Under the pieces are notes generated by a model. It searched no databases. It was not told where the DNA came from and saw nothing but the letters and a program-made list of their open reading frames with translations. A program made the translations under genes and the position numbers. Shown here piece after piece: positions 1-46,470 of a stretch of 46,470 nt of DNA (positions are counted from its first letter, which is position 1; each line of letters begins with the position of its first letter). This DNA is from a virus: positions 1-46,470 of IMG/VR virus record IMGVR_UViG_3300029309_000071, one strand, 5' to 3'.

Positions 1-971
1 TCTACAGTTAAATCACCAGAGACTGCTAAGCTTGATAGGGTACCAAGACTTGTGATATTTGTTTGGGCTGCAGTTAGAACAGAGCCTGTCAGATTACCTG
101 CAACATTACCAGTCACATTGCCTGTCAAGTTTCCTGTGACGTTTCCTGTTACATTACCTGTGACGTTTCCTGTCAAATCTCCTGTAACATCGCCAGTCAC
201 ATCGCCAGTTACATTACCTGTAACATTACCAGTCACGTTTCCTGTTAAAGCTGCTTCAACTGTACCAGCAACAAAAGTTTCTGAACCTACTGTCCATTTG
301 TCTGTGGTTTCATTCCATATTAAAGTTTTGTTAGTGCTTGTGCCTCGTTCTATTTCAATCCCACCGTTCTGTGATGGTGTCCCTGTCTCATCTGAATTAA
401 GAACAATAATGTTATCACCGATATTAACTTCATTACTGTTGACTGTGGTTGTTGTCCCGGAAACGGTTAGATTACCACCAACAACAACGTTGCTTGAAGT
501 AGTTACTGTCGTAAAAGTACCAGCTGCTGCTGAGTTAGCTCCAATGACTGCACCGTCTATTGAACCACCATTAATATCTGCAGTATCAGCTACTAAGCTA
601 TCTATGTTAGCTGTGCCATCTATAAATAAATCTTTAAACTCTAAAGAGCTTGAGCCTAGGTCAATGTCGTTGTCGGTTACTGGTAGGATAGCTCCATCGG
701 CTATGTAGAGCTGTTGGACAGGATTACTACTAACTTCTATATAGAACTCAATGTGATTATTAGCACTATCTATTAAGACTTTATTGTTCGGTGTTGTTTC
801 TCCAGCATCACCTATTAAACCTATGACTGGACCTTCAGCAGCTGTACCATCGTGTTTGTGTCCTGAAGTATTACTAAATACTGTTAATAACTGGTCATAT
901 TCATTATTGAATAATGCTGCGGTAATGGTATCGCCATCACTAAATGTACTTTGTCGGATATATCCTGCCAT
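1..971 (-). CDS. Tail fibre protein, N-terminal part (runs off the window)
   Basis: An open frame starts at ATG 971 (complement), preceded by a good GGAGAT ribosome site, and stays open to base 1, giving 323 codons plus two bases. The N-terminus (MAGYIRQSTFSDGDTITAAL) and the following HDG..EG stretch resemble virion-attachment domains of phage fibres. The middle contains NNIGD/LTVSG-type stretches typical of marine phage fibres. Residues of about 240-290 are a run of G-N-V-T / G-D-V-T tetrapeptides. It directly follows the tail nozzle gene. The opposite end of the window begins inside a fibre C-terminus on the same strand, so this is probably the N-terminal half of that gene. Role inferred: host recognition at the tail tip. 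Confidence 0.85.
   Translation of the reverse strand, partial: MAGYIRQSTFSDGDTITAALFNNEYDQLLTVFSNTSGHKHDGTAAEGPVIGLIGDAGETTPNNKVLIDSANNHIEFYIEVSSNPVQQLYIADGAILPVTDNDIDLGSSSLEFKDLFIDGTANIDSLVADTADINGGSIDGAVIGANSAAAGTFTTVTTSSNVVVGGNLTVSGTTTTVNSNEVNIGDNIIVLNSDETGTPSQNGGIEIERGTSTNKTLIWNETTDKWTVGSETFVAGTVEAALTGNVTGNVTGNVTGDVTGDVTGDLTGNVTGNVTGNVTGNLTGNVTGNVAGNLTGSVLTAAQTNITSLGTLSSLAVSGDLTV
97..250 (-). repeat. 12-bp-period tandem repeat encoding G-N/D-V/L-T units in the fibre
   Basis: On the plus strand, units of the form CCTGTNACNTTN repeat about a dozen times with small differences. In the fibre frame they encode GNVT, GDVT and GNLT units. Such a run can adopt a regular beta structure in trimeric fibres and is also a common place for short-read assembly to fail. 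Confidence 0.8.
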
Positions 972-974
972 GTT

Positions 975-2585
975 TTATCTCCTGCCTGAAGGTATGTAAT
1001 CTACATAAAATCCATTCACAATATAAGGTGCGTTTGAATCATTACTTGAGAATCTAAAATTGTTACTGTGTCCGCTACCTACTAGTGATTCTCTAACTAG
1101 TGGTTGCTCTGCCGCTCCAAATATTGCTGAGCCAAATACCGAATTACTAAATGTTGACGGTGCTGGTACTGAGTCTAATAAAATACTATCTGGTTGTGGT
1201 ATATCAAGATTACCAAAATCAAACTTAACTGTTAGTGTTGGCTGCACATTACCTTCTGGAGTAATGGACATTTTAATATAATGCAAAGTTTTTAGAGTAC
1301 CAAAGTCACCATAATCATAATCTGGTGTTTCATATATAGCATTTATGTTAGTACCATCAAAACTATGACCAACATCATGGGTATAAACAAAACCATTAGT
1401 ATCGCCATGATAGTAAACTTCAACACCATTCTGGTCAAAGTTTGAATTAACATCAGTTACTTCCAAACCTTTAGTCTCAGACCATTGAAAACCGTTTGGT
1501 CTTAGTGTACCTATAATGCCTTCTTGAGCTGAATTAACTGATAAAGGATTAGAATAATACAAACGATATTGTGATTTTTCTCTTATAACTAAACTAGTAA
1601 TAGTATATTCATCAATATTTCTAGCTAACTCACTAAGTATAGGTTGTATTTGTTTTGATATAGTACCTAACTCAACGTCACCAATTCTTGCTGTACCAGC
1701 TACAGTTCTAATACCATCAGGTGCTAAAAATATTAAATCACCACCAATTTCTTGAATACTGTAACCACTTAAACAACCTACGTTATCTGTAATAGGGTCT
1801 ACTCTTTCTCCAGCATTTAAACCTAAACCTATATTAATGTGTTTATAAATACTATTTTCACAAAATATAATTAAATCTTCACGGAAACCTTTAATACCTA
1901 CTATTTGGTCAGCTAAAGTATTACTACCACCAGCAGCAAAGTTATCAAAATCATTTAAAGCAGAAAAGAATACTGTATTTAAATTATCAGCAACTCCTGC
2001 TGCTACTAATCTACTATCATGCACAGTAATAAATCTAACTGCTTTATTATTTGTAACATTAATTTCAGCAGCAAAAAATGTTCTAGTATTTAAATTACCT
2101 GTGCCTTCCATGCGAAAGCTATAAATTTTATTAGCTCCATCAGCTATAAAAACTTCACCATAATCAAAAGTAGCACCTTCAGCTAAAGCAAAAGAACATT
2201 GCCCTTGATTAGTTCTATTTAAAATACTACGACCTGTAAAAGCTGTATGGTTATCTCCGCTTCCTGATACTGAGCTTCGGTTTATCTGTAACCAATTAGC
2301 TCCGTCATTACTAAAGTAAATATCATCACTAACACAAGCAATAACTCCATCAGCATAAGGAAAGACTCCTAAAATAATAGCAGTGCTTCCAGCTGGTTGT
2401 GTAGGTGTAACATCACCAACTTTATATTTTGTATAACCATTAATTCTACGATAACCACCTTCAATAGAAACTTCAAAGTTTTGTAATCTTGTTGCTACTC
2501 CGGGAGTTTTTAATAAATCAATAGAGTTTGATGAGGTTACAAGACCACCATCACATGCTACTGTATAGGGTTGGGAACGTGCCAT
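975..2585 (-). CDS. Tail nozzle / stabilisation-like protein (T7 gp12 or P22 gp10 type)
   Basis: The protein has 536 residues and starts MARSQPYTVACDGGLVTSSN. It carries repeated beta-rich blocks such as GVFPYADGVIACVSDDIYFS and DLIIFCENSIYKH, like the beta-propeller tail tube proteins of podoviruses. In such phages it forms the distal tail tube below the adaptor ring. Position supports this: the adaptor-like gene is immediately upstream (4-base gap) and the fibre gene immediately downstream. No signal peptide or membrane segment is visible. The exact family is inferred from position and general character, not from a decisive motif. Confidence 0.65.
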   Translation of the reverse strand: MARSQPYTVACDGGLVTSSNSIDLLKTPGVATRLQNFEVSIEGGYRRINGYTKYKVGDVTPTQPAGSTAIILGVFPYADGVIACVSDDIYFSNDGANWLQINRSSVSGSGDNHTAFTGRSILNRTNQGQCSFALAEGATFDYGEVFIADGANKIYSFRMEGTGNLNTRTFFAAEINVTNNKAVRFITVHDSRLVAAGVADNLNTVFFSALNDFDNFAAGGSNTLADQIVGIKGFREDLIIFCENSIYKHINIGLGLNAGERVDPITDNVGCLSGYSIQEIGGDLIFLAPDGIRTVAGTARIGDVELGTISKQIQPILSELARNIDEYTITSLVIREKSQYRLYYSNPLSVNSAQEGIIGTLRPNGFQWSETKGLEVTDVNSNFDQNGVEVYYHGDTNGFVYTHDVGHSFDGTNINAIYETPDYDYGDFGTLKTLHYIKMSITPEGNVQPTLTVKFDFGNLDIPQPDSILLDSVPAPSTFSNSVFGSAIFGAAEQPLVRESLVGSGHSNNFRFSSNDSNAPYIVNGFYVDYIPSGRR

Positions 2586-2588
2586 TAA

Positions 2589-3356
2589 TTAAAAGTATCT
2601 TCTGTCGTCTGTCATTACTCTTGGTGTTGGATTAATTAAATTAGATTTCATACTTTTCATAGCTTTTCTAAAGTCTTCTAAAGCAAAAGCTGCTTGTTGA
2701 GGTGACTCTTTAAACTGCCATACATAATATCTAACCCTAGAGGTAATAACATTTGTATATTGTTCTGGAAGGACTACTGTATCACTATGAGCTGATAAAG
2801 CTGTTGGTTTAACAAAAGCATAAAAATGCACGTTATAAGTTTTATCAGGTATAGGACTTAATCCAAATTTTCTATTATCTGGAGATTTAATTACGAATTT
2901 AGGCTCTCCATAGCCTTGTGTATCAGCATCATCAGCATTTTCACTATCTCTATAATATCTTCTCCAATCAGCAAGATTTAAAAACTTTAAACCTCTAGAA
3001 ACAAAAGGAGCTGATTCTCCTCCTACTCCAATAGTAGTAATATAAAAATCATCCCAATCTATTGAAGCAAAATCAGTTGCAATACTAGAACTACCTGATT
3101 TTAAAATATACCATCTAGTTCCTGCTGTAGTTGCCACTGTTACATTACCATAAAATGGGTCTGAAGTACCACTAAGATTGTTAGCAAAAAAAGGTAACTG
3201 TGGTTCAGCATTAGCAATATCAAAAATTGCTTTGTTTACCATGTCTTTTACAAAAGCTTGTAAGCCTTTAGCGTTACCAAAATTTGATGAAGTTAAAGGA
3301 ACTTCATTAAGCTCTCTTAATACTTCATTAGTAATATCAAGATAAGTTGTAGCCAT
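2589..3356 (-). CDS. Tail adaptor (gatekeeper) protein, T7 gp11 / P22 gp4-like
   Basis: The protein has 255 residues and starts MATTYLDITNEVLRELNEVP, a helical opening typical of podovirus head-tail adaptor proteins. A mid-protein block contains WRRYYRDSENADD, and the C-terminal helix is rich in K and R (FRKAMKSMKSNLINPTP). In T7-like virions this protein forms the ring between portal and nozzle. It sits between the capsid-side genes and the nozzle gene, as expected, and overlaps the next upstream gene's stop by one base. The assignment rests on order, size and the N-terminal pattern. Confidence 0.65.
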   Translation of the reverse strand: MATTYLDITNEVLRELNEVPLTSSNFGNAKGLQAFVKDMVNKAIFDIANAEPQLPFFANNLSGTSDPFYGNVTVATTAGTRWYILKSGSSSIATDFASIDWDDFYITTIGVGGESAPFVSRGLKFLNLADWRRYYRDSENADDADTQGYGEPKFVIKSPDNRKFGLSPIPDKTYNVHFYAFVKPTALSAHSDTVVLPEQYTNVITSRVRYYVWQFKESPQQAAFALEDFRKAMKSMKSNLINPTPRVMTDDRRYF

Positions 3357-3577
3357 TATTTACCTACTTTTTTCTGTGCTGCTTTATGTGCTTGTGTAAA
3401 AGTTTTACCTCTTTTCATCATAGCTGTCATAGCTTTCATGTGTTTGCCAGTATGATGGACTGAATGTTTTTTCATAGTTGCTTGTTGTCTAGTAGTTAAA
3501 GCAGACACATCAGCACCTTTTATCATAACTTTTTTAACTTTTTTACCTGTAGCCATTTTTTTACGTTTACCGTACAT
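3356..3577 (-). CDS. Small lysine-rich basic protein
   Basis: This 73-residue protein is full of lysine, histidine and methionine (MYGKRKKMATGKKVKKVMIK, then HHTGKHMKAMTAMMKRGKTF). I do not recognise a named function. It lies between capsid and tail genes with one-base overlaps on both sides, so it is co-translated with virion genes. Its very high positive charge suggests binding to DNA or to an acidic virion surface. An internal start at residue 8 (MATGKK) is possible. Similar tiny basic proteins occur upstream of terL in this genome. Confidence 0.65.
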   Translation of the reverse strand: MYGKRKKMATGKKVKKVMIKGADVSALTTRQQATMKKHSVHHTGKHMKAMTAMMKRGKTFTQAHKAAQKKVGK

Positions 3578-3783
3578 TATTTTTCTCCTGATATTTTCAT
3601 TGTATTATATCCTACCATCTCAACACACTTTTTTTCTTTTTCATAAATATCAGCGTACCTTGAAACAGAACCACCGTCAGCATAATTCATACGACCACCG
3701 CCCATTTTATTATTTCTAGGCTTCATGTCATACATCATACCACCACCCATCTTTTTCTTTCTTTTTTTATCTTCGTAATACAT
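3577..3783 (-). CDS. Small Gly/Met/Lys-rich hypothetical protein
   Basis: Starting at ATG 3783, with GGAGAAAA just upstream, the product has 68 residues (MYYEDKKRKKKMGGGMMYDM at the N-terminus). It contains two KMGGG motifs and a later YADGGSV, a motif common in small marine-phage proteins. A longer frame opens at 3834 but would run back through the capsid terminator and lacks a ribosome site, so the shorter form is preferred. Function is unknown. It is the first gene after the capsid terminator and overlaps the next gene by one base. Confidence 0.55.
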   Translation of the reverse strand: MYYEDKKRKKKMGGGMMYDMKPRNNKMGGGRMNYADGGSVSRYADIYEKEKKCVEMVGYNTMKISGEK

Positions 3784-3792
3784 TTTTCTCCT

Positions 3793-3825
3793 TATATAAA
3801 AATGGAAGGCTCCGAAGAGCCTCCC
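3793..3825 (-). terminator. Rho-independent terminator after the capsid gene (UUCG loop)
   Basis: Read on the minus strand, GGGAGGCTC-TTCG-GAGCCTTCC forms a stem of about 9 bp (one G-T wobble) closed by a C(UUCG)G tetraloop, followed by ATTTTTATATA. It lies just past the capsid stop codon, so it would end a scaffold-capsid transcript or reduce read-through into the tail genes. Confidence 0.85.
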
Positions 3826-3833
3826 GAATATCA

Positions 3834-4796
3834 TTAGTCTACAACGTAGAAAGCTGATACTAGTGCTTTTGGTCTTAGAACTTTTGCTCCGTAGACATGC
3901 AACCCTCTAACAATATCACCAAATGAACTTGGGTCTCTTAAGACTTCAGTTGAAGTGATTGTTTGAGCAGTTGAAACGGAAGAAATGTGTCCAGCAAGGA
4001 CTTTACCAGTAGCATTAGAAGTTGCAGCAATATTATTTGATTTGTACATATTGAAGCCTCTTAACTTACCACTTGATACTAGTCCATTTCTAATTGAACC
4101 TTGTCCTGCGTTAAAGTCTACTGAAAGCAGTTTTGAACCAGACTGTGCTAACTCTTCATAAAATGAAGGAGGAGCAACAAACCATCTACCTTCTTCAGGT
4201 ACATTTTGGTCGTCTAGTAATCTTGCCATTCTAGCCATTAAGTCAATCGCATCTACACCAGTTCCATCAGAACCTAATAGGTCAACAGAATTAGTTGCGT
4301 GTGTCATTGATGAATCTGCAGTTGCACTGTCTGAACCAATAATATGGTCTGGTGAACTTGCAGATACACCTGAAAACATCTTAGCCATAACACCTGCATC
4401 GAATGCATCTCTTAAGGCATAAGCAGCAGATGAACTTGCTACTTCTTTGAAGTTTACATGTGACATTTGACTCTCAATATCATCTACGATGAATTTGAAA
4501 GCATTAGCAGTGTCAACAATTAATGTTGTTTCTGCATCAGTTAGTGCTGTTTTAGTTACATCAGCACCTCTTTCGTATTGAAAGACTGTGATTTCTGGTT
4601 CGTTAATTATTTTAACAGTATCGCCAAATCCTGAAATCTCACCTGCGTAGTCTGTGTTTGTTATTGCTTCGACAACAGAGGCTTTCCTAAAAAAGTTTAA
4701 GACCTTCTTGGAATAAATTTCAGGTAGAAAGGCATTGTTACTAAAGTTCGAACCAGAACTTTGTGCGAAATTTTGGTCGCTTACGTTAAAAGCCAT
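3834..4796 (-). CDS. Major capsid protein
   Basis: The product has 320 residues and begins MAFNVSDQNFAQSSGSNFSN, followed by LPEIYSKKVLNFFRKASVVE. That opening, the GDTVKIINEPEITVFQYERG strand and the late segment EEGRWFVAPPSFYEELAQSG are typical of HK97-fold coat proteins of marine podoviruses. It forms the icosahedral shell. The scaffold-like gene is directly upstream, and a strong hairpin terminator directly downstream. A candidate promoter ahead of the scaffold gene (about 5.8 kb) would give these two genes their own high-level transcript. The start has a GGAGAAAAT ribosome site. Confidence 0.9.
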   Translation of the reverse strand: MAFNVSDQNFAQSSGSNFSNNAFLPEIYSKKVLNFFRKASVVEAITNTDYAGEISGFGDTVKIINEPEITVFQYERGADVTKTALTDAETTLIVDTANAFKFIVDDIESQMSHVNFKEVASSSAAYALRDAFDAGVMAKMFSGVSASSPDHIIGSDSATADSSMTHATNSVDLLGSDGTGVDAIDLMARMARLLDDQNVPEEGRWFVAPPSFYEELAQSGSKLLSVDFNAGQGSIRNGLVSSGKLRGFNMYKSNNIAATSNATGKVLAGHISSVSTAQTITSTEVLRDPSSFGDIVRGLHVYGAKVLRPKALVSAFYVVD

Positions 4797-4824
4797 TTTA
4801 TTTTCTCCTTAAAATAAAAATAAT

Positions 4825-5691
4825 TTATCTTTGAACTCTTCCTTCAAACATGGCTTGACTAATCTCGTCTTCGTATTTGTCAAATTCATCCATGCTCATG
4901 GAAGAAATCTCCTTAGTAGTCCAGACTTTCTCTTGCTTAGGCTCAACACTTGTTGTTTTAGTTGAGACCATATCAGCAGCAGAAGTCTTAGATTTTTTAG
5001 AATTTGACTTCTTTGGTTTTGAATCTATACCAATATCTCTTTTAAATAAATCAATAGCTCTTGAAGCTAGGTCAGCATCATCAGCATTTTTGTATATCCA
5101 ATCTTGAATAGACTTAGGCTGAGACTTTGCCCAATCGTGAAAGTCATCACTGTTTCTGATATCTTCAAAATCAGGATGTCTGTCATTCAATCGTTTTTCA
5201 GCATCTTTACGAACAAGTTCTTTTTCTCGTTGTTGAAGAGCTTCTAATCTTTCTTCTAAAACTTTAGATTTCTCTGAAGCTTGAAGATGTGAAACTGTTT
5301 CAACGACTTCATAAACATCTGGATATTCTTTCTTAAATTCTTCAAGTTCTTCTTGAGATTTAGGAGCCTTATAGGTTTGTCTATTTTTAGTAGCTTCTTC
5401 TAACAGCTCTTGTTCTCTTGACTTAAATTCATTAAGTTTAGCATCATAATGTTTTTTTAAATCATCGTATCGCTTTTTGTAGTTTGGTCGCTTGTAAGGT
5501 TGGTCTTTAGGACTTTCCTCAGCAGCTTCTTGTTCTACAGGTTGCTCTACATCATCATTTGATTTTGCTTTATCAGGGTCGCTAAAAAACATCCCATCAG
5601 CAGCTTCAAATGCTTTATCTTCTTCGTCACTATGCCATGATTTTTTTTCGTTATAAGGATTGGCAGTTTCCTTTTTTACTTCAGTAGTCAT
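4825..5691 (-). CDS. Scaffolding protein
   Basis: This 288-residue protein is very charged, with an acidic N-terminal third (DVEQPVEQEAAEESPKD), a long predicted coiled coil (about residues 75-170, for example LEERLEALQQREKELVRKDA) and a basic C-terminal stretch (DSKPKKSNSKKSKTS). It ends in a helix, DEFDKYEDEISQAMFEGRVQ. Low-complexity helical character and position immediately upstream of the capsid gene are the usual signs of a podovirus scaffold, which guides shell assembly and then leaves or is degraded. No enzymatic motif is seen. Confidence 0.8.
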   Translation of the reverse strand: MTTEVKKETANPYNEKKSWHSDEEDKAFEAADGMFFSDPDKAKSNDDVEQPVEQEAAEESPKDQPYKRPNYKKRYDDLKKHYDAKLNEFKSREQELLEEATKNRQTYKAPKSQEELEEFKKEYPDVYEVVETVSHLQASEKSKVLEERLEALQQREKELVRKDAEKRLNDRHPDFEDIRNSDDFHDWAKSQPKSIQDWIYKNADDADLASRAIDLFKRDIGIDSKPKKSNSKKSKTSAADMVSTKTTSVEPKQEKVWTTKEISSMSMDEFDKYEDEISQAMFEGRVQR

Positions 5692-5760
5692 ATTCTTTCT
5701 CCTACTCAGGGCTTCATTTAAAGGTAGCTGCGTGTGTCGACTGTGCAGTGCTTTACTTGT

Positions 5761-5819
5761 AAAGGTAGCCTTTCGGTTAATATAATGATAAGGTGCTTAT
5801 GACAATAAGGTAGCCTTAT
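5761..5819 (-). repeat. Three short tandem palindromes between structural genes
   Basis: The gap 5692-5826 holds three small perfect palindromic hairpins: AAAGGTAGCCTTT (5761-5773), ATAAGGTGCTTAT (5788-5800) and ATAAGGTAGCCTTAT (5805-5819). The first and third share the core AAGGTAGCCTT. None has a following T-run, so they are not classic terminators. They surround a candidate promoter and could be operator sites or RNA processing signals. Confidence 0.6.
5777..5805 (-). promoter_or_regulatory. Candidate sigma70 promoter for scaffold and capsid
   Basis: On the minus strand, TTGTCA (5805-5800) and TATTAA (5782-5777) are separated by 17 bases. They match the consensus at 5 of 6 and 4 of 6 positions. 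Location just upstream of the scaffold gene, with a terminator after the capsid gene, supports a dedicated transcript for the two most needed head proteins. Confidence 0.5.
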
Positions 5820-5826
5820 CTCCTAT

Positions 5827-6507
5827 TTAGCTTACGGGTGAAGGTTTACCTGTCATCATTTTACGAGTTCGTATTTCTTCGACTAACTCTTCTTCCTCTT
5901 GCTGAGTTGCTTGAGGTCCTAAAGTTTCTCGTTGCACACGAATCTCTTGTTTGACAGGCTCTGGTTCAGTTGGTTCAACCATAAAAGTTTCACCTTCTTC
6001 CAGTACTTCGCCTCCATAAACTAACTGTTGTCTTTCATCTGCCTTAGCTTCAGCTTCTTTCATCATTGACATTAAATTGTCAGCTCCGATTTCTTCCACA
6101 GCCTTGGCAGTGAAGACAAATTCTCCGTCAGATAACCTTGCGGGTATACTGTCAGAGACTCCTGAACCCGGACCTTCAACAGGACCAGACCCAGCAAATT
6201 CTTGAGCAACATCTACAACTTTGTCAAATAACATAGCTAATTGCTCATCTTGTTCTAGTTTTTCTTGAAGCATATTTTCTTCTTCATCAGTTAATGCTTC
6301 ATCTAAAATAAAGTCTAAATAATCTTCTTCCATTTCTTCGTCAGAGACCATTTCTACTTTTTCTTTTGGTTTCATTAAAATAGCCATTTGACTATCAACA
6401 TCACCACCTATTTGTTTTTTTAATCTTAATATTTTAAAATCTTCAGCAGATATCTTGCCATCATCATTGACATCTATTTTCTTTTGATTACCTACTAATT
6501 CTTTCAT
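5827..6507 (-). CDS. Acidic structural-region protein with EF-hand-like loop
   Basis: The 226-residue protein is strongly acidic. Residues 12-23 (DVNDDGKISAED) match a calcium-binding EF-hand or dockerin-like loop, with Asp/Asn at loop positions 1, 3 and 5, Gly at 6, Ile at 8 and Asp at 12. Residues of about 110-150 include SDSIPARLSDGEFVFTAKAV, a motif I recall from many phage virion-region proteins of unknown role. It lies between the portal-side small membrane protein and the scaffold. A virion or assembly role is likely from position only. Confidence 0.65.
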   Translation of the reverse strand: MKELVGNQKKIDVNDDGKISAEDFKILRLKKQIGGDVDSQMAILMKPKEKVEMVSDEEMEEDYLDFILDEALTDEEENMLQEKLEQDEQLAMLFDKVVDVAQEFAGSGPVEGPGSGVSDSIPARLSDGEFVFTAKAVEEIGADNLMSMMKEAEAKADERQQLVYGGEVLEEGETFMVEPTEPEPVKQEIRVQRETLGPQATQQEEEELVEEIRTRKMMTGKPSPVS

Positions 6508-6683
6508 TATTTCTCCTTTGCTCTTCCTATATTAAGGGCAAACCAATCAATAACTTTGTAAGCTTTACTTACTAAATTATCATCATGTGGAGTTGGGGTT
6601 AAAGCAGCTATCATTGAACAGATTGAAACTATCCAAGGTACTACTCCTACTATTTTTAATATTGTATCTAATAAATCTAACAT
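6507..6683 (-). CDS. Small one-to-two-helix membrane protein
   Basis: ATG 6683, preceded by GGAGAAATAA, opens a 58-codon gene that ends in TAATG, overlapping the next start by one base. The N-terminal hydrophobic stretch (about residues 5-28, including IVGVVPWIVSICSMIAALTP) is followed by TPHDDNLVSKAYKVIDWFAL and a basic tail. Short proteins of this pattern recur beside portal genes in marine phages. I know no demonstrated function; membrane association is inferred. Confidence 0.7.
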   Translation of the reverse strand: MLDLLDTILKIVGVVPWIVSICSMIAALTPTPHDDNLVSKAYKVIDWFALNIGRAKEK

Positions 6684-6717
6684 TTATTTCTCCTCTTCTT
6701 TTCTATTTAAAGCCTCT

Positions 6718-8904
6718 TCAACTTGAAGGGGTAATTGCTCTATTCGTACCAGAGAATTCACTTTCCCCTGCAACCGGCACATTTCCGATTCCGATGTTGC
6801 CACCACCAGTCCCTGTAGGTCCAAGGTCTTGAGGTTTTGCAGGTGTTCCAGTAAGGCTTCCCATAGGACCTTGTCCTTCACCAGCAAGTTCAGCTTCCGA
6901 GCTAACGTTTTGTCCAGCATTTTGCATTCCTATTATTTGTGCCATCATAGCTGCTTCTTCAGGGTCATTCAGAATTTCATCTGGGTCTAAATCCAAGCTA
7001 TAGGCAAGTTCACTAACCAATTTAGAAATCTTAACAAAAGGAGCAATAGCTGGACTTTGTGCAGTTTGTAAGAACATAGTAAGTCTTTGACTTCTGACTT
7101 CTTTTTGCATCAAGCTATTAGTACCCGTTGCTTTAACTTCTAAATCACCTTTCACATCTAACGAGCCTTCAAAGAACTGCATGTTCCATTGAAAGAAAGC
7201 CTCGCCTAATGGTCTTAATAAAAAGTCATCTAAGTTTTTAACGACTGTTTTAATATTTAAACTAGAAGCACCTAGTAACATTGACATACCAGAAGCAGTC
7301 CTTGTCATACTTTGCACACCAGTTTGACCATGTGAATATGATGGTATACCGGTCTGTTCGTCAGCAAGTTGTCTAAACTTATCGAACATCATCATATTCT
7401 CTGGAGCAGTGTTTGGAAACTTTAAACCATGTATGGCTTGTCCCGGCATTCCAGCTTGTCGCCTGAATATTTTACCCGGATATATTTCCATAGACTGTCC
7501 GCCAACTAAAGCTGATTCATCTACATCAAAGACGAGAGAACCAGCCATCGCTAGATTATCAACAGCCATCCTTGCATGACCATTCATAATCTGTTGAGAA
7601 TCATCCATGTTTTCTGCTACTCCAATACCAAAGAAATTATATGGATTTCTTTCATAAGGAAAAGCATGATAAGGTATTCTGTATGGAGTAAATGGGTTTA
7701 TTACAGCTCTTAAGAGTTGATTACCACAAATCCATGCATTAATTTGCACCTCATCTAAATCATCTATACTATCATCTAACTCAATACCAACTTCTCTGGC
7801 ATACTCGGCATCCATAATACCCCAGTACTCCATGACTTCAAAGTTAGTTTGGTAGTCATCTTGTCTAGCATCATCTTTTAATTGACTTTCAAAATCTTTT
7901 TCTTCGTAGTTAGGACCTTCCATTAAACATGCTCTAATAGCATCTTCATCAAAGTAAGGCATATTACGAAGTTGTCTTAATTGTGATTTGTTCATTTTAT
8001 GTCTATGAACAATGTATTCACATTCTTCTATGCTAGTAGCTGAAGGGTCTGGATAAAAGTCCCAGCAACTAACAAATTCTATTCTTGGTACTCTAACTTC
8101 TAAAGGATTATAAGTTCTTTCACCCTCATCTGACATGTCCCATTTATTAAGTTTTTTATTAAAGTTAAAAGGACCTTTAACGATACCGGTACCTAATAAA
8201 GCAGATTCTAATAAAGAACTTCTTATTTCTGATGAACCTTTAGATTCATCTATTTGGTCATGGATAAGTTTTTCCATTCTTCTCGCAGCTTTCTGAGCTG
8301 GTGAGATTTCTAAAACTTGTGGGTTTGGATTATAACCTTCAACTAAGTTATCTTCTACTTGGTCTTCTAAAGACTCGCTGAACATACCTTTACCAAAAGT
8401 AGCTCCAGCTTTTAAAACTTTTCCATCACCTTCATAACCAACATCATAAGGTTTATCTATTCTATTTCCAATATCATCAGGGATAGAAGTTTCAAGACCA
8501 ACAGAAGGATTATTAATATCTAAATGAGCTGCATCTAACTCACCTTCTGGTACTTTAGTTTCTTGAATACCAATAGGAAATTTACCTGTGCCAAAAATAA
8601 CATCAACTAATTGTCCATAAGCAGCTAGAACTTTAGTTTTAGTAATTTTAACAAAGATACGAGATTTTTCTGAATCTCTAAACTTGACTGATTTACTATA
8701 AAGACCTCGATAGTTTTCGTAAGCTTTAAGCCATCTTCTTTCATCAGTGTTACGAGCATCTTCAGCTTGATAGAAACGACTTTGAATGATACCGACTAAG
8801 TTTTGTTTTTGATTTAATTCTAAATCTAAGGTTTTACCAGCTTCGCCCTCAACATCATTATATAGATTGTTAGCTGTTAAAAATGTATTTTCGTTATCTG
8901 CCAT
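6718..8904 (-). CDS. Portal (head-tail connector) protein
   Basis: The 728-residue product lies directly after terL and upstream of scaffold and capsid, the standard podovirus order. The N-terminal part (YQAEDARNTDERRWLKAYEN, then SRIFVKITKTKVLAAYGQLV) and the central AYPFERNP-like segment (YHAFPYERNPYNFFGIGVAE) are typical of large portal proteins. It would form the dodecameric DNA channel at one capsid vertex and dock the terminase. The C-terminal 60 residues are Gly/Pro/Thr-rich and probably flexible. The gap to terL is only 4 bases. Confidence 0.9.
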   Translation of the reverse strand: MADNENTFLTANNLYNDVEGEAGKTLDLELNQKQNLVGIIQSRFYQAEDARNTDERRWLKAYENYRGLYSKSVKFRDSEKSRIFVKITKTKVLAAYGQLVDVIFGTGKFPIGIQETKVPEGELDAAHLDINNPSVGLETSIPDDIGNRIDKPYDVGYEGDGKVLKAGATFGKGMFSESLEDQVEDNLVEGYNPNPQVLEISPAQKAARRMEKLIHDQIDESKGSSEIRSSLLESALLGTGIVKGPFNFNKKLNKWDMSDEGERTYNPLEVRVPRIEFVSCWDFYPDPSATSIEECEYIVHRHKMNKSQLRQLRNMPYFDEDAIRACLMEGPNYEEKDFESQLKDDARQDDYQTNFEVMEYWGIMDAEYAREVGIELDDSIDDLDEVQINAWICGNQLLRAVINPFTPYRIPYHAFPYERNPYNFFGIGVAENMDDSQQIMNGHARMAVDNLAMAGSLVFDVDESALVGGQSMEIYPGKIFRRQAGMPGQAIHGLKFPNTAPENMMMFDKFRQLADEQTGIPSYSHGQTGVQSMTRTASGMSMLLGASSLNIKTVVKNLDDFLLRPLGEAFFQWNMQFFEGSLDVKGDLEVKATGTNSLMQKEVRSQRLTMFLQTAQSPAIAPFVKISKLVSELAYSLDLDPDEILNDPEEAAMMAQIIGMQNAGQNVSSEAELAGEGQGPMGSLTGTPAKPQDLGPTGTGGGNIGIGNVPVAGESEFSGTNRAITPSS

Positions 8905-8908
8905 TTAT

Positions 8909-10684
8909 TTAATATCCAAAAGTAGAATCAGAAGGTTGATGCATTTCTTTTTTAAGACCTCTAATTCTTTCTAATGGGCTGTCCACTCTTGGACGACTCA
9001 TTATCATATACCGCAAAGCATCGTATGCGTGGTCAGAGGCATGGGTATCTACATCCTCTGGGTTGGTTTTTGATAGTGGTATACTTTGTAACTCTCGTAT
9101 TAAATTTGGGCAAGTGTTAAATATTTGCAGTTTTGGTCTACCGTTTTCTCTAACCTTTAGGAACTCGTGTATTTGAATTTTACCTTGAATCCTATTCTTA
9201 TCAGCTCGTCTTAATTTATGACCAGCTCTAATTAAAGCTTCCCCGACAGTGGGACCAGTAGTACCTGTTCTAGCCCATGCTGCTGTATCTAACACACCTG
9301 AGACCGAAAAAGGGTCTTCAAGCTCCATATTTCCTATTATAGCTCCTAATTCTTCTCCTGTCAAGCCTTTACGGTATAATTCACGGTATATTATGAGGGT
9401 GCCATCATTCATGTCTATAGCTCCCCACAGGCAGCAGGATTCAGATGCATAACCATAGTCAATACCTTTAACTCTTTCCCAGTGTACTGGAATCTGAAAT
9501 GGAGTTACTATATGTTTAGTATTATCAAATTCAACAAAAGCTGCACCTTCGGCAACTTCCCAGTTTCCTTCTAATAGTTGTCTTCTTTGGATAGGCGGTA
9601 AAGACTTTAGCATTTGTTCATAAACACCATCTTTAGCTAAATAAGGGTTATCTTGTAATTTAGCAGGAATAAATTTTCTAGTTAAACCATCTGTACCTAA
9701 AAAAGAGTTATTAGCTTCGTGTGGTTCTATATATCTCTTTTTAACCCAACTAGCACCAGCTCCTCCGGGGTTAGCAGTGCAACGTAGATAAGTCTTTATT
9801 TCAGGGTCAGTAGTTCTTAGACGAGATGCTAGGTAATTCCAACTAAACTCAGTAGGGAGATGTGTGATTTCATCAAAGCCAATCCAAGAATAAGCTTGAC
9901 CTTGGTATCGGTACACATCAGCATCTCGTTCCAAGAAACCAAATTCTATTTTAGCACCACTAGGAAAATTCCACAACTTTTCTACTTCTCTAAACTTAGC
10001 ACCCGGGAATGCTTGTGGATAAAGTTCCCGAGACTTGTCTATCATTTCTCTAAGTTCCGGCATAGACCTCCTAAGTATTAAAGCTCTATGGGCTTTTTTA
10101 TGAGCATACCTTAAGGGGTCAACTAACATAGCATAAGATTTACCACCACCTGCTGCACCACCATAAAGCACATCTTTTTCATCGGCAGCTAAGAAATCTG
10201 TTTGTGGTCCTTCATTAGCTGAAAAGATTACTTTAGCATCTTTAAGTTGTGCTTGAACATCAACTGGCACTTCTGCTAGTTCTGTTTCAGTAACAACATG
10301 CGAAGTAGTCTGCTCAGTAGCTTTTTTCATAACTTGCTCTTGAGCTTTAACCGCTTGTTCTTTTTTATAAAGGGATTTTTTTTGTCGAGCTAGTTTGCGT
10401 TTTTTAGCCGCTATTTTCTTTTTATGTTGTTCGGCTAGAGAAGGGTCAGAGTCTAAATAGTTCTTTAAAGTAACATGAGAAACACTACGACCTGCTTCTT
10501 GGGTAATAAGTTTAGCTGCTTCTCGTAGAGAATACTTTTGTTCCGTAACACCTTTTAGGTATTTCTGTAGAGCTTCTAGTTCTTTGGGAATGGGTTTGAG
10601 ATAACCCTCAATGTCACTAAGTTCATAACCAAAAGGAATGGTATGACTTTTTTTAGGTAAATAATCTGCTGGTATTTTTGTCAT
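8909..10684 (-). CDS. terL: Terminase large subunit
   Basis: The 591-residue DNA-packaging motor has a Walker A motif GGAAGGGKS (residues 175-183) and a Walker B motif IGFDEITH with D271 and E272. Its C-terminal nuclease domain contains GIDYG with D409, a later GVLDTAAW, and a final Asp-rich segment HASDHAYDALRYM. It couples ATP hydrolysis to DNA translocation through the portal and cuts the concatemer. The first 150 residues are an extra domain: a helix-turn-helix-like segment (YSLREAAKLITQEAGRSVSH) followed by a very basic helical stretch (KKKIAAKKRKLARQKKSLYK). This extension could bind DNA or the small subunit. Confidence 0.95.
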   Translation of the reverse strand: MTKIPADYLPKKSHTIPFGYELSDIEGYLKPIPKELEALQKYLKGVTEQKYSLREAAKLITQEAGRSVSHVTLKNYLDSDPSLAEQHKKKIAAKKRKLARQKKSLYKKEQAVKAQEQVMKKATEQTTSHVVTETELAEVPVDVQAQLKDAKVIFSANEGPQTDFLAADEKDVLYGGAAGGGKSYAMLVDPLRYAHKKAHRALILRRSMPELREMIDKSRELYPQAFPGAKFREVEKLWNFPSGAKIEFGFLERDADVYRYQGQAYSWIGFDEITHLPTEFSWNYLASRLRTTDPEIKTYLRCTANPGGAGASWVKKRYIEPHEANNSFLGTDGLTRKFIPAKLQDNPYLAKDGVYEQMLKSLPPIQRRQLLEGNWEVAEGAAFVEFDNTKHIVTPFQIPVHWERVKGIDYGYASESCCLWGAIDMNDGTLIIYRELYRKGLTGEELGAIIGNMELEDPFSVSGVLDTAAWARTGTTGPTVGEALIRAGHKLRRADKNRIQGKIQIHEFLKVRENGRPKLQIFNTCPNLIRELQSIPLSKTNPEDVDTHASDHAYDALRYMIMSRPRVDSPLERIRGLKKEMHQPSDSTFGY

Positions 10685-10747
10685 AACTAAAGCTGGACTT
10701 TCCAGATATTAAGATGGAAAAACATCCGGAAAGCCTCTTACGCTGAC

Positions 10748-10909
10748 TCAGTCTTTCGACTTCGTACTTTGATTAAAAATAGCATCCCAGTTTTTAGCAA
10801 ACTGTACTTTGTCTGGAATAGGTCTAGGTCTAGAACCTTTACCTACTCGACCACCATTTTTTTTGTTAGTCATTAAAATTGGTTTTTCGTTGCTACCTAG
10901 TTGAGACAT
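10748..10909 (-). CDS. Small basic hypothetical protein upstream of terL
   Basis: A 53-codon frame runs from ATG 10909 to a TGA at 10748. The product begins MSQLGSNEKPILMTNKKNGG and contains RPRPIPDKVQFAKNWDAIFN, a pattern of the kind seen in small marine-phage proteins. The start lies one base after the stop of the upstream gene. The ribosome site is weak, so an internal start at residue 13 is possible. Function is unknown. Confidence 0.6.
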   Translation of the reverse strand: MSQLGSNEKPILMTNKKNGGRVGKGSRPRPIPDKVQFAKNWDAIFNQSTKSKD

Positions 10910-10910
10910 T

Positions 10911-11198
10911 TTACCATTTAACTTTGTCAGCCCAATAAGCTGCGGACATTTTACCTTTGTTAATATTTTTTCTATGACGAGCTTTAAAAGACTTACGTTT
11001 AGCTGTCATCTTAGCTGATTCACCTTCTTTTCTTTTACCTGCAGTCTTAGCACCTTGTTGACCAAAACGAATAGTTTTAATTTTATCGCCTTCTTTAGCT
11101 ACTACGATATGTGATTTCTTAGGATGATTAGGAGTTCTTTTAGGTTTATTAAAACCACTAACTCCGGCTCGGGCTAATCTAGGGTCTTGCTTACTCAT
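10911..11198 (-). CDS. Small very basic conserved phage protein
   Basis: This 95-residue protein begins MSKQDPRLARAGVSGFNKPK and contains PNHPKKSHIVVAKEGDKIKT and a C-terminal MSAAYWADKVKW. I recall close relatives in many marine phages and a few giant viruses, always without known function. Net charge is strongly positive. Together with the three upstream genes it makes a cassette of tiny basic proteins between terS and terL, which suggests a part in packaging or in the packaged nucleoid. Confidence 0.75.
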   Translation of the reverse strand: MSKQDPRLARAGVSGFNKPKRTPNHPKKSHIVVAKEGDKIKTIRFGQQGAKTAGKRKEGESAKMTAKRKSFKARHRKNINKGKMSAAYWADKVKW

Positions 11199-11446
11199 TA
11201 GGATGTTTTTCTATAACTTCTAGTTTTTCTAGCTATTTTTTTAGGTTGTTTAGAATGTTGTTTACCTTTTTTAGTATCTTTACGTTTTTTTCTAGAAGTA
11301 GCTGCATACTCTGCTGGGGTTAAAGCTGCAATAGCAGCTGAAGGTAGATAACGTTCACCTGTTTCACTAGACTTTTTACCTGATTTAGTTCGCCACTTCT
11401 GTTTAGTCCAATTTCTAAGACTTCTTTGTGACTTTTTTAGTGCCAT
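11198..11446 (-). CDS. Small very basic conserved phage protein
   Basis: The 82-residue product starts MALKKSQRSLRNWTKQKWRT and continues with KSGKKSSETGERYLPSAAIA. Its C-terminal half is mostly Lys and Arg. The pattern (a W-T-K-Q-K-W motif, then GERYLP) is one I recognise from marine phage proteins of unknown function. It overlaps the downstream start by one base and the upstream gene by 32 bases, showing tight translational coupling. Confidence 0.75.
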   Translation of the reverse strand: MALKKSQRSLRNWTKQKWRTKSGKKSSETGERYLPSAAIAALTPAEYAATSRKKRKDTKKGKQHSKQPKKIARKTRSYRKTS

Positions 11447-11723
11447 GTTTCTTCCTTATTGCTACTTTGCCTTGCTGGGCGATTTTCGCCTGTTGCGTTT
11501 TACCGGCAACTTTCGCCCTTTGTTCGAGGACCGTGAGGATTTGGATTTTTCTTGCGAAGGGTTTGTTAATTTTTTTAACTTTTGCCACAGTTCTTCGAGC
11601 ATCTGCTGGGGTTTTAAAAGCAATACTGACAGTATCTTTGGGGTTTTCATCTGTATATAATCTCCTGCTACTTCCTTTAGGTTTTTTACCCGTGCCAACT
11701 TTCGGGTCTCTTTTTTTTGGCAT
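11415..11723 (-). CDS. Small very basic conserved phage protein
   Basis: The product has 102 residues and starts MPKKRDPKVGTGKKPKGSSR, followed by RLYTDENPKDTVSIAFKTPA. The conserved-looking middle (ADARRTVAKVKKINKPFARK) is helical and basic. It belongs to the same cassette of Lys-rich proteins next to terS. No catalytic motif is visible. Its function is unknown; DNA binding is an inference from charge. Confidence 0.75.
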   Translation of the reverse strand: MPKKRDPKVGTGKKPKGSSRRLYTDENPKDTVSIAFKTPADARRTVAKVKKINKPFARKIQILTVLEQRAKVAGKTQQAKIAQQGKVAIRKKHGTKKVTKKS

Positions 11724-11908
11724 TATTTATAACCACCACCTTTAGCTTTATACTGCTTAGCTAACATCTGAGCCTTTCGAGCTGACCACTGACCGGGCTT
11801 ACCCCCTTTAGAACCAGCTTTAATCCTATTAAAAAGATTTTTACGCATAGTAGGCTTAGTATAGTTACCAGCTTTATTAACTGTGGACTTACGTTTCTTG
11901 GTTGTCAT
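11723..11908 (-). CDS. Small very basic conserved phage protein
   Basis: This 61-residue protein carries NKAGNYTKPTMRKNLFNRIK and ends in GKPGQWSARKAQMLAKQYKA plus a Gly-rich tail. Proteins with this G-N-Y-T-K-P and P-G-Q-W-S-A-R-K pattern are familiar from marine phages but have no assigned function as far as I know. It overlaps terS by 20 bases and the next gene by one base, so it is translated with the terminase genes. Confidence 0.75.
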   Translation of the reverse strand: MTTKKRKSTVNKAGNYTKPTMRKNLFNRIKAGSKGGKPGQWSARKAQMLAKQYKAKGGGYK

Positions 11909-12293
11909 ATTCTACATCTATAGTTTGTTTTTCAGGCAGAATAAAAATCCCACCTTGCACATTATGGTTGACATCTACTCGTTCTGTTTTACCTAAACCG
12001 ACTCTATCAAGCACTGTTTGAGCAGCTTGAAGCTTGACACTGGCTTGAGGTATTGCATCTGCAGCTGACATGACTTCAACGAGCTTAAAAGCTGCTTTAG
12101 GTGCTTCCCTTGCTAGTACATTCGAGGCTAATTCGACTATTTCTTCTTTTAAACTCTTTATAACTTGGTAGTGATTTCCTGAGTACCCGGCAAGTTCGGC
12201 AGATAGTTTTAAATCTCCTTGGGTTGTAAGGATATTATCTAAAAATAATTGCTGTTTATCGGTTAATTTTCTTACTGTAGGTAAACTACTCAT
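11889..12293 (-). CDS. terS: Terminase small subunit
   Basis: The 134-residue protein opens MSSLPTVRKLTDKQQLFLDN and continues with GDLKLSAELAGYSGNHYQVI, the helix-turn-helix arrangement of small terminase proteins that recognise the packaging site. A helical oligomerisation segment follows (about residues 50-100), then a short beta tail (GGIFILPEKQTIDVEY). It is the first gene of the late minus-strand block, with terL downstream after the basic cassette. The -10 box of a strong promoter ends only 7 bases before its ATG, so its mRNA may be leaderless. Confidence 0.8.
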   Translation of the reverse strand: MSSLPTVRKLTDKQQLFLDNILTTQGDLKLSAELAGYSGNHYQVIKSLKEEIVELASNVLAREAPKAAFKLVEVMSAADAIPQASVKLQAAQTVLDRVGLGKTERVDVNHNVQGGIFILPEKQTIDVEYDNQET

Positions 12294-12300
12294 ACATCTT

Positions 12301-12328
12301 ATTATAAAGTTTGTCAGGCTTTTGTCAA
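12301..12328 (-). promoter_or_regulatory. Consensus sigma70 promoter for the late (terS) block
   Basis: On the minus strand, TTGACA (12328-12323) and TATAAT (12306-12301) are both perfect and are spaced by 16 bases. The expected start of transcription is about 12294-12295, one or two bases before the terS ATG at 12293. This would leave essentially no 5' leader and no ribosome site. Confidence 0.8.
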
Positions 12329-12361
12329 GTTTTGTGATAAAATACCTAAAGACTTGACAAA
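12321..12361. promoter_or_regulatory. Inverted repeat overlapping both divergent -35 boxes
   Basis: TTTGTCAAGT (12321-12330) and ACTTGACAAA (12352-12361) are perfect 10-base inverted repeats. Each arm contains the -35 hexamer of one of the two divergent promoters, so one symmetrical protein could control both. The symmetry partly follows from having two identical -35 boxes, but it extends two bases either side of them. Confidence 0.55.
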
Positions 12362-12382
12362 GTGCTAATCTGGGTGTATAAT
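12354..12382 (+). promoter_or_regulatory. Perfect consensus sigma70 promoter firing rightwards into the origin region
   Basis: TTGACA (12354-12359), 17 bases, then TATAAT (12377-12382) is an exact consensus promoter on the plus strand. Downstream there is no open frame for at least 650 bases. Its transcript would cover the iteron and DnaA-box region and then run antisense to the four minus-strand cassettes. Confidence 0.8.
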
Positions 12383-12615
12383 GACATTGTAGGTCGCCCG
12401 GGTTGAATAGTAAGAAACCAAGAACAACACTTGCTAGACTAAATAGAACTAGATAGACCTGTATAGACCTGTGTAGCCGAGCAGTGTAGGGGGTCTAGCC
12501 TCTGTCTTAACACTGTAAAACCTGTAAAAATGTAGAAGCACTATATATATACCCGGCACCCCCCTGTCGCCTCCTGCCTCCCCCATAAACAAAGGGATAC
12601 AGAAGACCTACAAAG

Positions 12616-12780
12616 ACTTCACAAGCTAAAAAGACCTCAAAAGCCACCATTTCACAAGCTTTTTAGGCTTCAAAGGTCTTCAAAGTGCCATAAAGTAAGA
12701 CTTTACAAGCCTACAGAGGCACTGAAGAGCCTTTAAATTAATCTATAACAACCTCAAAGAACTTCACAGAACTTCACAAA
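12616..12780 (+). repeat. Iteron-like repeats, consensus ACTTCACAAGCT
   Basis: Imperfect 10- to 12-base copies occur at 12616 (ACTTCACAAGCT), 12649 (ATTTCACAAGCT), 12700 (ACTTTACAAGCC), 12761 (ACTTCACAGA) and 12771 (ACTTCACAAA). All are in the same orientation. Short same-direction repeats beside DnaA boxes are typical of replication origins that bind an initiator, although no initiator gene is recognised here. Confidence 0.5.
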
Positions 12781-12916
12781 CTCAACAAAACTAGTAAGGG
12801 GTAACCCTAGGCTTAAAGCATTTCAGAGCCTTACAGAGCTTCTGAGGGCTTCGGAGGGCTAGATATTTTGACAAGGTTTAACACTTCAAGGCTTTCAGGA
12901 CTGTTAAGCTTACTGT

Positions 12917-13057
12917 TGTGGATAACTTGTGTATAAGTGTTAGCTAATCTCGGAAGACCTCAATTTTATTCAAAGTCTTTGCTGGTCAACTTTTGAAGGT
13001 CTTTTGAAGTCTTCCGATCTCAGCTGTGGATAAATAATTTTACAGGCTTGTGGATAA
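12917..13057 (+). promoter_or_regulatory. Cluster of four DnaA boxes flanking a stem-loop
   Basis: TGTGGATAA occurs at 12917-12925, 13025-13033 and 13049-13057, and TGTGTATAA at 12928-12936. All four match the DnaA-box consensus (complement TTATNCACA) in the same orientation. Two boxes lie left and two right of an inverted repeat (TCGGAAGAC 12950-12958 / GTCTTCCGA 13009-13017). Four boxes in 141 bases, in the only long gene-free stretch, is unlikely by chance and points to host DnaA binding at the phage origin. Confidence 0.75.
12950..13017. repeat. Long imperfect inverted repeat in the origin
   Basis: The outer arms TCGGAAGACCTCAA and TTGAAGTCTTCCGA pair with a single mismatch. An inner pair, TTCAAAG and CTTTTGAA, can extend the structure. 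The element sits exactly between the two DnaA-box pairs and could form a cruciform or an RNA hairpin. Confidence 0.7.
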
Positions 13058-13073
13058 CTACTAGAACTCGGAC

Positions 13074-13099
13074 AAAAAAAGCCCTCACAGAGGAGGGCT
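13074..13099 (-). terminator. Terminator of the first minus-strand cassette
   Basis: On the minus strand AGCCCTC-CTCTGT-GAGGGCT is followed by TTTTTT. It lies 22 bases past the stop of the 123-residue gene and ends that unit before the DnaA-box region. Confidence 0.85.
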
Positions 13100-13120
13100 A
13101 GAAAGGGGATTATTAAGACT

Positions 13121-13492
13121 TTATGAATAGTGCCACATATCCCATTTATGAGTAATTATTTGCATGTCCTCATCTGTTGGTTTTTCACATCCCTCAAACA
13201 CCAATTCAAGCAACTCATTAAAAATACTTTCTTTTGCTGAGTGGTGAGCAATTTGAAAGCCTCCGGAGGTTTTAATCTTATCAGCTTGAAAATATACCCA
13301 ACCCTTAAAGTCTCTGCCGTCATTGTCAAAGATATGAGACCTAATATTTAAAGCTTCTTTATAAAGATTTTCTAACCCATCAACAAAGGTTATAAAGCTT
13401 TCTTTCTTTGTTGCTGTTCCCTTAAGCATTTCATCTCTTAAGGTAATATTATTTATATATCCGTTATTTATCGTTCTTTCTACTTTATTCAT
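13121..13492 (-). CDS. Hypothetical cassette protein, 123 aa
   Basis: I do not recognise this 123-residue protein. It begins MNKVERTINNGYINNITLRD, has a Lys/Gly middle (GRDFKGWVYFQADKIKTSGG) and ends in a Trp/His-rich segment (ITHKWDMWHYS). No membrane segment or known motif is visible. It is the last of four short minus-strand genes, each with its own terminator and the same leader. A ribosome site AAGGAGT lies 6 bases before the ATG. Such isolated small units near the early region often act on the host, but that is only inference. Confidence 0.75.
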   Translation of the reverse strand: MNKVERTINNGYINNITLRDEMLKGTATKKESFITFVDGLENLYKEALNIRSHIFDNDGRDFKGWVYFQADKIKTSGGFQIAHHSAKESIFNELLELVFEGCEKPTDEDMQIITHKWDMWHYS

Positions 13493-13527
13493 TTTTACTC
13501 CTTTTAAGTAATAGTTAATATGTAAGT

Positions 13528-13556
13528 ATTTAAAACTATTTTCTAGTTAGTGTCAA
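13528..13556 (-). promoter_or_regulatory. Candidate promoter of the 123-aa cassette
   Basis: TTGACA (13556-13551), 17 bases, then TTAAAT (13533-13528) on the minus strand. The -35 box is perfect, and the -10 box matches 4 of 6. It lies between the upstream terminator and the shared leader, as expected for an independent unit. Confidence 0.5.
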
Positions 13557-13562
13557 ATAAAT

Positions 13563-13587
13563 AAAAAAGCCCTCAATTAAGAGGGCT
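13563..13587 (-). terminator. Terminator of the second minus-strand cassette
   Basis: AGCCCTC-TTAATT-GAGGGCT followed by TTTTTATT on the minus strand. The stem is identical to that at 13080-13099 and is preceded by the same 16-base sequence, AGTCTTAATAATCCCC. Confidence 0.85.
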
Positions 13588-13607
13588 ACTTTGGGGATTA
13601 TTAAGAC

Positions 13608-13853
13608 TTATGTCAGAGCCTTTACTTTAAACTCTAAAGCTTCTCTAGTCTCAGCATAGAGTGAAAAATTTGTTACTACTTCCATGTCACCGAACATAGT
13701 ACTATCATCAACACTTCTTCGTTCTCTACAAGTTCCCAGCTCATCATAAGCAATAGATATACTCATTACATAGTACTTCTCGCCATTATCTCTAATGCGT
13801 TCTTTTATCTCGCTTTTTTCGATTTCTTTTACAGTGTGAATATTTAATTCCAT
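13608..13853 (-). CDS. Hypothetical cassette protein, 81 aa
   Basis: The 81-residue protein begins MELNIHTVKEIEKSEIKERI and looks like an alternating strand and helix domain (GEKYYVMSISIAYDELGTCR, then a C-terminal TREALEFKVKALT). No family is recognised. It has its own leader with TAAGGAGTAA and its own terminator. It is the second in the run of single-gene minus-strand cassettes. Confidence 0.75.
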   Translation of the reverse strand: MELNIHTVKEIEKSEIKERIRDNGEKYYVMSISIAYDELGTCRERRSVDDSTMFGDMEVVTNFSLYAETREALEFKVKALT

Positions 13854-13905
13854 TTTTTTTACTCCTTAAATAATAATTAATATATGAGTATTGAAACACA
13901 ACTTA

Positions 13906-13937
13906 TATAAAAAAGAAACCCCCAAATTAATGGGGGC
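13906..13937 (-). terminator. Terminator of the third minus-strand cassette
   Basis: On the minus strand AGCCCCCATTAATTTGGGGG forms a stem of CCCCCA with TGGGGG, followed by TTTCTTTTTTAT. A CCCCAAAGTAG sequence matching the neighbouring terminators precedes it. Confidence 0.8.
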
Positions 13938-13959
13938 TACTTTGGGGATTAGTTAAAGC

Positions 13960-14313
13960 TTAAGATATTTTATTATAAATAGCTTCATTATACCCAATAA
14001 CAAAACCCAGCATTTCCTCTTTACTGTTGAACCTTTTTAGGTCATGTCCGTAATAATGACCTAGAGTAATACTATATTTATTAAAGTATAAGCCTTCACT
14101 AGCTACAGATTTTTTGGTTGCATAGGAATCATAACCATATTTAATAATATTCTTTTCAAACTTTGCACATTGAAAAGCATAATAATATTTATTATCCCCT
14201 CTTAATTGAAAGGTAATATTTTTTTTAGCTTCTTTAAACTCAAGCTCTCTTTCTTTATGAAATCTTTTAGTCATTTTAGCTGAAGCTAATTTAAATACTT
14301 CTAAATTATCCAT
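13960..14313 (-). CDS. Hypothetical cassette protein, 117 aa
   Basis: I do not recognise this 117-residue protein. It opens MDNLEVFKLASAKMTKRFHK and contains ITFQLRGDNKYYYAFQCAKF and a Tyr/His-rich stretch (YSITLGHYYGHDLKRF). It is basic, rich in Lys and Tyr, with no membrane segment. The shared leader (TTAACTATTTAGGAGTAA) precedes it, and a GC-hairpin terminator follows. TATAAT at 14349-14344 on the minus strand could be its -10 box, although the -35 region is weak. Confidence 0.75.
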   Translation of the reverse strand: MDNLEVFKLASAKMTKRFHKERELEFKEAKKNITFQLRGDNKYYYAFQCAKFEKNIIKYGYDSYATKKSVASEGLYFNKYSITLGHYYGHDLKRFNSKEEMLGFVIGYNEAIYNKIS

Positions 14314-14362
14314 TTTTATTTACTCCTAAATAGTTAATAAACTATTATAAACATATTTTTTA

Positions 14363-14392
14363 CTAAAAAGAAACCCCCAAATTAAAGGGGGG
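14363..14392 (-). terminator. Terminator of the fourth minus-strand cassette
   Basis: CCCCCC-TTTAATTT-GGGGG followed by TTTCTTTTTAGT on the minus strand. It lies about 20 bases past the stop of the 81-residue gene at 14415 and resembles the other cassette terminators. Confidence 0.8.
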
Positions 14393-14414
14393 TCTCAAAG
14401 GGGATTATTTAAGT

Positions 14415-14660
14415 TTATTTATCTGAATAAATATAAGCACTCACTAAGCTTTTTTGATTGGCATAGTAAAACTCAACAGCATTGGTCACCCTGTTAGTAA
14501 TATTATAGCCTTGAGTGCTAAGAGTTTTTTTGTCGTTACTCATAAACAAGTTATTGACAAATTGAATAAATCCTAGGTCTTGAAAATCCCTAGGCATAAG
14601 AGCAGAGTTATAACCAAAGTTTTTAACCCAGTAATTTAGTTTAGTATTGGAATTAATCAT
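14415..14660 (-). CDS. Hypothetical cassette protein, 81 aa
   Basis: The 81-residue protein begins MINSNTKLNYWVKNFGYNSA and ends FYYANQKSLVSAYIYSDK. No family is recognised. The C-terminal pattern (ANxKxxVSAYxY) loosely resembles the phrase ANNKMMVSAYSLRW in the 82-residue plus-strand protein at 23959, which hints at a distant relation. It has the shared leader and a candidate promoter with an operator-like palindrome upstream. Confidence 0.7.
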   Translation of the reverse strand: MINSNTKLNYWVKNFGYNSALMPRDFQDLGFIQFVNNLFMSNDKKTLSTQGYNITNRVTNAVEFYYANQKSLVSAYIYSDK

Positions 14661-14692
14661 ATTTATTTACTCCTAAATAGTTAAATTAATAT

Positions 14693-14723
14693 AAAGTCTA
14701 AACAGACTTTTTAAACTTTGCAA
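14693..14723 (-). promoter_or_regulatory. Candidate promoter with overlapping palindromic operator
   Basis: On the minus strand TTGCAA (14723-14718), 17 bases, then TAGACT (14700-14695). A perfect inverted repeat AAAGTCT-AAAC-AGACTTT (14693-14710) covers the -10 box. This would be the promoter of the 81-residue cassette gene and a natural binding site for a dimeric regulator. Confidence 0.45.
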
Positions 14724-14809
14724 GAATTATTTTAATTATCTTTATAGAGCTAAACAGTAAAACATAGTAAAGAATATCAAGATAATAAGATAAAAAGTTA
14801 AATAGATAC

Positions 14810-14837
14810 TTGACAAGACTATAAAACTATATAGACT
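14810..14837 (+). promoter_or_regulatory. Candidate early promoter
   Basis: TTGACA (14810-14815), 16 bases, TAGACT (14832-14837), in a very AT-rich stretch with repeated TATA steps. It points rightwards and is followed about 80 bases later by a strong terminator and then by the early genes. Confidence 0.55.
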
Positions 14838-14843
14838 ATATAG

Positions 14844-14939
14844 CTATGTAGTAGGGATAGAGTTTTGTTTATCCATCTTACTTTGTTCCTTACTACTGTT
14901 AATCTAAATTTTAAGGGCTACTTCGGTAGCCTTTTTTTT
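14844..14939 (+). ncRNA. Candidate small RNA or attenuated leader between promoter and terminator
   Basis: A transcript starting near 14844 would end at the UUCG terminator at 14916-14939, giving about 90-95 nucleotides with no credible coding frame. It could be a discrete small RNA or a leader whose termination controls the early block. Existence is inferred from the two flanking signals. Confidence 0.4.
14916..14939 (+). terminator. Strong rho-independent terminator (UUCG loop)
   Basis: GGCTAC-TTCG-GTAGCC followed by eight T residues on the plus strand. The stem is perfect, and the C(UUCG)G loop is unusually stable. It stands between the candidate promoter at 14810 and the first early gene. 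Confidence 0.9.
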
Positions 14940-14965
14940 CGCCTTAAAAAAACTAAAAATATTGC

Positions 14966-14994
14966 TTGACATACTTGACAGCATGGCTTAAGTT
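14966..14994 (+). promoter_or_regulatory. Candidate promoter of the early plus-strand block
   Basis: TTGACA occurs twice, at 14966-14971 and 14975-14980. The first is 17 bases from TAAGTT (14989-14994), a weak -10 box. The site is 34 bases before the first early ATG and just past a terminator, where a promoter is required if the early genes are to be expressed. Confidence 0.5.
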
Positions 14995-15027
14995 GTAAGA
15001 GTTAATTATTTTAAGGAGTAACTAAAG

Positions 15028-15171
15028 ATGGAAAAACTAACTGAATACGAATTACTAAAAAGACTTGATAACGAGTTTGCAGATGTAGACTTTAGTGTGC
15101 GAGACTGTGCGACTAAAGGTGTAGTAGCTGTGGTTTATTTTTATGAAGATAAATTTGAGGAGAGTGCATGA
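15028..15171 (+). CDS. Hypothetical early protein, 47 aa
   Basis: ATG 15028 opens a 47-codon gene (MEKLTEYELLKRLDNEFADV at its start) ending in ATGATG, where it overlaps the next gene. A TAAGGAGTAA ribosome site lies 8 bases upstream, within the same leader sequence as the minus-strand cassettes. The product is small and acidic, with no recognised family. It is the first gene of the plus-strand block and so is probably expressed at once after infection. Confidence 0.7.
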   Translation: MEKLTEYELLKRLDNEFADVDFSVRDCATKGVVAVVYFYEDKFEESA

Positions 15172-15542
15172 TGTCTAATTTATCAAATATAACAGCAAAT
15201 GGTAATGTAGAAAGTAAAAATGGGGAGCATTTTGCTAATGAACTTCATAAAGTGGCAGATATGTTAAGACTAGAAGAAAAAGAGTTTTTACAGTCTTATT
15301 CTTACTTATCAGAAAAAGATTATTATTTAACAATTAAATTTATTCTTAACTTAATTAAAGAACATTATCGAACTCAATACCCAAATGAACCTATTAATAA
15401 AGTTATTGATACTGATACTTTCGATGAAATGTGGGGAGAAGAAGTATATGAAACTTGGGGTGAAGAATTTTATGAACTAATAGAAGATAAAAATTGTTTA
15501 AACTTTTGGAAATTAACCAAACAAAAGGAGTTGGCACAATGA
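15168..15542 (+). CDS. Hypothetical early protein, 124 aa
   Basis: This 124-residue acidic protein starts MMSNLSNITANGNVESKNGE and is mostly helical (HKVADMLRLEEKEFLQSYSY), with repeated Trp-Gly-Glu-Glu units near residues 84-99 (WGEEVYETWGEEFYEL). I do not recognise it. The start is at the first or second of two adjacent ATGs overlapping the upstream stop. The stop overlaps the next ATG, so it belongs to a translationally coupled early string. Confidence 0.75.
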   Translation: MMSNLSNITANGNVESKNGEHFANELHKVADMLRLEEKEFLQSYSYLSEKDYYLTIKFILNLIKEHYRTQYPNEPINKVIDTDTFDEMWGEEVYETWGEEFYELIEDKNCLNFWKLTKQKELAQ

Positions 15543-15697
15543 AACATATCAAAAACTGTATAGACGTATTCATGCACAATCTATTCATTCGTAGAATGTC
15601 TAGGAAGTATGACAAGCCATTTAACCAAATCAAATGGGTTGAGATGACCAAACGTGAGCAATCAGACTTTATAGACTTTGTGAGGGTGAAGAGATGA
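15539..15697 (+). CDS. Hypothetical basic early protein, 52 aa
   Basis: The coding region starts at ATG 15539, overlapping the previous stop (ATGA), with AAGGAG 7 bases upstream. It encodes 52 residues (MKHIKNCIDVFMHNLFIRRM...). It is basic and helical with no recognised motif. A longer frame from 15494 is not preferred because it starts inside the previous gene without a ribosome site. Confidence 0.65.
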   Translation: MKHIKNCIDVFMHNLFIRRMSRKYDKPFNQIKWVEMTKREQSDFIDFVRVKR

Positions 15698-15903
15698 GCG
15701 ATATAAGAATTTGTAATGTATGTAATACGAAAGATGAGTATGAAAATATGATTATGGATATTGTTGAAATATTAGAATGTTCAGAGGAAACAATTGAACA
15801 ATGGGAAGCCAATAACACAAATATAGATTTATGTGATTGGTTTTGCATGTCTTGTTGTGAAAAGGTTGGTAATGAAATTGAAAAGGTTAAAAACAATGAG
15901 TAG
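15694..15903 (+). CDS. Small cysteine-rich, probable zinc-binding protein
   Basis: The 69-residue acidic protein has CNVC at residues 7-10 and a second Cys group near residues 47-55 (CDWFCMSCCEK), the spacing of a zinc ribbon or zinc finger. Phage proteins of this size and type often bind host transcription or replication proteins. That is a general expectation; nothing here identifies the target. Its ATG overlaps the preceding stop. Confidence 0.7.
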   Translation: MSDIRICNVCNTKDEYENMIMDIVEILECSEETIEQWEANNTNIDLCDWFCMSCCEKVGNEIEKVKNNE

Positions 15904-15933
15904 ATTAAAAAATTTCTTAATAAAGGATGGTGA

Positions 15934-16197
15934 ATGATAATGAGTGATGAAGAGAATACTAAAATACTAGAACATATTAGTTTTGTGATAACAGGACTGA
16001 ATGTGTTTCGTAACCGAGAGGATTTACTAACTGATTTGTTTAACCATGTGGAAGCAGAACTATTGAGTAATCCTATACCCATTACAGATGAAAATATTGT
16101 AAAGTCTGTGATAAGCTTTATGGAGAGCCTGTGTATTGATGCAGTTTCTTCAAAAGATTTAGAAGAAATGGCAGAACAAGCGAGGACTACCCTTTAA
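15934..16197 (+). CDS. Hypothetical acidic early protein, 87 aa
   Basis: The 87-residue protein begins at ATG 15934 (a second ATG lies two codons on), with AAAGGATGG upstream. It is acidic and helical (LTDLFNHVEAELLSNPIPIT, then SVISFMESLCIDAVSSKDLE). No family is recognised. Its stop codon lies inside the stem of a terminator, so it closes the first early transcript. Confidence 0.7.
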   Translation: MIMSDEENTKILEHISFVITGLNVFRNREDLLTDLFNHVEAELLSNPIPITDENIVKSVISFMESLCIDAVSSKDLEEMAEQARTTL

Positions 16198-16240
16198 ATT
16201 AACTAACTCGTTCGATACTATAAGGGTAGTTTTTGTTTTA
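16186..16240 (+). terminator. Terminator overlapping the end of the 87-aa gene
   Basis: ACTACCCTT (16186-16194) pairs with AAGGGTAGT (16222-16230) as a perfect 9-bp stem with a 27-base loop, followed by TTTTGTTTTATT. The left arm includes the last codons of the gene, so ribosomes finishing translation could affect termination. Confidence 0.65.
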
Positions 16241-16500
16241 TTAGTTTGGCTAGGAGTGAGCCTTTGTAAAAGCCTAGAAGTCTGAGCTATTTTATATAGA
16301 GTGATGAAGTAAGGTTAAGGATAAAAGTAAATGAGAACTAAACCACCATGCACTAGCCATTTTAGTTTACGACTGGGGTGTAACAGGAAGCAAATATTTA
16401 ATTATTTATTTCATATACTCCTAAGTTACCCTAGTCGTAATTTAATAGTCTCTTGCTAGTTTAGACTTGAAACCGAACTAGCACTTAGTTAAACGGAGGT
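16241..16500 (+). other. Structured intergenic region with nested inverted repeats
   Basis: This 260-base gap has no credible gene. It contains GGCTAGG...CCTAG (about 16249-16285), TTACGACT...AGTCGTAA with further pairing inside (16367-16384 with 16425-16440), and GCTAGTT/AACTAGC (16455-16461 and 16476-16482). The last hairpin ends about 15 bases before the AACGGAGG ribosome site of the next gene. It could be a structured leader, an attenuator or a small RNA. Confidence 0.5.
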
Positions 16501-16504
16501 AATT

Positions 16505-16750
16505 ATGACTAAGACTGAAATATATATTAAACTTACGGACTTACAGACCGGAGCATTAAAACATCTAACTGAAAAGCTTAGAAGTTTTAATAGACATTGT
16601 ATTGATAGAGAGCTAGAGAGACCTGAAGGTGATGAAGATTATTCTTATGTTGCTAGTTGTGCTATTGACCTAGACTATCTAGAAACTATCAATAATGAAG
16701 TATCAGAAATTTTAGAACAGTTGGAGAAACATAAGCTTTATGATAGGTGA
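16505..16750 (+). CDS. Hypothetical early protein, 81 aa
   Basis: The product has 81 residues and begins MTKTEIYIKLTDLQTGALKH. It is acidic and helical, with a short Asp/Glu/Tyr middle (LERPEGDEDYSYVASCAIDL). No family is recognised. ACGGAGG lies 6 bases before the ATG, a strong ribosome site. The 3' end overlaps the next start. Confidence 0.7.
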   Translation: MTKTEIYIKLTDLQTGALKHLTEKLRSFNRHCIDRELERPEGDEDYSYVASCAIDLDYLETINNEVSEILEQLEKHKLYDR

Positions 16751-16931
16751 GTTGATTTCACAATACGGTAGACCGCAAAGCCGAGAAGCTTTTATCTTTA
16801 AAAACCGAAAAGGGTTTTTTGTTGAGCTTTATCGTGAAACTATGCTCATTAGAGTAGTTGAATGTTTTGACCGTTCCCAAAGCTATGCTGAAGATGTCGC
16901 AGAGAATTGGGTACAAAAAATTTTAAACTGA
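16740..16931 (+). CDS. Hypothetical early protein, 63 aa
   Basis: This 63-residue protein (MIGELISQYGRPQSREAFIF...) looks like a small strand-strand-helix domain with the segment GFFVELYRETMLIRVVECFD. It has no recognised family. It lacks its own ribosome site and overlaps the previous gene by 11 bases, so its translation is probably coupled. Confidence 0.65.
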   Translation: MIGELISQYGRPQSREAFIFKNRKGFFVELYRETMLIRVVECFDRSQSYAEDVAENWVQKILN

Positions 16932-16939
16932 GGTGACTT

Positions 16940-17113
16940 ATGAAAACTTATGTCGTTCATGCTATACAACCAACACACTACAAACTAGAAGTACAAGCCA
17001 AGTCTATTAAAGAAGCTTTAAAAGTTGCTGAAGAGACTGGAGCTAGTGATTGGTCTTTCATTGAATACGGAGCATGGGAGTATGACCATATTGGTGAGGT
17101 GTTTGATGAGTAA
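16940..17113 (+). CDS. Hypothetical early protein, 57 aa
   Basis: ATG 16940, preceded by GAGGTGACTT, opens a 57-codon gene. The product (MKTYVVHAIQPTHYKLEVQA, then KSIKEALKVAEETGASDWSF) has a strand-strand-helix pattern with a C-terminal acidic tail. It is unrecognised but has the order and spacing of a real gene. The end overlaps the next start. Confidence 0.65.
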   Translation: MKTYVVHAIQPTHYKLEVQAKSIKEALKVAEETGASDWSFIEYGAWEYDHIGEVFDE

Positions 17114-17213
17114 TTTAATAGAATTACTACTTGCCCTTATATTCTTTTTTGTGTTAGGCTTTTTTGTGTGGGAATCAACTAAGTTGGTTGATGACAAGAA
17201 GAGGAAGAAGTAA
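17106..17213 (+). CDS. Tiny single-span membrane protein, 35 aa
   Basis: ATG 17106 overlaps the previous stop by 8 bases and encodes 35 residues. Residues 4-24 (LIELLLALIFFFVLGFFVWES in part) form one membrane helix, and the tail DDKKRKK is strongly basic, so the C-terminus should face the cytoplasm. A GGTGAGG stretch about 9 bases upstream can serve as ribosome site. It is too short to assign; it could alter the host membrane early in infection. Confidence 0.55.
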   Translation: MSNLIELLLALIFFFVLGFFVWESTKLVDDKKRKK

Positions 17214-17353
17214 TGGATTTATTTTTAAAACTTTGTACTGATATAGTTAAAGAATTAACGGAAGACTTACCAATTGAGCAAAACCTTGAGTATTGTGAGG
17301 ACTGTGGTGACCCTGTTGATAAGTGTTCTGGTTACAAGTGTTGGATAAGATGA
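17213..17353 (+). CDS. Small zinc-finger-like protein, 46 aa
   Basis: This starts at ATG 17213, within TAATG at the previous stop and with GAGGAAGAAG upstream. The 46-residue product has four cysteines in the order C-x2-C-x6-C-x4-C (YCEDCGDPVDKCSGYKCW), a plausible zinc-binding knuckle, after an acidic helix. It overlaps the next gene by 4 bases. Function is unknown. Confidence 0.65.
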   Translation: MDLFLKLCTDIVKELTEDLPIEQNLEYCEDCGDPVDKCSGYKCWIR

Positions 17354-17541
17354 GAACTAGACCGATAGATGTTTTCCTTATGAAAAAATTTAATGAGTAT
17401 TGTAACGAACAATTATATTTTAATACTTTAACAAAACAAAAAAACTTTGAAGACTTTATAACTACTAATAAAAGTTTTTTAGTAGCTTTGTATGTGAAAC
17501 AAAGGAGAATGAATAAATTAATTATAAAGATGGAGGAATAA
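17350..17541 (+). CDS. Hypothetical early protein, 63 aa
   Basis: The ATG at 17350 overlaps the preceding TGA and gives a 63-residue basic protein (MRTRPIDVFLMKKFNEYCNE at the start). The middle LTKQKNFEDFITTNKSFLVA resembles small helical host-interaction proteins only in a general way. No family is recognised. It directly abuts the TonB-shaped gene. Confidence 0.6.
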   Translation: MRTRPIDVFLMKKFNEYCNEQLYFNTLTKQKNFEDFITTNKSFLVALYVKQRRMNKLIIKMEE

Positions 17542-18279
17542 ATGAAAAATTTAGTAATATCAACTTTAATAACTTTAGTGTTGGTAACTGCTGCTTATGT
17601 ATTGCTTGGTAATTATGTCAAGCAAACTGTGAGTGACACACCAGCTTATGTCGAAGAATTTAATAAGACTAAACAAATTTTATTAGCTAGGCTTGATAGT
17701 TTAGAAACAGAGAATGCCGAATTAAAATTAGAAAATGATGGTATCTTTCAAACTGTATTGATAGCAGAACGAAATTTAAAAACTTTAGAAAACTTTACTA
17801 GACAGGTCGAAGCAGACTATCTTAGTTTACAAGATGAGTTTTTAATTATGCAAGGAGATTTAATACTGATAAAACAAGACGGTGTTATTTTAAAAACCCA
17901 AACAAACAGCAGTATTGCTGAATTAAAAGCAATGTTAGCCTTGTTACAAACGAAGCCCTCAGAGGCGATAGTAGAGCCTGTAAAAGCAGAGCCTTATGTT
18001 GTCTCTAATGAGGTAGAAAAAGTTGTAGCAGAGCCTGTGGCTTGTCCTAAGCCTATAAAAAATAGAAGTTTCTCTTATTATATTAAGAATGTTAGTTTGA
18101 ATAGGTCTGTGGCTTTTAGAATTGTGTATGATTTAGAGTTGGGAGAGCCTACTAATATAGAGTTTGAAGCGAACCCACCTGTCAGTTTACGAAGAGCTAC
18201 TATTAGATATTTAAATAGTTTAGATTTTGGGGAGGCTACTGCTGAAAACTGTTCAATTCCCTTTAAGGTTAATGTTTGA
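17542..18279 (+). CDS. Membrane-anchored TonB-like protein with coiled coil
   Basis: The 245-residue protein has an N-terminal membrane anchor (about residues 4-24), a long coiled coil (about 40-140), a Glu/Pro/Val/Lys-rich linker (about 141-170, including EAIVEPVKAEPYV) and a compact C-terminal domain. That domain (SVAFRIVYDLELGEPTNIEF, then RRATIRYLNSLDFGEATAEN and IPFKV) follows the strand-helix-strand pattern of TonB C-terminal domains. TonB links inner-membrane energy to outer-membrane receptors. The match is by pattern only. An alternative is a spanin-like or other envelope-spanning protein. Confidence 0.5.
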   Translation: MKNLVISTLITLVLVTAAYVLLGNYVKQTVSDTPAYVEEFNKTKQILLARLDSLETENAELKLENDGIFQTVLIAERNLKTLENFTRQVEADYLSLQDEFLIMQGDLILIKQDGVILKTQTNSSIAELKAMLALLQTKPSEAIVEPVKAEPYVVSNEVEKVVAEPVACPKPIKNRSFSYYIKNVSLNRSVAFRIVYDLELGEPTNIEFEANPPVSLRRATIRYLNSLDFGEATAENCSIPFKVNV

Positions 18280-18281
18280 TT

Positions 18282-18479
18282 ATGACTGAAAGTATTGTTT
18301 TAAATAAAGAATTATTTAGAAAATTTGATAATTTTGTTATTAAAAATTATGAAAATATTTTTAATAAAGATAAAGTAGTTTATGAGGTTGAATTTTTAGG
18401 TAATGAAAACTTTAGAATTACTTTACACAACAATAAAGCCATGTCTTTAGGTAAAATAATTGCAGAAATTGCTGTTTAG
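18282..18479 (+). CDS. Hypothetical early protein, 65 aa
   Basis: Starting at ATG 18282, just past the previous stop, it encodes 65 residues (MTESIVLNKELFRKFDNFVI...). The sequence suggests an alpha helix followed by a beta hairpin (YEVEFLGNENFRITLHNNKA). No family is recognised. The next promoter begins 3 bases after its stop. Confidence 0.6.
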   Translation: MTESIVLNKELFRKFDNFVIKNYENIFNKDKVVYEVEFLGNENFRITLHNNKAMSLGKIIAEIAV

Positions 18480-18482
18480 CTA

Positions 18483-18510
18483 TTGACAAGGTTTTTAAAT
18501 TTACTATAAT
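18483..18510 (+). promoter_or_regulatory. Near-perfect sigma70 promoter of the SSB unit
   Basis: TTGACA (18483-18488), 16 bases, TATAAT (18505-18510). Both boxes are exact. It drives the SSB-like gene, whose unit ends at a strong terminator 750 bases later, so this protein probably has a separate high-level transcript. Confidence 0.8.
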
Positions 18511-18543
18511 ATTCTATGAAATTGTGCCGAAACGGAGGAATCT

Positions 18544-18981
18544 ATGGCAATACAAGAAGGAATAGCTTATTGGGCTAGTGTTACGACTCCAAATACTAAG
18601 TTTGAACCTGTTTATACAGTAGACTTAGTAGTGAGTGACGATGTCGCCAAAGACTTTGAAAGTCGTGGTTTTAAAGTAAAAGAGATTACCATGAATGACG
18701 AAGTTGTTGGAAAAGCAATTACATTTAAGAGAAAGGTTAATGGACCAAATGGTTTGGTTCGTCAACCTCCTAAACTTTTAGATGCAAATAAAGTACCTTT
18801 AGATGAGTTGGTTGGTAATGGCTCTAAAGTCAAAGTCCAGTATAATGAGTGGGAGACATCTAATAAGTACGGAGACTTTAAAGGCTTGGATTTTCAAGCC
18901 ATGCAAGTGATTGATTTAGTTCAATATAAATCTAGTGATGGTTCAGAGTTTGATGCCATCGAAGGAGGAGAAGAGTTCTAA
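18544..18981 (+). CDS. Single-stranded DNA-binding protein (T7 gp2.5-like)
   Basis: The 145-residue protein begins MAIQEGIAYWASVTTPNTKF and has an OB-fold-like series of strands (YTVDLVVSDDVAKDFESRGF; KVKVQYNEWETSNKYGDFKG), ending in an acidic tail (DGSEFDAIEGGEEF). The acidic tail is the usual docking site for polymerase and helicase in phage SSBs. It comes just before primase-helicase and polymerase genes. CGGAGG stands 6 bases before the ATG. The strong promoter and terminator around it suit a protein needed in many copies. Confidence 0.8.
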   Translation: MAIQEGIAYWASVTTPNTKFEPVYTVDLVVSDDVAKDFESRGFKVKEITMNDEVVGKAITFKRKVNGPNGLVRQPPKLLDANKVPLDELVGNGSKVKVQYNEWETSNKYGDFKGLDFQAMQVIDLVQYKSSDGSEFDAIEGGEEF

Positions 18982-19232
18982 TGATTATTAGTATTAAAAA
19001 CGAAGAAGGTGAAGTTACTAACTTTGATGTTAGTGCAATAGCTGATGAGCAAAAGAAAAATGATGCTACTGTTATGGTAAATAAGGTAGGTAATCTTTCT
19101 GTTATTATCGAAGCTTTAGACTTTGCTAGTCGTACACACAGAGCAAACTTAGAAGAGCTATTAAAAGGCTGTCCTGAGTCGCAAGTGGAAGAGGATGCTG
19201 AAGAATCTACTGAAGATTCTGAGGAAACCTAA
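18981..19232 (+). CDS. Hypothetical acidic protein in the SSB unit, 83 aa
   Basis: The 83-residue protein begins MIISIKNEEGEVTNFDVSAI and ends in a run of Glu, Asp and Ser (VEEDAEESTEDSEET). The middle helix (MVNKVGNLSVIIEALDFASR) may mediate dimer formation. It starts inside TAATG at the SSB stop, so it is translationally coupled. An accessory role in replication is inferred from position only. Confidence 0.7.
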   Translation: MIISIKNEEGEVTNFDVSAIADEQKKNDATVMVNKVGNLSVIIEALDFASRTHRANLEELLKGCPESQVEEDAEESTEDSEET

Positions 19233-19256
19233 CCACACTTTTTATCATAAATTTAG

Positions 19257-19287
19257 ATAGGGTGTCTTCGGATGCCCTATTTTTTTG
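19257..19287 (+). terminator. Terminator of the SSB unit (UUCG loop)
   Basis: ATAGGGTGTC-TTCG-GATGCCCTAT forms a 10-bp stem (two G-T pairs) with a UUCG loop and is followed by seven T residues. It ends only 10 bases before the primase-helicase ATG. Read-through would be needed for the downstream genes unless they have another promoter. Confidence 0.9.
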
Positions 19288-19296
19288 AGGTCAAAG

Positions 19297-20967
19297 ATGG
19301 AAAACACATTAAAATTTAAAAAGTATCACTTGCCTTGTCCGGCTTGTGGTAGTAGCGATGCTCTTTCGGTTAATGAGAATGGTTCAGCTAAGTGTTTTAG
19401 TTGTGATGAGTTTTTTCCGAAAGGAGTGGACAAGCCAACAGATATAATACATAGTAAAACTAATATGACAGAAACAGTTAGAGAACTAAATGCTCATGGT
19501 GGAGTCTTCGCTAAGTTAGCAGATAGAAATATCTCAAGAGAGACTGCGGAAAAGTATGGAGTTAAAACTGTTTATGATAGTGCTGGGCAAATAGCCCAAC
19601 ATATTTATCCTTTATATATCAACAACGAACTAACCTCTAATAAGATTAGATATGTTCGAGACAAAAAGTTTAGCTACGATGTCAGTCCTCAAGGGGTTGG
19701 CTTGTTTGGTCAACAACTATTCAAAGAAGGTGGGAAGTATTTAACCATAACTGAGGGTGAGTGTGATGCTATGTCGGCTTACGAATTATTAGGCAGTAAG
19801 TGGGCAGTAGTTTCTATTATCAGAGGAGCTTCCGGAGCAGTTAAAGATATTAAAGAGAACTTAGAATACATAGAAAGCTTTGATAATATTGTCATTTGTT
19901 TTGATAAAGATAGACAAGGCATTGAGTCAGCTAAGAAAGTTGCTAGTATTCTTAAACCCGGCAAGGCTAAGATAGTCACTCTACCTAATGGTTACAAAGA
20001 TGCTAATGATATGCTTCTTAAAGGCAAATACAAAGAGTTTGTTAGTGCTTGGTGGGATGCTAAACTTTATACTCCTAGTGGTATCATTAGAGTATCAGAG
20101 AAGAAAGATGCTTTTTTAGATAGGGAAAAGAAAGAATCCGTGCCTTATCCTTGGGCGGGACTAAATGAAAAGCTTTATGGTATGCGACAAGGTGAGTTGG
20201 TAACTCTTACTGGGGGTACAGGACTTGGTAAATCAAGTGTAACTAGAGAGTTAGAACACTGGTTAGTGCAACAGACAAATGATAATGTAGGTATTATAGC
20301 TTTGGAAGAAGATTGGCGAAGAACAGTTGATGGTATACTTTCTATCGAAGCCAATGCCCGATTATACATTGACCAAGAAAGGGAGAGGTTTGATGAGTCA
20401 ACTTTGATGTCTATGTTTGATAAGGTTTTTAAAGATGACAAGGTATTTATACATGCTCATTTTGGTACTAATCAAATAGATGATATTTTTGCTAAGCTTA
20501 GATACTTAATAGTTGGTTGTGATTGTCGTTGGGTGGTGGTAGACCACTTACACATGCTTGTCAGTGCCTTAGAAGAGGGTGACGAAAGACGAGCCATAGA
20601 TAATATTATGACTAGACTTAGAAGTTTAGTTGAGGAGACAGGAGCTGGAGTGTTTTTAGTTTCACACCTGAGAAGGGTTGATGGCAACAAAGGACATGAG
20701 AATGGTATTGAAGTTTCTTTATCACACTTGAGAGGGTCTAATAGCATTGGACAATTAAGTGATTGTGTGATAGCATTAGAGAGGAATCAACAGTCCGATG
20801 ACCCAGAAGAGGCAAGGACTACTAGACTTAGAATCTTGAAGTCTAGATATACAGGGGATGTCGGTATGGCAACTGCTTTAATTTATGATAAAGAAACCGG
20901 AAGGTTATCAGAAACTTATGACACAGATTTTGACATACAAGATAATCAAACTTCAATAGCTTTTTAA
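19297..20967 (+). CDS. Primase-helicase (T7 gp4-like)
   Basis: The preferred start is ATG 19297, giving 556 residues. Residues 14-36 form a zinc ribbon (CPACG...CFSC). A TOPRIM primase core follows, with ITEGECDAMSAYELL near residue 150 and the FDKD motif near 202. The helicase half has Walker A GGTGLGKSS near residue 310 and a Walker B-like VVVDHLHM, then SHLRRVDG. It unwinds the fork and makes primers for the phage polymerase. The final acidic segment (ETYDTDFDIQDNQ) resembles the polymerase-binding tail of T7 gp4. The stop overlaps the polymerase ATG by one base. Confidence 0.93.
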   Translation: MENTLKFKKYHLPCPACGSSDALSVNENGSAKCFSCDEFFPKGVDKPTDIIHSKTNMTETVRELNAHGGVFAKLADRNISRETAEKYGVKTVYDSAGQIAQHIYPLYINNELTSNKIRYVRDKKFSYDVSPQGVGLFGQQLFKEGGKYLTITEGECDAMSAYELLGSKWAVVSIIRGASGAVKDIKENLEYIESFDNIVICFDKDRQGIESAKKVASILKPGKAKIVTLPNGYKDANDMLLKGKYKEFVSAWWDAKLYTPSGIIRVSEKKDAFLDREKKESVPYPWAGLNEKLYGMRQGELVTLTGGTGLGKSSVTRELEHWLVQQTNDNVGIIALEEDWRRTVDGILSIEANARLYIDQERERFDESTLMSMFDKVFKDDKVFIHAHFGTNQIDDIFAKLRYLIVGCDCRWVVVDHLHMLVSALEEGDERRAIDNIMTRLRSLVEETGAGVFLVSHLRRVDGNKGHENGIEVSLSHLRGSNSIGQLSDCVIALERNQQSDDPEEARTTRLRILKSRYTGDVGMATALIYDKETGRLSETYDTDFDIQDNQTSIAF

Positions 20968-22751
20968 TGGAACTTGTCTTTGATATAGAAACAAATGGAT
21001 TACTTTGGGCATCATCATTAAAAGATAAAGAAACAGGCGAGGTAATTAATTTACCACCTGCTTCAACTATTTGGTGTATTGTTGCTGTTGATAGTTCAGA
21101 CAAGATATATAGTTTTAAACCAGACAGAATTGACGAGGGCATTGAGTTTTTAAAGTCTGCTGATAATTTAGTTGGGCATAATATTTTAGGCTTTGATATT
21201 CCGGCTATAGATAGGATAAAGCAGGTAAACTTATGTGACCATGCTAATATTATTGATACTTTGACCTTATCAAGATTATTACATCCTACTAGGGAAGGGG
21301 GACATAGCCTAGAAAAGTGGGGTTGGAAACTCAACTGCCCTAAGTCAACTGCACCGGTTTTTACAGAATACAGTGATGAAATGTTAGATTATTGTATTCA
21401 AGATGTTAAATTAAATAAAAAAGTTTTAGAAAAACTTAGACAAGATAGTAAGGGTTTTTCTAAAGAGTCTGTTAGTTTAGAACACAATACCACCAACATA
21501 TTAATAGAACAAGAACTAAATGGTTTTCTGTTTGATGAGAGAAGAGCAATAGATTTATTAAGTTGTTTGAATCAAAGAAAAAAAGAAGTAGAAGATGAAG
21601 TTCATGCTACTTTTAAGCCTAAGTGGATTCCTGTTAAGGAAGTTATACCCAAGCTTAAAAAAGATGGCACTTTATCAAAATCTGGACTTACCTCCGTTGA
21701 GTATCAGGAAAGAGTTGAAACTAATGACACTACTCCTTTTATGAGAAAAGAACTTAGAGAATTTAATCTCGGCTCTCGTCAACAGATTGGCGAGTATCTT
21801 ATTGATTTTGGTTGGCAACCTAAAAGGTTTACCCCTACCGGACAACCAATAGTTGATGAAGGAACTCTAAGCAAGATTGCACATATTAAAGAAGCTCAGT
21901 TAATAGCTGAATATTTATTAATACAAAAACGGGTTGGTCAAATAGAGTCTTGGATAGATAATATTAAAGACGATGGTAGGGTGCATGGTGCTGTTATTTC
22001 TACTGGCACAATTACTGGTAGAATGTCGCATCGAAATCCTAACATGGCTCAAGTACCGGCAGTATACAGTCCTTATGGTAAAGAGTGTCGTGCTTGTTGG
22101 ACAGTGCCAAAAGGTTATAAGTTAGTAGGTATAGATGCTTCAGGGCTAGAACTAAGGATGTTAGCTCACTATATGTCAGACGAGGAATATATAAATGAAA
22201 TTATCAATGGAGACATTCACACAACTAATCAAGAGTTTGCTGGACTTAAATCAAGAGACGAGGCTAAAACTTTCATCTATGCACTTATATACGGAGCAGG
22301 AGATGAAAAAATTGGAAGCATCGTTGCAGGAAATAGAGCAGATGGTAAACAACTGCGAGAACAGTTTCTTGCTAGTTTACCAGCACTTAAATCTCTTAAG
22401 ACAAGAGTTGAGACAGCGGCTCAAAGAAATTTCCTCAAAGGATTAGACGGTAGAAAGATATTTTTAAGACACAAACATGCTGCTTTGAACTCTTTATTAC
22501 AAGGAGGAGGAGCTATAGTAATGAAAAAAGCTTTAATTTTATTGCATAACAAACTAAAAGAAGCTAAGATTAATTTTAAGTTTGTTGCAAACATTCACGA
22601 TGAATGGCAACTTGAGGTCAAAGAAAGCCAAGCAGAACGAGCAGGACAATTAGCTGTTCAGAGTATTCAAGATGCCGGTGAGTACTTTAATATGCGATGT
22701 CCTCTCGATGGCGAATACAAAGTCGGAGACAACTGGAGTGAAACCCACTAA
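20967..22751 (+). CDS. Family A DNA polymerase with 3'-5' exonuclease
   Basis: The 594-residue polymerase opens with the exonuclease I motif LVFDIETNG (D6, E8), and further exonuclease motifs include LVGHNILGFD and YCIQDVKLN. The polymerase domain has motif A GIDASGLELRMLAHY (Asp near residue 390), motif B in KTFIYALIYGAGD, and motif C ANIHDEWQLEV (D545, E546). There is no 5'-3' exonuclease domain. It is shorter than T7 gp5 (704 residues). Together with the preceding primase-helicase and the SSB-like protein it makes a full replisome. Confidence 0.95.
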   Translation: MELVFDIETNGLLWASSLKDKETGEVINLPPASTIWCIVAVDSSDKIYSFKPDRIDEGIEFLKSADNLVGHNILGFDIPAIDRIKQVNLCDHANIIDTLTLSRLLHPTREGGHSLEKWGWKLNCPKSTAPVFTEYSDEMLDYCIQDVKLNKKVLEKLRQDSKGFSKESVSLEHNTTNILIEQELNGFLFDERRAIDLLSCLNQRKKEVEDEVHATFKPKWIPVKEVIPKLKKDGTLSKSGLTSVEYQERVETNDTTPFMRKELREFNLGSRQQIGEYLIDFGWQPKRFTPTGQPIVDEGTLSKIAHIKEAQLIAEYLLIQKRVGQIESWIDNIKDDGRVHGAVISTGTITGRMSHRNPNMAQVPAVYSPYGKECRACWTVPKGYKLVGIDASGLELRMLAHYMSDEEYINEIINGDIHTTNQEFAGLKSRDEAKTFIYALIYGAGDEKIGSIVAGNRADGKQLREQFLASLPALKSLKTRVETAAQRNFLKGLDGRKIFLRHKHAALNSLLQGGGAIVMKKALILLHNKLKEAKINFKFVANIHDEWQLEVKESQAERAGQLAVQSIQDAGEYFNMRCPLDGEYKVGDNWSETH

Positions 22752-23166
22752 AAAAGACCGAAAGAAATTTGATATTGACCTTGAATATGGCAGTATCAGA
22801 GAAGATAAAATAGCTGAGATGCTTTTCAATAAAAAGATTGAAGTTAAATCTGAGAGAGGCATGTGGATGAAAACAGGAAATATAGCTATTGAGTATGAAA
22901 GCTATGGTAAGCCCTCTGGTATAAAAGCTACTGAATCAGATTACTGGTTTCATAATCTCTGTGTTGGAGATAAAGAGTTCTGTACTTTAGTTTTCAGCAC
23001 TGAAGTCCTTAAATCTATCGTTGAAAAGTTAGATTACTTTAAAACAGTTTGTGGTGGCGACCATAATGCTAGTAGAATGTATTTAATAAATCTTCAAAAA
23101 CTATTTTCATCTGATGTTATTAAAGCTTTCAAGAAAGAAATAGAAAAAAATGACAAACAAAAATAA
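22738..23166 (+). CDS. PD-(D/E)XK-type nuclease (T7 endonuclease I-like position)
   Basis: From the GTG at 22738, with CGGAG 9 bases upstream, the product has 142 residues. A longer form could start at ATG 22708. The core reads GSIREDKIAEML, then KIEVKSERG (E35, K37), then TGNIAIEYES and KPSGIKATESDYW, the order of acidic residue, E-x-K and second acidic strand seen in PD-(D/E)XK nucleases and resolvases. It lies just after the polymerase, where T7-like phages carry a junction-resolving endonuclease. The exact substrate is inferred. Confidence 0.65.
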   Translation: MKPTKKDRKKFDIDLEYGSIREDKIAEMLFNKKIEVKSERGMWMKTGNIAIEYESYGKPSGIKATESDYWFHNLCVGDKEFCTLVFSTEVLKSIVEKLDYFKTVCGGDHNASRMYLINLQKLFSSDVIKAFKKEIEKNDKQK

Positions 23167-23962
23167 AGATATAGTGGACACTTCTAAATCTGAAGTGTAT
23201 AATATTAATAAGTTCACATCGGAAGCCGGACACTGGTATGACAGAGAAGGCTTACCTGCCTACACCATAGTAGGAGCAAACGGTAAAGAACGAAACACTA
23301 CCCTCAGAGATGCTAAGAAAGAAGGACTAGTTCCTTCTGTTACTACTATTTTAAATCTAGTAGCAAAACCATCACTAGAAAACTGGAAGATAAACAAAGC
23401 TTTAGAAGCTTCTGTTGCTTTAAAGAAAACAGAAAAAGAGTCAGTAGAAGAGTTTATTTACAGATGTAAAACTGCTCAGAGAGAGATAGGGCAAACTGCC
23501 GCTAGTCAAGGTACTAAAATACATGCTCTCATTGAAAAAGGTTTTGAGGGTAAATCTAAAAACAAATCTTATTTTGCTGTTAAAGCATTTTTAGACCAGC
23601 ACTTTCCTAATGAAAAATGGATTGCTGAGGATTCTTTTTGTTCTGAAAAAGGCTATGGAGGTAAAATAGATTTATATTCTAAGTCTGGTATTTTTGTAGA
23701 CTTTAAAACAAAAGATAATTTAGTAGATAAAGAACCTGCTAAATTAGTCTATGATGAACATGGTATGCAATTATCTGCTTATGCTGAAGGCTGTGGGTTT
23801 TCTAAACCTGAAAGGGTTTCAATCTTCGTAGATAGACAAAAAACTGATTTGGTTTTAGGTCATATCTGGGATAAAGAATCTCATATTAAGCATATTAAAA
23901 TGTTTGAAAGCTTACTAACTTATTGGAAATTAGTAAAAAACTATGACTCTGCTGTATTATGA
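23150..23962 (+). CDS. RecB/Cas4-like PD-(D/E)XK exonuclease
   Basis: The 270-residue protein has the conserved GTKIHALIE (H125), then GGKIDLYSKSGIFVDFKTKD with D174, D184 and K186, and a later HGMQLSAYAEGC. These are the ordered motifs of RecB-family exonucleases. It most likely takes the place of the T7 gp6 exonuclease in host-DNA breakdown, primer removal or recombination. It overlaps both neighbours (17 and 4 bases), indicating one operon with replication genes. Confidence 0.8.
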   Translation: MTNKNKDIVDTSKSEVYNINKFTSEAGHWYDREGLPAYTIVGANGKERNTTLRDAKKEGLVPSVTTILNLVAKPSLENWKINKALEASVALKKTEKESVEEFIYRCKTAQREIGQTAASQGTKIHALIEKGFEGKSKNKSYFAVKAFLDQHFPNEKWIAEDSFCSEKGYGGKIDLYSKSGIFVDFKTKDNLVDKEPAKLVYDEHGMQLSAYAEGCGFSKPERVSIFVDRQKTDLVLGHIWDKESHIKHIKMFESLLTYWKLVKNYDSAVL

Positions 23963-24207
23963 ATGGTAAGAAAGCAAAAAGATTAAGACGAAGAAGTAAA
24001 GAATTGTTAATAGAGTGGTTGAAAACTATGGTGCCTGAAGGTGAAGATAGTGAAAAAATAACTGTCAACAACTTGAACAATTTTTTACCGACACAAACAC
24101 ATGTGTATGCTAATAATAAAATGATGGTTAGTGCTTATTCTTTACGTTGGTTTTACAAGCAGGTCAAGAAAAATCCAGATATAACTTTAAAAGATATACT
24201 AAAATGA
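23959..24207 (+). CDS. Conserved small basic phage protein, 82 aa
   Basis: The 82-residue protein begins MNGKKAKRLRRRSKELLIEW and contains QTHVYANNKMMVSAYSLRWF. I recall similar proteins from several marine phages, without assigned function. It is strongly basic at the N-terminus and mainly helical, which suggests nucleic-acid binding. It overlaps the upstream exonuclease and the downstream gene by 4 bases each. Confidence 0.75.
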   Translation: MNGKKAKRLRRRSKELLIEWLKTMVPEGEDSEKITVNNLNNFLPTQTHVYANNKMMVSAYSLRWFYKQVKKNPDITLKDILK

Positions 24208-24473
24208 ATATAAAATATAAGTTTAATGAAGATAAAATCTTACAAGAAATAAAAGCTTATATTGATTCTACTTATGACCAACATTACTCACAAGGTAAAT
24301 ATCAAGCTACTGATATGATTATAGATGCTGGACACGGTGAAGGTTTTAGTATTGGTAATATTATGAAGTATGCTATGAGATGTGGGAAAAAAGATGAAAA
24401 AAGAAAAGAGTTGTTAAAAATAATTCACTATGGAATTATTGGTTTATATGTAGAGGAAAGTAATGGAAGATAA
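24204..24473 (+). CDS. T7 gp1.7 / DUF3310-like nucleotide-metabolism protein
   Basis: From ATG 24204 (overlapping the previous TGA) it has 89 residues. The middle YDQHYSQGKYQATDMIIDAG and the following IGNIMKYAMRCGKKDEKRKE and LLKIIHYGIIGLY show the pattern of the DUF3310 family, short phage proteins related to the nucleotide kinase gp1.7 of T7. Position directly before nrdA fits nucleotide metabolism. Kinase activity is not shown by the sequence. Confidence 0.6.
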   Translation: MNIKYKFNEDKILQEIKAYIDSTYDQHYSQGKYQATDMIIDAGHGEGFSIGNIMKYAMRCGKKDEKRKELLKIIHYGIIGLYVEESNGR

Positions 24474-26352
24474 GGTAGGAGTAAAAGAATATTTAGGTAT
24501 AAAGATTAATTATGAAAATGAAAAACTTTTAGATAAATTTAGTTTAGATACTCTAAAAGATAGATATTTTACAGGAGAAGAAACACATGCCCAAGAAGCA
24601 TTCGCAAGAGCCTCCGTCTTCGGAGCAACATTCAAAGGAGTTACGGATTTTGAACTGGCTCAACGACTGTACAACTACAGTTCCCGTTGTTGGTTCATGT
24701 TTAGCACTCCTATACTTAGTAACGGGGGAACAAGTCGTGGGCTACCTATTAGTTGTTTCCTTAATTATGTTCCTGACAGCCGAATTGGTTTGTCATCTCA
24801 TTATGATGAGAATATATGGTTGGCTAGTTCAGGCGGAGGTATTGGTGGATATTGGGGAGATGTGCGTAGTAACGGTGTATCTACTGCTCACGGTAGTAAG
24901 TCTACTGGTTCAATCCCCTTCATGCATGTTGTAGATTCACAGATGTTAGCCTTTAATCAAGGTGTAACAAGAAGAGGTAGTTATGCTGCTTACATGAATA
25001 TTTGGCACCCAGAGATTGAAGAGTTTATTAATATGAGGAAAGAGTCAGGTGGTGATATTAATAGAAAGTGCTTGAACTTACACAATGGAGTCAATATTAA
25101 TAATGAATTTTTACGAGCTATTGAAAACGATGAAGAATGGCGATTGATTGACCCTAAATCAAACGAAGCTGTCAAAACTATTAATGCAAGGGATTTATGG
25201 TGGCAATTATTAAATGCTCGAGCAGAAACTGGAGAGCCTTACATAGTCAACTTAGATACTTGTAATGAAGCTTTACCACAAAAACAAAAAGATTTGGGTT
25301 TAGAGATTAAACAAAGTAACTTATGCTCTGAAATTACTCTACCTACTGATGAAGAAAGAACAGCTGTTTGTTGTTTGTCTTCGGTAAACTTAGAACATTT
25401 TGATAAGTGGTCTAAAAAGAAAAACTTTATTAATGATTTAGTTACTATGCTAGACAATGTACTGCAACACTTTATAGATAATGCAGTTGATACTACACAG
25501 CTAGGAGAATACAATGCTAATTTTAAAAGATTTAAAAAATATATACGAGCAGGTAAAGAGGGTTTTACGAGAGCAACTTATTCAGCTTACAGAGAAAGGT
25601 CGATTGGCTTGGGAGCAATGGGTTTCCATGCTTACTTACAATCTAAACAAATACCTTTTGAAAGCATCTTTGCTTCTGGCTTCAACCATAAAGCATTTAG
25701 CCACATCAAAGAAAAAGCTTTCGAGGCTTCTCAAAGACTTGCTGATACAAGGGGAGAAGCTCCTGATATCTCTGGTAGTGGGGTTCGGAATGCTCATCTT
25801 CTTGCTGTTGCTCCTAATGCTTCTTCTAGTATTATATGTGGCGGGACTTCTCCTTCGATTGAGCCTTACAGGGCTAACGTTTATACACACAAAACTCTTT
25901 CGGGGAGCTACCAAGTAAAGAATAAGTATTTAGAAAAACTTCTTAGGTCTAAAGGTTTAAAAGGACAAGAGTTAATAGAGACTTGGAAAGACATTGCTGG
26001 ACATGATGGTTCGGTACAACACTTAAAATTTTTAACAGCAGAAGAAAAAGAGTTATTTAAAACTGCTAATGAAATAAATCAGATATGGTTAGTTGAACAT
26101 GCTTACAAGCGACAAGAGTTTATTTGTCAATCTCAATCAGTAAATTTATTTTTTGTCTTACCTAAAGCCACTGAGTCTCAAGAAGTACATGATGATTACA
26201 TGCAGTATGTTAATGATGTGCATTGGTATGGTGCTTGTAAGTTAAAATCTTTGTATTATTTTAGGTCGAATGCTGCAAGGAATGCAGAGAATGTTAATAT
26301 TAAAATACCTCGTATTAAACTAGACGAGGGTTGTATAGCTTGTGAGGGATAG
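24463..26352 (+). CDS. nrdA: Ribonucleotide reductase class Ia, large subunit
   Basis: The 629-residue enzyme reduces ribonucleoside diphosphates to deoxy forms, supplying dNTPs. The catalytic loop NLCSEI lies near residue 289, the redox cysteines are in PISCFLN (near 97) and AVCCLSS (near 304), the radical-path tyrosines are in YYFRS (near 598), and a C-terminal CIACEG serves thioredoxin or glutaredoxin transfer. The usual N-terminal ATP-cone, which gives dATP feedback, is absent: only about 25 residues precede the catalytic fold. nrdB follows after three small genes. The start overlaps the previous gene by 11 bases. Confidence 0.95.
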   Translation: MEDKVGVKEYLGIKINYENEKLLDKFSLDTLKDRYFTGEETHAQEAFARASVFGATFKGVTDFELAQRLYNYSSRCWFMFSTPILSNGGTSRGLPISCFLNYVPDSRIGLSSHYDENIWLASSGGGIGGYWGDVRSNGVSTAHGSKSTGSIPFMHVVDSQMLAFNQGVTRRGSYAAYMNIWHPEIEEFINMRKESGGDINRKCLNLHNGVNINNEFLRAIENDEEWRLIDPKSNEAVKTINARDLWWQLLNARAETGEPYIVNLDTCNEALPQKQKDLGLEIKQSNLCSEITLPTDEERTAVCCLSSVNLEHFDKWSKKKNFINDLVTMLDNVLQHFIDNAVDTTQLGEYNANFKRFKKYIRAGKEGFTRATYSAYRERSIGLGAMGFHAYLQSKQIPFESIFASGFNHKAFSHIKEKAFEASQRLADTRGEAPDISGSGVRNAHLLAVAPNASSSIICGGTSPSIEPYRANVYTHKTLSGSYQVKNKYLEKLLRSKGLKGQELIETWKDIAGHDGSVQHLKFLTAEEKELFKTANEINQIWLVEHAYKRQEFICQSQSVNLFFVLPKATESQEVHDDYMQYVNDVHWYGACKLKSLYYFRSNAARNAENVNIKIPRIKLDEGCIACEG

Positions 26353-26507
26353 TGCCGAAGAAATCAAAGAGTCAGTTTTCTACCGCACATAAACCAGTTG
26401 CAGGAGTAAACGGTAAAAAAACTTCGCAAGGGCAAGGTAACTTAGCAACATCTACGATGAACAAACATAAAAGAAGAAGCTTTAAAAAATATAGAGGACA
26501 AGGATGA
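26352..26507 (+). CDS. Small basic protein between nrdA and nrdB, 51 aa
   Basis: A GTG at 26352 shares a base with the nrdA stop and opens 51 codons that end in GGATGA at the next start. GAGG lies just upstream. The product (PKKSKSQFSTAHKPVAGVNG..., ending HKRRSFKKYRGQG) is very basic and contains no known motif. The overlap at both ends and the uninterrupted frame support a real gene. Confidence 0.6.
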   Translation: MPKKSKSQFSTAHKPVAGVNGKKTSQGQGNLATSTMNKHKRRSFKKYRGQG

Positions 26508-26824
26508 AAAAAAAATTATTAGAAACAATATATTGGATAGACAGTTGTTGGAAATTAGTTATGGACAATAGATATAATCCTCTTAAGTATATACCAGACC
26601 CATCTATACAGGCTTACTTTACTTTAGTTTTGTTTACAGTTTGGAGTTTCTTTTTTGGTTTACTTGCTACTTACTACATGGGTTGGTATGGTTATAACTC
26701 TGTTCTCTCTTTTGCAGTGCATTGTAGTGTTATTATACCTTTACTTTTCACTAGAGCAGTATTCTTAGATGCTGAACGAGATGGTGCTAAATGGTTAAAA
26801 AAAATTAAAAGGAGTAAAAAATAA
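26504..26824 (+). CDS. Two-span membrane protein, 106 aa
   Basis: The 106-residue protein has two clear membrane helices, about residues 38-58 (FTLVLFTVWSFFFGLLATYY) and 66-88 (SVLSFAVHCSVIIPLLFTRA), joined by a short loop, with basic ends. It sits between the reductase genes. A holin-like or early membrane role is possible, but position in the early block argues against lysis. Function is unknown. An AAGGATG site at the start overlaps the previous gene. Confidence 0.7.
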   Translation: MKKKLLETIYWIDSCWKLVMDNRYNPLKYIPDPSIQAYFTLVLFTVWSFFFGLLATYYMGWYGYNSVLSFAVHCSVIIPLLFTRAVFLDAERDGAKWLKKIKRSKK

Positions 26825-26825
26825 A

Positions 26826-27044
26826 ATGTTTACTAATGAATTATTTGAAGCTTTGTATGAAAAATACTCAGCACAACAAAAAATAGCTAAAACTAATTTA
26901 AGGTTGTATATTACTAATCCAGTTGCAGTAGCCGACCACCCTGATATGGTGGCTACTTTTGATAAGCTGTTTAAAAAATATGTAGAAGCAACTGAAAATA
27001 TTAAAAGATTAAGGGAGTTAGATTATGAGTTTACTAGCGAATAG
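26826..27044 (+). CDS. Hypothetical helical protein, 72 aa
   Basis: The 72-residue protein (MFTNELFEALYEKYSAQQKI...) is a probable two-helix hairpin, with a short loop at NPVAVADHPDM and a second helix TFDKLFKKYVEATENIKRLR. It overlaps the nrdB start by 20 bases, so it is co-translated with the reductase. No family is recognised. Confidence 0.7.
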   Translation: MFTNELFEALYEKYSAQQKIAKTNLRLYITNPVAVADHPDMVATFDKLFKKYVEATENIKRLRELDYEFTSE

Positions 27045-28008
27045 AGAATATTATAAACCTTTTGATGATGCATGGATGTTTGATTACTATGTCCTGCAAA
27101 ATCAAATGCATTGGATGCCGGAGTCTGTGCCACTACATACAGATGTTAAGGATTGGCAAGACCTTTCGGATGTTGAAAAGAATTTACTAACACAAATATT
27201 TAGATTGTTTACTCAATCAGATGTTGATGTTGGTGCTGGTTATATAGACAGATATATGAGAATATTTAAAAAACCAGAGGCTCGTATGATGATGGGTTCG
27301 TTTGCTAATATGGAATCTATTCATCAACATGCTTACAGTTTATTACTTGATACTGTTGGTATGCCTGATAATGAGTATAAAGCTTTTGCTGAGTATGAAG
27401 AGATGTCCGACAAACATGAATATATCAATGATATTAAGACTACTAGACAAGATAAAAGAAGTATAGCTAAAACTTTAGCAGTCTACTCAGCCTTTACTGA
27501 AGGACTACAGTTGTTCTCAAGTTTTGCAATCTTATTAAACTTTCCAAGGTTCGGTAAGATGAAAGGCATGGGACAGATAGTTACTTACTCTATTCGTGAT
27601 GAGTCCATGCATGTCGAAGCTATGACTAAACTGTTTAGACAATTCATTCAAGAGAACATAGATATTTGGACAGATGAATTTAAAAAAGAGATATACGATA
27701 TCTGTAGACAAATGGTTGAACTAGAAGATAAATTTTTAGATTTAGTTTTTGAAATGGGTAATATTCAAGGCTTAACTAAAGAAGATATGTACAAGTACAA
27801 TCGTTATATTGCTGATAGAAGACTTTTACAACTAGGTCTTAAACCTAATTACAATCAAAAAGAAAATCCTCTTACTTGGCTAGATGAAGTTATGGGTGTT
27901 GAACATCAAAACTTTTTTGAAGGTAGGGCTACTACTTACATGAAGGCAGGTTTAAGAGGTAGACAAGATAAAGTTACTTTTAGTAACTTAGAAAATATAA
28001 ATGAATAA
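27025..28008 (+). CDS. nrdB: Ribonucleotide reductase class Ia, small subunit
   Basis: The 327-residue subunit holds the di-iron site and tyrosyl radical. The carboxylate and histidine ligands are visible: QSDVDVG, MESIHQHAYS (E, H and the radical Tyr seven residues after the E), EGLQLFSS and RDESMHVEA. The C-terminal segment is shorter than in E. coli. It works with the phage NrdA. AGGGAG stands 7 to 8 bases before the ATG. Such pairs are common in lytic phages with large nucleotide demand. Confidence 0.95.
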   Translation: MSLLANREYYKPFDDAWMFDYYVLQNQMHWMPESVPLHTDVKDWQDLSDVEKNLLTQIFRLFTQSDVDVGAGYIDRYMRIFKKPEARMMMGSFANMESIHQHAYSLLLDTVGMPDNEYKAFAEYEEMSDKHEYINDIKTTRQDKRSIAKTLAVYSAFTEGLQLFSSFAILLNFPRFGKMKGMGQIVTYSIRDESMHVEAMTKLFRQFIQENIDIWTDEFKKEIYDICRQMVELEDKFLDLVFEMGNIQGLTKEDMYKYNRYIADRRLLQLGLKPNYNQKENPLTWLDEVMGVEHQNFFEGRATTYMKAGLRGRQDKVTFSNLENINE

Positions 28009-28219
28009 TAAAGAAGCAAACTTAATTAGCTTTAAAGTTTTATTAACTAGAGAAAATAAAATTGTAACAGAGCTTAGCATGTTACCAGAAAATAAAATTG
28101 ATACTGTGTTTCCTCTCCATGAAAGAGAGATGATTAAAAGTATTGTTAGAAATGGTAAAGTTAAACTCGAACCACTACATAAGTTTCTAGAAAAAGAAGT
28201 TAATGCACTAAAAAACTAA
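28001..28219 (+). CDS. Hypothetical protein, 72 aa (end of the early block)
   Basis: The 72-residue protein begins MNNKEANLISFKVLLTRENK and has a strand-helix pattern with a C-terminal KVKLEPLHKFLEKEVNALKN. It overlaps nrdB by 8 bases. No family is recognised. It is the last plus-strand gene before the convergent boundary. Confidence 0.65.
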   Translation: MNNKEANLISFKVLLTRENKIVTELSMLPENKIDTVFPLHEREMIKSIVRNGKVKLEPLHKFLEKEVNALKN

Positions 28220-28230
28220 ATCTGTGAAAA

Positions 28231-28340
28231 AATGACCTCACAGAATCGCTTGTATTGAACGTAAAGCATTCAAGTAATACTATATGTCCAAAAACTAACA
28301 AAATTGCTTAGAAGCGATATGTGAGGCTCTCAGAGCATTT
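28231..28340. terminator. Long inverted repeat at the convergent gene boundary
   Basis: CCTCACAGAATCGCTT (28236-28251) pairs with AAGCGATATGTGAGG (28312-28326) with a small internal mismatch. Inside it, GTATTGAA and TTCAAGTAATAC can pair as well. A smaller GCTCT/AGAGC hairpin follows at 28326-28337. It separates the plus-strand early block from the minus-strand accessory module and probably serves as a two-way terminator. T-runs are weak. Confidence 0.5.
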
Positions 28341-28343
28341 AGC

Positions 28344-30074
28344 TTAAATTGTGTAGATTTTTACCGGTTTTTCCTTACCTTTGACAAAAATAGACTCTAA
28401 CTCTGTTACTTTACCTTTATATTTGCTAATGGTTGCCTCACCAATAACTAAATTTTTACCAACAGATTTACATGAAGACTCTAACCGAGCTGCAAGATTA
28501 CATGCATCGCCCAAAACACTATATTCAAAACGAGATTCACTTCCCATATTTCCTGCAACAACTTCTCCAGAGTTTATTCCTATACCAATCTCAATATCTA
28601 ACTGTGCTTCTTGCATTGCGTGTCTTATTTGAAGAGCTGTCTTAATAGCTTTTTGCTCATGGTTCTCAACATCTACTGGAGCATTCCAAACAGCCATCAT
28701 AGCATCACCGATATATTTATCTACCATTCCTTCATTAGCTTTGACTGCATCTGCTTGAATAGTTAAAGCTTTGTTCATTATCTCAATAACTTCTTCTGGT
28801 TCTAGTTTCTCTGACATAGAAGTAAAACCCCTGACATCTGTAAACATTATCGTACAGTTTCTTCTTTCACCGCCCAATCTTAATAACTCTGGATTCTTTT
28901 GTAGTCTAGCCACTTGTCGAGGGTCAAGATAAGTAGAGAACTGCTTCTTGATTTGTTGTCTAAGTTTAAACTGAGTTCTAAAGTTTAGATAGAACTGTTG
29001 AGCAGAAATTAAAAACAAACTTATTAGAGTCCATGTGACATCTATCAAAAGATTTTGCTGTATGAAAGACCAACCAAGATAAGCTACCCCACTAAAGATA
29101 CTTAAGGCTGAGACTAAACCTGTAGTAATACCTAAGAAACCAGTTAAAATACCTACGAGTAAACCAGCTACTACTAAGATACTTAGTTCAGCAAACAAAC
29201 GATAATCTGGTATGCTAGGTGTCTCCAGTAAAATAGACTCAGCTAAGGCTGCTTGAATTTTATGTGGCTCTAATAAACCCACAGGAGTTGCTAGTTGTCT
29301 CTGTATTCCAGAAGCAGTAAAACCAACAAAGACAAACTTACTCTGCACATCCATTTCAGTTAGGTTAGTCTCTGGTGTCTTGACCCAACTAATCCATTTT
29401 TTACCTGCTGAGTCTGTAGAGATAGGTGGTATACCTTTTACTCTTATCATCTCTATACCGTTCTCGTTGGTTTTTATTTGATAAGTATTGCCACCGCCAA
29501 GTATCTTAAGAACTTCTGTACCAAAAGAAGCTACCCAGCCCTCTGGGGTTTGTTGGATGAGGGGTATCTGTCTAACTAGATTATCTATATCAACCGGCAC
29601 TGACACAGCTCCTTGAGCTGCAGAGTCTTTTAAGACTGGAATGTTTTCTAAGAAACCTTGAGCTTGAGTTAAACTAATATCAGGTCCTAAGATAACTGTT
29701 CCGTGTGTCTGTGGATATTTATTATTATTTACTTCGGGCATTGCTATGACACTAGGAGCTAAACCAAGCATCTCAGCAAAGGCTTCATCGCCTCCTAGTC
29801 TATCAGGATGAGGAAAGAGTATTGTCCAGCCAACCCCCAAGGCTCCTTGTTGTAATAACTTAAGTTGTATGTCTGCTAGGGTCTGACGAGGTAAAGGATA
29901 ACCACCTTGCTGGTCTATAAACTCTTCATCAATGTTGAGGATAGTAAAGTAACCAGTAGGCTCTGGAGTCTTGACAAGGGCATCAAAGGTCTTGAGTCTT
30001 AGTATTTCTAACGGTGGAGCATTGAACACTAAGGGAAGTGTCAATAAAAAAAGTAAAAGACTAGCCCACTTCAT
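28344..30074 (-). CDS. CHASE2-domain membrane adenylate cyclase
   Basis: The 576-residue protein has an N-terminal membrane helix (about 2-19), a periplasmic CHASE2 sensor (about 25-295, with LKTFDALVKTPEPTGYFTIL and ALAESILLETPSIPDYRLFA), three closely packed membrane helices (about 298-360) and a class III cyclase domain (405-576). Metal-binding aspartates are D413 (TIMFTDVRGF) and D457 (DKYIGD). K453 and D523 are the adenine-selecting pair, and N526 and R530 complete the active site, so it should make cAMP. Its ATG overlaps the stop of the FecR-domain gene (ATGA), tying the two together. Confidence 0.9.
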   Translation of the reverse strand: MKWASLLLFLLTLPLVFNAPPLEILRLKTFDALVKTPEPTGYFTILNIDEEFIDQQGGYPLPRQTLADIQLKLLQQGALGVGWTILFPHPDRLGGDEAFAEMLGLAPSVIAMPEVNNNKYPQTHGTVILGPDISLTQAQGFLENIPVLKDSAAQGAVSVPVDIDNLVRQIPLIQQTPEGWVASFGTEVLKILGGGNTYQIKTNENGIEMIRVKGIPPISTDSAGKKWISWVKTPETNLTEMDVQSKFVFVGFTASGIQRQLATPVGLLEPHKIQAALAESILLETPSIPDYRLFAELSILVVAGLLVGILTGFLGITTGLVSALSIFSGVAYLGWSFIQQNLLIDVTWTLISLFLISAQQFYLNFRTQFKLRQQIKKQFSTYLDPRQVARLQKNPELLRLGGERRNCTIMFTDVRGFTSMSEKLEPEEVIEIMNKALTIQADAVKANEGMVDKYIGDAMMAVWNAPVDVENHEQKAIKTALQIRHAMQEAQLDIEIGIGINSGEVVAGNMGSESRFEYSVLGDACNLAARLESSCKSVGKNLVIGEATISKYKGKVTELESIFVKGKEKPVKIYTI

Positions 30075-31183
30075 CCGGAAGACTGCTTGATAGTAATGGA
30101 AGAGTTACTACCGCCATTAAGAGTAATAGTAATTGCTTTACCATCTTGTATAATTAAAACCTTATAACTGTTGTTAGTATCTAAATCTAATCTTACTGTG
30201 TCTTCTACTTGTCTTAAGAAAGTTATAACTGTGTCAGTAATAAAAGTATTTACTTGGGTGTTAGAGTCAAAACCAAAAGCTGTGCCTTGAACACTAATAT
30301 CACCAGTGTTCAAAACATTTTGTTCTAACTCATCAACTTCTTCTATAATACTTAGAAGGTCTTCTAAGAAATTTACATCTAAATAGTTGATATCAAGTTC
30401 GGTGAACTCTAAGTTATCTTCTGCTAAGTAGTCTTGTTCTAGTTCGTCAAACTCTAAATAGTCTATGTCTAGAATATTGTCCGAGCCATCTGTTTGTTTT
30501 TCTTCGTTAACAAAATCTGAGTCTTGTTTTGGTGGATTGACAATCAACATGTTGTCAATAATATCTAGAGTCAAGTCTAAAATAACAGGACTACTAGGTG
30601 TTGTTTCAAGCAACTCAACTGTAGTAGCTTGATAGGGTTTGTTGAGAACTACTTGTCCTGCTAAAGTAGAAACAACTATTTCACCAGAAGCAATTCCCTG
30701 TTCATTTGGTAATAGTATTATTAAAGACCTGCCGAGTTCATCAACAGTAACAGTAAAGTCTGTTCCCCTAATACCGATAGTAGCACTTGGAGTCTTGATA
30801 GAGATGTTTTCTTTATTGATAGAGGCTAATTTGCCGGTAATAAACCTAGCTGTACCACTAGCAAACTGTAGAGCCATCTTAGATTTAGATGGGTCAGGGT
30901 CATAGATAAACTCATCTATAACTAACTGTGAGTGTTCGGTAAGTCGAACCTGCGAGTCGTCTAGAAAAGTTATACCTATTCGACCATTAGAAGTTTCGAC
31001 ATTATCAAAACTATTAATAGTAAAAGCGAGAGCAGCAGTAAAGGGGTCTTGCTCCCTTACTACTCTCCCTATACCTTTTAATTCTGTTATGCTTCCTATA
31101 CTAGCAACTTGTGCTGCCTGAATCTGATTGTATGATACAGACAGTGCCATTATTGCCAGTAGAAATAATCTTAAGCCAATCAC
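30071..31183 (-). CDS. Exported FecR-domain protein
   Basis: The GTG at 31183 gives 370 residues with a signal peptide (IGLRLFLLAIMALSV, cleavage near QAA). Residues of about 30-165 form a FecR domain: GRVVREQDPFTAALAFTINS, then GRIGITFLDDSQVRLTEHSQ, SIKTPSATIGIRGTDFTV and a later GEIVVSTLAGQVVLN. The C-terminal half is acidic with repeated Leu/Glu/Asp units (ELEQDYLAEDNLEFTELDIN). FecR-domain proteins are often found next to CHASE2 proteins in bacteria, where they may sense or bind a periplasmic polymer. This start overlaps the curlin gene by 83 bases; a shorter start would lose the signal peptide. Confidence 0.8.
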   Translation of the reverse strand: MIGLRLFLLAIMALSVSYNQIQAAQVASIGSITELKGIGRVVREQDPFTAALAFTINSFDNVETSNGRIGITFLDDSQVRLTEHSQLVIDEFIYDPDPSKSKMALQFASGTARFITGKLASINKENISIKTPSATIGIRGTDFTVTVDELGRSLIILLPNEQGIASGEIVVSTLAGQVVLNKPYQATTVELLETTPSSPVILDLTLDIIDNMLIVNPPKQDSDFVNEEKQTDGSDNILDIDYLEFDELEQDYLAEDNLEFTELDINYLDVNFLEDLLSIIEEVDELEQNVLNTGDISVQGTAFGFDSNTQVNTFITDTVITFLRQVEDTVRLDLDTNNSYKVLIIQDGKAITITLNGGSNSSITIKQSSG

Positions 31184-31802
31184 TTGCTAAAGTTGAACTC
31201 TGTGTAATATTAAATGCTCGACTGCTACCTGTTTGGTCTAGATAAAAATAACCATCAGCATAACCACTACCATTATAGACCACACTGTTTGAGTCACCAT
31301 CTATATCTAAATAAGATGTGGCTCCATCAATATCTACTGTGTAATCTATGGTATTTAAATCACCATTGATAATCCAGTCGAGGTCTAAGTATTCTGCTAA
31401 AGCATTTGTTGCAACATTTAACTCAAAGTCATTACTTGAGCCTGTAACATCAACATAGTAATTACCACCATCAGCACTATAAGTATCTGTTGGGTCTACT
31501 TGAATTTCAAAAGTATTACTATCACCATCAAATTCAAAAAAACCTACTAGTGAATCTAAGATAATGTCTCCAATAAATTTGTTGGAATCCCCAAGTTGAT
31601 TGATGTCTAAAGTCATAGAACCACCAGTTAATTCTAGTGCAGTCATTTGACCTGAAACAGCATCAAGACCACCAATAAGGTTGGAACCGCCTAGTTGTTC
31701 AACATCTAGGTTTAAGTCTGAACCAACTTGATTGATGTATATTTCATTGTCGGCTTTGGCTATAAAGCCTAAGAAAGCTAATAATATAATTATTCTATTC
31801 AT
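31101..31802 (-). CDS. Curlin-repeat protein (CsgA/CsgB-like amyloid subunit)
   Basis: The 233-residue protein has a signal peptide (IIILLAFLGFIAKA) followed by about eight curlin-like repeats of roughly 22-25 residues. They show the Q-x-G-x-x-N or G-x-x-N core: INQVGSDLN, EQLGGSNLI, NQLGDSNKF, DGDSNTFEI, TGSSNDFEL, NGDLNTIDY, DGDSNSVVY, QTGSSRAFN. Curlins stack into extracellular beta-helix amyloid. Here many usual Gln positions are Asp, making it very acidic, and the C-terminus has two cysteines (TVCIIQ and the last residue). GGAG precedes the ATG, and csgG lies directly upstream. Confidence 0.8.
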   Translation of the reverse strand: MNRIIILLAFLGFIAKADNEIYINQVGSDLNLDVEQLGGSNLIGGLDAVSGQMTALELTGGSMTLDINQLGDSNKFIGDIILDSLVGFFEFDGDSNTFEIQVDPTDTYSADGGNYYVDVTGSSNDFELNVATNALAEYLDLDWIINGDLNTIDYTVDIDGATSYLDIDGDSNSVVYNGSGYADGYFYLDQTGSSRAFNITQSSTLASDWLKIISTGNNGTVCIIQSDSGSTSC

Positions 31803-32613
31803 AACTCCAAAATCTCCTCTCTATTCCTTGTTGTACTATTTCTAGTACACTTGTCTCTATCGCTTTTTGGAGAGCAATAGATACACTTTCGTTTTGTGTA
31901 ACACCAGATTCTATTTCTACTAACTCTGTCCCAGCTTCAATGAATCTAAAGATATCATTAGAAACTCCTACAGATAGGATAGTCTTTGATGTTAGTACTT
32001 CTATTAATATTTCTCCGGTATTAACAGAAACTAGTCGTAAAGAAACTGTCACAGTGTCTTCACGATATTGGCGGCTCATGCCGATGCCTAGATATCTAGC
32101 ACCATTACCACCACTTTTTAGGTTCGTGTCATACGAAATGACTCCGCCCTGAACCAGTAGACCTGCGAAGATAAGAGGGTTTAACTCTGTATTGTCTTCA
32201 AAGTCTTTGCGGGTTGTTCTAATTATTTGTCGTTCTTTAGTTAAGTTATCTAAACCTACTCTTTCGACAACTGTAAAGAATTGACCATCTGCAGCATGTT
32301 TAAAAGCCCTGATAAGTAAAGCATCAGGTGATTGAGTTATAGCAGAACTAAATAAAGCAAAGGTACTATTACTCTTTCTTTGCCCTGTTAGGTCTGTGAA
32401 GCTATTAGGATAAATAGCAATAGTCGGCTTAATTCTAGCCGGTCTTAAGTTTTTTAACTCTTCTGACTGTAACTCTAATACGGTACTTGGTCTTTTCTTT
32501 GAATAAGCTCCTATGACATTCTCATCTAATAGAGAACTGTGTCTAAGGCTTGAACAACTAGAAAGTAAAAGAACCGATAGGAACAGTAATCTCTGTAACA
32601 TTCCCCTCTGCAT
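31795..32613 (-). CDS. csgG: CsgG-like outer-membrane curli secretion lipoprotein
   Basis: The protein has 272 residues, close to the usual 277. A signal peptide ends in a lipobox LSSC with C20 as the lipidated residue. Core CsgG features include PTIAIYPNSFTDLTGQRKSN, FKHAADGQFFTVVERVGLDN, AGLLVQGGVISYDTNLKSGG and a transmembrane-strand region GARYLGIGMSRQYREDTVTV. CsgG forms a nonameric pore that exports curli subunits. The first ATG lacks a ribosome site and an ATG four codons on follows GAGGGGA, so the exact start is uncertain. It overlaps both neighbours. Confidence 0.88.
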   Translation of the reverse strand: MQRGMLQRLLFLSVLLLSSCSSLRHSSLLDENVIGAYSKKRPSTVLELQSEELKNLRPARIKPTIAIYPNSFTDLTGQRKSNSTFALFSSAITQSPDALLIRAFKHAADGQFFTVVERVGLDNLTKERQIIRTTRKDFEDNTELNPLIFAGLLVQGGVISYDTNLKSGGNGARYLGIGMSRQYREDTVTVSLRLVSVNTGEILIEVLTSKTILSVGVSNDIFRFIEAGTELVEIESGVTQNESVSIALQKAIETSVLEIVQQGIERRFWSYE

Positions 32614-33031
32614 CTGTAATCTTTAATGTAATCATAGTACCGTCTGGACTAACGGTATATTCAATAGTATTACCCATTAACTCTAACACTCCAGCTGTGC
32701 TTGGGTCTTCACCAAACAAAGCATCTACTAACTGTCGTGATAATTGAGCATATATTCTTGATTCTAAGTTTCTGATAAATCTTGCTAGAGTTGTATTATC
32801 TGCTTCTCTTTCTAGCTCTTCTCGATAAGCTTTTATTTCAGCTTTAATAGCTGCCTTTCTATTAAACTCTTGATTCTCAATAGTAAGATAGTGAGCTGAA
32901 GTATTTAGCCCACTAAAAGAAGGCGACTTAAATTTGTGTACTAATTCATCGGCAAATATATTACCGCTGACACCAGCAGTCATAACTAAAAACCCTGCAA
33001 TTAATAGGGTTAGTTCTAAGCTTTTTAACAT
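32558..33031 (-). CDS. csgF: CsgF-like curli assembly factor
   Basis: The start at ATG 33031 has GAGGAAATT upstream and gives 157 residues with a signal peptide (about 4-27). The mature protein begins DELVHKFKSPSFSGLNTSAH, which matches the CsgF N-terminal pattern of a short strand followed by F-x-x-P-x-F-x-G that plugs the CsgG pore. The C-terminal part (NTIEYTVSPDGTMITLKITD) resembles the CsgF tail. CsgF couples the secretion pore to surface nucleation. A longer frame from 33067 would spoil the signal peptide. No csgE or csgD is seen nearby. Confidence 0.82.
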   Translation of the reverse strand: MLKSLELTLLIAGFLVMTAGVSGNIFADELVHKFKSPSFSGLNTSAHYLTIENQEFNRKAAIKAEIKAYREELEREADNTTLARFIRNLESRIYAQLSRQLVDALFGEDPSTAGVLELMGNTIEYTVSPDGTMITLKITDAEGNVTEITVPIGSFTF

Positions 33032-33038
33032 AATTTCC

Positions 33039-33326
33039 TCAATCTTTTCGTTGGTCTTTTTTTCCATCTGCCCTTGCTAATCTATCTACATCTACAGGCA
33101 CTCCCATAGCTGTCCGACACATTGTGTCTATTCTTATTATATCGTTGTCTATTTGTCTTATCCTATCTATTAAAGCTACTATCATGCTATGTTGAGTATC
33201 TAGTTTTTTATGGACATCTGCTATCAAATGATTAAATAGTTTCCAGACCATCCACCCAGCTGCTACAGCAAAAGCCGCAGGAATTCCTACAGTTTCTAAA
33301 ATGTCCATCCATGTTTTTGTATTCAT
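33039..33326 (-). CDS. Small membrane protein with coiled coil (lysis-region candidate)
   Basis: The 95-residue protein has one membrane helix (about 12-32, IPAAFAVAAGWMVWKLFNHL) followed by a coiled coil (LDTQHSMIVALIDRIRQIDN) and a basic tail (DGKKDQRKD). It lies in a run with another membrane protein and an internal virion protein carrying a muramidase-like end. A holin or spanin accessory role is possible. It ends 8 bases before the preferred csgF start, so the curli genes follow on directly. Confidence 0.65.
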   Translation of the reverse strand: MNTKTWMDILETVGIPAAFAVAAGWMVWKLFNHLIADVHKKLDTQHSMIVALIDRIRQIDNDIIRIDTMCRTAMGVPVDVDRLARADGKKDQRKD

Positions 33327-33769
33327 TATCTACCTTTAACTAAACTACCACCAAAGTACATACCTATAATTGCTGAGACTAAATTAGTATCTAATTGTGT
33401 AATTACCAAGCCCTGAAATGTAACCCATTCAAATATTTCTCTACCTTCTTTCAAGAACCAAAAGCCCGGATTCCAGTTAGTATAGCCAACAGTCACAGAA
33501 ACATCTGGATAGTAGACTGCTACTAGTTTAGGTAATAACACAATCGCAAAGACTGAAGTTAAAGCTATGATTCTTCTAGTCCAAGCAAAGCCTTTATCTT
33601 TTAAACCATGGTCTAAAGATTGTTGTCTTTCTTTCATACCAAACTCACCACGGGTTATTAAAAGTTTTTGTTGCTCTGCCTTAGCCTTTCGACTCTCAGC
33701 CCAGACACTCATCAAACCACCAAGGACTGTGGAGGCCAACATAGTTATTATTTCAAAAGGAAAACCCAC
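33326..33769 (-). CDS. Three-span membrane protein (holin candidate)
   Basis: The 147-residue protein starts MGFPFEIITMLASTVLGGLM. It has probable membrane helices at about 7-24, 64-87 (TRRIIALTSVFAIVLLPKLV) and 121-144 (DTNLVSAIIGMYFGGSLVKG), joined by a basic amphipathic segment (RKAKAEQQKLLITRGEFGMK). Similar proteins recur beside late genes of marine phages. A holin role is plausible but not shown. One-base overlaps join it to both neighbours. Confidence 0.65.
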   Translation of the reverse strand: MGFPFEIITMLASTVLGGLMSVWAESRKAKAEQQKLLITRGEFGMKERQQSLDHGLKDKGFAWTRRIIALTSVFAIVLLPKLVAVYYPDVSVTVGYTNWNPGFWFLKEGREIFEWVTFQGLVITQLDTNLVSAIIGMYFGGSLVKGR

Positions 33770-33921
33770 TATTCAAATTCTCCTAACATAAATTTTTCCA
33801 TTTCTTTTTCATACAAAGGTCTATAATCTTCAATAGTTACCCAAGGTAAATTAAGACCTGCTCTAGCTTTGCAATTATCTCGCCAAGCTTCCTCTAGTTG
33901 TTGTTCTGTGTAGAGTATCAT
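33769..33921 (-). CDS. Small conserved hypothetical protein, 50 aa
   Basis: The preferred start is ATG 33921, just after the stop of the internal virion gene, giving 50 residues (MILYTEQQLEEAWRDNCKAR...). It is helical and acidic at the end (LYEKEMEKFMLGEFE). Upstream extension to 33966 lies within the previous gene and is not preferred. It is unrecognised beyond a vague memory of similar proteins in related phages. Confidence 0.6.
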   Translation of the reverse strand: MILYTEQQLEEAWRDNCKARAGLNLPWVTIEDYRPLYEKEMEKFMLGEFE

Positions 33922-33922
33922 G

Positions 33923-36900
33923 TTAATTATTTTGTGTTTGTTGTTCAATAGAAGAACCAAGACCACCAGACTTTACAGCCTCTACAAGACTTAAAGCTTT
34001 GCTAATTTCTTCTTCTTTTATATTTTCATGTCCTTCAAATATAGCAACACTTCTAGCATACTCTTTCATTACTTCAGGGTCATTTAAATTTATTACTTCG
34101 TCAGGTCTAACGTTTAAATTTTTGGCTACCATTTTAATAAATTTTTCTTGATTTGGATTTTCACTTTTACCTTTAACAATGTCGCCTTTTTCAGGAGCAT
34201 GTATTTTTATTAATTTTTCTACGGTGTTATTACCTCTATTATAATGAGTGTATGTATTTTTTATACCAGCTCTAAACCCCATGACATTATCTTCAAACAC
34301 TTCAAACGTATCTTCAATTTTTGGGTTGTGTGGAACTTTACCTTCCCATGGTATTTCTTTAGCTCCTATAGCTGGACCATAAACTAAGTTAAATGGATTA
34401 TTATTCCTAGTTGCTCTATTAGCAACAACTTCTTTACCCTCAGCAAAACCTAGCCGACTCATCTGTTCTTGATAAGGCTCACCAGTCAAAGGATTGATAC
34501 GGTCTGCTGGGTCCTCTTGGGTATAAGGTACTTCTGGCCCTGAGACTAAACCACCTGTTGCGTATTTAGGTAAAATACTTTCGTCTTCGTCTTCTGCTGA
34601 TGCTCTATAAAGTCCTGCTCCTTCTCTAGCGATTGGTAAAACATCTGCAGTTTCTAAAAGTGTTGCTTCTAAACCATCAATAAATGCTTCCATCATTTCT
34701 TCATCTTCATCTGGATAAAATTCTGGAAGACCTTTAAAAGGTATCTCAGCTAAGTCTTCCATATAACCTAAGACAGGAGCTACTTGTTCAGTTACACTAG
34801 AACCATAGTCTGAGTATTTTGCAATACCTCTAATTTTATCTATACCATAAGTATTTAAACCTGAATAAGACAAAGCCTCTCCAACTTTTTGAGCTAAAGT
34901 TTCATCATTTACTCCTTCTCTATACTTTTGATTGGTAGACAAAGATACTTGTAATTCTCGTATAGAAGCAAAAACCGGAAGAGCTGCTGCTATTTTTAAA
35001 AACAAAGCAATATCTCCTTCTTCAACTCTAGCTATTAAAGCATTAGTTTGAGAAGTTTTAGCTTGGGCCCATGATAAAAAACTACCTAAAAACTTAACAT
35101 AAGGGTTTTTAGTTTGACCAAACAATCGTCTATTACCAACTAAAGGTATCATAGCATCTCTATTAGCTGCTCTCATTCCTGCTTTCTTAAGTAGTCCTTT
35201 ACCTGTAGCATCTGAAAGAGCTGACTCAACAGTTTTAAACTGACTTAAGTAGTCTATATCTTTCCTTGTTAAACCTAGAGTATCTATTTCTTTTTGAATA
35301 GCTGCTCGACTTTTTAAAAACTCTTTAGTTTTACCTCGAGCATTTAAACGAGCAATATCCATAGTTCTAAATACTCCAGCATCAAACGCAAAACTTCTAG
35401 CTACTCTTGTAATTCTACCTAATTGTACTACTTCAAAAAAGTCTCTAGTAAAGTCATGCATTTTTTTCTGAAACTTCCTAGCTCCTGTTGAATTGCCAAT
35501 TAAAAGTACATCAGATAATTCTCTTTCTAAAATATTATCGTGTCTGTTTCTACCTAAGAAACCATCCATAAAGTTTTTTGGTTTTCTTACAGCTCTTCTT
35601 AAACCTAGTCCTTCGGTAGATAGAGGTAAAGCTTTACCTTGCGATGCTTTAATTTGAGTAACTGCTGACCTAATAGCAGGACCATAACCACTGTTAGTTA
35701 TAGTTTGCATCAAATCACCTGTACTTGGAATAGCTACTTTAAAAAGCCTAGTGGTTGCTAGACTAGTTTGTAAAAAAGTAGAAAAAGTTCTAGCTGCATC
35801 ACCTGTAGGCATTGCTTCAATACCATAAACTCCAAAATATGTTTCTAAAGATTCTTTAATTTTATTTTTTTCTGTTGTGGCTGCATTTTTAACACCGGGA
35901 ACATTAGCATATAAATCACTGACAGTTTTGTATTTATTATCAGGGTCTGCTAATTGTTTATACCTATTATCTATTCTACTAAATATATCTTTTATACCTT
36001 CACCTTTAGCACCAAATTGTTTAGCAAACTCAGCTACTCTAATACTATTATTAGTTAAAGTTTGAGTAGTTAGTAAAGGATTATTTTCAAACAATTCTGA
36101 AACAGATGCCCGAGCTTCTTGGTCAAACAATGTTCTTCTTTTATCAAAGTGACGAGCAGCTTGTAAAACAAAATCTGTATTTTGTCCTTTAATTAAAGGG
36201 TCATTATTATTGGTCTTAAAAAGAATATCATCTTTATCTGAAAACAAAGAATTATTTCTTTCTTTTGTTGCTGTACTTAAATAACCCTGAGCAACTTTTT
36301 TAGGGCTTCTTAATAATGTAGGATAATTTTCTTCTAAAAAATCTTTATCTTTTAATTGTTTAGCTGTTAAAGTTTTTCTAATGTTTTTATTTTGTAGTTC
36401 AAAAGCTTTGGTTAATTTTTGGATAACTTCGGCATAATTTTTTTCATCTACATAGCTAGGTTTTAATATTTGAGTTAAACCATAGTTATCTTCTTTAGTA
36501 AAATTAATACCACGAACTAACATATAGTTAGAAAAATCATTATTATATTTATCTATTTCTCTAGAAAGCTTTTCAGCTTGTTTAAAGTTTGGATTTAATT
36601 TATCTTCTGCTGATAGGAAAGAATGTTTTTTAGATGCTAGTCCTCTTTGATTACTAATTTTACCTGCTAGAATTAAGACATCATCATCGTACTTGCTAAA
36701 CATATCAGAAGCTCTATCTCGCCATAAAGCAAGTTGTAACATAGCTTCATTTTCAACAGGATTAGCTACAGTAGTCCTGCCTAAAGTAACTCCTCCACCT
36801 TGAGGTGCGTACATTCTAGCACCAAATCTAACAGCGACATCATCTGACCAGCTCATTAAAGATTGTATATGGGAACCAGCTGAAATATCTTTTAATGTAT

Positions 36901-38320
36901 TGTACCAAGACCTTTTAAAACCTGAGATAAATTCATCACCAGCAGCATTTTTTATTTTTTGTGGTACTAACTCAAAAGATTTGCTTTGAATAGTTTTTTG
37001 AAACTTACCGAGTGTTGCACCAAGTAAAGCAAAGGTTATCATTTTATCATTGCCTTGGTCTTCTTCAGTAAAAGAAGCTCCAATCCCACCGCCAATGATA
37101 GCACCAAATAAAGGTCTGGTTAGTTCTTGAGTTAAAGCTCTAGCAAAGTTTTCATTTAAAACACCTTTCTTTAAACCATTTAACATGCTTGTACTATAAA
37201 CATCTAAAAAGTTATCAGGTATTTCTTTTAAATAAATATCTTCAATTCTTTTATTAATATCATCTTTTTGTTTTTTATTAGCTTTAATTTTTCTTTCAAG
37301 GCTAGTTGCTTCTTTAGATAATTTAGTTGCTTGACGATAGTAAGACTTACCTATATTTTTAGTATATAGCTCGTCACGTTCTTTTTTAATAAGCTTTAAA
37401 GAATTTGACAACTCTAGTTTTTCATCTGTAAGTTTTCTAAGGTTTAAACTTAGATTACCAATATTATCGAGAGACTTTTCTACTTCGACAGCTGTTTGTT
37501 GCCCTAGTTTTTCTATAGTAGGAATATCTTGTTCTTTAATAATAGGAGCCTGAGTTGCTCCTTTAATAGTGACGTCTTTATCTACTTTTTGCCCAGCTTT
37601 ATTAACAACAGTAACTTTATCATTTACTGCTCTTCTATACAGAGACATGCCAACTTCACCGACAGCACCACCAGCTACACCTAAACCAAAACCTAAACCA
37701 ACCATCTCTGGTCTAACTTCACCATACAAAGCCTCTTCTCTTAAAGCAATGTCAGTAGCTGCAAAAGTTCCTGCTGAGCCTAAACTAGCAAGTTTACCAG
37801 CTTTGGCAATTTTCATCCAAGGAACTAAAAAGGTAATAGGGTCAGCAAGACCAACAGCAGCTCGACCTGTAAGAACTCCTGCTGTTTCTTCTCGACCTCT
37901 AAACTCTGGAAACTCTTCAAGTATTTTTTCTTGTCTATTTTTTTCTATTCTAGCTCTAGCCTCTTCGTAGGTCTCATCAGCATCGACAAAAGATTCGAAG
38001 GCTGCTTTACCTATTCTAAATAAACTACCAAAAGCTGTAGGCTCTTGAGCTACTCCATAAGCAACTTCTCGTCCAAATGATATTTCTTTTTTAGGTTTTT
38101 CTAGATAATCAAAATAACTTAACTTAGGTCGTTGAGCTTCAGGTATCTTTTGAGTTTCAATAATTTCTTCTTCCTCTTCTTCTTTTTTAAGATAATCAAA
38201 GTAACTTAAATTAGATTTTTGAGGTTCTGGTAATTTAGTCTTATTTTGAAGAGGGACTTCTACATTAGAATCAAATGTATCAAGAGGTTCTTTTATGTAA
38301 TCGAAATAACTTAGTGACAT
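33923..38320 (-). CDS. Large internal virion protein with C-terminal muramidase-like domain
   Basis: At 1465 residues this is the largest gene. The N-terminus carries three copies of an L-S-Y-F-D-Y motif (SLSYFDYIKEP, NLSYFDYLKK, KLSYFDYLEKP). Long helical segments and coiled coils follow. The last 200 residues start with ATRNNNPFNLVYG, then VFEDNVMGFRAGIKNTYTHY and RGNNTVEKLIKIHAPEKGD, the pattern of phage peptidoglycan-cutting virion proteins. By analogy with T7 gp16 it would be ejected into the envelope to open a path for DNA. It follows other internal virion genes and precedes the lysis-like group. Confidence 0.8.
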   Translation of the reverse strand: MSLSYFDYIKEPLDTFDSNVEVPLQNKTKLPEPQKSNLSYFDYLKKEEEEEEIIETQKIPEAQRPKLSYFDYLEKPKKEISFGREVAYGVAQEPTAFGSLFRIGKAAFESFVDADETYEEARARIEKNRQEKILEEFPEFRGREETAGVLTGRAAVGLADPITFLVPWMKIAKAGKLASLGSAGTFAATDIALREEALYGEVRPEMVGLGFGLGVAGGAVGEVGMSLYRRAVNDKVTVVNKAGQKVDKDVTIKGATQAPIIKEQDIPTIEKLGQQTAVEVEKSLDNIGNLSLNLRKLTDEKLELSNSLKLIKKERDELYTKNIGKSYYRQATKLSKEATSLERKIKANKKQKDDINKRIEDIYLKEIPDNFLDVYSTSMLNGLKKGVLNENFARALTQELTRPLFGAIIGGGIGASFTEEDQGNDKMITFALLGATLGKFQKTIQSKSFELVPQKIKNAAGDEFISGFKRSWYNTLKDISAGSHIQSLMSWSDDVAVRFGARMYAPQGGGVTLGRTTVANPVENEAMLQLALWRDRASDMFSKYDDDVLILAGKISNQRGLASKKHSFLSAEDKLNPNFKQAEKLSREIDKYNNDFSNYMLVRGINFTKEDNYGLTQILKPSYVDEKNYAEVIQKLTKAFELQNKNIRKTLTAKQLKDKDFLEENYPTLLRSPKKVAQGYLSTATKERNNSLFSDKDDILFKTNNNDPLIKGQNTDFVLQAARHFDKRRTLFDQEARASVSELFENNPLLTTQTLTNNSIRVAEFAKQFGAKGEGIKDIFSRIDNRYKQLADPDNKYKTVSDLYANVPGVKNAATTEKNKIKESLETYFGVYGIEAMPTGDAARTFSTFLQTSLATTRLFKVAIPSTGDLMQTITNSGYGPAIRSAVTQIKASQGKALPLSTEGLGLRRAVRKPKNFMDGFLGRNRHDNILERELSDVLLIGNSTGARKFQKKMHDFTRDFFEVVQLGRITRVARSFAFDAGVFRTMDIARLNARGKTKEFLKSRAAIQKEIDTLGLTRKDIDYLSQFKTVESALSDATGKGLLKKAGMRAANRDAMIPLVGNRRLFGQTKNPYVKFLGSFLSWAQAKTSQTNALIARVEEGDIALFLKIAAALPVFASIRELQVSLSTNQKYREGVNDETLAQKVGEALSYSGLNTYGIDKIRGIAKYSDYGSSVTEQVAPVLGYMEDLAEIPFKGLPEFYPDEDEEMMEAFIDGLEATLLETADVLPIAREGAGLYRASAEDEDESILPKYATGGLVSGPEVPYTQEDPADRINPLTGEPYQEQMSRLGFAEGKEVVANRATRNNNPFNLVYGPAIGAKEIPWEGKVPHNPKIEDTFEVFEDNVMGFRAGIKNTYTHYNRGNNTVEKLIKIHAPEKGDIVKGKSENPNQEKFIKMVAKNLNVRPDEVINLNDPEVMKEYARSVAIFEGHENIKEEEISKALSLVEAVKSGGLGSSIEQQTQNN

Positions 38321-38328
38321 TAATATCC

Positions 38329-40191
38329 TTATTGTCTAGCTAGTAAAGATGATTCAGAGTTAAAGTTATCTAAAAAGTTTGCTACTTCTGCAGGACTAGC
38401 ATCTTCAGATAAACCATATTTTTTTAAAAGTTTTTTAATTACTACAGTATTATAATAATTATTATTAGAATATCTTTCCAGTTTATTTAGGTCTGCTTTG
38501 CCTTGTTGAGATTTAAAAAAAGAAAAAATATCTTTTCCTAAAGTATTAATTATTCCATCTCTTTTAGCTTCAACATCTACTTCTACTTCGCCATTATCTT
38601 TGTTAGAAGTTGTTTTAGCTTCTTTAATATCATTATCTAATTTTTTAGTTTTTTGGTTAGATGATTGAGATTTTAAAACTAAATTATAAAGCTTGTCTAT
38701 CTCTTCGCTGTTGTTTGGATATATTTTCTTTAATTCATTAATTTCTTTTTCTTTTTCTTTTATATTATCGGCATCTTCTAACATTTGTATAAAGGCTGTA
38801 GAACTAAATGGAATTTCTTTAGGGTCTGTAATTATAATATCTTCAGAACCTTGACTCTGATTAATAGCTACAGCATCACTAGCTGAAACTTTGTTTCTTA
38901 ATAAATTTTGCCCTGTTTGACTAGGAGCTATAAATAAAATGTCATCGGCATCCCATTGTGTTTCTCCTCCAATAATTCCTAGTGGACCTAAATTAAGCCC
39001 TCCTTTGGTTAATTCTTTAAGTCGTAAAAATCTACCTTCGTTAGCAAATGATTGGAAACTTTCATTGATAATACCAGCTCCGACTGTTGGATTTATACCG
39101 TTTTTCATTTTAATATCATTTAAAGATAGGGCTTGTCTTGCTAAAATTTCTCTCATTTTAAAAGAACTAATAGTGCTTAATTCCTGTGTATCAGGATTAT
39201 AAACTTTAATTTTTTTATCTTTCCAAACTTTTTTAATATTAACTTCTTCTATGTTATCTTCATTTAACTCAGGTATGTCTTTAATATTTTCAATAGTAAC
39301 ACCAGTTTTTAACACCGGTATATTTAAAGGAATTTTCATAAAGACTTCATCTTCGAAATGTGTATCATTAAGTTTTATTTGATTAAGAATTTGTTTATCA
39401 GTAAAAGGTTTTTTAGCTAGAGGAACTAAATTGTTTTCTAGTTCTTGAGAAGTTTTACCGACCATACTAGAATAATAATCATTTAGTAAAGCATCAGCTG
39501 AAGTAACACCCTTTCTAAATTCTTGTCTTTGTTCTTTAGCTATATTTAGTTGATTTTCTAGCTCTATTTTTGCAGCATTAGTTGAAGTTAAATTACCTTC
39601 TGCATCTTTTTCTGTTCTAAAAATTCTATTAAATGCAGCAGCTAATAAGCTCTTTTTAGTTGGGTCATTTTGAACAGCATCGAGAGCTGCAAGATATTCA
39701 TTTTTAGCAGCTTGATTATACTTACTAAAAGTATCATAAGTGTTTACTGGATTTTGTCTTAATAAATCTAGTCTTTCTTTTTCTCTTTGATATTGTTGAT
39801 TATAGATTTCAAACATTTTATCTTGAACTTCTTTTTCTTGACTTTGTCGATTTTGCCAAGAAACTCCTAAGTCTTGTAAATGAATATCAATATTTTGATT
39901 AACTTGTTTTTTAAGCCAAGTATCTTCACCTATTCTATTAGCCTCTGCGATTGCTTTTCTATTAGCAGCAGAACCATCCCACTCTTCTTTATTATTTACA
40001 AAAATATCATTGTACTTTGTATTAACATCTTCGATAGCATCATTCAAACCTTGCTTTAATCTTCTCTGTTGCCCTTTTAAGAATCCACCGAGTAAACTGT
40101 AAACAAAGTCTTTACGTTTTGATTTTCTTTGTTGACCTAATAAACTAGTGGCTACTTGACCAAATTTAGAATCTTTTAAATAATCACTCAT
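38329..40191 (-). CDS. Internal virion protein, 620 aa
   Basis: The 620-residue protein is mostly helical and charged (KEVQDKMFEIYNQQYQREKE; INELKKIYPNNSEEIDKLYN), with no membrane segment or enzymatic motif visible. Size and position between other internal proteins and the muramidase-like protein suggest a T7 gp15-like core protein that forms part of the ejected DNA channel. The start overlaps the preceding gene by 8 bases. The assignment depends on position. Confidence 0.65.
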   Translation of the reverse strand: MSDYLKDSKFGQVATSLLGQQRKSKRKDFVYSLLGGFLKGQQRRLKQGLNDAIEDVNTKYNDIFVNNKEEWDGSAANRKAIAEANRIGEDTWLKKQVNQNIDIHLQDLGVSWQNRQSQEKEVQDKMFEIYNQQYQREKERLDLLRQNPVNTYDTFSKYNQAAKNEYLAALDAVQNDPTKKSLLAAAFNRIFRTEKDAEGNLTSTNAAKIELENQLNIAKEQRQEFRKGVTSADALLNDYYSSMVGKTSQELENNLVPLAKKPFTDKQILNQIKLNDTHFEDEVFMKIPLNIPVLKTGVTIENIKDIPELNEDNIEEVNIKKVWKDKKIKVYNPDTQELSTISSFKMREILARQALSLNDIKMKNGINPTVGAGIINESFQSFANEGRFLRLKELTKGGLNLGPLGIIGGETQWDADDILFIAPSQTGQNLLRNKVSASDAVAINQSQGSEDIIITDPKEIPFSSTAFIQMLEDADNIKEKEKEINELKKIYPNNSEEIDKLYNLVLKSQSSNQKTKKLDNDIKEAKTTSNKDNGEVEVDVEAKRDGIINTLGKDIFSFFKSQQGKADLNKLERYSNNNYYNTVVIKKLLKKYGLSEDASPAEVANFLDNFNSESSLLARQ

Positions 40192-40900
40192 CTTCTTCCC
40201 TCGCTAATAAACTTTGTCTAATTTCTGGACCAGCTTCTTTAACTCTGTCGAGTAGTGATTTATCTACTACTCCTTCAGCTAAATTTTCTGGTCTTATTTG
40301 TTTGTCTGTAGTACCTGCTTTAATTTGTTCAACAGCAGTTTTAAATTGTTCAAGTTTTGTCTCTGTTTCCTCCTCATCTTCTTCATCAATATCATCGTTA
40401 TCAATGTTGTACTGTATGTTTGCTTCCTCACCTATGCTCATAATTAAATACATAATAGGCTCCATGACTAGAAGCATAGTATCTGGGTTAATTTTACCTT
40501 CAGTAAATTTAGCATAAGTAATTGCCATAGCTAAATCACCAACACTAGCTCCACTAGCTAAACCTTTAACAATTTCTTTAGCTGCTTCTGGTTGTAATAA
40601 TTGAGTTAAGATAGCATCAATAGCATCTCTAGGATTAGCAAACTCTGCTGGTTGTTCCCATGGATAAGGTTGGTCAGGACTGTTTGTTAAAGATTGTCCG
40701 GGTATAGCAGCACCTTGAGATTTTAAAGCTACTAGTTTATCTAAACCTTCTTGACTATCTCTAAGCTGACCTCTAACTTTTGGTTTATCTTCAATATCAT
40801 CTAAGTCAACACCAGCCGCTTGAGCATCTAAAATAACCTGCTCAACAGCATCTGTTAAATTATTAGATACTACAGGTCTTAATTCTCTTTGTTGTGCCAT
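40184..40900 (-). CDS. Virion-region acidic protein, 238 aa
   Basis: The protein has 238 residues and starts MAQQRELRPVVSNNLTDAVE. It is acidic, with a run of Asp and Glu in the middle (NIDNDDIDEEDEEETETKLE) and a helical block (ASVGDLAMAITYAKFTEGKI). The segment RPENLAEGVVDKSLLDRVKE recalls a similar IRPENLAEAIKV stretch in the 870-residue neighbour, hinting at a shared binding motif. It is unrecognised, probably a minor virion or assembly protein. Confidence 0.65.
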   Translation of the reverse strand: MAQQRELRPVVSNNLTDAVEQVILDAQAAGVDLDDIEDKPKVRGQLRDSQEGLDKLVALKSQGAAIPGQSLTNSPDQPYPWEQPAEFANPRDAIDAILTQLLQPEAAKEIVKGLASGASVGDLAMAITYAKFTEGKINPDTMLLVMEPIMYLIMSIGEEANIQYNIDNDDIDEEDEEETETKLEQFKTAVEQIKAGTTDKQIRPENLAEGVVDKSLLDRVKEAGPEIRQSLLAREEDE

Positions 40901-41709
40901 TATGCCATCCCTCCTACAGTTTCTTGTCTATATAAATCACTAGCTAAGTAACCAACATCTCCTGTGCCAAACTGTAAATTATTATAAGCATCATTTAAAT
41001 TGACAGCTGGTTGAGCAAAAGACACTTGTAATGGGTCTAACATACTTTGTTCATCGCCTCCATAGCCTACATATTGACCCGGTATTTCTGGGTCTGGTTG
41101 TAGCTTTGATTCAGCATAACTCATACCTACATCTCTAACAAATTGACCTGCAGTAGTATCAAAGAATCCTGTTTGTTTTACTGTTTCAACTTTATCCCCT
41201 GCTCTTACAATTTTACCACTAGCATCTAAATAAGAACCAGATACTTGTGCTGTATCTTTAAAAGAAGCAGGTAAATTAGATATTTCAGATTGAGTTAAAG
41301 GTTGTCCTGTTTCAATATTTAAATATGAATTATTAACAGGGTCAAAAGCTATTTTATCTAAATTTAATCTTCCTGCTTCACTTGTAAAACCTAAAAAGTC
41401 TGTAACTTTACCAGCTCCTGTACCCACAGCAGCTCCTAAAAACTCAAATGGTTTAGCCACTGTGCCTACTACAGGTAGACCAGTAATAAAGTTTTTAGCT
41501 CCAATTAATGCTTTACCTACTGCTGAAGTTGCAAACTGACCTCCAAAAGCTCCTACCGCTGCTCCTCCCGTGACTAAAGCTGCTCCTACAAGTGCTATAG
41601 TTTTAAGGATTTTACTTTTGCTAATTTTCTTAACAACTTTCTTAACTCCTCTGACTACTTTTTTAATGCCTTTTTTTACTTTTTTAAAGACTTTTCTTAA
41701 AAATCCCAT
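40900..41709 (-). CDS. Internal virion protein with cationic helix and Gly/Ala-rich membrane segment
   Basis: The 269-residue protein starts with about 34 residues very rich in Lys and Val (MGFLRKVFKKVKKGIKKVVR), followed by a hydrophobic Ala/Gly stretch (ILKTIALVGAALVTGGAAVG) and a second one near residues 85-105. This is the layout of a membrane-inserting ejection protein, comparable in role to T7 gp14, which lines the outer-membrane pore during DNA entry. The start has an AGAGGATAT site. The functional comparison is an inference. Confidence 0.65.
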   Translation of the reverse strand: MGFLRKVFKKVKKGIKKVVRGVKKVVKKISKSKILKTIALVGAALVTGGAAVGAFGGQFATSAVGKALIGAKNFITGLPVVGTVAKPFEFLGAAVGTGAGKVTDFLGFTSEAGRLNLDKIAFDPVNNSYLNIETGQPLTQSEISNLPASFKDTAQVSGSYLDASGKIVRAGDKVETVKQTGFFDTTAGQFVRDVGMSYAESKLQPDPEIPGQYVGYGGDEQSMLDPLQVSFAQPAVNLNDAYNNLQFGTGDVGYLASDLYRQETVGGMA

Positions 41710-41710
41710 T

Positions 41711-44323
41711 TTATATATCCTCTGTTATTATTCCTATTAAGTTTTCTATTGCTGCTAAACCACTACCATACCTTTCAGGGTCAGAAGCTAATGCTGTACT
41801 AACTAATTGAGCTATTCTATTTTTTTCATTTTCTCCAGCTCTAAAATCATAATCAGCATTATCTCGTAACTCTTGCCACATAAAAGATAAAGCATTTTGT
41901 GACATGTTAAAAGCATTCATCGCATTCTGCATATTAATAGCATTCTGTGCTGCTGTGTTAGCAGTATTAGCTTGTCTTCGCCATTGAACATTAGAAGCTT
42001 CGACAACTGCTCTGTTTTGTGAATTCCATTGATTTCTAGCAAAGTCTTGATTAGCATTAAACTCAGCTACTTGAGTTTTTAATTGTGTATTAAATTTATT
42101 TACATCGGCTTGTCTTTGAGCATCTCGAGCTGCTGCTGCGTTCTGTTGTGTAGTATTAAATTGATTAACTGCATTAGTTTGTTGAGTATTAAACTGGTCA
42201 ACTTGAACTGCTAAACTATTATTAAATTGTTCTACTTGCATCTCTGAAGTAGCATTAAATTGTCTTCTAGCATTCTCAGCTGATTGATTAGATAATATTC
42301 TTTGTTGTTCTTGCTGAGCTTCTATCATGTAACTTTGTTGTTCAGCATTTAAATTAGCTAAATCCATACTTAAAAAGTTTTTAGCATTTTGAATTTGTGA
42401 TTGTTGAGCAAAGTTAGCTTCTGCTAAGTTAGCTTGTGAAGTTAATATAGCATTTTGGATTGCTACTTGTTGTCTATTCTTAGCTTCAGTTAAACTTACA
42501 GTTTGTAAAAATCTGCTATTACTTAAATTAGCTTGTTGTTCATTACTAAGATTAGCCAAATCCATTTTAAAAACATTACCAGCATTAAATAAAGCTGCTT
42601 GTTGTCTTCTTTGAGCATCTGCTTCAGCTGCTTGAGCTTCTATACCTCTTTGTTGAGCTACTGATTGTTGAATAGCTTGAGCATTAGATTGAGCTATTGG
42701 TAAAGATGCTTGAATAATAGTATTAACTAAAGTATCTCGACCAACTGTTGAAGCTGACATACCTCTAGCAGCTAACATTTTTTCAACACTAGTTACAGCC
42801 GGTCTAGCCCACATTGGTATTTCTCCTGCTTCTAGTCCAGCTAACAAACTATCAATTTGATTAGAAACTAAAGCTTCTTCTGGTAAACCTTCAATAATAC
42901 CTCGTTGTTCTTCAGTAAAGTCTGTCAATCTATCTTCAAGAGCTTCAGGGTCATTACCAAGCTCTGTGATATCTTCTTCAGATAAACCAGCATTTCTTAA
43001 TTGTTTTTTAGCTCTAGTAACTCTAGCTAAAGTTAGTCCAGCATTTTTAGCTGCTTCAGCTTTAGCTTCAGGACTTAGTTCTCCTTGAGCTGCTGCCATT
43101 AAAGCACCTTCTTCTATTGCTACAGTAGCTGCTGGAATAGCTTCAACTCTAGCAACTTTAATAGCCTCTGCTAAGTTTTCTGGTCTGATTTGTCCTTGAG
43201 CTATCTTAACTGCAACATCTTCAGGCACTTTTAAAATTTCTTGTATAGTAGAAACTTTAGCTTCTTCTGGACCTTGAGCCTGTGCTATTTGATTAATAAT
43301 ACTAACAGTTTCTGCTGGTACTCCTTCAGCTTCTTCAAAGTCCACTGAAGTAGGCTCTGGCATGACTGTAACATTTTGAGCTATACTATCATCTATTTGC
43401 AATGCATCAGGAATAATAATTGTTTCTGGCATCTCACCACGAGCTTGAGCTTCTACTTGCTCTCTAAGGGCTGTTTCTTCTGGAGAAGGAGTAGGAGCCG
43501 GTGTTTCTGCTGTTCCTGTACCTGTACCTGTTCCTGTTCCTGTACCTGTACCTGTACCTGTACCTGTACCTGTACCTGTACCTGTTCCTGTTCCGGGGTC
43601 AGGGTCATACTCATCGTCTATAATAGGTCCTTCATCTCTATCATAAGTATAATTAGTAGGTGTATTTTTAAACTCTCCAAAACCTCCATAGCTTCCAAAA
43701 TCGTTTGAAATGCCTGATAAATCTGGTTGAGCTATTTGAGTTACGTTTGGTGCAGTAGGAAGTAAATTGCCCGTATCTATATATCCAGCATCTCCGGATT
43801 GTTTAACCATAAAATTATAGATATTATCAGCTAAATTTAATGTGTCTTCTTGTCCAGTATCTTTTAATCTTTGTAAGTATTTTTGTCTTTCTTCTTCAGC
43901 TTTTACTAAACGTTCAGGTGTAACATTAATAAAACCAGCACTAGGGTCTTGTGGTCCTTTTATACTTGATTTATTGTTTGTAGGAATAATATTAACAGGA
44001 GGTGTTATAGGTTGTCCAATATCAGGTGATGGTGGTTCTGTTTTTTCACTAGGAGTAGGACTTGGTGTTATACCAATATCAGGTCTACCTGTTTTAGCTC
44101 CTTTCGGCACTGCACCAAAAGTAGGTTCTGTTTCTATAGGCTCTATAGGTTTATTAAGCTCATCTATTTTTTGTTGATTTTGTTTATTAACACGATTCAT
44201 AGCTCCTAGAGCTACAGTATTAAAACCACCTGTAAAATTTTTAGCTCTTTCAACTTTACCACCTTTTCTGTAATCTTGACGTACAGATACTGTTCTTGTT
44301 CTTTTGTTTTTACTTTTTGCCAT
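41711..44323 (-). CDS. Large Gln/Asn-rich internal virion protein with Gly-Thr repeat
   Basis: The 870-residue protein has a Pro/Thr-rich N-terminal third with a long Gly-Thr dipeptide run (near residues 245-272). A helical middle contains I-R-P-E-N-L-A-E. The Gln/Asn/Ala-rich C-terminal half carries repeated Q-F-N units (MQVEQFNNSLAVQVDQFNTQ, NQFNTTQQNAA, NKFNTQLKTQ). Such repetitive helical proteins are typical of podovirus internal cores or tail fibres' inner partners. It is the first large gene of the internal virion group. No enzyme motif is seen. Confidence 0.7.
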   Translation of the reverse strand: MAKSKNKRTRTVSVRQDYRKGGKVERAKNFTGGFNTVALGAMNRVNKQNQQKIDELNKPIEPIETEPTFGAVPKGAKTGRPDIGITPSPTPSEKTEPPSPDIGQPITPPVNIIPTNNKSSIKGPQDPSAGFINVTPERLVKAEEERQKYLQRLKDTGQEDTLNLADNIYNFMVKQSGDAGYIDTGNLLPTAPNVTQIAQPDLSGISNDFGSYGGFGEFKNTPTNYTYDRDEGPIIDDEYDPDPGTGTGTGTGTGTGTGTGTGTGTGTGTGTAETPAPTPSPEETALREQVEAQARGEMPETIIIPDALQIDDSIAQNVTVMPEPTSVDFEEAEGVPAETVSIINQIAQAQGPEEAKVSTIQEILKVPEDVAVKIAQGQIRPENLAEAIKVARVEAIPAATVAIEEGALMAAAQGELSPEAKAEAAKNAGLTLARVTRAKKQLRNAGLSEEDITELGNDPEALEDRLTDFTEEQRGIIEGLPEEALVSNQIDSLLAGLEAGEIPMWARPAVTSVEKMLAARGMSASTVGRDTLVNTIIQASLPIAQSNAQAIQQSVAQQRGIEAQAAEADAQRRQQAALFNAGNVFKMDLANLSNEQQANLSNSRFLQTVSLTEAKNRQQVAIQNAILTSQANLAEANFAQQSQIQNAKNFLSMDLANLNAEQQSYMIEAQQEQQRILSNQSAENARRQFNATSEMQVEQFNNSLAVQVDQFNTQQTNAVNQFNTTQQNAAAARDAQRQADVNKFNTQLKTQVAEFNANQDFARNQWNSQNRAVVEASNVQWRRQANTANTAAQNAINMQNAMNAFNMSQNALSFMWQELRDNADYDFRAGENEKNRIAQLVSTALASDPERYGSGLAAIENLIGIITEDI
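43511..43595. repeat. Hexamer microsatellite (CCTGTA/CCTGTT)n
   Basis: About 13 copies of CCTGT plus A or T run from 43511 to about 43595. On the coding (minus) strand they encode a Gly-Thr dipeptide repeat. Slippage would change protein length in steps of two residues without shifting the frame. Confidence 0.9.
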
Positions 44324-44438
44324 TGTTCTTTTTCCTACTTCTCAGAGTTGTTAAAAGCTTTGAAGGTATAGTAGATATAGATACGACTAATGTTGAAACA
44401 GGAAGTTTCTTAGTCTTTTTAGTTTTTTTAGTATTCAT
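44310..44438 (-). CDS. Possible tiny basic protein, 42 aa
   Basis: A 42-codon frame starts at ATG 44438 (MNTKKTKKTKKLPVSTLVVS at its N-terminus) and ends 14 bases inside the 870-residue gene. It fills the gap between two late genes and is very basic, like other small proteins here. The ribosome site is weak (GAAAG), so it could be a non-coding gap. Confidence 0.4.
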   Translation of the reverse strand: MNTKKTKKTKKLPVSTLVVSISTIPSKLLTTLRSRKKNNGKK

Positions 44439-44448
44439 TTATATTTTA

Positions 44449-44688
44449 CTATCTTTCAAAGAGTTTGTCAATCTTCTCATCTAATTTTTCTAATCTATCA
44501 ATCAGGACACTCATATCATCTTTGACTTCAGACTTTGTTATATAATCTTTTGCTATTTCTTCTCTGGTTTTATTTAATAATATATCTAATCTTTTTAACT
44601 CTGACCCATTCTGTCTAATACTATACAGCACTGGAGCTAAGACCAGAGTTATAAAGATATTCCAAAACATTAAGCTGGATATTTCCAT
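44449..44688 (-). CDS. Membrane-anchored coiled-coil protein, 79 aa
   Basis: The 79-residue protein has an N-terminal membrane helix (about 5-24, SLMFWNIFITLVLAPVLYSI) and a charged coiled coil (LKRLDILLNKTREEIAKDYI, then MSVLIDRLEKLDEKIDKLFE). This pattern recurs in small proteins of marine podoviruses near fibre genes. It could help virion assembly at the membrane or lysis. Function is unknown. It is 2 bases from the upstream gene. Confidence 0.65.
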   Translation of the reverse strand: MEISSLMFWNIFITLVLAPVLYSIRQNGSELKRLDILLNKTREEIAKDYITKSEVKDDMSVLIDRLEKLDEKIDKLFER

Positions 44689-44690
44689 AC

Positions 44691-45050
44691 CTAGCTTATA
44701 GTTTTATTAACGGATGTTGGGGTAACTTTCTCAGCTATCTGAGCATCAATCCCAGCTTTAAGAGCTGTAACTTCATCAGACCCAATAGCTGCTTCGACCC
44801 AGCCTTGGACATCTGATAAACCTACACTAGCAAAAGCTGTGAAGCTTGATAAATCTGAAACATCTAATGATTGACTACCATAAACTTCTCCAGTTTGTGG
44901 GTTACCATCAGCATCCTTGTTAGCATCGTCAGACCCTTTTAGTCTCCAATGCACGTTATAAATTACATCAGACTCAGTGTTTGAACTGCTATCTGTATGT
45001 GAAGGGTAAGTATCAACGTTTGATACATCCCAAGTATATGATATAGCCAT
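44691..45050 (-). CDS. Small tail-region protein, 119 aa
   Basis: The 119-residue protein begins MAISYTWDVSNVDTYPSHTD and is beta-rich, with SDVIYNVHWRLKGSDDANKD and a later SLDVSDLSSFTAFASVGLSD-like helical end (VQGWVEAAIGSDEVTALKAG). I recall similar short proteins placed next to fibre genes in marine phages. It may be a fibre-associated or head-decoration protein. There is a one-base gap to the fibre stop, so they share a transcript. Confidence 0.65.
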   Translation of the reverse strand: MAISYTWDVSNVDTYPSHTDSSSNTESDVIYNVHWRLKGSDDANKDADGNPQTGEVYGSQSLDVSDLSSFTAFASVGLSDVQGWVEAAIGSDEVTALKAGIDAQIAEKVTPTSVNKTIS

Positions 45051-45051
45051 T

Positions 45052-46470
45052 TTAGTTTCCTCCTTTCAATAGCTTTAATTCAGCCTTAAGAGTCTTAATA
45101 GTTTCTATTAAGCTCTCGTAGCCTTCCATGTCCTCAAGACCTTTCGGGCTATGAGAATGTTTCTTAAGTTCTTTTATTTCTTTTTGTTGTTCTTGCACAG
45201 CTTTAATAAGTGGTGTGACCAACTTAGAATAATCCATTTGATAATAACCTTCTTCGGTTTCTGACACTGCGTTAGGAACAAGCTTCATAACCTCTTGAGC
45301 TATCAAGCCTTCGTCAGACTTGCCATCTGCTTTCCAGTCGTAAGCAACAGGATTAAGTTCGTTGATAACTTCTAAACCTCTGGCAGACCCTGTGATGTCT
45401 TTTAATCGTGCATCAGATGAAGTGTTGTAAGCTGTAGCTGAACCTGTGACTGAAACTGAGCCGACTTGTGCTCCATCTTTATAAAATTCAATTACAGAAC
45501 CATCAGAAGAAAGTCTATTAAGAAATAAATTAGTATTACCTGAACGAGTGCTTGTTATTCTACCATTAGGTCTATTTTCCACTCCAGCCGTGCCGAATGT
45601 TGTACTTGTCTTACCAACCAATAAGTTACCTGAACCATCTATTCTGGCACTTTCAAAAGAACCATTTTGATTAGACTTAGAAAATACAATAGACCCTGTG
45701 CTTGTGCCATTTGAAGAAGATATAGTTAGTAGTCCATTGTCAACACCTATTACTCCCGCAGCATCTCCACCACTATCATCTAATAAAATATGTTTATCTG
45801 ATAAACCATTAGCAGTTATTTTAACTGTGCCTGAAACATGAAGTTTATCTTCTGGACTGGTTGTGCCTATACCTAAATTAAAACCACTATCTATATAAGA
45901 ATGATTTATAGGGCTTAATTTTACTTTTACTGCACCAGAACTGTATAACTGAAACTCACTTGAATCTGTAAAGTCTGCAACTTTAGTGCCAGAGTTGAAG
46001 AAAGCTAAACCACCAAAAGAATCAGTACCTAACTGATAGGCTTCACCGCCTGAATTCTCTTCAAGGGTTAAAGCAAAACCAGAACTATCTGTTTTCACAT
46101 GCAGTGGTGTAGCAGGACTGGATGTGCCTATGCCCACTCGTCCGTCTGCTGTAAACCTTACCCTTTCTGTTGAACCTGTAAAGAATCTAGTACCATCACC
46201 ATTAGCATCATTAATCTTCCAACCTGAACCTGCTTCATAGCTTATCTCGCCACCAATCGCATTATCGGTTCTATTGACAATTAGTTTATTGCCTGACCTT
46301 AATCTTAGGTTGCCTTCAACATCTAATTTTTCATCAGGGCTAGTTGTGCCTATGCCAACGTTACCACCATTCTTAACAAAAATTCTACCATCTGCTGCAC
46401 CTAGTTCTCCTAGATTCAAGCCTGTTGTTCTTGCAGCCCAGTAGAAAGTGCTACCACCACCAGAATTTGC
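45052..46470 (-). CDS. Tail fibre protein, C-terminal part with S74 chaperone domain (partial)
   Basis: The frame is already open at base 46470 and ends at 45052, giving at least 472 residues. A TTG at 46419 is not its true start. Three or more V-G-I-G-T-(S/T)-S-P units (NVGIGTTSPDEKLDVEG, RVGIGTSSPATPLHVKT, NLGIGTTSPEDKLHVSG) are typical of phage fibre stalks. The last 115 residues start TSSDARLKDITGSARGLEVI, the Ser and Lys of the Peptidase S74 intramolecular chaperone that folds the trimer and then cuts itself off, and continue with GLIAQEVMKLVPNAV. It probably joins the N-terminal piece at 1-971. Confidence 0.9.
   Translation of the reverse strand, partial: ANSGGGSTFYWAARTTGLNLGELGAADGRIFVKNGGNVGIGTTSPDEKLDVEGNLRLRSGNKLIVNRTDNAIGGEISYEAGSGWKINDANGDGTRFFTGSTERVRFTADGRVGIGTSSPATPLHVKTDSSGFALTLEENSGGEAYQLGTDSFGGLAFFNSGTKVADFTDSSEFQLYSSGAVKVKLSPINHSYIDSGFNLGIGTTSPEDKLHVSGTVKITANGLSDKHILLDDSGGDAAGVIGVDNGLLTISSSNGTSTGSIVFSKSNQNGSFESARIDGSGNLLVGKTSTTFGTAGVENRPNGRITSTRSGNTNLFLNRLSSDGSVIEFYKDGAQVGSVSVTGSATAYNTSSDARLKDITGSARGLEVINELNPVAYDWKADGKSDEGLIAQEVMKLVPNAVSETEEGYYQMDYSKLVTPLIKAVQEQQKEIKELKKHSHSPKGLEDMEGYESLIETIKTLKAELKLLKGGN

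Follow-up and report, generated by a model that had tools for sequence, protein, structure and literature searches.

Does the gene-free stretch near position 13,000 of this phage genome hold a replication origin, and does replication there depend on the DnaA protein of the host? The original prediction proposed such dependence, from DnaA boxes placed around an inverted repeat next to a set of iterons. The window analysed here (46,470 bases) is most of a virus record of 48,520 bases, and the virus belongs with the marine phages of the HMO-2011/pelagiphage type. Its TerL shares 63-68% identity with that of the pelagiphages HTVC115P, HTVC103P and HTVC104P, and some 40-48% with that of HMO-2011-type phages. 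On the plus strand we find replication genes for a primase-helicase of phage type, a polymerase of the PolA type and a gp2.5-like SSB, together with genes for an exonuclease and for the two subunits of ribonucleotide reductase; the terminase, portal and tail genes are on the minus strand.

The gap from 12294 to 13120 is indeed the longest one without a convincing ORF. That it separates the late from the early genes is correct only in part, since four further small minus-strand genes (13121-14660) intervene before the rightward block begins at 15168. Between these small genes, from 13074 to 14700, there are near-repeated terminator/leader units (an A-run, a GC hairpin and GGGGATTATTAAG), and the whole block is replaced or rearranged in relatives; judged by its sequence, it resembles a site at which modules of small genes are exchanged. 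The features of the gap are the following.

12301-12328, minus strand: predicted sigma-70 promoter TTGACA-16-TATAAT, directed towards terS and the late genes (12/12 hexamer match)
12354-12382, plus strand: predicted sigma-70 promoter TTGACA-17-TATAAT, directed into the gene-free stretch (12/12 hexamer match)
12390-12409, plus strand: GC-rich element TAGGTCGCCCGGGTTGAATA, just past the point where rightward transcription should begin (recurs, though degenerate, in almost every relative)
12506-12551, no strand assigned: CTTAACACT...AAAATGTAGAAGCACTA followed by the TATATATA tract (nearly all relatives; recognisable in HMO-2011 and CRP-1)
12552-12578, no strand assigned: GC-rich patch with a C- or G-run and a TCCTGCC end (sequence comparison with relatives)
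12605-12860, no strand assigned: field of degenerate repeats of 9-12 nt, of the ACTTCA[AC]AAG type (the predicted iterons)
12878-12908, no strand assigned: hairpin TTAACA...TGTTAA, which closes the conserved region (sequence comparison; the homology with relative L002 ends here)
12909-13073, no strand assigned: DnaA cassette of 165 bp, present or absent as a block
12917-12925, minus strand: DnaA box TTATCCACA (sequence match)
12928-12936, minus strand: DnaA box TTATACACA (sequence match; TTATCCACA in three close relatives)
12942-13025, no strand assigned: inverted repeat with arms at 12942-12963 and 13004-13025
13025-13033, minus strand: DnaA box TTATCCACA (sequence match)
13049-13057, minus strand: DnaA box TTATCCACA (sequence match; degenerate in relative L369)
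13074-13099, minus strand: predicted intrinsic terminator of the leftward small-gene block (promoter/terminator sequence scan)

All four predicted DnaA boxes were located, in one orientation and as two pairs on either side of the inverted repeat. The general DnaA box is TTATCCACA; three of the four read so, one reads TTATACACA, and only two further matches to the pattern TTATNCACA occur in the 46 kb. We compared the cluster with second-order Markov simulations of the window (n = 1500), taking the best cluster per 150 bp. Four boxes in 141 bp are above chance, as the simulated best was 0, 1 or 2 in all 1500 of the 1500 runs. The 22-nt arms of the inverted repeat are 82% complementary, with 40 nt between them, and show one compensatory pair change in L369 (CGGAAGAC/GTCTTCCG to CGAAAGAC/GTCTTTCG). 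The repeat folds well in the clade of the window, better on the minus strand (z of -7.9 vs -2.4), but not in the more distant L228. By inspection, no clear AT-rich stretch adjoins the boxes; the AT tract TATATATA (12543-12551) lies 370 bp away.

Are these boxes likely to be bound by DnaA? The relatives carry the exact tandem pair TGTGGATAACTTGTGGATAA, while the second box of the window has one C-to-A change. A DnaA signature was found within 8 kb of TGTGGATAACTTGTGGATAA at 16 of 117 loci in bacterial genomes and at 0 of 120 control loci, where the controls are viral, hence lenient, and the enriched loci are not independent. Since the tandem pair occurs near bacterial dnaA, real DnaA binding is likely. 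Neither a dnaA gene nor a DnaA homologue was found in the phage record.

Next, we looked at the conservation of the cassette. The conservation of box spacing, which had been proposed as a check, holds in three close relatives, L356 (L231), L369 (G002) and L371 (L229), which keep the spacing of 11/97/24; L356 and L371 have all four boxes and L369 a degenerate fourth one. On the other hand, the cassette is absent from most relatives. In the clade with at least 92% TerS identity, it is carried by 4 of the 12 members with enough sequence, the window included, and lacking in 8 of the 11 others; these counts depend on the contigs that hold the region and include near-duplicates. For example, L002 has a TerL that is 100% identical, and its DNA aligns at 97% from 8001 to 12908, breaks off and resumes at 13848, so that it lacks the boxes and the inverted repeat along with the two small genes that follow. 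In L355 and L366, about a dozen bases join the TTAACA hairpin to the terminator in place of the 165 bp of the window. From these alignments, we take the cassette to be a discrete module that is gained or lost as a block.

Outside the close clade, the distant lineage L072/L073/L228 (TerL identity 71-74%) carries a pair of boxes at the corresponding position, at a distance of 96 bp from each other, and the cassette spacer of L228 is significantly similar to that of the window's clade (z about 6; 0/500 shuffles). No DnaA boxes were seen at this region in about 50 other relatives, and the cassette is lacking in the HMO-2011-type isolates and in the pelagiphages HTVC103P, HTVC104P and HTVC115P. Whole-record scans of 12 complete or near-complete relatives found no substitute cluster elsewhere. 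A scan for two boxes 82-112 bp apart returned mostly unrelated phages among the matches listed. Since most relatives are without a box cluster, DnaA cannot be their general route to starting replication, and the proposed dependence on host DnaA is not supported.

The iterons do not fare better. Instead of five copies of ACTTCACAAGCT we find a single exact one (12616); two copies have one mismatch (12649 and 12771), one has two (12700) and the others have three, and the spacing (33, 51, 71) is irregular. Still, the field is real: nine matches with up to three mismatches lie between 12616 and 13048, with about 0.6 expected. The relatives retain a repeat field but not the exact repeat sequence. 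With three copies at no more than one mismatch, irregular spacing and no Rep-like replication initiator recognised among the proteins scanned, "repeat field" is a fair label and "iteron array" is not. In L034, L035, L042 and L069, the same region holds repeated perfect palindromes AAACTCTAAAGAGTTT instead of the ACTTCACAAG-type repeats.

The GC skew did not help to place an origin. The cumulative minimum had been expected at the boxes; it lies at about 15.0 kb, where the genes diverge. In the window, in CRP-3 and in HMO-2011 the skew tracks the gene strand, and there is no switch in third-position skew, so we rejected it as an origin marker.

What is conserved is the rest of the gap. The rightward promoter scores 11-12/12 in all 84 relatives, against 4 of 420 shuffles, and the leftward promoter reaches at least 11/12 in 58 of the 84 (1 of 420 shuffles). 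The order of the elements is identical in about 60 relatives. The AT tract and the GC patch can be recognised in HMO-2011, CRP-1, CRP-2, HTVC103P and HTVC115P, and less clearly in HTVC033P and CRP-3, although this recognition was by eye and a strict pattern matched HMO-2011 only. Most of the HMO-2011-type isolates that we looked at show the element. In HMO-2011, CRP-1 and CRP-2, the tract and the GC run are found at the start of the gap at the boundary of leftward and rightward genes. Since terS of HMO-2011 is 8 kb distant from it, the element tracks this boundary and not terS. Taken by its sequence and conservation, 12294-13073 is a conserved control region of this phage group. The paper that describes the HMO-2011 group (PMC9038755) makes no mention of promoters, non-coding regions or origins of replication, and in the literature that we searched we found no description of an origin or of transcription signals for HMO-2011-type phages.

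Two further observations concern the same elements. The run at 12552-12578 is C-rich in the window and G-rich in many relatives, including the 97%-identical L002, with conserved flanks; an R-loop or G-quadruplex primer at this run was rejected, because the run changes strand from one relative to another. In L029 and L082 (HTVC115P), a hairpin that resembles a terminator, with a T-run, is found about 30 to 100 nt past the expected rightward start, which suggests that some relatives make a short transcript or attenuate transcription.

The genome is also without a T7-like phage RNA polymerase, as had been predicted. A search with PF00940 for a single-subunit enzyme matched neither the 48.5-kb record nor any of six relatives, and found the T7 control at 1e-109. 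Thus the phage RNA polymerase on which, together with its promoters, a T7-type primary origin is defined is absent here.

Our best explanation, which we advance tentatively and at slightly under an even chance, is that the gap is a control region with back-to-back promoters, most likely holding the origin, to which an accessory DnaA cassette has been added. The divergent sigma-70 promoters would be the simplest entry points of the host polymerase for late and early transcription. The leftward one would drive terS and the late genes, and the rightward one would direct transcription into a non-coding, repeat-rich stretch of several hundred bases that includes the AT tract and the GC run. After rightward transcription by host RNA polymerase, the replication proteins (the T7-gp4-like primase-helicase, the PolA-type polymerase and the gp2.5-type SSB) could enter by way of the transcript or of the AT tract once it is open. 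A helicase of the T7 type is self-loading and does not need DnaA. A promoter that faces AT-rich gene-free DNA, a self-loading helicase and the lack of a phage RNA polymerase together make an origin started by transcription plausible, and we infer that the region probably contains the replication origin. At its right edge, the cassette would bind host DnaA and either help to open or tune the origin, or sense or titrate DnaA. Against an origin, the rightward promoter may alternatively be a simple early promoter; the rightward genes of HTVC115P begin about 500-600 nt downstream of it.

Among the alternatives, the one that survives best, though we consider it unlikely, is that the cassette serves as a decoy or sensor for host DnaA and plays no part in where phage DNA synthesis starts, its purpose being to disturb initiation in the host or to time phage gene expression. 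This would agree with boxes that are optional, discrete and of a high-affinity type, and with a cassette located at a transcription terminator, 0.5-0.6 kb downstream of a strong promoter. So few boxes would suffice only at a high phage copy number. However, in both of the diverged lineages that have it the cassette invariably lies at one and the same edge of the control region, and its homologous inverted-repeat spacer suggests more than binding sites alone.

We find it improbable that the region is a packaging site, pac or cos, for the small terminase, the gene of which is adjacent. In this subgroup it lies immediately upstream of terS, which would fit, as would its repeats and its GC-rich patch, and the contig ends of relatives are somewhat commoner in the repeat field (equivalents of 12690-13000); the matching element of HMO-2011, however, is far from terS, and the contig ends are scattered, with many contigs running straight through. 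Scattered ends with no common end sequence speak against a fixed cos-type end, and a cos site at the GC patch was rejected since no contig end is shared there. The ends in the repeat field are probably assembly breaks.

Equally doubtful is a long untranslated leader or structured non-coding RNA that starts at the rightward promoter and has no role in replication. In all relatives a perfect promoter faces an ORF-free stretch, and some folds score below shuffles, but the z-scores for the whole region are uneven (about -0.5 to -4) and similar on the other strand, so we did not retain the fold. A stem at 12683-12722 (AGNNCC/GGNNCT, with a conserved GGTAAGACTTAACAAGCATACAGA loop) looked promising in the first six relatives; of 12 close relatives, 7 keep it paired through compensatory changes, yet it is broken in the other 5 and was dropped. 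Rfam gave nothing at the gathering threshold and only chance-level matches below it.

Finally, an origin at which boxes and iterons are initiator sites that the phage needs is the least probable reading of all: the box cluster is genuine and its spacing is kept in part of the clade, but its absence from L002, from most close lineages and from all distant ones but one argues against an essential role, no cluster replaces it in the complete or near-complete relatives scanned, the iterons are not regular and no initiator protein was recognised, so that an essential DnaA-dependent origin is unlikely.

Returning to the control region with an accessory cassette, one could speculate, with rather little confidence, that gain or loss of the cassette toggles a phage whose replisome is T7-like and whose promoters are host-type between an origin started by transcription and an origin at which host DnaA has an added part in opening or timing. 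If this were true, close relatives in the same waters would differ in how tightly their replication is coupled to the cell cycle of the host. Phages of the HMO-2011 type rank among the most common in the ocean. For cultured relatives, the region pinpoints where to seek the origin and the promoters, and the natural matched pairs with and without the cassette permit a direct test of its role. For DnaA-box origins in podoviruses, nothing relevant was found in the literature searched.

How does this region compare with known systems? Bacterial oriC clusters likewise have several TTATCCACA boxes, and the 20-mer pair TGTGGATAACTTGTGGATAA of the relatives stands beside dnaA in bacteria; the phage, on the other hand, has just four boxes around an inverted repeat, dispensable across relatives, and no dnaA gene. 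The primary origin of T7 consists of host and phage promoters followed by an AT-rich tract, and works with gp4, a gp5-type polymerase and gp2.5. Here, too, a promoter precedes AT-rich DNA and the phage encodes a primase-helicase, a PolA-type polymerase and a gp2.5-like SSB, whereas its promoters are of the host sigma-70 type and the phage RNA polymerase is missing. HMO-2011-type phages and HTVC103P, HTVC104P and HTVC115P differ from the window by the DnaA cassette and share with it the gene plan, the promoter and the AT/GC element.
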